Source: a virus. From it: 21,222 nt of DNA. Under the pieces are notes generated by a model, which was not told the origin of the DNA, did not search any database, and saw nothing but the letters and a program-made list of their open reading frames with translations. Each line of letters begins with the position of its first letter. Positions within the stretch are counted from its first letter, which is position 1. The translations under genes and the position numbers were made by a program. Of the stretch, positions 1 to 21,222 are shown piece by piece. The stretch spans positions 1 through 21,222 of IMG/VR virus record IMGVR_UViG_3300028735_000040. One strand, given 5' to 3'.

Positions 1-12
1 GGGGCGCGGCGG

Positions 13-164
13 AGACTGTGGGGCGCGGCGGGGTTCTGGCAACGTGTGGCGATGCGGCGGAGACTGCGGGGCGCTTGGGACGCGGCGGAGACTGCGGGGC
101 GCTTGGGACGCGGCGGAGACTGCGGGGCGCGGCGGGGTTCTGGCAACGTGTGGCGATGCGGCGG
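13..164. repeat. A-B-B-A array of 48-bp and 28-bp direct repeats
   Basis: Four direct repeats all begin with AGACTG, at 13, 61, 89 and 117. The outer two (13-60 and 117-164) are 48-bp units that differ at one base. The inner two (61-88 and 89-116) are identical 28-bp units that share the first 14 and last 8 bases of the long unit. All run in the same orientation. No credible ORF lies here. The array reaches almost to the window edge and may continue to the left. Its role is unknown; a recombination hot spot, genome-end repeat or replication-associated array are possibilities. Confidence 0.85.
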
Positions 165-182
165 CTGACGCAACCTCACCCA

Positions 183-430
183 CACGCGCGGAGAATCGCA
201 GTTGCGAATCGTTCGCAATCGCCCCCGCCGTTCCGGCCGCAGCATCTCCCGCGCGCGCCGAATCGCAGTTGCATTCGCTTCCCGCCGTTTCGGCCGCAGC
301 ATCTCCCGCACCTGCTGCCACCACCCGCGCGCGCCGAATCGCAGTTGCGAATCGTTCGCAATCGCCCCCGCCGCACCGGCCGCCGCTCCCTGCGCGCGCC
401 AGGAAGCACAGTTGCGAATGATTCGCAGCC
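183..430. repeat. Four 67-76 bp direct repeats carrying a TTGCGAA dyad
   Basis: The phrase AATCGCAGTTGC, or a variant, recurs so that its TTGC cores lie at 202, 269, 345 and 412, spaced 67, 76 and 67 bp. Copies 1 and 3 contain the perfect inverted repeat TTGCGAA-TCG-TTCGCAA (202-218, 345-361). Copy 4 has TGCGAAT-G-ATTCGCA (413-427). Copy 2 keeps only the left half and a degenerate right half. GCCGCAGCATCTCCCGC follows copies 1 and 2. The regular spacing and dyad fit protein-binding iterons, such as an origin, partition or repressor site. The function is inferred; no protein-coding signal competes for this stretch. Confidence 0.75.
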
Positions 431-469
431 CAAAAGGAAACCGCCCCGCGCCAAACCGGCGCGGGGCGG
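431..469 (-). terminator. Rho-independent terminator after the zinc-motif gene
   Basis: A perfect 12-bp GC-rich stem (441-452 paired with 458-469) with a 5-base loop is followed on the minus strand by the T-rich tail TTTCCTTTTG (440-431). It lies about 20 bases beyond the stop of the minus-strand gene ending at 491. Stem, loop and T-tract are all directly visible, and orientation is set by the T-tract. Confidence 0.85.
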
Positions 470-490
470 CCCAGGCGGCCGGGGCGGCTT

Positions 491-1027
491 TCAGTTTTCT
501 TCCGCTTCCGCTTCCTCTTCACGCGCCGCAATCTCCGCGTCGGCTTCCTCAACCGTCATTTCGTCAACCGACCAAAAGCCATCGTTATCCCAAGCGGCAG
601 TGATGGCGCGGCCCCCGCCCGCGTCAATGTAGGCAAAGCCTTCGCAAATGCCGTCGCTGGGGTGCGTCCATTCGCCATCCGCATAGTTGGAAACGAACAT
701 CCCCACGTCCCGTTCATCCACAAAGCCGCGCCGCATCAGCCGGAACACGGCTTCAACCGGGTCATCAGCTTCTAGAGCCTCATTGATCGCGCGTTCAGGG
801 TCAGGCTCGACAATCTCCGCGCCGCAATCCTCGCAGCGCAGCCCTTCGGCCGGAGTTTCGTCAGTGTCGAAGATCGGGTGGATCGGGTTCCCTTCGCCAT
901 CCCTCGCGGTCAAGGGAATGCCGTGTTCGTCCGCGTCGGCCGCAATCTCCGCCTTGACAAACGCGGCCTTCGCACACTCGGGGCAATGCGTCTCCGCGCT
1001 GTAGGTGTAGGCGATAACCTTGGTCAT
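491..1027 (-). CDS. Acidic phage protein with two CxxC zinc-type knuckles
   Basis: A 178-aa protein. CPEC at residues 15-18 and CEDC at 65-68 form a likely four-cysteine zinc site; the segment between them holds GNPIHPIFDTDE. This pattern recalls small phage and plasmid proteins of unknown function. The last 25 residues are almost all Glu, Asp and Ala, making the protein strongly acidic, as in DNA mimics or host-factor binders, though that is only a possibility. ATG at 1027 follows promoter module copy 1 by about 60 bases, and a terminator follows the stop, so it is probably a separate monocistronic unit. The catalytic or binding role is unknown. Confidence 0.85.
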   Translation of the reverse strand: MTKVIAYTYSAETHCPECAKAAFVKAEIAADADEHGIPLTARDGEGNPIHPIFDTDETPAEGLRCEDCGAEIVEPDPERAINEALEADDPVEAVFRLMRRGFVDERDVGMFVSNYADGEWTHPSDGICEGFAYIDAGGGRAITAAWDNDGFWSVDEMTVEEADAEIAAREEEAEAEEN

Positions 1028-1050
1028 GGTCTTGTTCCCTTGCTGTTGCT

Positions 1051-1123
1051 GCCACCTTGCGCCCCATGCGCCCGGCTGGCATCCGAAACATAGTGGGCTG
1101 CGCGGGGGGCGGCCAATGCTATT
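1051..1123 (-). promoter_or_regulatory. Control module copy 1 (promoter plus leader dyad)
   Basis: On the minus strand, -35-like TTGGCC (1116-1111) is separated by 18 bp from -10-like TATGTT (1092-1087). The start codon at 1027 lies about 60 bases on. Upstream is GCATTGG with an A-run, a possible UP-like segment. Downstream is GATGCCAGCC and a degenerate form of the GCGCA-TGG-TGCGC dyad (here GCGCATGGGGCGC), then GCAGCAA. The same ordered blocks occur upstream of 1549 and 1751. Promoter assignment rests on the spacing and on conservation in three places; no start site is known. Confidence 0.65.
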
Positions 1124-1159
1124 TTTGCAACCCTGACCCGCGCGGCCCGCATGGCTTCC

Positions 1160-1549
1160 CTAGGCGTGAACCTTGCCATCGTCGCCGACGTAGAGATCGA
1201 AAGCGCCGAAAGCGTGGGCGGCATCCGTCAGCCGCTCGCCAACATCTCCCGCGCCGCGATCCCAGAAACCCGTGCCGTGGTAGTTGCGCGTCAGCCAAAA
1301 GTCATGCCCGATGATTTCCATCGTGGCGTCAGCCTCCGCCATCATCTCGACAATGTCGGCCGCGTTCTCGCGCAGGAAGCGAACACAATCCTCCCACATG
1401 GCGCGTTGCGTCTCCGAGTGAATGTCATGCTCCCCAAAGTTTTCGTCCATTGGGTTCCCTTCGTCATCCGTGGATGACCAAAGGGCGCAAGCGACATAAC
1501 CCTGAAAAAAGTCGAGCATGTCGGCATTGCTGAAAGGCGTGTCCCGCAT
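1160..1549 (-). CDS. Conserved phage protein with GHDFWLTRN...GFWDRG motif
   Basis: A 129-aa protein. Residues 81-99 hold the motif GHDFWLTRN-(x)n-GFWDRG, and the N-terminal half has a YVACALWSS segment and an invariant-looking DC pair. This combination is common in small phage proteins of unknown function. ATG at 1549 is chosen because an upstream GGGAGTTAGGA ribosome site and a promoter lie just before it. A longer in-frame reading back to 1669 would begin inside the promoter region and looks non-coding. Transcription comes from control module copy 2, divergent from the plus-strand pair at 1751. No enzymatic role is suggested. Confidence 0.85.
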   Translation of the reverse strand: MRDTPFSNADMLDFFQGYVACALWSSTDDEGNPMDENFGEHDIHSETQRAMWEDCVRFLRENAADIVEMMAEADATMEIIGHDFWLTRNYHGTGFWDRGAGDVGERLTDAAHAFGAFDLYVGDDGKVHA

Positions 1550-1567
1550 CGTCCTAACTCCCGTGTT

Positions 1568-1640
1568 GCTGCCCGGCGCACCATGCGCCGCGCTGGCAAG
1601 CCCGAACATAGGGGGCCGCGCGGCGGGGACCAATGCTTTT
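1568..1640 (-). promoter_or_regulatory. Control module copy 2 (promoter plus leader dyad)
   Basis: Minus strand: TTGGTC (1633-1628), 17-bp spacer, TATGTT (1610-1605), then TTGCCAGC and a perfect stem CGGCGCA-TGG-TGCGCCG, then GCAGCAA before the ATG at 1549. The element is back to back with copy 3: the two -35-like boxes lie about 35 bases apart and point outward. Both -35 boxes are preceded by GCA, giving GCATTGG in each copy. The 201 bases between 1549 and 1751 are thus a bidirectional control region with no gene. Confidence 0.7.
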
Positions 1641-1650
1641 TGTGCATGGC

Positions 1651-1740
1651 AGGGTTGCGATCTTGGCATTGGTGCGGCCCGCCAAGATCGCTATCTTCCC
1701 GGTTGCCAGCCCGGCGCATGGTGCGCGGGGCGCAGCAAGG
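1651..1740 (+). promoter_or_regulatory. Control module copy 3, with an 11-bp operator-like inverted repeat
   Basis: Plus strand: TTGGTG (1669-1674), 17-bp spacer, TATCTT (1692-1697), then TTGCCAGCC, the dyad GCGCA-TGG-TGCGC (about 1715-1727), GCAGCAA and the ribosome site AAGGGAGA before the ATG at 1751. Unique to this copy is a perfect inverted repeat GCGATCTTGGC (1657-1667) / GCCAAGATCGC (1681-1691). It encloses the -35-like box and abuts the -10-like box, as expected for a repressor operator. Confidence 0.7.
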
Positions 1741-1750
1741 GAGAAAAGCA

Positions 1751-2074
1751 ATGCGCATGGGTTTCCCGGCTGGGGGCCTTCCGCTTATTCTGAACGAAAC
1801 GCGCGAAGGCGCGTGGTATTTCGGCGGTTCGGTTCCCGCCGAGTTGGCTTATGAAACCGACGCGCCGCGCGGTGCGGCCCGGGATGAATTGTTCCAGGCT
1901 GCCGCTTTGTGCGGCCCGGGCTTGGCGCGTGATATCGCGGCCCGGCGCGGGTTTACGTTCACGCGCCGGACGTGGCCGACGGAGACGGAGGCTTTGGCGG
2001 CTGCGGATCAGGTGGGGGCGCGGGTGATGCAGGTTTGCCCCCGCGACAAGAAAGCGTGGCGGTCTTTGGCTTGA
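1751..2074 (+). CDS. Small protein of unknown function, first gene of plus-strand pair
   Basis: A 107-aa protein not recognised as a known family. ATG at 1751 is preferred over the longer frame from 1583 because the AAGGGAGAAAAGCA ribosome site lies directly before it and the earlier part is promoter DNA. The N-terminus has GGLPLILNETREGAWYFGG, then an Ala/Arg-rich helical stretch; no signal peptide, membrane segment or metal motif is seen. The next gene starts 20 bases after its stop with its own ribosome site, so the two form a short operon under control module copy 3. Confidence 0.75.
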   Translation: MRMGFPAGGLPLILNETREGAWYFGGSVPAELAYETDAPRGAARDELFQAAALCGPGLARDIAARRGFTFTRRTWPTETEALAAADQVGARVMQVCPRDKKAWRSLA

Positions 2075-2094
2075 AGGGAGAAAGGAACAGCACC

Positions 2095-2382
2095 ATGAGC
2101 AACGGCAACCGTATCTTCGCCATCCGCGTCCGGTATCTCGGGCCGACCAACACGCGCGGCGCTCGCATCCGCGCGGAGGTTCTTTCGCGCGAGGATTTCA
2201 AGCCCGTCACCGCGCCCTACGACTACGCGGCGCACAATCATGCCCGCGCGGCGCTGGAAGCCCTGGCGCGGGAGAACGGGCGGGATTGGACGTTCAGCAC
2301 CCACCCCGTAGGTTCCGATGGGGATCGCGGCGACATTTGGCTTGCCATGGAAGGCGATCCGCCCCTCGGGCTTGGCTGGTAA
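2095..2382 (+). CDS. Small protein with RIRAEVL motif, paralogue of the 81-aa gene at 2774-3019
   Basis: A 95-aa protein. Its central part, RYLGPTNTRGARIRAEVL followed by KPVTAPYDYA and GSDGDRGDIWLAMEG, resembles a small family often seen in phages and plasmids that carries a YLGPTNxRGxRIxA core; the function is unknown. ATG at 2095 follows AAGGAACAGCACC. The longer reading from 1972 overlaps the upstream gene and is not needed. It aligns along its length with the oppositely oriented 81-aa protein (RIRAEVL, KPxTxxYDxA, GxDxRGxxW shared). A strong hairpin follows the stop by about 15 bases. Confidence 0.8.
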   Translation: MSNGNRIFAIRVRYLGPTNTRGARIRAEVLSREDFKPVTAPYDYAAHNHARAALEALARENGRDWTFSTHPVGSDGDRGDIWLAMEGDPPLGLGW

Positions 2383-2397
2383 CGCGATGTGAAGCTG

Positions 2398-2431
2398 CCG
2401 CTTGGCGACATTCTCGGGTGTCGCCAAGCGG
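2398..2431 (+). terminator. Perfect 13-bp hairpin after the plus-strand pair
   Basis: CCGCTTGGCGACA (2398-2410) and its exact complement (2419-2431) enclose an 8-base loop, 15 bases after the TAA ending at 2382. No T-run follows on either side, so it may act with Rho, as a transcript-stabilising 3' structure, or as a binding site, rather than as a classical terminator. Its placement at the end of the plus-strand operon supports an end-of-transcript role. Confidence 0.55.
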
Positions 2432-2507
2432 TTGCGCGCGTCCGGTTGCTCGGGAGCGCCCGCCGACACTCCGACACGTCGGATGGCAGCACCAGGGAGA
2501 TTCACAT

Positions 2508-2777
2508 ATGCGAAGGAATGCGCATAGACCTTTGATTTCAAAAAATCGAAGATATTCCGCACCCGTTCCGATGCTTTCGGGCGGCCGTGACCCCATGGGC
2601 CGTGACGCCATGGGCCGTGACGCCAAGGCCCGTGACCCCATGGGCCAGCCCGCCGCCCCGGCCGCCGCGAGTCCGGCGGCGGCGAATCGCGCGGCGGCCG
2701 ACGGCGCGGCGGCGGGCCGGGCGGCGGCGGGCCGGGCGGCGGCGAATCGCGCGGCGCGGCCGACGGCGCGGCCCTAG
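2508..2777 (+). CDS. Possible low-complexity Ala/Arg-rich small protein
   Basis: An 89-aa reading frame. ATG at 2508 has a good ribosome site (AGGGAGA at 2494-2500). Residues 1-25 look ordinary and basic; then come four pentapeptides of type GRDxM (DNA period 15 bp, 2583-2646), then an Ala/Arg-rich tail built from repeated GCGGCGGGCCGG-type DNA. The C-terminus resembles the Ala/Pro/Arg tails of histone H1-like bacterial DNA-binding proteins by composition only. The stop TAG lies in the palindrome CTAG (2774-2777), which also provides the stop of the convergent 81-aa gene. It could equally be non-coding repeat DNA. Codon support is weak because of the repeats. Confidence 0.35.
   Translation: MRRNAHRPLISKNRRYSAPVPMLSGGRDPMGRDAMGRDAKARDPMGQPAAPAAASPAAANRAAADGAAAGRAAAGRAAANRAARPTARP
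2583..2646. repeat. 15-bp tandem repeat, four copies
   Basis: Units of the form GTGACSCCAWGGSCC recur with GTGAC at 2587, 2602, 2617 and 2632, an exact 15-bp period. Immediately to the right (about 2647-2773), GCGGCGGGCCGG-type repeats and GCGGCGAATCGCGCGGC copies extend the low-complexity block. Because the period is a multiple of three, the repeat is in frame with the possible ORF at 2508. Confidence 0.8.
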
Positions 2778-3019
2778 GCTTCGGCGGCAACCCAGTAGAG
2801 CCCGCGCTTGTCCTCGCCCGCCGGGCTTTCGCCGACAACCCAAGCCACCTTGTTCCGGCGCATGACTTCTTCGGCCGCCGCCCGGCAGTTTCTCTCGAAC
2901 CCCCAGGCATGATCATAGGTGATCGTGGCGGGCTTGTAGCCCGGCGCGAGAACCTCCGCGCGAATGCGCGAAGGCCGCGTCTCGGTGATGTCGAGAAACC
3001 GGGTCAGGACGATACGCAT
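2774..3019 (-). CDS. Small protein with RIRAEVL motif, paralogue of the 95-aa plus-strand gene
   Basis: An 81-aa protein, last gene of the long minus-strand operon. It shares RIRAEVL, KPATITYDHA, the Arg/Ala-rich helix and a GEDKRGLYW ending with the 95-aa protein at 2095-2382. The two clearly belong to one family of unknown function, though they lie on opposite strands with separate transcription. ATG at 3019 lies four bases after the stop of the 31-aa gene, with no strong ribosome site, so translation is probably coupled. Its TAG stop is part of the CTAG shared with the possible convergent ORF. Confidence 0.8.
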   Translation of the reverse strand: MRIVLTRFLDITETRPSRIRAEVLAPGYKPATITYDHAWGFERNCRAAAEEVMRRNKVAWVVGESPAGEDKRGLYWVAAEA

Positions 3020-3023
3020 GGCG

Positions 3024-3119
3024 TCAGCCCAGGACGAAGAACACGAACGCCAGAATGGCGGTCATGGAAGCGCAGAAGATTGACGCTTCCAGCAGCGTCT
3101 TGAGGTAAAAGCGCCACAT
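3024..3119 (-). CDS. 31-aa single-span membrane peptide
   Basis: The ATG at 3119 is preceded by GGAGGAAGTAAGGACC, an excellent ribosome site, and lies 5 bases after the upstream stop. The product begins MWRFYLKTLLEAS and is then almost entirely hydrophobic (residues 14-30, ending FVFFVLG), giving one transmembrane helix with a short basic N-terminus. The tight fit between two well-supported genes argues that it is real. Small phage membrane peptides can act in lysis timing or membrane targeting, but nothing here identifies a role. Confidence 0.65.
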   Translation of the reverse strand: MWRFYLKTLLEASIFCASMTAILAFVFFVLG

Positions 3120-3124
3120 GGTCC

Positions 3125-3337
3125 TTACTTCCTCCCCCAGCAAAGCGCGTTCCACGCTGCATGTCCGGCCACGGTGCGGCGGTAGAAACCGGGTTGCGGT
3201 TCCTCGATCAGCCCTTGTTCGAGCATGCAAGCGATTGTTTTCCGGCGCGTCCATCTTGGACACCTCGCGGGCCATTCCGACGGATACGGCAGGTCCCTCA
3301 GCACCTTCTGGAACGCCTTGGTCAAGTTGCGGGTCAT
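3125..3337 (-). CDS. Small basic protein, possible winged-helix-like
   Basis: A 70-aa, Arg/Lys-rich protein. The run RRKTIACMLEQGLIEE followed by a short segment and FYRR resembles the recognition helix and wing of a compact winged-helix domain; this is a weak structural guess. ATG at 3337 follows GGGGAGTGACAGCAC. It starts 6 bases after the HTH-like gene (stop at 3344) and ends 5 bases before the membrane peptide, so it is part of the same transcript. No family recognised. Confidence 0.7.
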   Translation of the reverse strand: MTRNLTKAFQKVLRDLPYPSEWPARCPRWTRRKTIACMLEQGLIEEPQPGFYRRTVAGHAAWNALCWGRK

Positions 3338-3343
3338 GTGCTG

Positions 3344-3637
3344 TCACTCCCCCCACCAAAGATCGGGCCGCGCGAACGGGACCTTCTCGCCCCGCTGCTT
3401 GGCAATCTGTTCCAGTTTCGTTGCGTAGAGCAACAGGATATCCAACGGGCAGATGTTGTTCTTGCTCATGCAACACGCGCTGTAGTGCGAATGGCTCAGC
3501 CCGATCATGGGGCCAAGCCGGTCCTGCCGGATTCCCAGGTGGCGGCGCAGCGGCTCAACGTATTCGTCCGTCAGCCGTCGGCGGCGCGCGAACACGGCCG
3601 CCTGATTGAAGTCCGGGGATGCCGTCTTGATCCTCAT
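3344..3637 (-). CDS. Small HTH-like regulator candidate
   Basis: A 97-aa protein. Residues 28-60 (VEPLRRHLGIRQDRLGPMIG, then LSHSHYSACCMSKN) have the spacing of a Cro/CI-type helix-turn-helix: a first helix, the turn around GPMIGLS, and a Ser/His-rich second helix. Residues 61-80 form another likely helix. ATG at 3637 overlaps the stop of the dNMP kinase-like gene by 4 bp (ATGA), which rules out the longer reading to 3853. It is a possible DNA-binding regulator; target unknown. Two adjacent cysteines at 55-56 are unusual. Confidence 0.7.
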   Translation of the reverse strand: MRIKTASPDFNQAAVFARRRRLTDEYVEPLRRHLGIRQDRLGPMIGLSHSHYSACCMSKNNICPLDILLLYATKLEQIAKQRGEKVPFARPDLWWGE

Positions 3638-4209
3638 GGCGCGTCGGCCCCCCGCTGCCACCACGGGGGCGGCGGGTAGCCGCGCGCGACTTCCAGCACC
3701 CGCCGCGCCGTCTCCGAGAGCCATGCTTGCCGCGCCTCCGGCCCTTCGCTCGCCGCCGGGCAGCGGGGCGCGAACAGGGCGATTCCGTCGAGCGGCAGTT
3801 CCTCGGGCGGCGGCCCAAGGGCGACGATGAAGCCGCCGTTTTCCAGAACCCACTCCGCTTCCACCCGGAAGCGCAGGTCGTCAATGACCAAACGCGGGCC
3901 GCATTGCGCGGCGCGCGCGGCCAGCGCCAACACCCAGCACCGGTCCCCGAAAGATGCGCGCGCCGCGTTGGCCCAGCAGATCGTCAGATCGCGCGGGCTG
4001 ACGCCGCCGGGGGCGCGGGGGTGCGGCGTGTCCTTGGCCGGGTGGGCGAACGCGCGCTCCACCGTCTCCCCCAGCGTGGCGGCTACGGCCGTCCGGATCG
4101 GATCGGCGAACCCCAGGCGCGCGTAGTGCGGCCTGCAACGTGTCGTCAGCATCCACGCGAGGCTTGTCTTGCCCGCGCCGTTGCTGCCAGTCAGTCCAAT
4201 AAGCGGCAT
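3634..4209 (-). CDS. P-loop deoxynucleoside monophosphate kinase-like protein
   Basis: A 191-aa protein. The Walker A motif GSNGAGKT is at residues 8-15, right after a short beta strand (MPLIGLT). A second conserved block VIDDLRF at 118-124 is typical of phage dNMP kinases and related P-loop kinases, which phosphorylate dNMPs to supply DNA synthesis. ATG at 4209 is chosen because TGAGGAACAGC precedes it; a GTG 12 bases upstream at 4221 is the alternative. The gene follows the 235-aa protein closely and overlaps the next gene by 4 bp. Family level is fairly secure; substrate is not. Confidence 0.75.
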   Translation of the reverse strand: MPLIGLTGSNGAGKTSLAWMLTTRCRPHYARLGFADPIRTAVAATLGETVERAFAHPAKDTPHPRAPGGVSPRDLTICWANAARASFGDRCWVLALAARAAQCGPRLVIDDLRFRVEAEWVLENGGFIVALGPPPEELPLDGIALFAPRCPAASEGPEARQAWLSETARRVLEVARGYPPPPWWQRGADAP

Positions 4210-4217
4210 GCTGTTCC

Positions 4218-4925
4218 TCACCCGTTCAGCAGTGTTTCAATGTCTTGGCTGCGCATCCCGAGGGCCTGCGCGATGCGGTCCCGGGTTTCGTCGTCCGCGC
4301 TCGCAAGGCGGCGGCGGAGCAACTCGGCCAGCGCCGGGCCGATCAGGTCGGGCCGGGCCACGGCGATCTCGGCGTTGTCGCTGCGCAGTTCCACGGTAGT
4401 CTCATCCACCGGTGCGCCGTTGGGCGCGATGCCAACGCGCCGCCCGATCCGAACCTCGGGGTCGGACTTGGGCGCGACCGTCGGCAGGTCCGCCCCGCCG
4501 TCAATCCCTTCCACGTGCGGCGGGGCTTGGTCAACCCGGCCCCCCGCATGCAGCACGTGTTCGCTCATCAGCATCTCCGCGCCGATCTTCACAGTCTGCG
4601 CAATGTCAAGCGCGGCGCGGGGGGCGATCTTGCCCACCAGCGCCCAGTGGATCAGCCGATCCACCGCGCGGCGGTAGGCGCGGATGGAGTCGTAGCGCGC
4701 GAAACGCTTGATCTCGGCCATCTCGGCGCTTGTGGTGGGTATGCCGGTCGCGGCGGCCACCAACTCCCCCGCGCCAACTACCAGCGGCCCCCGGAAGGCG
4801 GCGGCTTGCGGGTCCGCCGCGCGCGTCAGTTTGGACCGGATGGCCTCTTGCATCTCTGGGGGCACGTCCCTCAGCGCGCGCTCTGGCGGCTCGACTCGGG
4901 ACGGTTCAGGCGTTTTCTTCGTCAT
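4218..4925 (-). CDS. Unknown protein between the replicative ATPase and the kinase
   Basis: A 235-aa soluble protein, not recognised. A helical core at residues 65-120 (AEIKRFARYDSIRAYRRAVD, then RLIHWALVGKIAPRAALDIA) resembles helical segments of phage-encoded proteins that count or load onto DNA complexes, but no specific family is claimed. The C-terminal 50 residues (LLRRRLASADDETRDRIAQA) form another likely helical module. It begins 20 bases inside the end of the RepA-like gene, indicating tight coupling to the helicase; a helicase loader or partner is a reasonable guess. Confidence 0.8.
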   Translation of the reverse strand: MTKKTPEPSRVEPPERALRDVPPEMQEAIRSKLTRAADPQAAAFRGPLVVGAGELVAAATGIPTTSAEMAEIKRFARYDSIRAYRRAVDRLIHWALVGKIAPRAALDIAQTVKIGAEMLMSEHVLHAGGRVDQAPPHVEGIDGGADLPTVAPKSDPEVRIGRRVGIAPNGAPVDETTVELRSDNAEIAVARPDLIGPALAELLRRRLASADDETRDRIAQALGMRSQDIETLLNG

Positions 4926-6315
4926 GGTTCAGGATCATCTCCGGTTGCAGGAAAACCCGTTGCGTGTCAGCCGAGAACGTCACCGCCCCCGGCGGCCACC
5001 GGCCCAACAGCAGCCGCAACGCTCGCAAGATGTCCGCCCGTTTCGGCGGGGTCTTGGTCGGCGCAGGCATGCACGATAGCACTAGTTGATGTAGCGAGGC
5101 AAGCGATATCTCGGGCGCGCTGCCGTTGCGCAGGGCGCTGGCCGCCACCTGTTGCACCGCCTCGCGCACCGCCGCCACCGTTCCCGTCACCGGGGCGGCG
5201 GCTTCGCCCGCGCCTTCACCTGCCAGCGCCTCCCACACGGGCACCAGGGTGTCGCCGTCCGCGTCAATGGCAACCGGGCAGCCGCTGCCAATCGTGATCT
5301 TCTGCCCGCTCGGGCCGCTGCGCTGTTCGCTGACGCGCATGACGCTAACGCCATTCCGGCCCTCGGGGTCGGGCGAGACTTCAATCGCCGCGCTGGCCGC
5401 TGCGAGTAGCGCGTTGCTGCCCCGGATGCCGCGCTCGGCATCCTTGCCCGTGTGCGCCACCACGATCACGGCGCAGCCCAGGGTTTCCCCGAGACGCTCC
5501 AACACCTCGGCCGCGCGGCCTTGGTCAAGCGTGTTGTTCTCTTCCGACCCGTTCAGCACCATCAGCCGCGCGTAGGTATCCACGATCACGGCCGCCGGGC
5601 GGATGCCTTCTTGCTCCAACAGTCGCGGCAGGTCGCGGGTGATCGTCTCGAACCCCGCCGCCTCCCGGCCAAGCCAAACGATCTTCTCGCGCGTGGCGGC
5701 TTCCGTGCCGTCGTAGCGGACGGCCAGCGCGCGCAGCCGGGGGCCGATTGTCTCGGGGGCTTCCAGTGCCAGCAACAGGACCGGCCGCTCCCGGAAGTCC
5801 GGGTTCAGTTCCAGGCCGTTGCCGCCAAGCCACCGGTCCCGGCCCGCCGCGATGGCGTGCGCTAGGTCAAGCGCCACAAAGGTCTTGCCGCTCTTGGGCG
5901 GGCCGTAGAGCACCGTCAGCCCGCGCGCGGGCAGCCAATCCCGAATGAGCCACTCGGGCGGCGGGGCGTCCATCAGTTCCCCAGCGCGCCGCAGCCGCAG
6001 CCCGGCGCGCGGCTTGGGCGGCGGCGCGGGGCTTTCGGCCTCCGCCTGCGCCAGCGTTTCGAACGCCACCTCCGGCGGCGGGGGCGGCGGCTCCCATTTG
6101 CCGCCGGACCCCGGCGGGTTCTTGCCGTAGCGGTAGGCATTGCGCACCGCCTTGACCAGCGCGGAGTCCTCGCGCGGGTAGTCGCAACTCAGGTTCCAAA
6201 GCCGCAACAGGTTCAGCGCGGTGTCCTCATCCGCGCCTAGGTCGCGCATCTTGCACGCGAGGGTGAACCTTAGCGTATCCTCGCCTTGCGGCGCGTTGTG
6301 CTCATGCGGCTCCAA
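4906..6315 (-). CDS. RepA/DnaB-like AAA ATPase (replicative helicase) with PriCT-like N-terminus
   Basis: A 469-aa protein. Residues 14-70 (RFTLACKMRDLGADEDTALN, then a WNLSC segment and YGKNPPGS) resemble the primase C-terminal (PriCT) domain. The ATPase core follows: Walker A GPPKSGKT at 138-145, Walker B VIVDT at 243-247, VVAHTGKD near 285-292 and RGSNALLAA at about 298. This matches hexameric RepA-type replicative helicases that unwind DNA at the fork. The start is uncertain: the only common start codon before the PriCT-like domain is a TTG at 6315 with no clear ribosome site, while the frame stays open upstream into the prim-pol gene. It follows prim-pol and precedes the unknown 235-aa gene. 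Confidence 0.88.
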   Translation of the reverse strand: MEPHEHNAPQGEDTLRFTLACKMRDLGADEDTALNLLRLWNLSCDYPREDSALVKAVRNAYRYGKNPPGSGGKWEPPPPPPEVAFETLAQAEAESPAPPPKPRAGLRLRRAGELMDAPPPEWLIRDWLPARGLTVLYGPPKSGKTFVALDLAHAIAAGRDRWLGGNGLELNPDFRERPVLLLALEAPETIGPRLRALAVRYDGTEAATREKIVWLGREAAGFETITRDLPRLLEQEGIRPAAVIVDTYARLMVLNGSEENNTLDQGRAAEVLERLGETLGCAVIVVAHTGKDAERGIRGSNALLAAASAAIEVSPDPEGRNGVSVMRVSEQRSGPSGQKITIGSGCPVAIDADGDTLVPVWEALAGEGAGEAAAPVTGTVAAVREAVQQVAASALRNGSAPEISLASLHQLVLSCMPAPTKTPPKRADILRALRLLLGRWPPGAVTFSADTQRVFLQPEMILNHDEENA

Positions 6316-6377
6316 TACTAGACTATATAGCCTATCCGCCGCCGGAGTATCCGCAAGACCGCCAGTTTCCGGCGGAA

Positions 6378-6941
6378 CTATTGGACAGTCAGGACCCCGG
6401 CGGCCCAGGGAAAAAGCGTGGTGCCGATTTCTTTGGGTTTCGTGATCGCCTTGTAACTGTTGCCTCGGGAGCCGGGGCCGATGACGTAGCCCCCGAACGC
6501 CTTGATATCCACCGGCACATCCGCGCCGAACGGCCGCCCGTTAGTCGGCTCAAACTCCAAATCGGCGACGTTGAAATACCAGTGTTGCCCGCCGCTCGGC
6601 GTTTCGACCCGCAAGGTGTGGACGCTATCCGCCAGCAGCGCGGGGAACCCGGCCACGACACGATAGGCCGTGTCAAGCCCGCCGTCGGCGTCAGTGTCCA
6701 AATCCACCACCATCGCATGGGGCGGGATGGCGACGCCGTAGCCGTCGGCGTGAAGCCATCCCTCTTGCGCCGCGACCTCGGCCGGGGTGCGCGCGGCGAT
6801 GTCCTGCCACGACACACCCCGCACCGCCGGGACCTTCCCACACGTCGGGAACACCGGCCATCCGAACTTCTCGACAAACCGCGCTGCGAGTTTCTGCGGC
6901 GAAAACCGCGACGCGGGCGAGACTGCGGGGGTTTCCGTCAT
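6378..6941 (-). CDS. Archaeo-eukaryotic primase/polymerase (prim-pol) domain protein
   Basis: A 187-aa protein with the bifunctional prim-pol fold of the AEP family. Metal-binding VVDLDTD is at residues 78-84, SGGQHWYF at 116-123, and DIKAFGGYVIGPGS at 145-158. Such proteins synthesise primers, often fused to a helicase; here the helicase is the next gene. ATG at 6941 overlaps the upstream stop by 4 bp (ATGA) and follows AAGGAAG, so the longer reading to 6983 is rejected. The protein is the catalytic half only; the PriCT segment sits at the N-terminus of the helicase gene, suggesting a split ancestral fusion. Confidence 0.9.
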   Translation of the reverse strand: MTETPAVSPASRFSPQKLAARFVEKFGWPVFPTCGKVPAVRGVSWQDIAARTPAEVAAQEGWLHADGYGVAIPPHAMVVDLDTDADGGLDTAYRVVAGFPALLADSVHTLRVETPSGGQHWYFNVADLEFEPTNGRPFGADVPVDIKAFGGYVIGPGSRGNSYKAITKPKEIGTTLFPWAAGVLTVQ

Positions 6942-7372
6942 TCGTCGGCTTCCTTGGCTCGGGCAGCGGCTTGGGCCGCCCACTCTTCCACGATCTTCCG
7001 GCCGATTTCGTGTGGCGGCGGCTCTCGGCGGGAGTGTTGGAAACGCCGATCCGAAGGCACAAGCCGGTTATACTTGCGGAACTCCAACAGCATCCAAATG
7101 TCAACGGCCTGGATGAAGCGGTCGCGGTTCCTGACCGGCTTGGTGATCGTGTAGAACGGCAACCCCAGCCAATCCCGCCAAGCGGTATAGATGGTGTCAT
7201 AACTGACGCTCAGCGCCTTCGCCGCCGCCGACACCTGCATGTAGCGCGGATACCGCCGCTTGATCTCCTCATCCGAGAGCGGCGCTTGCTGCGCGGCGTA
7301 AGCAAACTTCCCGCCGCGCGACCAGGGAATGCCACCGCGCTTGCGGCGAGGCTTGTGCTCGGTTTCGCTCAT
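6938..7372 (-). CDS. HTH-containing DNA-binding protein candidate
   Basis: A 144-aa protein. The basic N-terminus (residues 7-25, rich in Lys/Arg/Gly) is followed by MQVSAAAKALSVSYDTIYTA at 45-64, which has the pattern of a MerR/excisionase-type helix-turn-helix, then a second helical region 80-100. Placed directly before prim-pol with a 4-bp overlap, it may help recognise the phage origin or regulate the replication genes; both are inference. ATG at 7372 follows the metallophosphoesterase stop by one base. No specific family recognised. Confidence 0.75.
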   Translation of the reverse strand: MSETEHKPRRKRGGIPWSRGGKFAYAAQQAPLSDEEIKRRYPRYMQVSAAAKALSVSYDTIYTAWRDWLGLPFYTITKPVRNRDRFIQAVDIWMLLEFRKYNRLVPSDRRFQHSRREPPPHEIGRKIVEEWAAQAAARAKEADE

Positions 7373-7373
7373 T

Positions 7374-8414
7374 TCACTTAGTCCCCTTGTTTTCCACCCG
7401 GATCAGCCAATGCGACGTGATCCCATAGCGCGGGTGAGTGAAGAACAGCGCCTGCCCCGCCGGTTCGGGCCGCGCCCGAAGCACCCCCAGGGTATATTCG
7501 TCCGGCCCCTTGAGGCTGCCGTTCACCACCACCCCGGGCAGCATCATATGCTGATGCCAGTGCCCCAGCAAGAGGGTATCGAATGGCGTCCGGCGGGCCT
7601 CGCAGAAGGCGGCCATCTTCGCCCGCCCGCGCATGATCGGGCCGACGCTGCCAATGATCCCGTCGCCGCCCCGCACCCCCAGGTCGTGCCCGTGCATCGC
7701 CAGGAACCGGACGTTATGCACGTCGAAGAACGCCATGTTCTCGCCGGGTGTGAAGATGGTCACGCGCTTGTCATTCGCCAGATCGCGCTCTAGCAGTGTG
7801 TAGATCAGCCAATCCAGGTTGCGCCAAAGCATGTGCTTGGCCGTCGGCTTCCGGTCTGTCCGGCCGTGGTTGCCGCTCACGCAGGGACAGATCACCCGGC
7901 CGTATTGATCGGCGAAGGCGCGTATCACGGACAGCAGGATATCCCGCGCCGCCAAGACGCTTGGCAGCGGGTCAATGTCATTCGTCCGCGCAAGTTCATC
8001 GTGGATTTCCCCCGAGACAAAATCGCCCAACAGCGGCAACACGATCTGCCTCGGCTTCCCGCGCTCCCCGACCGCCTTCCATTGCAGGTTGATCACGTGA
8101 AGGGCGTTGACGATCAGGTTGCTTGCGCGCGTGAACACAACCTGCGAGTTGTAGCGGTTGCCCCCGGCGCTGCTAGGATGCACGGTTTCGCCAACGTGCC
8201 AGTCGCTCAGCATCAGCACCGGCACACCGGGCGCACCGTCGTCCGGGCCGGTGGCCTTCGGCCGGATGGCCGCGATCACGCGCGGCGGCGCAGCGGCCAG
8301 CCCGAAAATTCTCTTGCGGATTTCGGCTTGCGTGACCTGCCCCTGTTCCGCGCGCTTCAACGCGCGTTCCAACAGTTGAATGCGCGCCCGAAGTTGCTTG
8401 ATTTCCGTGCTCAC
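7374..8414 (-). CDS. Calcineurin-like metallophosphoesterase
   Basis: A 346-aa protein from GTG at 8414. The five metallophosphoesterase motifs are in order: DWH (71-73), GDF (120-122), GNH (181-183), HGHD (241-244) and GHWHQ (284-288). These bind two metal ions and hydrolyse phosphodiesters or phosphomonoesters. A coiled-coil-like N-terminus (residues 1-30, Leu/Arg-rich) may mediate oligomerisation. GTG overlaps the RuvC-like stop by 4 bp and follows GGGAGAAG; the longer frame to 8666 runs into the RuvC gene. Between a resolvase and a primase it could be a DNA nuclease or phosphatase of the replication set; the substrate is unknown. Confidence 0.9.
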   Translation of the reverse strand: MSTEIKQLRARIQLLERALKRAEQGQVTQAEIRKRIFGLAAAPPRVIAAIRPKATGPDDGAPGVPVLMLSDWHVGETVHPSSAGGNRYNSQVVFTRASNLIVNALHVINLQWKAVGERGKPRQIVLPLLGDFVSGEIHDELARTNDIDPLPSVLAARDILLSVIRAFADQYGRVICPCVSGNHGRTDRKPTAKHMLWRNLDWLIYTLLERDLANDKRVTIFTPGENMAFFDVHNVRFLAMHGHDLGVRGGDGIIGSVGPIMRGRAKMAAFCEARRTPFDTLLLGHWHQHMMLPGVVVNGSLKGPDEYTLGVLRARPEPAGQALFFTHPRYGITSHWLIRVENKGTK

Positions 8415-8881
8415 GTGATCTTCTCCCACATGCGCCGCGCGTAGTCGGCCAACAGCAAAGCCTCCGCGCGGTTGTGGTCGCTGACGCGCTGTAGCCGGTG
8501 CTTCATGGCCGGGAACAGCATGGCCGCCTTCTCCCTGGCCGCTTCCTTGTCGGCCGGGACTCCCATGGCCTTCTTCCACGCGCTCGGCCGGGGGCGCACG
8601 ATCCGGACTTCCAGCATCAGCAGCCCGGCCAGCGCCATGCCTTCGCTCATCCCGAGAGAATGGCACACGCTGCGAGGGGTCTGCGGCATGGCCTGCGTGC
8701 GCTCAATGGCGGCACAGGCGATCATGTGCCGGAGCTCGCGCAGCATCTCAACGAACTCTTTGGCATCCACCTCGCCGCCAACGCGCGGGATATCGTCAAC
8801 CCACTGCGGCGCACCGTTCTCATCAATGACGGCGACGGCCCCGGTCTTGCCAGGGTCAACGCCGACGAACATCCACGTCAT
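8411..8881 (-). CDS. RuvC-like Holliday junction resolvase
   Basis: A 156-aa protein with the RNase H-like fold of RuvC-type endonucleases. MFVGVDPGKTGAVAVI at residues 4-19 contains the first catalytic Asp (D9), IERTQAMP has E60, and DHNRAEALLLADY at 135-147 carries the final acidic residues; the usual Asp of this last motif appears to be Glu140. These enzymes cut branched DNA before packaging. ATG at 8881 follows AAGGAGATACGGCAA and overlaps the polymerase stop by 4 bp; the reading from 8902 is less likely. Confidence 0.9.
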   Translation of the reverse strand: MTWMFVGVDPGKTGAVAVIDENGAPQWVDDIPRVGGEVDAKEFVEMLRELRHMIACAAIERTQAMPQTPRSVCHSLGMSEGMALAGLLMLEVRIVRPRPSAWKKAMGVPADKEAAREKAAMLFPAMKHRLQRVSDHNRAEALLLADYARRMWEKIT

Positions 8882-10812
8882 TTGCCGTATCTCCTTTCGC
8901 ATTCAGCTTCCGCATCCAACGGCAGCCCACCCGCCCACGCGGGAGGCGTCCGCATCACGTCTAGCAAGGTCTTGACAGCGGCAGCCCCGCTATTTTCGGG
9001 AACCTCACATACGATTTCGTCATGGACGGTGAGCACCACCGGCATGCCGTTTGCTTCCGCCGCCAGCATGGCGTCGGCCATCACGTCCCGCGCGGTCGCT
9101 TGCGTGATCCGCTCCAACAGCGCCCCGCCATAGAGCCGCTGGAAGGCCCCACGTTCCGCGCTGCTAGCCACCGCCCGGCCAGCGATCAGGTTCTGTTCCT
9201 CGGGGTTCCATTCCACCCCGTGCCAACTCAGCACCCGGCCGCTTGGCAGCCGGACCCGCATCGTGCTCCCGTCGCACCGGAACGCCACCCGCCCGGCCAG
9301 GGCTTCCACGGGCCGCCCCATGGCGCTGTAGGCGCGCATGGCCGCTTGCTCCAACTCCCGCCACGCCGCCACCACGCGCGGCCACGCGGTGCGGTAACTT
9401 TCCACATACCGCTGCGCGGTGAGGTCGTCCGGGGCGCGGCCCCCAAGGGCTTCAAGGGTCGCTTGTAACTTTCGATAGCCTAGGCCATATCCTGCGCCAA
9501 GCGTAAGGACCTTCCCGATAAACCGCTCTTCCTTGTCGGCCTTGGTGATCGGCCGCCCGAACACTTTGCTCGCCATTTCGCAATAGATGTCGGCCTTTTC
9601 CCGGTAGAGTTGCAGCGCCCTGTTTTCGCCTGCGAGCCAAAATACCAATCGCGCTTCGATTGCGCTCAGGTCCGCCCGGACCAACACCTTGCCCGGCGCG
9701 GCCCACAGCAGCCGCCGAAGCGACGATTTGGCTGCGCCAAGCAGGTCGCGGCCATAGACAGCCTTGATCCCCTCGCGCGGGAGCCGCTGGAAGTCCTCGG
9801 GGTCAACGTCCATCTCGGGGCGCGGGAGGTTCTGCGGTTGCACCAAACGCCCGGCCCAGCGGCCGGTAGCCACCGCCCCGTAGTATTGCAGCAGCCCCCG
9901 CATGCGGCCGTCCGGGCTGACGCAGGCCAGCATCGCGTCAATCTTCTTGACCGCCGATCCCGCCGCGTCGGCCCGCAACTCCAACACCCGGAGCGCCGCT
10001 TCGCTTGCGGACGGCGGCGGGGACTTGAGCACCTTCGCCACCGTCTCGGCCCGGAGGTCCGGCATGTCCGGCAGCCCGTGGCCGCGCAGCCACGCAAGCA
10101 TCTTGGCGACTTCGCTCACGCTGTTGACCACGCCGCCCGTCAGTTGCGACAACGCCTCTCGGGCCTCGGCGGCTTCGGCTTCCACCATCCGCTTGATCGC
10201 CTCGGCCGATGCCACGTCAAGGCCGATGCCGCGCGCGTTGATCTCCGCGTCCAAGAGGTAGATTCGCCGCTCCCGCTCGGGCAGCGGCGGAAGTTTCCGA
10301 TGCAGCTCGGCCTCTACCTTCACGTCTTGCAGCGCATAGGCCAGCATCTCCGGCGGCGGCTCGGCGGAACCCGTCCGCTCGTAATGCCGCCGCGCCGCTT
10401 GGATTAGCCGCTTGCCCGCCGGGTCTTTCTGCGCCTCAAGCCCCATGGCCTCCGCCACGTCGGCCAGCGCCAGCGGGTAGCCCGCGCAGGCCGCGCGCGC
10501 CATGGTGCAAGAGATGCGCCCCGGCGACAGGTCGGGCAGGTCCGGCAGATCGCGCCGTAGCACATACCGCCAGATGGCAAACTCGAAGGCGGCGTTGTGC
10601 GCCACAAGCCGCCCCTCGCGCGCGGCCGTGGCGACAAGCGCCGGGAACGGCTCGCCGGGCTGCCACACCCCTTCGGCCGCGCCGTCAGCCATCCGCCACG
10701 CCATGCACAGAACCCGCGTGGTCTTGTCTTGCGCGTAGGCGAACGCGCCGGTCTTGGCGAGATCGGCCTTGGAAACCGTCTCGAAGTCAATGACCACCTC
10801 GGAAGGCGTCAC
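8878..10812 (-). CDS. Family A DNA polymerase with DEDDy proofreading domain
   Basis: A 644-aa replicative polymerase. N-terminal 3'-5' exonuclease motifs: DFET (9-12), AHNAAFE (71-77) and YALQD (159-163). Polymerase motifs: TGRWAGRLVQPQNLPRP (about 327-343), motif A DLSAIEAR (391-398), motif B KVLTLGAGYGLGYRK (about 444-458) and motif C VHDE (616-619). It extends primers made by the prim-pol. There is no 5'-3' exonuclease domain, as usual in phages. The start is taken as GTG 10812 after CGGGAGAAAAACC; a longer frame to 10869 reads through a hairpin. It follows DUF2815 and DUF2800 genes, a neighbourhood typical of this polymerase class. Confidence 0.95.
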   Translation of the reverse strand: MTPSEVVIDFETVSKADLAKTGAFAYAQDKTTRVLCMAWRMADGAAEGVWQPGEPFPALVATAAREGRLVAHNAAFEFAIWRYVLRRDLPDLPDLSPGRISCTMARAACAGYPLALADVAEAMGLEAQKDPAGKRLIQAARRHYERTGSAEPPPEMLAYALQDVKVEAELHRKLPPLPERERRIYLLDAEINARGIGLDVASAEAIKRMVEAEAAEAREALSQLTGGVVNSVSEVAKMLAWLRGHGLPDMPDLRAETVAKVLKSPPPSASEAALRVLELRADAAGSAVKKIDAMLACVSPDGRMRGLLQYYGAVATGRWAGRLVQPQNLPRPEMDVDPEDFQRLPREGIKAVYGRDLLGAAKSSLRRLLWAAPGKVLVRADLSAIEARLVFWLAGENRALQLYREKADIYCEMASKVFGRPITKADKEERFIGKVLTLGAGYGLGYRKLQATLEALGGRAPDDLTAQRYVESYRTAWPRVVAAWRELEQAAMRAYSAMGRPVEALAGRVAFRCDGSTMRVRLPSGRVLSWHGVEWNPEEQNLIAGRAVASSAERGAFQRLYGGALLERITQATARDVMADAMLAAEANGMPVVLTVHDEIVCEVPENSGAAAVKTLLDVMRTPPAWAGGLPLDAEAECERRYGK

Positions 10813-10839
10813 GGTTTTTCTCCCGGTGGATGGGAAGGC

Positions 10840-10867
10840 GGAAGGGCCGGGTTGCCCCGGCCCTTCC
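10840..10867 (-). terminator. 12-bp hairpin between DUF2815 and polymerase genes
   Basis: GGAAGGGCCGGG (10840-10851) pairs exactly with CCCGGCCCTTCC (10856-10867) around a 4-base loop. It lies 10 bases after the DUF2815 stop and about 28 bases before the polymerase GTG. No T-run follows, so attenuation, 3' protection of the upstream message or RNase processing are all possible; partial termination would lower polymerase relative to the ssDNA-binding protein. Confidence 0.6.
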
Positions 10868-10876
10868 AAGCAGGCG

Positions 10877-11434
10877 TCAGAAGGCGACTTCCTCGCCGTC
10901 GTCCTGGATCAGATCGCCGAACAGCGCCTTGGCGCTGACGTTCCGGAACACGGCCGGAGTGCCGGGGTCCACCACCAGCACCGCTTGAAGCCGCAGAGCG
11001 AGCATCTTCTTCCGGGCCAGCGCGGAGTCGTAGATGAACGGCTTCACCAGCGCGCGAATGACGCTACCGGAATACGCGCCGCCCGACTGGATCGGACGGC
11101 CCCGGCTGTCGAAAACCGGCGGCTGGAACTTGGTCTTTGCCTTGAACACCAGATGCGTCGGGTCAATCCCCTGATACTTGTCGCCGACTGCCGGGAAGGA
11201 CTCCGTGATGAGCCTCGCCATCACCCGCGCATCCACGCCAGCGATATTCGCGAACACGGAAGTGAACTTCTCAAACTCATCCGTGTCGGGGTCAACGGCG
11301 AACTGAACCCCATACTTGTTGTCCCCGACCACCCTACCATCCTTGAGGGTGCGCGGGGCGTCCGGCTCCCACAGATGTTCGTAGATGATCACACCGCGAG
11401 GCGTTGGGACGTTGGCGTTCTTACCGTCACTCAT
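10877..11434 (-). CDS. DUF2815 family protein, likely ssDNA-binding
   Basis: A 185-aa protein. The GVIIYEHLWEPDAPRTLKDG opening (residues 14-33), GDNKYGVQFAVDPDTDEF near 37-54 and YSGSVIRALVKPF near 125-137 resemble the DUF2815 family, which replaces SSB or T7 gp2.5 in many phages that use a PolA-type polymerase and a DUF2800 nuclease. The tail is acidic (LIQDDGEEVAF), as in many ssDNA-binding proteins, where the acidic tip recruits partners. ATG at 11434 follows AAGGAGCAACAGGACC. Family assignment is good; ssDNA binding is family inference. Confidence 0.85.
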   Translation of the reverse strand: MSDGKNANVPTPRGVIIYEHLWEPDAPRTLKDGRVVGDNKYGVQFAVDPDTDEFEKFTSVFANIAGVDARVMARLITESFPAVGDKYQGIDPTHLVFKAKTKFQPPVFDSRGRPIQSGGAYSGSVIRALVKPFIYDSALARKKMLALRLQAVLVVDPGTPAVFRNVSAKALFGDLIQDDGEEVAF

Positions 11435-11466
11435 GGTCCTGTTGCTCCTTTGGGTTGCTACGGTTG

Positions 11467-12597
11467 TCAGTCTGCGGCGAGATAGAGGTGCGAGGGCTTG
11501 CGCTGCGCCAGTTTCCCGACGGCCTCCTTCACTCCCGCCGCGTCGCCAAACCTATCGAGCACTTGCGTCGGCGTCAAGAGGGAAAGCGACGTAAAATCGC
11601 TCTCCGGGATGAAGGCGGAAAGCGCGGAGATAACCTCCGCATCGCTCGCCGTCCAAGCGAGCGCCCCGGCGCGGCTCTTGGTCCGCAGCCCCGGCACTTC
11701 CACCCCGGACTGAACCATGCGGAGGCCGACGCGCTCGGCCGCCGCGATCCAATCCGAGACGCGCTTCTTGAGGCGCACCGCCCGCGCGATCATCTCGGCG
11801 TCGGCTTGCTCAGGGGTCACAGTTTCACTCATGTTCGCGATCTCCTCGAACTCGGCGCGGCGGGCCGGGCAGGCCAGAAGCGCCGGGCAGTATTGGCAAT
11901 GATCCCCAGTCACCGGCGGGTCTTTCTCGGCCCGTTCCAGCCGCCGGACAACCTCCCGCAGAAACGCGGTGACGAAGGCCGCGTCCTCTTTCACCTCATC
12001 CCACCCGTCGGGCGACGCCTCGGGGTGGCGCGGCTGGCAGATCGCAAGCCGCACGGTGTGGATCGGGTAGTTGTGCAAGCGATTGCGGAGCAACCCGGCG
12101 GCGTAAAGCAGCAACTGCTGATTGCTCTCGGCCGACACCAGATAGCCCGCGCCGTGTTTGTAATCCACGACGTGAAGCACGGTGCCGTCATCCGTGAGCG
12201 CCCAGAAGTCAACGGTCCCCCAGATGCCAGGTTCTTCCGAGATGACCACTCGGGTTTCGACCCCCCAGGCCAGCGCCCGCCCCGCCAAGTCGCGCAGCCG
12301 TTCCGCCGCCTTGCAGATGGCGCTGCGGCTGTCATCATTGGCGATCAGGTCGAACCCTTCGGCCGCGTCCTCCCGCTGCGCGCGGGCAGCGGCGAAGGCC
12401 GCGTCATAGTCGGCCTCCGGCCGCCGGAGCATCTCTTCCAGAACCGCCATGGCGGCGGTCCCGGAGAGCGCGTAGGGCGACGCGCTTTCGTTTTCGATCC
12501 CCCGTTGCCGCGCGGCTTCCGTCAGGCGGATGGAAGCCGGGCAGGAAAGCCACCGCTTCGCGGCGCTCGGGCTATAGACTGCATGCGCCTTGGTCAT
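11467..12597 (-). CDS. DUF2800 PD-(D/E)XK nuclease with Fe-S-type cysteines
   Basis: A 376-aa protein of the DUF2800/RecB-like nuclease group. The active-site core is GTVDFWAL (127-134), then VVDYKHGAG (143-151) and QQLLLYA (160-166), giving the D-x(n)-D-x-K pattern. Four cysteines (C19, C234, C237, C243) match the split cluster of AddB/Cas4-type enzymes that hold a [4Fe-4S] centre. It probably resects DNA ends for recombination-dependent replication together with DUF2815. Start ATG 12597 overlaps the polyproline gene stop by 4 bp (ATGA). Confidence 0.9.
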   Translation of the reverse strand: MTKAHAVYSPSAAKRWLSCPASIRLTEAARQRGIENESASPYALSGTAAMAVLEEMLRRPEADYDAAFAAARAQREDAAEGFDLIANDDSRSAICKAAERLRDLAGRALAWGVETRVVISEEPGIWGTVDFWALTDDGTVLHVVDYKHGAGYLVSAESNQQLLLYAAGLLRNRLHNYPIHTVRLAICQPRHPEASPDGWDEVKEDAAFVTAFLREVVRRLERAEKDPPVTGDHCQYCPALLACPARRAEFEEIANMSETVTPEQADAEMIARAVRLKKRVSDWIAAAERVGLRMVQSGVEVPGLRTKSRAGALAWTASDAEVISALSAFIPESDFTSLSLLTPTQVLDRFGDAAGVKEAVGKLAQRKPSHLYLAAD

Positions 12598-13109
12598 GCC
12601 ACCTCAACCCCCATCACCTGCGCAAGTTCAGGAAGCAGAGCCTCCGGCGCGCTTTGCAGCCCGCGCGCGCCCCTGTCATGCAAGAACTCTTGCATGATCG
12701 GGATCAGGTGCGGATTGGCGACAAGAGCCGCCTTGAGCCGGACCCGCAGATCGGCCGCCGGGATGGTGGCCGGGGCCGGGGCCGCCGGGGCCGCCGGGGC
12801 CGCCGGGGCCGCCGGGGCCGCCGGGGCCGCCGGGGGCGGCGGGGGCGGCGGGGGCGGCGGGGGCGGCGGGGGCGGCGGGGGCGGCGGGGGTGCCGCCGGG
12901 GCCGGGCGGCTGGAAGCCCCATGCCCAAGCAGGACCTCCTTTGCCAGCCGCCGCACAAGCATCGCCTGCGCGTCGGCGATGGCTTCCTCCGGGGTCTGCC
13001 CCGCCGGAACGGGACCGGCCACCTCGGCCGTCCCTTCAACGTGCTGGTAGTCTCCGAGATTGTAGCGCCGCGTAACACTGGCGCGGAACGTCACGATGGG
13101 TTCGCTCAT
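12594..13109 (-). CDS. Protein with 20 consecutive prolines linking two small domains
   Basis: A 171-aa protein. Residues 6-60 (VTFRASVTRRYNLGDYQHVE and a helical tail) resemble small phage proteins with an RYNLGxYxHVE core. Residues 74-93 are 20 prolines without interruption, followed by six AAP triplets and APATIP. The C-terminal 50 residues are helical (LRVRLKAALVANPHLIPIMQ and more). The strong ribosome site AAGGAGG precedes ATG 13109. Such a proline run would normally stall ribosomes without EF-P and should form a stiff polyproline II rod. Genes for DUF2800 and SNF2-type helicase flank it; function unknown. Confidence 0.85.
   Translation of the reverse strand: MSEPIVTFRASVTRRYNLGDYQHVEGTAEVAGPVPAGQTPEEAIADAQAMLVRRLAKEVLLGHGASSRPAPAAPPPPPPPPPPPPPPPPPPPPAAPAAPAAPAAPAAPAAPAPATIPAADLRVRLKAALVANPHLIPIMQEFLHDRGARGLQSAPEALLPELAQVMGVEVA
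12778..12898. repeat. 9-bp G-rich tandem repeat with G-quadruplex potential
   Basis: The plus strand carries GGGGCCGCC repeated from about 12778 to 12831, then GGGGGCGGC repeated so that seven G5 runs start every 9 bases at 12832, 12841, 12850, 12859, 12868, 12877 and 12886. Loops of 4 bases between five-G runs fit the standard quadruplex pattern. On the minus strand this encodes the polyproline and AAP stretch of the gene at 12594-13109. Replication slippage would be expected to vary its length. Confidence 0.9.
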
Positions 13110-13145
13110 GGTGTTCGGGCCTCCTTTCCGCCCGCGTGTGAGGTT

Positions 13146-14804
13146 CTATCGAATGAACCCGGCGCTGTCAAGCGCGCAGTGTGCCACCCGCGCTTTTTCC
13201 ACCGCCCGGCGGATGATGCGGGCGGAGATGCTCCCTTCGGCCACCAGGAACCGGGCCAGCACCGGGTTCACCTGCCCCACCCGGTGCAAGCGGTCAATCG
13301 CCTGTTCGTTCTCGGCCGGAACCCAGGACGGTTCCAGGATGACCAGGGAGCACGCCGCCCGCTGCAAGCCGTCAATCCCGGTCCCGGCGGCCTGGATGTT
13401 CCCGATGAACAGGCGGCACTCCGGGTTTTCCACGAAAGCCTTGACGGCCGCCTCGCGCTGCGACGCGCTATGCTGGCCGATGACGATCTCAGGCTTGTGG
13501 TGCGCGAACATGTCCGCCAGTTTCGCCACCACGTCGAGATGCCAGCAGAATACCACGATCTTGCCGTCGGATTCGATCATGTCCTCGATCACGTCCCGCG
13601 CGGCCTCGGCCATCTCCAAGCCCATCTCGCGCCGGATCGCGGCAACGGCGGTCTGTTGCTCGAAGGTCAGGGTGTCGAGATGGTCAACATCAATGTCCAA
13701 AAGGCGCTCTTGTTGCACAAGGACCTCAAGTTGACGGCTGCCCACATCCAGCACGTCGTAGATTTTCGCGGGCATCTGTGGCGCGGCGGCGGTCTTGTCC
13801 CGCCGGACCATGAAGCCGCAACGCAACCGGGCCTGCAACTCTTCCAGCCGCGCCACGCTCTCGGAGCGAGCAAAAGCAACCGTGCCGTCTTTCTTCGTGA
13901 CCTGAACGATCTCATACTTGTTGAACGCTTCCTTGAACGCATCGAATGACATGAAATCTATGCTCTCCCAATCCAGCGCCCGCGCCAGCCCGTAGATTTC
14001 CAGCGGCCGGTTGGGGAGCGGCGTGCCGGTCAAGGCGATCACCCGGCGCGCGCGGCCCAGGATGCCGGGGTGCCGCCCGGCCGCCCAGGACCCGAGAATG
14101 TGCTTGGTCCGGGCGGACGAATGGTTGCGCAGGTAGTGCGCCTCATCCAGGATCACCGCATCCCACTCCGCCGCCCCGAGGGCCGCGCTAACCGTAGGCT
14201 GCTTGGCGCGGTCGTAAGAGACGATCACCGTCCGCGCTGTCGGGTGAACGTGCGGCCCGCTGACGGTAGCCACGCCATTCGTGGCGCACATGCGCAGCGG
14301 CCGAAGCCACCGCATGGCGGCATTCCGCCACTGCCGGGTAATAGCGGCCGGGCATACCACCAAGATGCGCTGCGCCTCGGTTGCGTTGCACACCGCCAGC
14401 GCCTGAACCGTTTTCCCGAGGCCCATCGGATCGGCGATCAGCGCATGCGGGCGGCGCAGCGCATACCGCACCCCGGCCGCCTGGAACGGCATCAAGTGCT
14501 CCCCGTCCGGTAGCCATAGCGGATCGCCGGGGTCATCCAGGGCGAAGGAAGCGCGGTATTCCGCCAGCAACGGCTCAAGCCGCAGTTGCGCGCTTTCGTC
14601 GGCGAACTCCGCCCAGGGCAGCGCGGCGAACGGCAGATACCCAGGCTTGCCGTGCGCCGCCGTAACCCATTCCAATCCGCCGCGTTGGACCTGTAGCCAA
14701 CAGCGCGCCAAACTCGGCAGGTCCTGCCGCTTGGCGGCTTCGGGGCTTAGCGTGAGACGGAAAGCGGCTTGATCGGCGTCAAACGTCAGGCTTGCCAGCG
14801 GCAC
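13146..14804 (-). CDS. SNF2/Rad54-type SF2 helicase
   Basis: A 552-aa protein. Motif I DPMGLGKT (125-132), motif II DEAH (220-223), motif III LTGTP (258-262), motif V QAAGTGIDGL and motif VI QAIDRLHRVGQ (starting near 501) match Snf2-family DNA translocases common in phages near replication genes. The first 100 residues are an accessory domain. It probably remodels DNA-protein complexes or aids recombination. GTG at 14804 is used, with weak GGGGG upstream; the holin-like gene ends at 14831, leaving little room for another start. The 3' end is followed after 36 bases by the polyproline gene. Confidence 0.92.
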   Translation of the reverse strand: MPLASLTFDADQAAFRLTLSPEAAKRQDLPSLARCWLQVQRGGLEWVTAAHGKPGYLPFAALPWAEFADESAQLRLEPLLAEYRASFALDDPGDPLWLPDGEHLMPFQAAGVRYALRRPHALIADPMGLGKTVQALAVCNATEAQRILVVCPAAITRQWRNAAMRWLRPLRMCATNGVATVSGPHVHPTARTVIVSYDRAKQPTVSAALGAAEWDAVILDEAHYLRNHSSARTKHILGSWAAGRHPGILGRARRVIALTGTPLPNRPLEIYGLARALDWESIDFMSFDAFKEAFNKYEIVQVTKKDGTVAFARSESVARLEELQARLRCGFMVRRDKTAAAPQMPAKIYDVLDVGSRQLEVLVQQERLLDIDVDHLDTLTFEQQTAVAAIRREMGLEMAEAARDVIEDMIESDGKIVVFCWHLDVVAKLADMFAHHKPEIVIGQHSASQREAAVKAFVENPECRLFIGNIQAAGTGIDGLQRAACSLVILEPSWVPAENEQAIDRLHRVGQVNPVLARFLVAEGSISARIIRRAVEKARVAHCALDSAGFIR

Positions 14805-14830
14805 AATCGGGGACCCCCAGGGCGGTTGCG

Positions 14831-15043
14831 TCAGGCACCCGATAGCATGTTTTTGAAGTAGGACGCAAGCGCCGAAACTACGGCCGCCACCGCCGCCGCG
14901 ACCCCCAACAGGTAGTGGCGGGTTCCTTCCAAGACGCGAAGGCGCTGTTCGTGATCGGCGGCCATGGGCGCGAGCCGATCCTCTATGGACCTCACGCGGG
15001 CGTGGATGTCCAACAGGATTTCGTCCTTCTTCTCGGGGGTCAT
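14831..15043 (-). CDS. XhlA/holin-like membrane protein
   Basis: A 70-aa protein. Residues 1-42 are charged and heptad-like (LLDIHARVRSIEDRLAPMAA then HEQRLRVLEG), followed by one transmembrane helix at 44-64 (LLGVAAAVAAVVSALASYF) and a short tail. This N-terminal coiled coil plus single C-terminal span is the layout of XhlA-type lysis proteins and some holins, which permeabilise the inner membrane. ATG 15043 overlaps the upstream stop by 4 bp. No endolysin is adjacent, so the lysis role is inferred from architecture and position after the tail fibre. Confidence 0.65.
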   Translation of the reverse strand: MTPEKKDEILLDIHARVRSIEDRLAPMAADHEQRLRVLEGTRHYLLGVAAAVAAVVSALASYFKNMLSGA

Positions 15044-15420
15044 GGCGTCAGAACCTCCCTGAACATCTGCGCGTCATCACCACGAAAACCGAGAAACTCG
15101 GCAACAGCCTTGGCAAGGCGGCTGCCTTTCTTCACAGCGTCGTCAAACTCCCAATCCAGCCAAGCGGCCTTGTCGGCTTCCTTGAGGAAGCGTTCCAACG
15201 CCTCCGGCTCGAAGCGGTTTCTCAGCGCCCAGGACAAAATGTCCTTCTTCGTGAGCGCCTCAACTCCCTCCGTGTCCGACTTGTAGGGGGCGATCTCGAC
15301 GCCCACCAGCCGGGGGTCGTCGAATCGCAGCGCCCATTGAACGCCGCTTCGATCTGTGGCGAGAACAAACTCGCCGGTGTGGGAACGGGCTTCTACCCGG
15401 ATAAAACCGTTTGTGTTCAT
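15040..15420 (-). CDS. Unknown small protein following the tail fibre
   Basis: A 126-aa protein, no family recognised. N-terminal half is beta-like (FIRVEARSHTGEFVLATD, RSGVQWALRFDD), C-terminal half helical and charged. ATG at 15420 has a good GGAGGGAGCCGTAAC ribosome site overlapping the fibre stop; the longer reading from 15450 enters the fibre gene. Its base composition is less GC-rich than the replication genes, as in the fibre tip next to it, which may mean the two were acquired together. A fibre-assembly or host-range accessory role is possible but unsupported by motifs. Confidence 0.75.
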   Translation of the reverse strand: MNTNGFIRVEARSHTGEFVLATDRSGVQWALRFDDPRLVGVEIAPYKSDTEGVEALTKKDILSWALRNRFEPEALERFLKEADKAAWLDWEFDDAVKKGSRLAKAVAEFLGFRGDDAQMFREVLTP

Positions 15421-15421
15421 G

Positions 15422-17218
15422 TTACGGCTCCCTCCGGAGACATATCGCATTGCCGATGTAGTTATACAGGTTCATAGGCCCGGCGGCTACCAACTTTTTC
15501 CCCAGAAACCGGAGACGCCAGCCGGTGTTAGGAACCGTGATCCCGTCAAACACCGCCGATCCCCCGCCTTGCCAGAAAAACGTAGTGAACAAAGAGGTCG
15601 TGATACTCCGCCCGTAGGCTATATCGTTCGCCTGAATCTCGTTCAGAGAGGCGTCAAGCAACTGAACTCTCAGTTGATAATCAATCTGCGTGCCAGCCGC
15701 ACCGGTCTGCCCGCCAGCATACCAAGCATTCACCAATATTCTGAAAACGTTGTCGGCGAGCATCATATCAAAGAAAACAGTGTAAGAGGTCGTAAGATCA
15801 AAAACCCCGCTCCACCCGTTTGAGTGAACAGAGGACAGGTTCGGGGGCGCGTTGGTCATGACGAACGCGCGCGTGGCCGCGTGGTTGGCAGCGGTTGGCG
15901 GCCCCGACAGCGTAAGCAGGCCGGTCATCGTGTCGCCTGCTTTCAGGACGTAGGGACCGGCGGCGATGGTGGAATCCACGTAGCCCTTGGTAGCCAAATG
16001 GTTCGCTGCGGTCGGGGAGGCCGACGGCCCCACGATGGGCAACGGGCTGTCGAAAGTGATCTGGCCGTTGGCGCGGGCCACCTGGAACGGCGTGTTGATG
16101 TAAGAACCGGTGTCAGAATAGCGGTCTAGCCGCAGATCAGAACCCGCGTTACCGCCGCTTTCCGTGGCCGAATTGGCATAGAATGCCCACCGGGGATTCG
16201 CGCCGGTCTGATACACAATGGCGCGGTTGGAGGGCGAGGCGCTGCGTAGAATGACCCGCGCATCCGTGGCGTTGATCTCAAGGTTGCCGGTCATCGTGTC
16301 GCCGGTCTTGGCGACTCGGGTGCCAACCTCGGTATCCACGTAGCCCTTGGTGGCGGCATGGTTCGTGGCCGTGGGGGCACCCGAGAGCGTGAGCAACCCG
16401 GTCATCGTGTCGCCAGTCTTGGCGACTCGGGTGCCAACCTCGGTATCCACATACGCCTTCGTGGCCGCATGATTCGCGGCCGTCGGCGCACCCGAGAGCG
16501 TAAGCAGGCCGGTCATCGTGTCGCCAGCCTTGGCAACCCGGGTGCCGACTTCCGTGTCAACATACCCCTTGGTGGCCGCATGCAGCGTGGCCGTAGGCGC
16601 TCCCGAAAGCGTGAGCAACCCGGTCATCGTGTCGCCCGCCTTGGCAACCGCGCCGATGCTCACAAGCCCCGCCGCCGCCGTGGTCTGCGACAGGAACGAA
16701 ACCGCCCAGGCCGGGGCGACAATCACAGTGTCCGCCAGCAGCGCGGCCTCCGGGTCGCCAGTCGTGGCGTTGAAGTAAAGCACCCGGCCCTTGCGGTTTT
16801 CCACCGCCGGAAGCGTGTTGGTCGAAAAGCCCGCATCACCAAGCGGCAGAATAATGGCGCGGTTCTGAACAACGTCGTTGATCTGCTGCAAACCCTTCAC
16901 GACCTCATCGAATCGCTTCTCAGTCACGACAGCCGGGAACGGCGCGTTGGTCTTGTAGATGTCCGGCTGTAGCAGATCAACAACCCGGAACAGGATGACC
17001 CTTCGGCCGTTGGGCGGGGCGGTGGTGAACGTCACCCCGCCGCCCCCGAAGGTGTAATCAGTCCCCAGGACTTGCAGCGTGAGCACGCCGGTCGTGGGGT
17101 TGAACAGGTAAACTTTCAGGTTCGTGGAAGTCGCGCCGTCAATAGGGGCGTAGGAAAAGAAAGTCGCCACGCCGTTAGCGGTATGGACAACCCGCGCGAC
17201 ATCCGAGGAAACCGCCAT
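15422..17218 (-). CDS. T7-type tail fibre with repeated shaft and distinct tip
   Basis: A 598-aa protein. Residues 1-130 match the T7 tail fibre N-terminal domain (virion attachment), including VVHTANGVATFFSYA and the RFDEVVKGLQQINDVVQNRA segment. Residues 191-311 are a shaft of 37-residue repeats with the core GDTMTGLLTLSG and AATKGYVD, three full copies and a partial one. A fifth copy lies near residues 436-460, after an inserted domain. The C-terminal part (about 465-598) has no repeats and is AT-richer in DNA, as for a replaceable receptor-binding tip. ATG 17218 follows AAGGAAAA, 6 bases after the ejection-protein stop. Host receptor unknown. Confidence 0.92.
   Translation of the reverse strand: MAVSSDVARVVHTANGVATFFSYAPIDGATSTNLKVYLFNPTTGVLTLQVLGTDYTFGGGGVTFTTAPPNGRRVILFRVVDLLQPDIYKTNAPFPAVVTEKRFDEVVKGLQQINDVVQNRAIILPLGDAGFSTNTLPAVENRKGRVLYFNATTGDPEAALLADTVIVAPAWAVSFLSQTTAAAGLVSIGAVAKAGDTMTGLLTLSGAPTATLHAATKGYVDTEVGTRVAKAGDTMTGLLTLSGAPTAANHAATKAYVDTEVGTRVAKTGDTMTGLLTLSGAPTATNHAATKGYVDTEVGTRVAKTGDTMTGNLEINATDARVILRSASPSNRAIVYQTGANPRWAFYANSATESGGNAGSDLRLDRYSDTGSYINTPFQVARANGQITFDSPLPIVGPSASPTAANHLATKGYVDSTIAAGPYVLKAGDTMTGLLTLSGPPTAANHAATRAFVMTNAPPNLSSVHSNGWSGVFDLTTSYTVFFDMMLADNVFRILVNAWYAGGQTGAAGTQIDYQLRVQLLDASLNEIQANDIAYGRSITTSLFTTFFWQGGGSAVFDGITVPNTGWRLRFLGKKLVAAGPMNLYNYIGNAICLRREP
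16286..16648 (-). repeat. 111-bp repeats coding the fibre shaft
   Basis: The block TCATCGTGTCGCC recurs at 16291, 16402, 16513 and 16624, exactly 111 bp apart, with a related copy at 15925 beyond the inserted domain. Each 111-bp unit encodes 37 residues ending in VDTEVGTR. Differences among copies are mostly silent, so the repeats are under protein-level selection or recently homogenised. Confidence 0.85.
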
Positions 17219-17224
17219 TTTTCC

Positions 17225-20200
17225 TTACTCCCTCAAAGCCTGCAAAGCCCGCGCGCCAGTCGTGTTCTGCCGTCCCCCGAGGCTGGCCTCTATCATATCA
17301 ACAGGGTGTCGCAAAAACAAGTTGGAACTCAGGATCGGCATCAGTCTCCGAACCGCCGTGATCTGCCGCTCGGCGACGTTATCGTATGGGCTGATAGCGT
17401 TGTAGGGCAGCCACATGGCATCGTTGAACAGGCGCAGCGTCCTGGCGGAAGGCCCGATCAGCCCCTCAAGCCGCTGCCGTTCCTGCCACCGCGTGTAGTC
17501 CTCCCCGGTCAGCAGCCGCTTGACGCCGCGCGCGCCGGTCAGCGCGGAGAAGGTCGCGTCCATCTCGGTCAGCCCGGAGACTAGACCACTCATGTCCAAG
17601 GAATCCAGAACCCACCCGGCCGCGTTGCGTTCCTTGACTTCGCCCCTGTTGTTCAGGTCGCGCAGCACCGTGGCAATCGCCCCGGAGACAAGAGCGGTCA
17701 TTCCGATAACAAACTGCTTCCCGGCCGGTAGCTGCATGAACGGGATCATCAGTTGGGGGACTGATGCGATAACGAAACGCTTGAACTGCAACAGCAACCC
17801 GGCGAATGCGTTCTGCGTCCACATCGGACTGTCGAGCGCGCCCGGCTGGATCAGCGCCTGCTGCGCGCCGGTGTGCAACAGTAACCGGTAAGCCTCGAAA
17901 GCATCCCGGTCCCGGCTGAACCACGCTTCCATGTTGGAATCGAAGAGCGGGCTGCCATAGTCCCTCGCGCCGGGGATTACATTCTTGTAATCCTCGATCT
18001 GCCGCCCGATCCGCTCCAACATCTCCGTGCCGATACCCGCCTTGGAGACGATCACCCGGAACTCATAACTCGGTTGCCGCCCGGCGCGCAGGTCCTCCAA
18101 GCCCCGGATCAACAGGTCGGATCGGAGCCAATCGTTCCAGAGAGGCATCAAAGTCAGCCTGGAAGCCGTGTTCCCGACGACCGTCACGCCTCGGGACACC
18201 GGCCCTTGATGTTCCGGCGGCGCGATTTCGTAGAGCGCCCGCTCACGGCCCAGATTGGCCCACTCCGTCGCCGTCGCAAGACGGGTGAGGTTTTCGTGGG
18301 GGATTTTTCGGAGCGTGCCTGTCACACCAGCCGCGAACGACTTGATGCTGTGCTTGACAAACGGCAGCAACCCATACGCCATTACGGAGCGCGTCGTGTC
18401 GCCGATCTGCGCGAACAGGCCGGAACCCATGTAGAGCGTGTAGTTATAGGTGGATAGCGTCCGGGCGGCCTCCCGCGCCTTCCGCTCTACGTTGCTCTTG
18501 GCCTGATTCCGGACGCCGCGCGCCTCGGCCATCAGGTCCTGGATAAGCGCAGTCTCCGCCTCGAACCTCCGGCGAAGCTCTTCTCGCGCCTTAGGGTTTT
18601 CGGTAGTTTCGAGAAGCCGCATGTAGTCATCGTTCAGCCGGGCAATGATGTCCTCGGACTTGACGGACCCGAACTTCTCCATCGCCGCGATTTCGCGGCT
18701 GATGACGGAAGTATAGGCTTCCACGTTCTCAACAAAACTCTGCTTGAAATACGGCTCGAACACCTGCGGGTTCAAGTCCACCTCGCGCGCTTTCAAACTG
18801 GAACGAAGGCCGTATTCCATCTGCAAGTGCGGGTCAGTCCCGGCCAGCAGCTTGGCGGTTATCTCCCGCGCGCGCTCGCGGATCAAATCGGGGCGGCCCG
18901 CTAGCCCCGGCTCTTCGCCGTCGCCGTAGGCCAACAGCCGATCCCGCTCGTAAGACGGTGGCCGCGTCGGGCGGCCCGTAATGGCGTCCGGGAGCGCCTT
19001 TCCGGTGAGCGTCCTTATCCGGTCGTTATTCGACGCCGCGAAGATCATGTAGTCGGTTTGAGCGCGCGAAAGATCAGCCTGCGCCTTCCGGTAGTCGGCG
19101 ATCAGAGCGCGGTCAACGTCAGTAACGGTTCCGGGCCGCTGCTTGCTCTCCCGGCCCGCCATTTCGTCAAGCCATTCCTGAATATCCCACCGGCCTTTGA
19201 GGCGAGCATGCGCCCTTATTTCCTCTTCGGCCTTGCTCAGATTTCGCCGCATCTCATAGACGCGACCCGAAAACTTTCGCAGCGACGCGCTAAGATTTTG
19301 AGCCTCTTCCCCTCCGATGGACGAAAGCGAATCAGAGATTTCGCGGAACACCACCCTTGAGTTTTCGCTTGCCTTGACGGCCGCGTCGTGCGCATCCACC
19401 CGCGCTTTCGCTGCCTCGGCCGCGTCGCCGATTTGCGTAACAAGCAGGTCCTCGAACTCAGTCGGCCGTTCGGCGATCTTGTGAACGTCAAGCTGTTTCG
19501 GGAAATACTCGGCATCCAGATCGCGGAGGGGGTTGCTCTTCGCGTCCTTTCCGTAGGTATCCCAAAGCCCCGACTGCCGGATGCGCTCAAGGAAGGGCTT
19601 CGAAACCTGTTTCTGCCATTCGCCGAATGCGCGGTCCAAAAGCCGGACCAAATCCGGGTTCTGAACCGGCGGGCCATAGAACCGATGCGGCTCTTGCCGA
19701 AACCGCGCCCACGTCGCGGCAAGCTCGTCGAAACTCTTTTGGTCCGGCACAAGCCCCGCCTGAACGGCCTCGGAGGAAATAAGGCGGAAGTCGTCAACGA
19801 ACTTGTGAAACTGCGACATCATCAGAGCGCGCCGGGCTTCGAAGTTTCCGCGTTCAGTGACGGCCAGCCCGGCCGCCATCTCATCCCGCGCCGCCGCGAT
19901 GAACTCATCCTCGGATAGGGTCAGCCCCCGCCGCTGCGCCTCGGCGTAGGCCCTCCTCAAGTCAGTGTCGGAAACCTGCCGCATCAGGGCGGCCGTCAGA
20001 ATGCCGGGGTCCCCGTAGGAATAGACGAACTCCCGCGCCGCCCGGAAGGGCGACGTTGCCAACTCCAAGCCGGGGAAGCGGAAAGCCCCGAACCGCGTCG
20101 CAAGTCGGGAGAGGGCGCGGCCAATCGGCCCCAGGTCCGGCTCAAGCAGCGCCTCGCGCAGCAGGTCGCGGACGATCCTGTTGTCATCCACCACCCGCGC

Positions 20201-21052
20201 CGCGCCAACCGATTCACCTTCTCGATCTGCCACCCGCTGCCCCGTCAGATCATCAGCAAGCCTACCGGGGGCCGTCTCGTTCAGCGCCCGGTTCATGGCT
20301 GCCCGCGCCTCATGCGAGGCAGCGGCGGCGGTTTCCTCGGGGATACCCTCGCGCACCATGGCGCGCACGGCCGGGTCAACATCCGGGGTCCGCTCACTTG
20401 GCATCAGCACCGCCGTTCGCCGCCGCAACAACGCGCCCATGCCAACCCCCGCCGCGCCGAAGGCCGACCCGAGCGCGGTGCCGAACGCCAAATCTACCAA
20501 GGTGTCGGACAGCCCCCGGAAGGGGTCAATGGCGCGGCTGAACGGCTCCATGACAGCAGCGGAGGCAAGGCCCACCGCCGCGCCCTCAACAACCCCGCGC
20601 GCCAATGCCGCCCCACGCACGGCCATCCCGATGCGCGCGGCCCACCCGAGCGGCACAAGGTTGATCGGGTCAACAACCCCGGCCAGAAACCCGGAAACCA
20701 AAGGGTGCAAGGGACCCGCGCCGATGGTCCGCTCAAGGTCCAATAACTCAGCGCGCCGTTGCCGGAGATACGCAAGTTCTTCGCTTGACCGCGCTTGCGA
20801 AAGAACACGCGCCACCTCGGGCTGTTCCAGTTCCTCGCCGGTCAGAAGGCTAACCGGGTCGAATCCTTCCTCCCGCGCGAAGTCCTGACCGGAGTCGCGC
20901 AAGAAAGACATCACGCCAGCAACAGAAGAACCGAGGCTGAAAGACGTGCCAAGTTGTTCAAAAAGCCCGACGTTCCGGCGGGCAGCGGCGTCCTCAACAA
21001 GAAACCGCGCATCCTCCGGCAAGGTCAGGTTGAAGGGGTTGTTATCCGGCAT
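17225..21052 (-). CDS. Large internal virion/ejection-type protein (1275 aa)
   Basis: A 1275-aa protein placed directly before a T7-type fibre, where podoviruses encode internal virion proteins. A Gly/Ala-rich hydrophobic zone at residues 112-210 (from GPLHPLVSGFLAGVVDPINL to VGMGALLRR) could insert into the membrane. A long charged helical region follows at about 550-700, with further helices through 830. No lysozyme or transglycosylase motif is obvious, unlike T7 gp16. ATG 21052 is preceded by GAGGAATAAGAGGA. The size, position and membrane-active segment support a DNA-ejection channel component; the exact homologue is not identified. Confidence 0.7.
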   Translation of the reverse strand: MPDNNPFNLTLPEDARFLVEDAAARRNVGLFEQLGTSFSLGSSVAGVMSFLRDSGQDFAREEGFDPVSLLTGEELEQPEVARVLSQARSSEELAYLRQRRAELLDLERTIGAGPLHPLVSGFLAGVVDPINLVPLGWAARIGMAVRGAALARGVVEGAAVGLASAAVMEPFSRAIDPFRGLSDTLVDLAFGTALGSAFGAAGVGMGALLRRRTAVLMPSERTPDVDPAVRAMVREGIPEETAAAASHEARAAMNRALNETAPGRLADDLTGQRVADREGESVGAARVVDDNRIVRDLLREALLEPDLGPIGRALSRLATRFGAFRFPGLELATSPFRAAREFVYSYGDPGILTAALMRQVSDTDLRRAYAEAQRRGLTLSEDEFIAAARDEMAAGLAVTERGNFEARRALMMSQFHKFVDDFRLISSEAVQAGLVPDQKSFDELAATWARFRQEPHRFYGPPVQNPDLVRLLDRAFGEWQKQVSKPFLERIRQSGLWDTYGKDAKSNPLRDLDAEYFPKQLDVHKIAERPTEFEDLLVTQIGDAAEAAKARVDAHDAAVKASENSRVVFREISDSLSSIGGEEAQNLSASLRKFSGRVYEMRRNLSKAEEEIRAHARLKGRWDIQEWLDEMAGRESKQRPGTVTDVDRALIADYRKAQADLSRAQTDYMIFAASNNDRIRTLTGKALPDAITGRPTRPPSYERDRLLAYGDGEEPGLAGRPDLIRERAREITAKLLAGTDPHLQMEYGLRSSLKAREVDLNPQVFEPYFKQSFVENVEAYTSVISREIAAMEKFGSVKSEDIIARLNDDYMRLLETTENPKAREELRRRFEAETALIQDLMAEARGVRNQAKSNVERKAREAARTLSTYNYTLYMGSGLFAQIGDTTRSVMAYGLLPFVKHSIKSFAAGVTGTLRKIPHENLTRLATATEWANLGRERALYEIAPPEHQGPVSRGVTVVGNTASRLTLMPLWNDWLRSDLLIRGLEDLRAGRQPSYEFRVIVSKAGIGTEMLERIGRQIEDYKNVIPGARDYGSPLFDSNMEAWFSRDRDAFEAYRLLLHTGAQQALIQPGALDSPMWTQNAFAGLLLQFKRFVIASVPQLMIPFMQLPAGKQFVIGMTALVSGAIATVLRDLNNRGEVKERNAAGWVLDSLDMSGLVSGLTEMDATFSALTGARGVKRLLTGEDYTRWQERQRLEGLIGPSARTLRLFNDAMWLPYNAISPYDNVAERQITAVRRLMPILSSNLFLRHPVDMIEASLGGRQNTTGARALQALRE

Positions 21053-21057
21053 TCCTC

Positions 21058-21222
21058 TTATTCCTCGGACACGCCGGTTGAAAACATCTCTTCCATCCCG
21101 AACATCATGGAGCCTCTACTGCGCCCGGACCTGCGATCACCGTAGCGCCGTTCAAGATCACGCCTGCGTTCGTCGGTAAGACGGAAGAAGTCGCGCCAAG
21201 TGCTTTCGTCACTCAGGTCATA
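21058..21222 (-). CDS. C-terminal fragment of the preceding virion-region gene
   Basis: The frame is open from the window edge and ends at TAA 21060-21058, giving 54 residues: a charged segment (TDERRRDLERRYGDRRSGR) and a Met-rich end (SMMFGMEEMFSTGVSEE). The stop lies just before, and its GAGGAATAA overlaps, the ribosome site of the 1275-aa gene. It is too short to identify; position suggests another virion or ejection protein. The start is outside the window. Confidence 0.7.
   Translation of the reverse strand, partial: YDLSDESTWRDFFRLTDERRRDLERRYGDRRSGRSRGSMMFGMEEMFSTGVSEE

Follow-up and report, generated by a model that had tools for sequence, protein, structure and literature searches.

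A proposed portable promoter with a leader hairpin in front of unrelated accessory genes in a group of related phages

The variable regions of phage genomes contain numerous small accessory genes with no known function, and to our knowledge it is largely unknown how newly gained genes acquire their control. The PeSL of T4-type phages are mobile regulatory cassettes (Arbiol 2010; Comeau 2014, cited in PMC4503421) and, going by the title and citation under which they are described there, promoter-terminator composites. The SAS of cluster K mycobacteriophages is described as a 13-bp sequence, GGGATAGGAGCCC, near the start codon, and the ESAS as a pair of 17-bp inverted repeats (PMC3203893). At the level of RNA, the operator of gene 43 in T4 and RB69 is a hairpin with a UAAC-type loop, placed in the leader some 40 nt ahead of the AUG (PMC3014915).

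The locus compared with these systems lies in a virus record of 21,222 bases, which was analysed over its whole length and is referred to as the window. It encodes a PolA-type DNA polymerase, an SNF2-type helicase and a prim-pol, as well as a DUF2800 protein with a nuclease domain and a large protein that distantly matches internal virion proteins of podoviruses. This gene set indicates a tailed phage that has a single long operon on the minus strand, at the end of which the modules described here sit in a variable cassette of small genes. Elsewhere in the window, positions 1-490 are non-coding and GC-rich and contain tandem repeats of 28 bp as well as recurring GAATCGCAGTTGCGAATCGTTCGCAATCGC units, and 12594-13109 encodes a protein with a long run of proline and alanine, for which a 9-bp tandem repeat in 14 copies codes.

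The original prediction held that one ordered module, with a spacer of 17-18 bp, stands in three copies before genes that are unrelated to one another, and all of this is borne out. The compound pattern GCATTGG-N14..22-CTATSTT-N4..9-TGCCAGC matches the window exactly three times, at 1075-1119 (minus strand), 1592-1636 (minus) and 1666-1710 (plus), against 0.00 matches expected by chance and none in 100 dinucleotide shuffles of the window, and the three regions can be aligned in full, starting at the GGGTTGC-type block and ending at the ATG. The -35-like boxes were placed by reading and the -10-like boxes by reading and pattern search. Module A has TTGGCC (1111-1116, minus) and TATGTT (1087-1092, minus) at a spacing of 18 bp, preceded by an upstream half-site, CAGGGTTGCA (1126-1135, minus), 33 nt before the -10. 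In modules B and C the spacer is 17 bp, with TTGGTC (1628-1633, minus) and TATGTT (1605-1610, minus) in B and TTGGTG (1669-1674, plus) and TATCTT (1692-1697, plus) in C. These two promoters are divergent and have in common a degenerate palindrome, TGCATGGCAGGGTTGCG (1643-1659), with 4 mismatches to TGCATGGCWGCCATGCA. The promoter-like arrangement, TTGGNN-N17/18-TATSTT, was recognised by reading and falls below the cut-off of a standard sigma-70 scan. Each promoter is followed by a leader hairpin, GCCGGGCGC-AUGGG-GCGCAAGGU in A (1054-1076, minus; 30.7 bits with a covariance model), GCGCGGCGC-AUGGU-GCGCCGGGC in B (1571-1593, minus; 32.4 bits) and GCCCGGCGC-AUGGU-GCGCGGGGC in C (1709-1731, plus; 33.7 bits).

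No similarity is detectable among the genes behind the three modules. Gene A (178 aa, 491-1027, minus) is related to two adjacent small genes of a relative, L007, with 63% and 46% identity, and the first of these also lies behind a module. At L007:11438-11977 the two genes that correspond to gene A stand in swapped order, the one for its C-terminal part coming first, so that gene A is either a fusion or the product of a split with permutation. Gene B (129 aa, 1160-1549, minus) belongs to phrog_1915, a family with matches in 438 phage records that extend from Mycobacterium to Escherichia phages. Gene C (107 aa, 1751-2074, plus) has a relative in 3300043543_000112 that is 73% identical and likewise lies behind a module. 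It is followed by gene D (95 aa, 2095-2382, plus), the second gene behind module C, which is phrog_3199-like and a paralogue of gene E (2774-3019). In 3300043543_000028 (L005, near 12751-12876) a relative of gene E contains an in-frame stop and therefore appears inactivated. Genes A and C found no match among isolated phages, and a comparison of nine cassette proteins with defence-system models gave no match. Between genes D and E, at 2583-2646, lies a 15-bp tandem repeat, GGCCGTGACSCCATG, in 4.3 copies, the core of which, TGACSCCANGG, is present three to four times near the cassette or near gene E relatives in all four related phages; the array is iteron-like and may be a binding array or an origin.

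When IMG/VR was queried with several protein families, the close relatives that emerged were the same three contigs: 3300043543_000112 (G001), 3300043543_000028 (G002) and 3300031812_000030 (G003, the L007 above). Most of their replication proteins are 76-96% identical to those of the window, with a few small ones lower. G001 contains two further modules and G003 four, all at the same variable cassette position, and G002, whose contig stops inside the cassette region, has none on the contig. This gives a total of nine modules in three of the four related phages, all of them uncultivated, in front of seven unrelated gene families. The original prediction had made its case depend in part on conservation in related phages wherever the genes are retained, and the module is indeed kept across phages together with gene C (window and G001) and gene A (window and G003). 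What is conserved between phages is the TGC half-site or palindrome, the TTG-like -35, TATNT, the spacing and the hairpin. Of the blocks first listed, the TATNT box stands, whereas TGCCAGC, GCATTGG and GCAGCAA are common to the three window copies only and are not kept between phages.

The element appears to be confined to this phage group, as judged from scans whose exact patterns miss diverged stems. Two pattern scans of IMG/VR gave known copies or chance matches only. The matches outside the group, L020 and L021, lack the stem and the cassette context and were set aside as chance; the 24-bit model match in L020 lies in an inverted repeat with flanking A/T runs, which reads as a terminator. 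Across 257 Gb of GTDB genomes there was a single match, L030, which has neither the outer stem nor the context and was likewise rejected, and a search of the GTDB genomes with replication protein A7 found no relatives. Rfam gave no match up to E = 1 in the window, L004 and L007.

As a portable control unit before unrelated genes, the module works like PeSL and SAS/ESAS. It shares with PeSL, the promoters of which are early, repeated units of promoter and stem-loop beside accessory genes in a variable region (PMC4503421). Unlike PeSL as described by title and citation, it carries its stem-loop in the leader, downstream of the promoter and with no T-run, and has a conserved pentaloop and a covarying stem. 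Like SAS/ESAS (PMC3203893), it combines a short element and an inverted repeat before many unrelated small genes, and the element is kept when the gene is kept; unlike them as described there, it has promoter boxes at a fixed spacing. By reading, GGGATAGGAGCCC is absent from the nine leaders, and the ESAS repeats are likewise not present. Since the module has no terminator and no SAS sequence, it is not a member of PeSL or of SAS/ESAS.

The upstream palindrome, which the original prediction did not include, is the first of the two conserved features on which a shared factor could act. In eight of the nine modules the TGC half-site precedes the -10 by 32-33 nt; in the ninth the distance is 44 nt, one helical turn more. 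Some modules have the full palindrome TGCATGGCWGCCATGCA, about 40 nt ahead of the -10. In G001 a perfect copy, TGCATGGCTGCCATGCA, lies between divergent promoters, and in G003 the palindrome occurs at two places with one or two mismatches, while the window copy is degenerate at 4 mismatches. Palindromes with at most 2 mismatches occur at cassette promoters only (3, against 0.1 expected). The palindrome resembles a 17-bp operator. Beside the cassette in all four phages, and in two copies in G003, is a gene for a small protein (3344-3637, minus, in the window) with a predicted lambda-repressor/XRE-like fold. The prediction has a pLDDT of 79, and its top structural matches, at Z 4-7, are for the most part lambda-repressor-like (XRE, controller proteins, POU); these matches are weak, with a Foldseek E no better than 0.84. 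Pfam HTH_3 was matched at 0.053 in one member of the family, and the protein has no match among isolated phages. It is a candidate operator-binding regulator and the most economical one for the palindrome.

The second feature is the hairpin, a 23-nt element with a 9-position stem that tolerates a central mismatch and a pentaloop that fits RUKGK. The original prediction had seen a dyad here, and one is present in all three window copies; it is longer than proposed, at 23 nt, and behaves as RNA. Across the nine copies, 91.4% of stem cells are paired against 77.6% in shuffles, with double (compensatory) changes at six of nine pairs and 13 further pair types in the stem, none of which was reached in any of 500 shuffles, although these pairing counts are inflated because detection of the G003 hairpins relied in part on a filter for pairing. 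The control for this pairing-based recognition in G003 is the count of hairpins with an upstream TATNT in shuffled sets, and here the nine copies compare with a mean of 0.18 and a maximum of 2 in 60 sets. Slid stem registers are all far worse than the chosen one, RNAalifold recovers the same hairpin on its own, and each of the nine complete leaders includes the hairpin when folded to minimum energy. Taken singly, the leaders have modest folding z-scores (-0.2 to -3.0), as expected for GC-rich DNA. With the covariance model the nine copies score 28.8-35 bits, and the next match in the four phages reaches 18 bits and is one of these hairpins read on the opposite strand.

The hairpin was also read for other functions. 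It was rejected as a terminator because it has no T-run; none of the nine modules has a T run after the hairpin, and a terminator scan omits the window hairpins. An upstream ORF starting from the AUG, GUG or AUU of the loop was rejected because frames and stops are inconsistent. The lambda-type boxB of nut sites is a short, 15-nt leader stem with a GNRA-like pentaloop and a boxA beside it, and the binding hairpin of CsrA/RsmA carries GGA in its loop. The module resembles boxB in having a short leader stem and a pentaloop, and no GNRA-like loop and no GGA occur among its nine loops. By reading, no boxA (CGCTCTTTA-like) stands beside the hairpin in the nine leaders. As in the gene 43 operator, the loop of which is read by a phage protein, a leader hairpin has a conserved loop (PMC3014915). 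Unlike that operator, which serves one autoregulated gene through a UAAC-type loop, the module stands before many unrelated genes with an RUKGK loop; all nine loops fit RUKGK and none is of the UAAC type.

The loops are AUGGG, AUGGU, GUGGU and AUUGG. U2 and G4 never vary, and positions 1 and 3 are each the same in eight of nine copies, while the outer stem varies. A conserved loop on a stem that is not conserved suggests recognition by a trans-acting factor. It is possible that the hairpin is instead a passive 5'-terminal stabiliser that guards the transcript against decay with no specific factor. Its stems are stable, at -11 to -17 kcal/mol, and it lies close to the predicted transcription start and at a distance from the ribosome site; its gap to the -10 is 10-11 nt in eight of nine modules and 15 nt in G3_a (for G3_b and G3_d measured from TATCTA/TATCTT, 4-5 nt upstream of the nearer TAT). 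Such a stabiliser would have no need of a conserved loop, and we consider it unlikely, though it is the alternative that survives best. The start codon follows 18-27 nt after the hairpin, the G3_a figure assuming the second ATG, and the distance between hairpin and ribosome site argues against simple masking of that site.

Alternatively, the dyad may be a DNA operator, bound by a dimeric repressor and placed shortly after the start site, a position typical for repressor sites, and in some copies, such as window B, the dyad is perfect or nearly so. The centre of the element is asymmetric and conserved, and scores fall steeply on the opposite strand, from 33.7, 35 and 32.4 bits to 18, 16.5 and 14.3. 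The stems also change in sequence yet keep their pairing. Eight stem cells are G-U, and the hairpins G3_a and G3_b of G003 lean on several of them; since G-U pairs do not form dyads in DNA, RNA is favoured, and a DNA operator seems improbable. The modules could also be recent recombination copies of one promoter region, alike by common descent only and with no role for the hairpin. Whole modules are indeed slightly more alike within genomes than between them (0.658 against 0.629, permutation p 0.037), but the hairpins are not (p 0.98), and the compensatory changes in the stems make this account very improbable. The place of the hairpin upstream of small, probably early genes would suit a single-stranded DNA promoter used by a virion RNA polymerase in the style of phage N4. 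This is hardly credible given a loop of five, not three, the conserved TATNT and spacing upstream, and the large ORFs of the (incomplete) 28-kb relative, none of which encodes a giant polymerase like that of N4.

We therefore favour, with a probability of roughly 60%, the reading that the module is a transferable unit of expression: its mRNAs would all start with one shared hairpin, which a trans-acting factor probably reads. The parts of the module and their spacing, the way they recur before genes that are unrelated, and the covariation of the stem are direct observations, and one control unit in front of unrelated accessory genes suggests a shared signal at the RNA level. In the proposed mechanism, each module would by itself provide for the expression of a single accessory gene or a short operon. 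Transcription would start from a sigma-70-type promoter (a TTG-like -35, 17-18 bp and TATNT) with an operator-like half-site or palindrome upstream. The first structured element of the mRNA would be the 23-nt hairpin, probably a few nt from the 5' end, followed by the ribosome site and the start codon. The hairpin would act as RNA, and a trans-acting factor bound to it may set the stability or translation of all module mRNAs together. The upstream palindrome may add a shared transcriptional input, with the XRE-like protein (3344-3637) as candidate. More tentatively, it is possible that the reader of this portable 5' hairpin on unrelated accessory-gene mRNAs is an RNA-binding factor encoded by the phage, either a protein or a small RNA.

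The hairpin is a compact and testable RNA element (23 nt, with a covarying stem and a fixed loop) that is not in Rfam. To the question of how newly gained phage genes come under control, a portable promoter, operator-like site and structured leader before seven gene families offers a concrete answer for this group. If such a phage-encoded reader of the hairpin exists, any captured gene placed behind the module would join a post-transcriptional regulon.

Follow-up and report, generated by a model that had tools for sequence, protein, structure and literature searches.

The twenty consecutive prolines encoded in the replication block of an IMG/VR virus record are probably the product of a 9-bp tandem expansion, which lengthened an Ala/Pro-rich, length-tolerant tether between the two domains of a small accessory protein in the duf2800-gp2.5-polA module. 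In the five phages compared, selection keeps both domains, together with a spacer rich in A/P and about 30–60 aa long, not the twenty prolines. Three lines of evidence bear on this reading: the codon pattern of the tract; the predicted architecture of the protein; and the corresponding genes of four related phages, each with a different linker at the same place.

The tract and its DNA

The window (the whole stretch of DNA analysed, a 21,222-base virus record with a G+C content of 65.6%) contains a 171-aa minus-strand gene, in which residues 74–93 form the longest proline run, exactly 20 as assembled (Table 1). An earlier note on this DNA had described the twenty prolines, six AAP triplets, and seven G5 runs at 9-bp spacing, placing them at 12778–12898; measurement of the sequence confirmed each element, and the span was correct to within a few bases. 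On the template (plus) strand the seven G5 runs start at 12832, 12841, 12850, 12859, 12868, 12877 and 12886, and TRF delimits a 9-bp array at 12775–12904 (14.1 copies).

Table 1. Features of the 171-aa gene and its surroundings, in window coordinates.
Feature	Position	Strand	Evidence
171-aa gene holding the tract	12594–13109	minus	ORF; conserved ribosome site and 4-bp DUF2800 overlap; domains under purifying selection against four relatives
Ribosome-binding site AAAGGAGG, 10 nt before ATG	13120–13127	minus	identical motif in L006, L007, L008
N-terminal domain, aa 1–60: predicted strands 7–18 and 21–33, helix 40–61	12930–13109	minus	AlphaFold2, block pLDDT 72–87; 83–90% identity in four relatives
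Ala/Pro linker, aa 61–117, no predicted secondary structure	12759–12929	minus	block pLDDT 48–69; A+P 84%; relatives 31–43 aa
20-proline run, (CCC CCG CCG)x6 + CCC CCG	12831–12890	minus	sequence read and measured
Six AAP triplets, each GCG GCC CCG, directly after the prolines	12777–12830	minus	measured
Array of G runs on the template strand, with four G4-type motifs that do not overlap; the runs include seven of G5, spaced 9 bp apart	12772–12906	plus	measured
C-terminal domain, aa 118–171: predicted helices 118–131, 133–145, 156–166	12597–12758	minus	AlphaFold2; 81–91% identity in four relatives
ATGA overlap with DUF2800 start	12594–12597	minus	ATGA or GTGA overlap in 4/4 relatives
DUF2800, PD-(D/E)XK nuclease	11467–12597	minus	PF10926 6.8e-45; phrog_69
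Gp2.5-like / Enc34 ssDNA-binding protein (DUF2815)	10877–11434	minus	phrog_112; PF10991
Family A DNA polymerase	8878–10869	minus	Pfam and PHROG matches
SNF2-type helicase, directly upstream of the 171-aa gene	13146–14804	minus	PF00176 6e-28; phrog_62

Proline accounts for 5.9% of the 5,549 residues in the 14 other minus-strand frames of the window, where the next-longest proline run is 6. Within the tract, the proline codons follow an exact three-codon period (17 of 17 lag-3 matches), an order reached by only 5 of 200,000 shuffles of the same 20 codons. Given this background and this periodicity, the tract is not a chance occurrence; so rarely matched a codon order shows that a 9-bp unit was copied in tandem, not that twenty prolines were chosen separately. 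The copying probably occurred through replication slippage or unequal recombination. Because the unit comprises three codons, expansion would keep the reading frame and only lengthen the tether.

A wrong copy number, in which the repeat exists but the contig misstates its length through an assembly or sequencing artefact, is unlikely. The array of about 130 bp is near short-read length, and the window is an IMG/VR virus record; against this, the reading frame is unbroken and the sequence on either side intact, a relative in a separate contig carries an exact 12-bp array of its own at the corresponding site, and further contigs also contain long runs of proline.

These further runs come from an IMG/VR scan for 20 successive CCN codons, which found at least 120 stretches. 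Among the 120 listed, proline falls in the longest open frame in 49 and another frame is longer in 71; the 49 include up to 62 prolines in a row, and many are flanked on both sides by ordinary protein sequence. In contigs classed as viral, long proline runs are uncommon, not exceptional. Four such contigs, possibly cellular DNA (L041, L061, L118 and L124), encode 22–37 prolines just before a segment that presumably resembles an OmpA-type C-terminal domain.

The repeat was also described as G-quadruplex-prone. Its four G4-type motifs are present, a count above the 0.94 predicted under free codon choice, where it is attained in 5 of 5,000 simulations. Under a tandem-copy model, however, in which one unit is drawn and then copied, 772 of 5,000 simulations reach four, so the enrichment was rejected as a signal. 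Nor is the property conserved: the four relatives (L006 to L009) have 1, 0, 0 and 1 motifs, and the mRNA carries the C-rich strand. That the G-rich template strand forms a functional G-quadruplex acting on replication or transcription is therefore extremely improbable; the G runs are what Ala/Pro codons repeated in tandem produce in a genome rich in G+C.

Other repeats are present in the window. A 111-bp tandem repeat (3.2 copies) lies at 16287–16645, in a 598-aa minus-strand gene (15422–17218), and encodes repeated AGDTMTGLLTLSGAPTA..ATK.YVDTEVGTRV units, presumably of the tail-fibre type. Positions 2583–2772 are repeat-rich, with 15-bp units and low-complexity coding in several frames, possibly a second slippage-prone site. 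Two small ORFs, 1972–2382 (plus strand) and 2774–3019 (minus strand), share a similar stretch (IRAEVL...KP.T..YD...) and may, as judged by eye, be diverged copies. At the left contig end (1–194), tandem repeats with units of 28 and 104 bp may explain where the assembly stops.

The gene and its protein

The setting in a replication operon, proposed earlier, is borne out by Pfam and PHROG matches of the neighbouring genes, which serve replication and recombination; the strong ribosome site and the ATGA coupling to DUF2800 are likewise both present. Besides the genes of Table 1, the minus-strand block includes a Holliday-junction resolvase, an exonuclease-family gene, a primase-polymerase and an AAA ATPase (Pfam/PHROG). 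PMC8093625 describes a duf2800-gp2.5-polA module in Firmicutes phages, and states that it recurs in Gram-negative phages; the block in the window is this module.

The 171-aa protein itself matches nothing in Pfam or PHROGs at E<=0.001, and a literature search found no published study of the gene, a weak negative. AlphaFold2, run on a 5-row alignment (mean pLDDT 72, pTM 0.42), predicts folded ends and no structure at residues 62–117. By this prediction, the tract is the central portion of a linker that joins two small domains. Searches with the predicted fold turned up nothing significant: the best viral match had E 0.013, and no PDB match fell below E 1. The best VIA-align score was Z = 4.2, for the N-terminal part, and no function was drawn from fold comparisons. 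By sequence, a PDB search (query A1) likewise gave no match below E 1, and the N-terminal domain matched phrog_5189 weakly (E 0.04–0.36, three proteins).

Four relatives with conserved ends and replaced linkers

Four relatives (L006 to L009) were found in IMG/VR through the neighbouring SSB gene, where their identity to the window is 96, 87, 85 and 78%. All four were found again with alignments of the 171-aa protein and of DUF2800, and three of them also with an SNF2 alignment. The comparison therefore covers five sequences, the four relatives coming from three metagenomes according to their IMG/VR names. The whole window protein, used as query, retrieved no relative from IMG/VR or the phage collection, an outcome probably due to the dominance of the linker in that query. 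A genome collection yielded no relative of the 171-aa protein and only distant SNF2 helicases, and the phage collection yielded none of the L007 protein. A fifth DUF2800 match (L023) was set aside: it is distant (32%), and the ORFs upstream of it are unlike the 171-aa protein.

In all four relatives the gene precedes DUF2800 with a 4-bp overlap, and in L006, L007 and L008 it follows SNF2; the L009 record starts partway through the gene and covers neither the ribosome site nor SNF2. Both end domains are under purifying selection: dN/dS is 0.06–0.16 for the N-terminal domain (10 pairs) and 0.03–0.28 for the C-terminal domain (nine of 10 pairs; dS was saturated in one).

The linkers are another matter. 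In the order window, L006, L007, L008, L009, they measure 57, 43, 31, 38 and 40 aa; their A+P share is 84, 93, 69, 69 and 63%; and their longest proline run is 20, 1, 1, 2 and 2. The motif PPP is absent from all four relatives, so the proline run was rejected as the conserved part of the protein. L006 is the nearest relative, with SNF2, DUF2800 and SSB proteins 96, 93 and 96% identical to those of the window. Its nucleotide sequence matches the window at 163 of 177 positions in the N-terminal part and 146 of 162 in the C-terminal part, versus 81 of 129 in the linker, with 42 gapped columns. The L006 linker is built from an exact 12-bp unit encoding (AP)n, never with two adjacent prolines. The other three linkers are irregularly A/P-rich: a weak, worn 9-bp periodicity can be seen in L007, and L008 and L009 have no clear repeat. 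Constrained domains thus flank a linker variable in both length and sequence, and different repeats have arisen at one site from phage to phage, with the domains on either side held constant.

These linkers also bear on a regulatory role for the tract, in which the prolines would stall ribosomes and so lower the output of the 171-aa protein and also, by way of the gene overlap, that of DUF2800. Ribosomes stall at runs of at least three prolines, and EF-P relieves the stall (PMC4176338); polyproline pauses have been proposed to regulate copy number, as in CadC (PMC5811046); the overlap with DUF2800, moreover, is real. A regulatory stall should, however, retain its prolines. In having at least three prolines in a row the window resembles EF-P-dependent stall motifs such as that of CadC; it differs in that its run is not conserved among its relatives, which keep the overlap nonetheless. 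The tract also begins only at residue 74, past the N-terminal domain. The earlier suggestion that the tract tunes DUF2800 expression thus lacks comparative support, with longest proline runs of one or two in the relatives and the overlap in five of five sequences, and such a tuning role is improbable. A cost or effect in the lineage of the window alone may nevertheless exist.

A probable tether lengthened by repeat copying

The preferred reading remains that of a repeat-grown interdomain tether. The possibility of a rigid linker, which the earlier note had offered beside expression tuning, is supported by the position of the tract between conserved domains predicted to be folded, and by the variable Ala/Pro-rich linker at the same place in all four relatives. 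Polyproline and Ala-Pro segments are extended and non-helical, so such a linker would keep the two small domains apart, and it may serve to space two binding domains. Going by gene order, candidate partners of the two domains are the neighbouring DUF2800 nuclease and Gp2.5-like protein.

This location is one where such runs are tolerated, as polyproline motifs are depleted in structural domains of E. coli and not in its interdomain linkers (PMC5811046). PMC6821194 reports that alanine, glycine and proline are the residues most enriched in phage low-complexity regions, whose mean length is 33 aa. The window linker resembles other A/P-rich low-complexity interdomain linkers of bacteria and phages in lying between folded domains, in its A/P richness, in being built from repeats, and in its variable length; it differs in a proline run unusually long for its phage.

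Counting against the tether, the A+P content stays high throughout (63–93%), and composition may therefore be selected more than spacing. The same richness in all five linkers would fit a ligand for a proline-binding partner, but the five share no peptide motif beyond it, and this role for the proline-rich segment is very improbable.

Further phages with a small protein before DUF2800

The 171-aa protein and its four relatives are encoded directly upstream of DUF2800, as are phrog_408-like proteins. Most of the small proteins in this position in other phages with the module have a short N-terminal module, a low-complexity middle and a small C-terminal part (for example, those of Vibrio LP.1, Coprococcus NatCom_29765, BPP-1 (bbp35) and Mae-Yong1326-1), and several match phrog_408, phrog_3709 or phrog_18562. 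Proteins of these three families and of phrog_3127 resemble the window protein in their place upstream of DUF2800, often overlapping it, in the mostly low-complexity middle, and in a short C-terminal part of similar size. The window protein differs from them in the predicted beta-beta-alpha fold of its N-terminal domain, and in a linker of A/P only where theirs is K/E/P/A. Microcystis phage Mae-Yong1326-1 has the same order as the window: SNF2, small protein, RecB-like exonuclease, SSB and PolA (PolA 38% identical). Its small protein (212 aa), unlike that of the window, lacks a long proline run, and its linker is acidic and Ala-rich.

Ten phage records, six taken for the similarity of their DUF2800 and four for that of their PolA, were inspected by eye, and nine have a candidate small protein upstream of a DUF2800-type gene. 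A profile was built from such proteins, and two of the nine served as seeds for it. The profile matches four of the seven others at E<=0.01 with Z=1000 (the MW202898 ORF, BPP-1 bbp35, Klebsiella gp70 and Mae-Yong) and does not match eiAU gp46, MW202496 or Ruegeria V16_81 at that threshold. The Klebsiella candidate is at the opposite end of its record, and the MW202496 candidate has no long linker. By annotation only, the XapPhi3 stretch has no gene named DUF2800 or exonuclease. Eight further loci were selected for matching the seeds and are uninformative on frequency.

Two observations concern annotation. In an environmental podovirus (MW202898.1), an unannotated 155-aa ORF (L162:3324–3791) lies between the SNF2 and DUF2800-type genes, overlapping the latter, and matches the C-domain profile of upstream-of-DUF2800 proteins (6.6e-7 at Z=1000). 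In Streptococcus phages Javan422 and Javan105, small proteins (L153:1357–1653 and L154:1360–1653) precede a gene in the DUF2800 position, and the two loci carry the annotation 'putative rRNA biogenesis protein rrp5', a name without support in the present analysis.

Whether the C-terminal domain of the window protein belongs with these proteins was examined by profile. A plain HMM search of the window protein against the upstream-of-DUF2800 profile gave E 36 at Z=1000, and phrog_408 matched neither the two ends of the window protein nor three relatives at E<=10. Comparison of C-domain profiles (hhalign) gave a score of 19.6, with a probability of only 21% and E 0.001 for one comparison; the best of 300 column shuffles scored 15.7. 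With the first 10 sequences the score was 16.3, versus 13.8 in 200 shuffles, and 13.7 with query and template swapped. These scores are no more than suggestive of common ancestry of the C-terminal domains.

A broader proposal is tentative: that the first gene of the module in duf2800-gp2.5-polA phages may encode a kind of tether protein not recognised before. In such proteins the N-terminal module would be exchangeable and the low-complexity linker hypervariable (A/P, K/E/P/A or acidic), and the small helical domains at the C-terminus would be related to one another and dock on the nuclease or the annealing protein. Should this be true, the 20-proline run of the window would be an extreme version of the class linker.

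As a proline tract, then, this one is nothing unusual: repeat copying has lengthened a spacer. It brings to view an accessory gene, as yet uncharacterised, that heads a replication module common in phages. Moreover, phages about 93–96% identical in neighbouring proteins carry unrelated linkers, a clean natural comparison for asking whether twenty prolines carry any cost in translation and whether the length of the tether matters.
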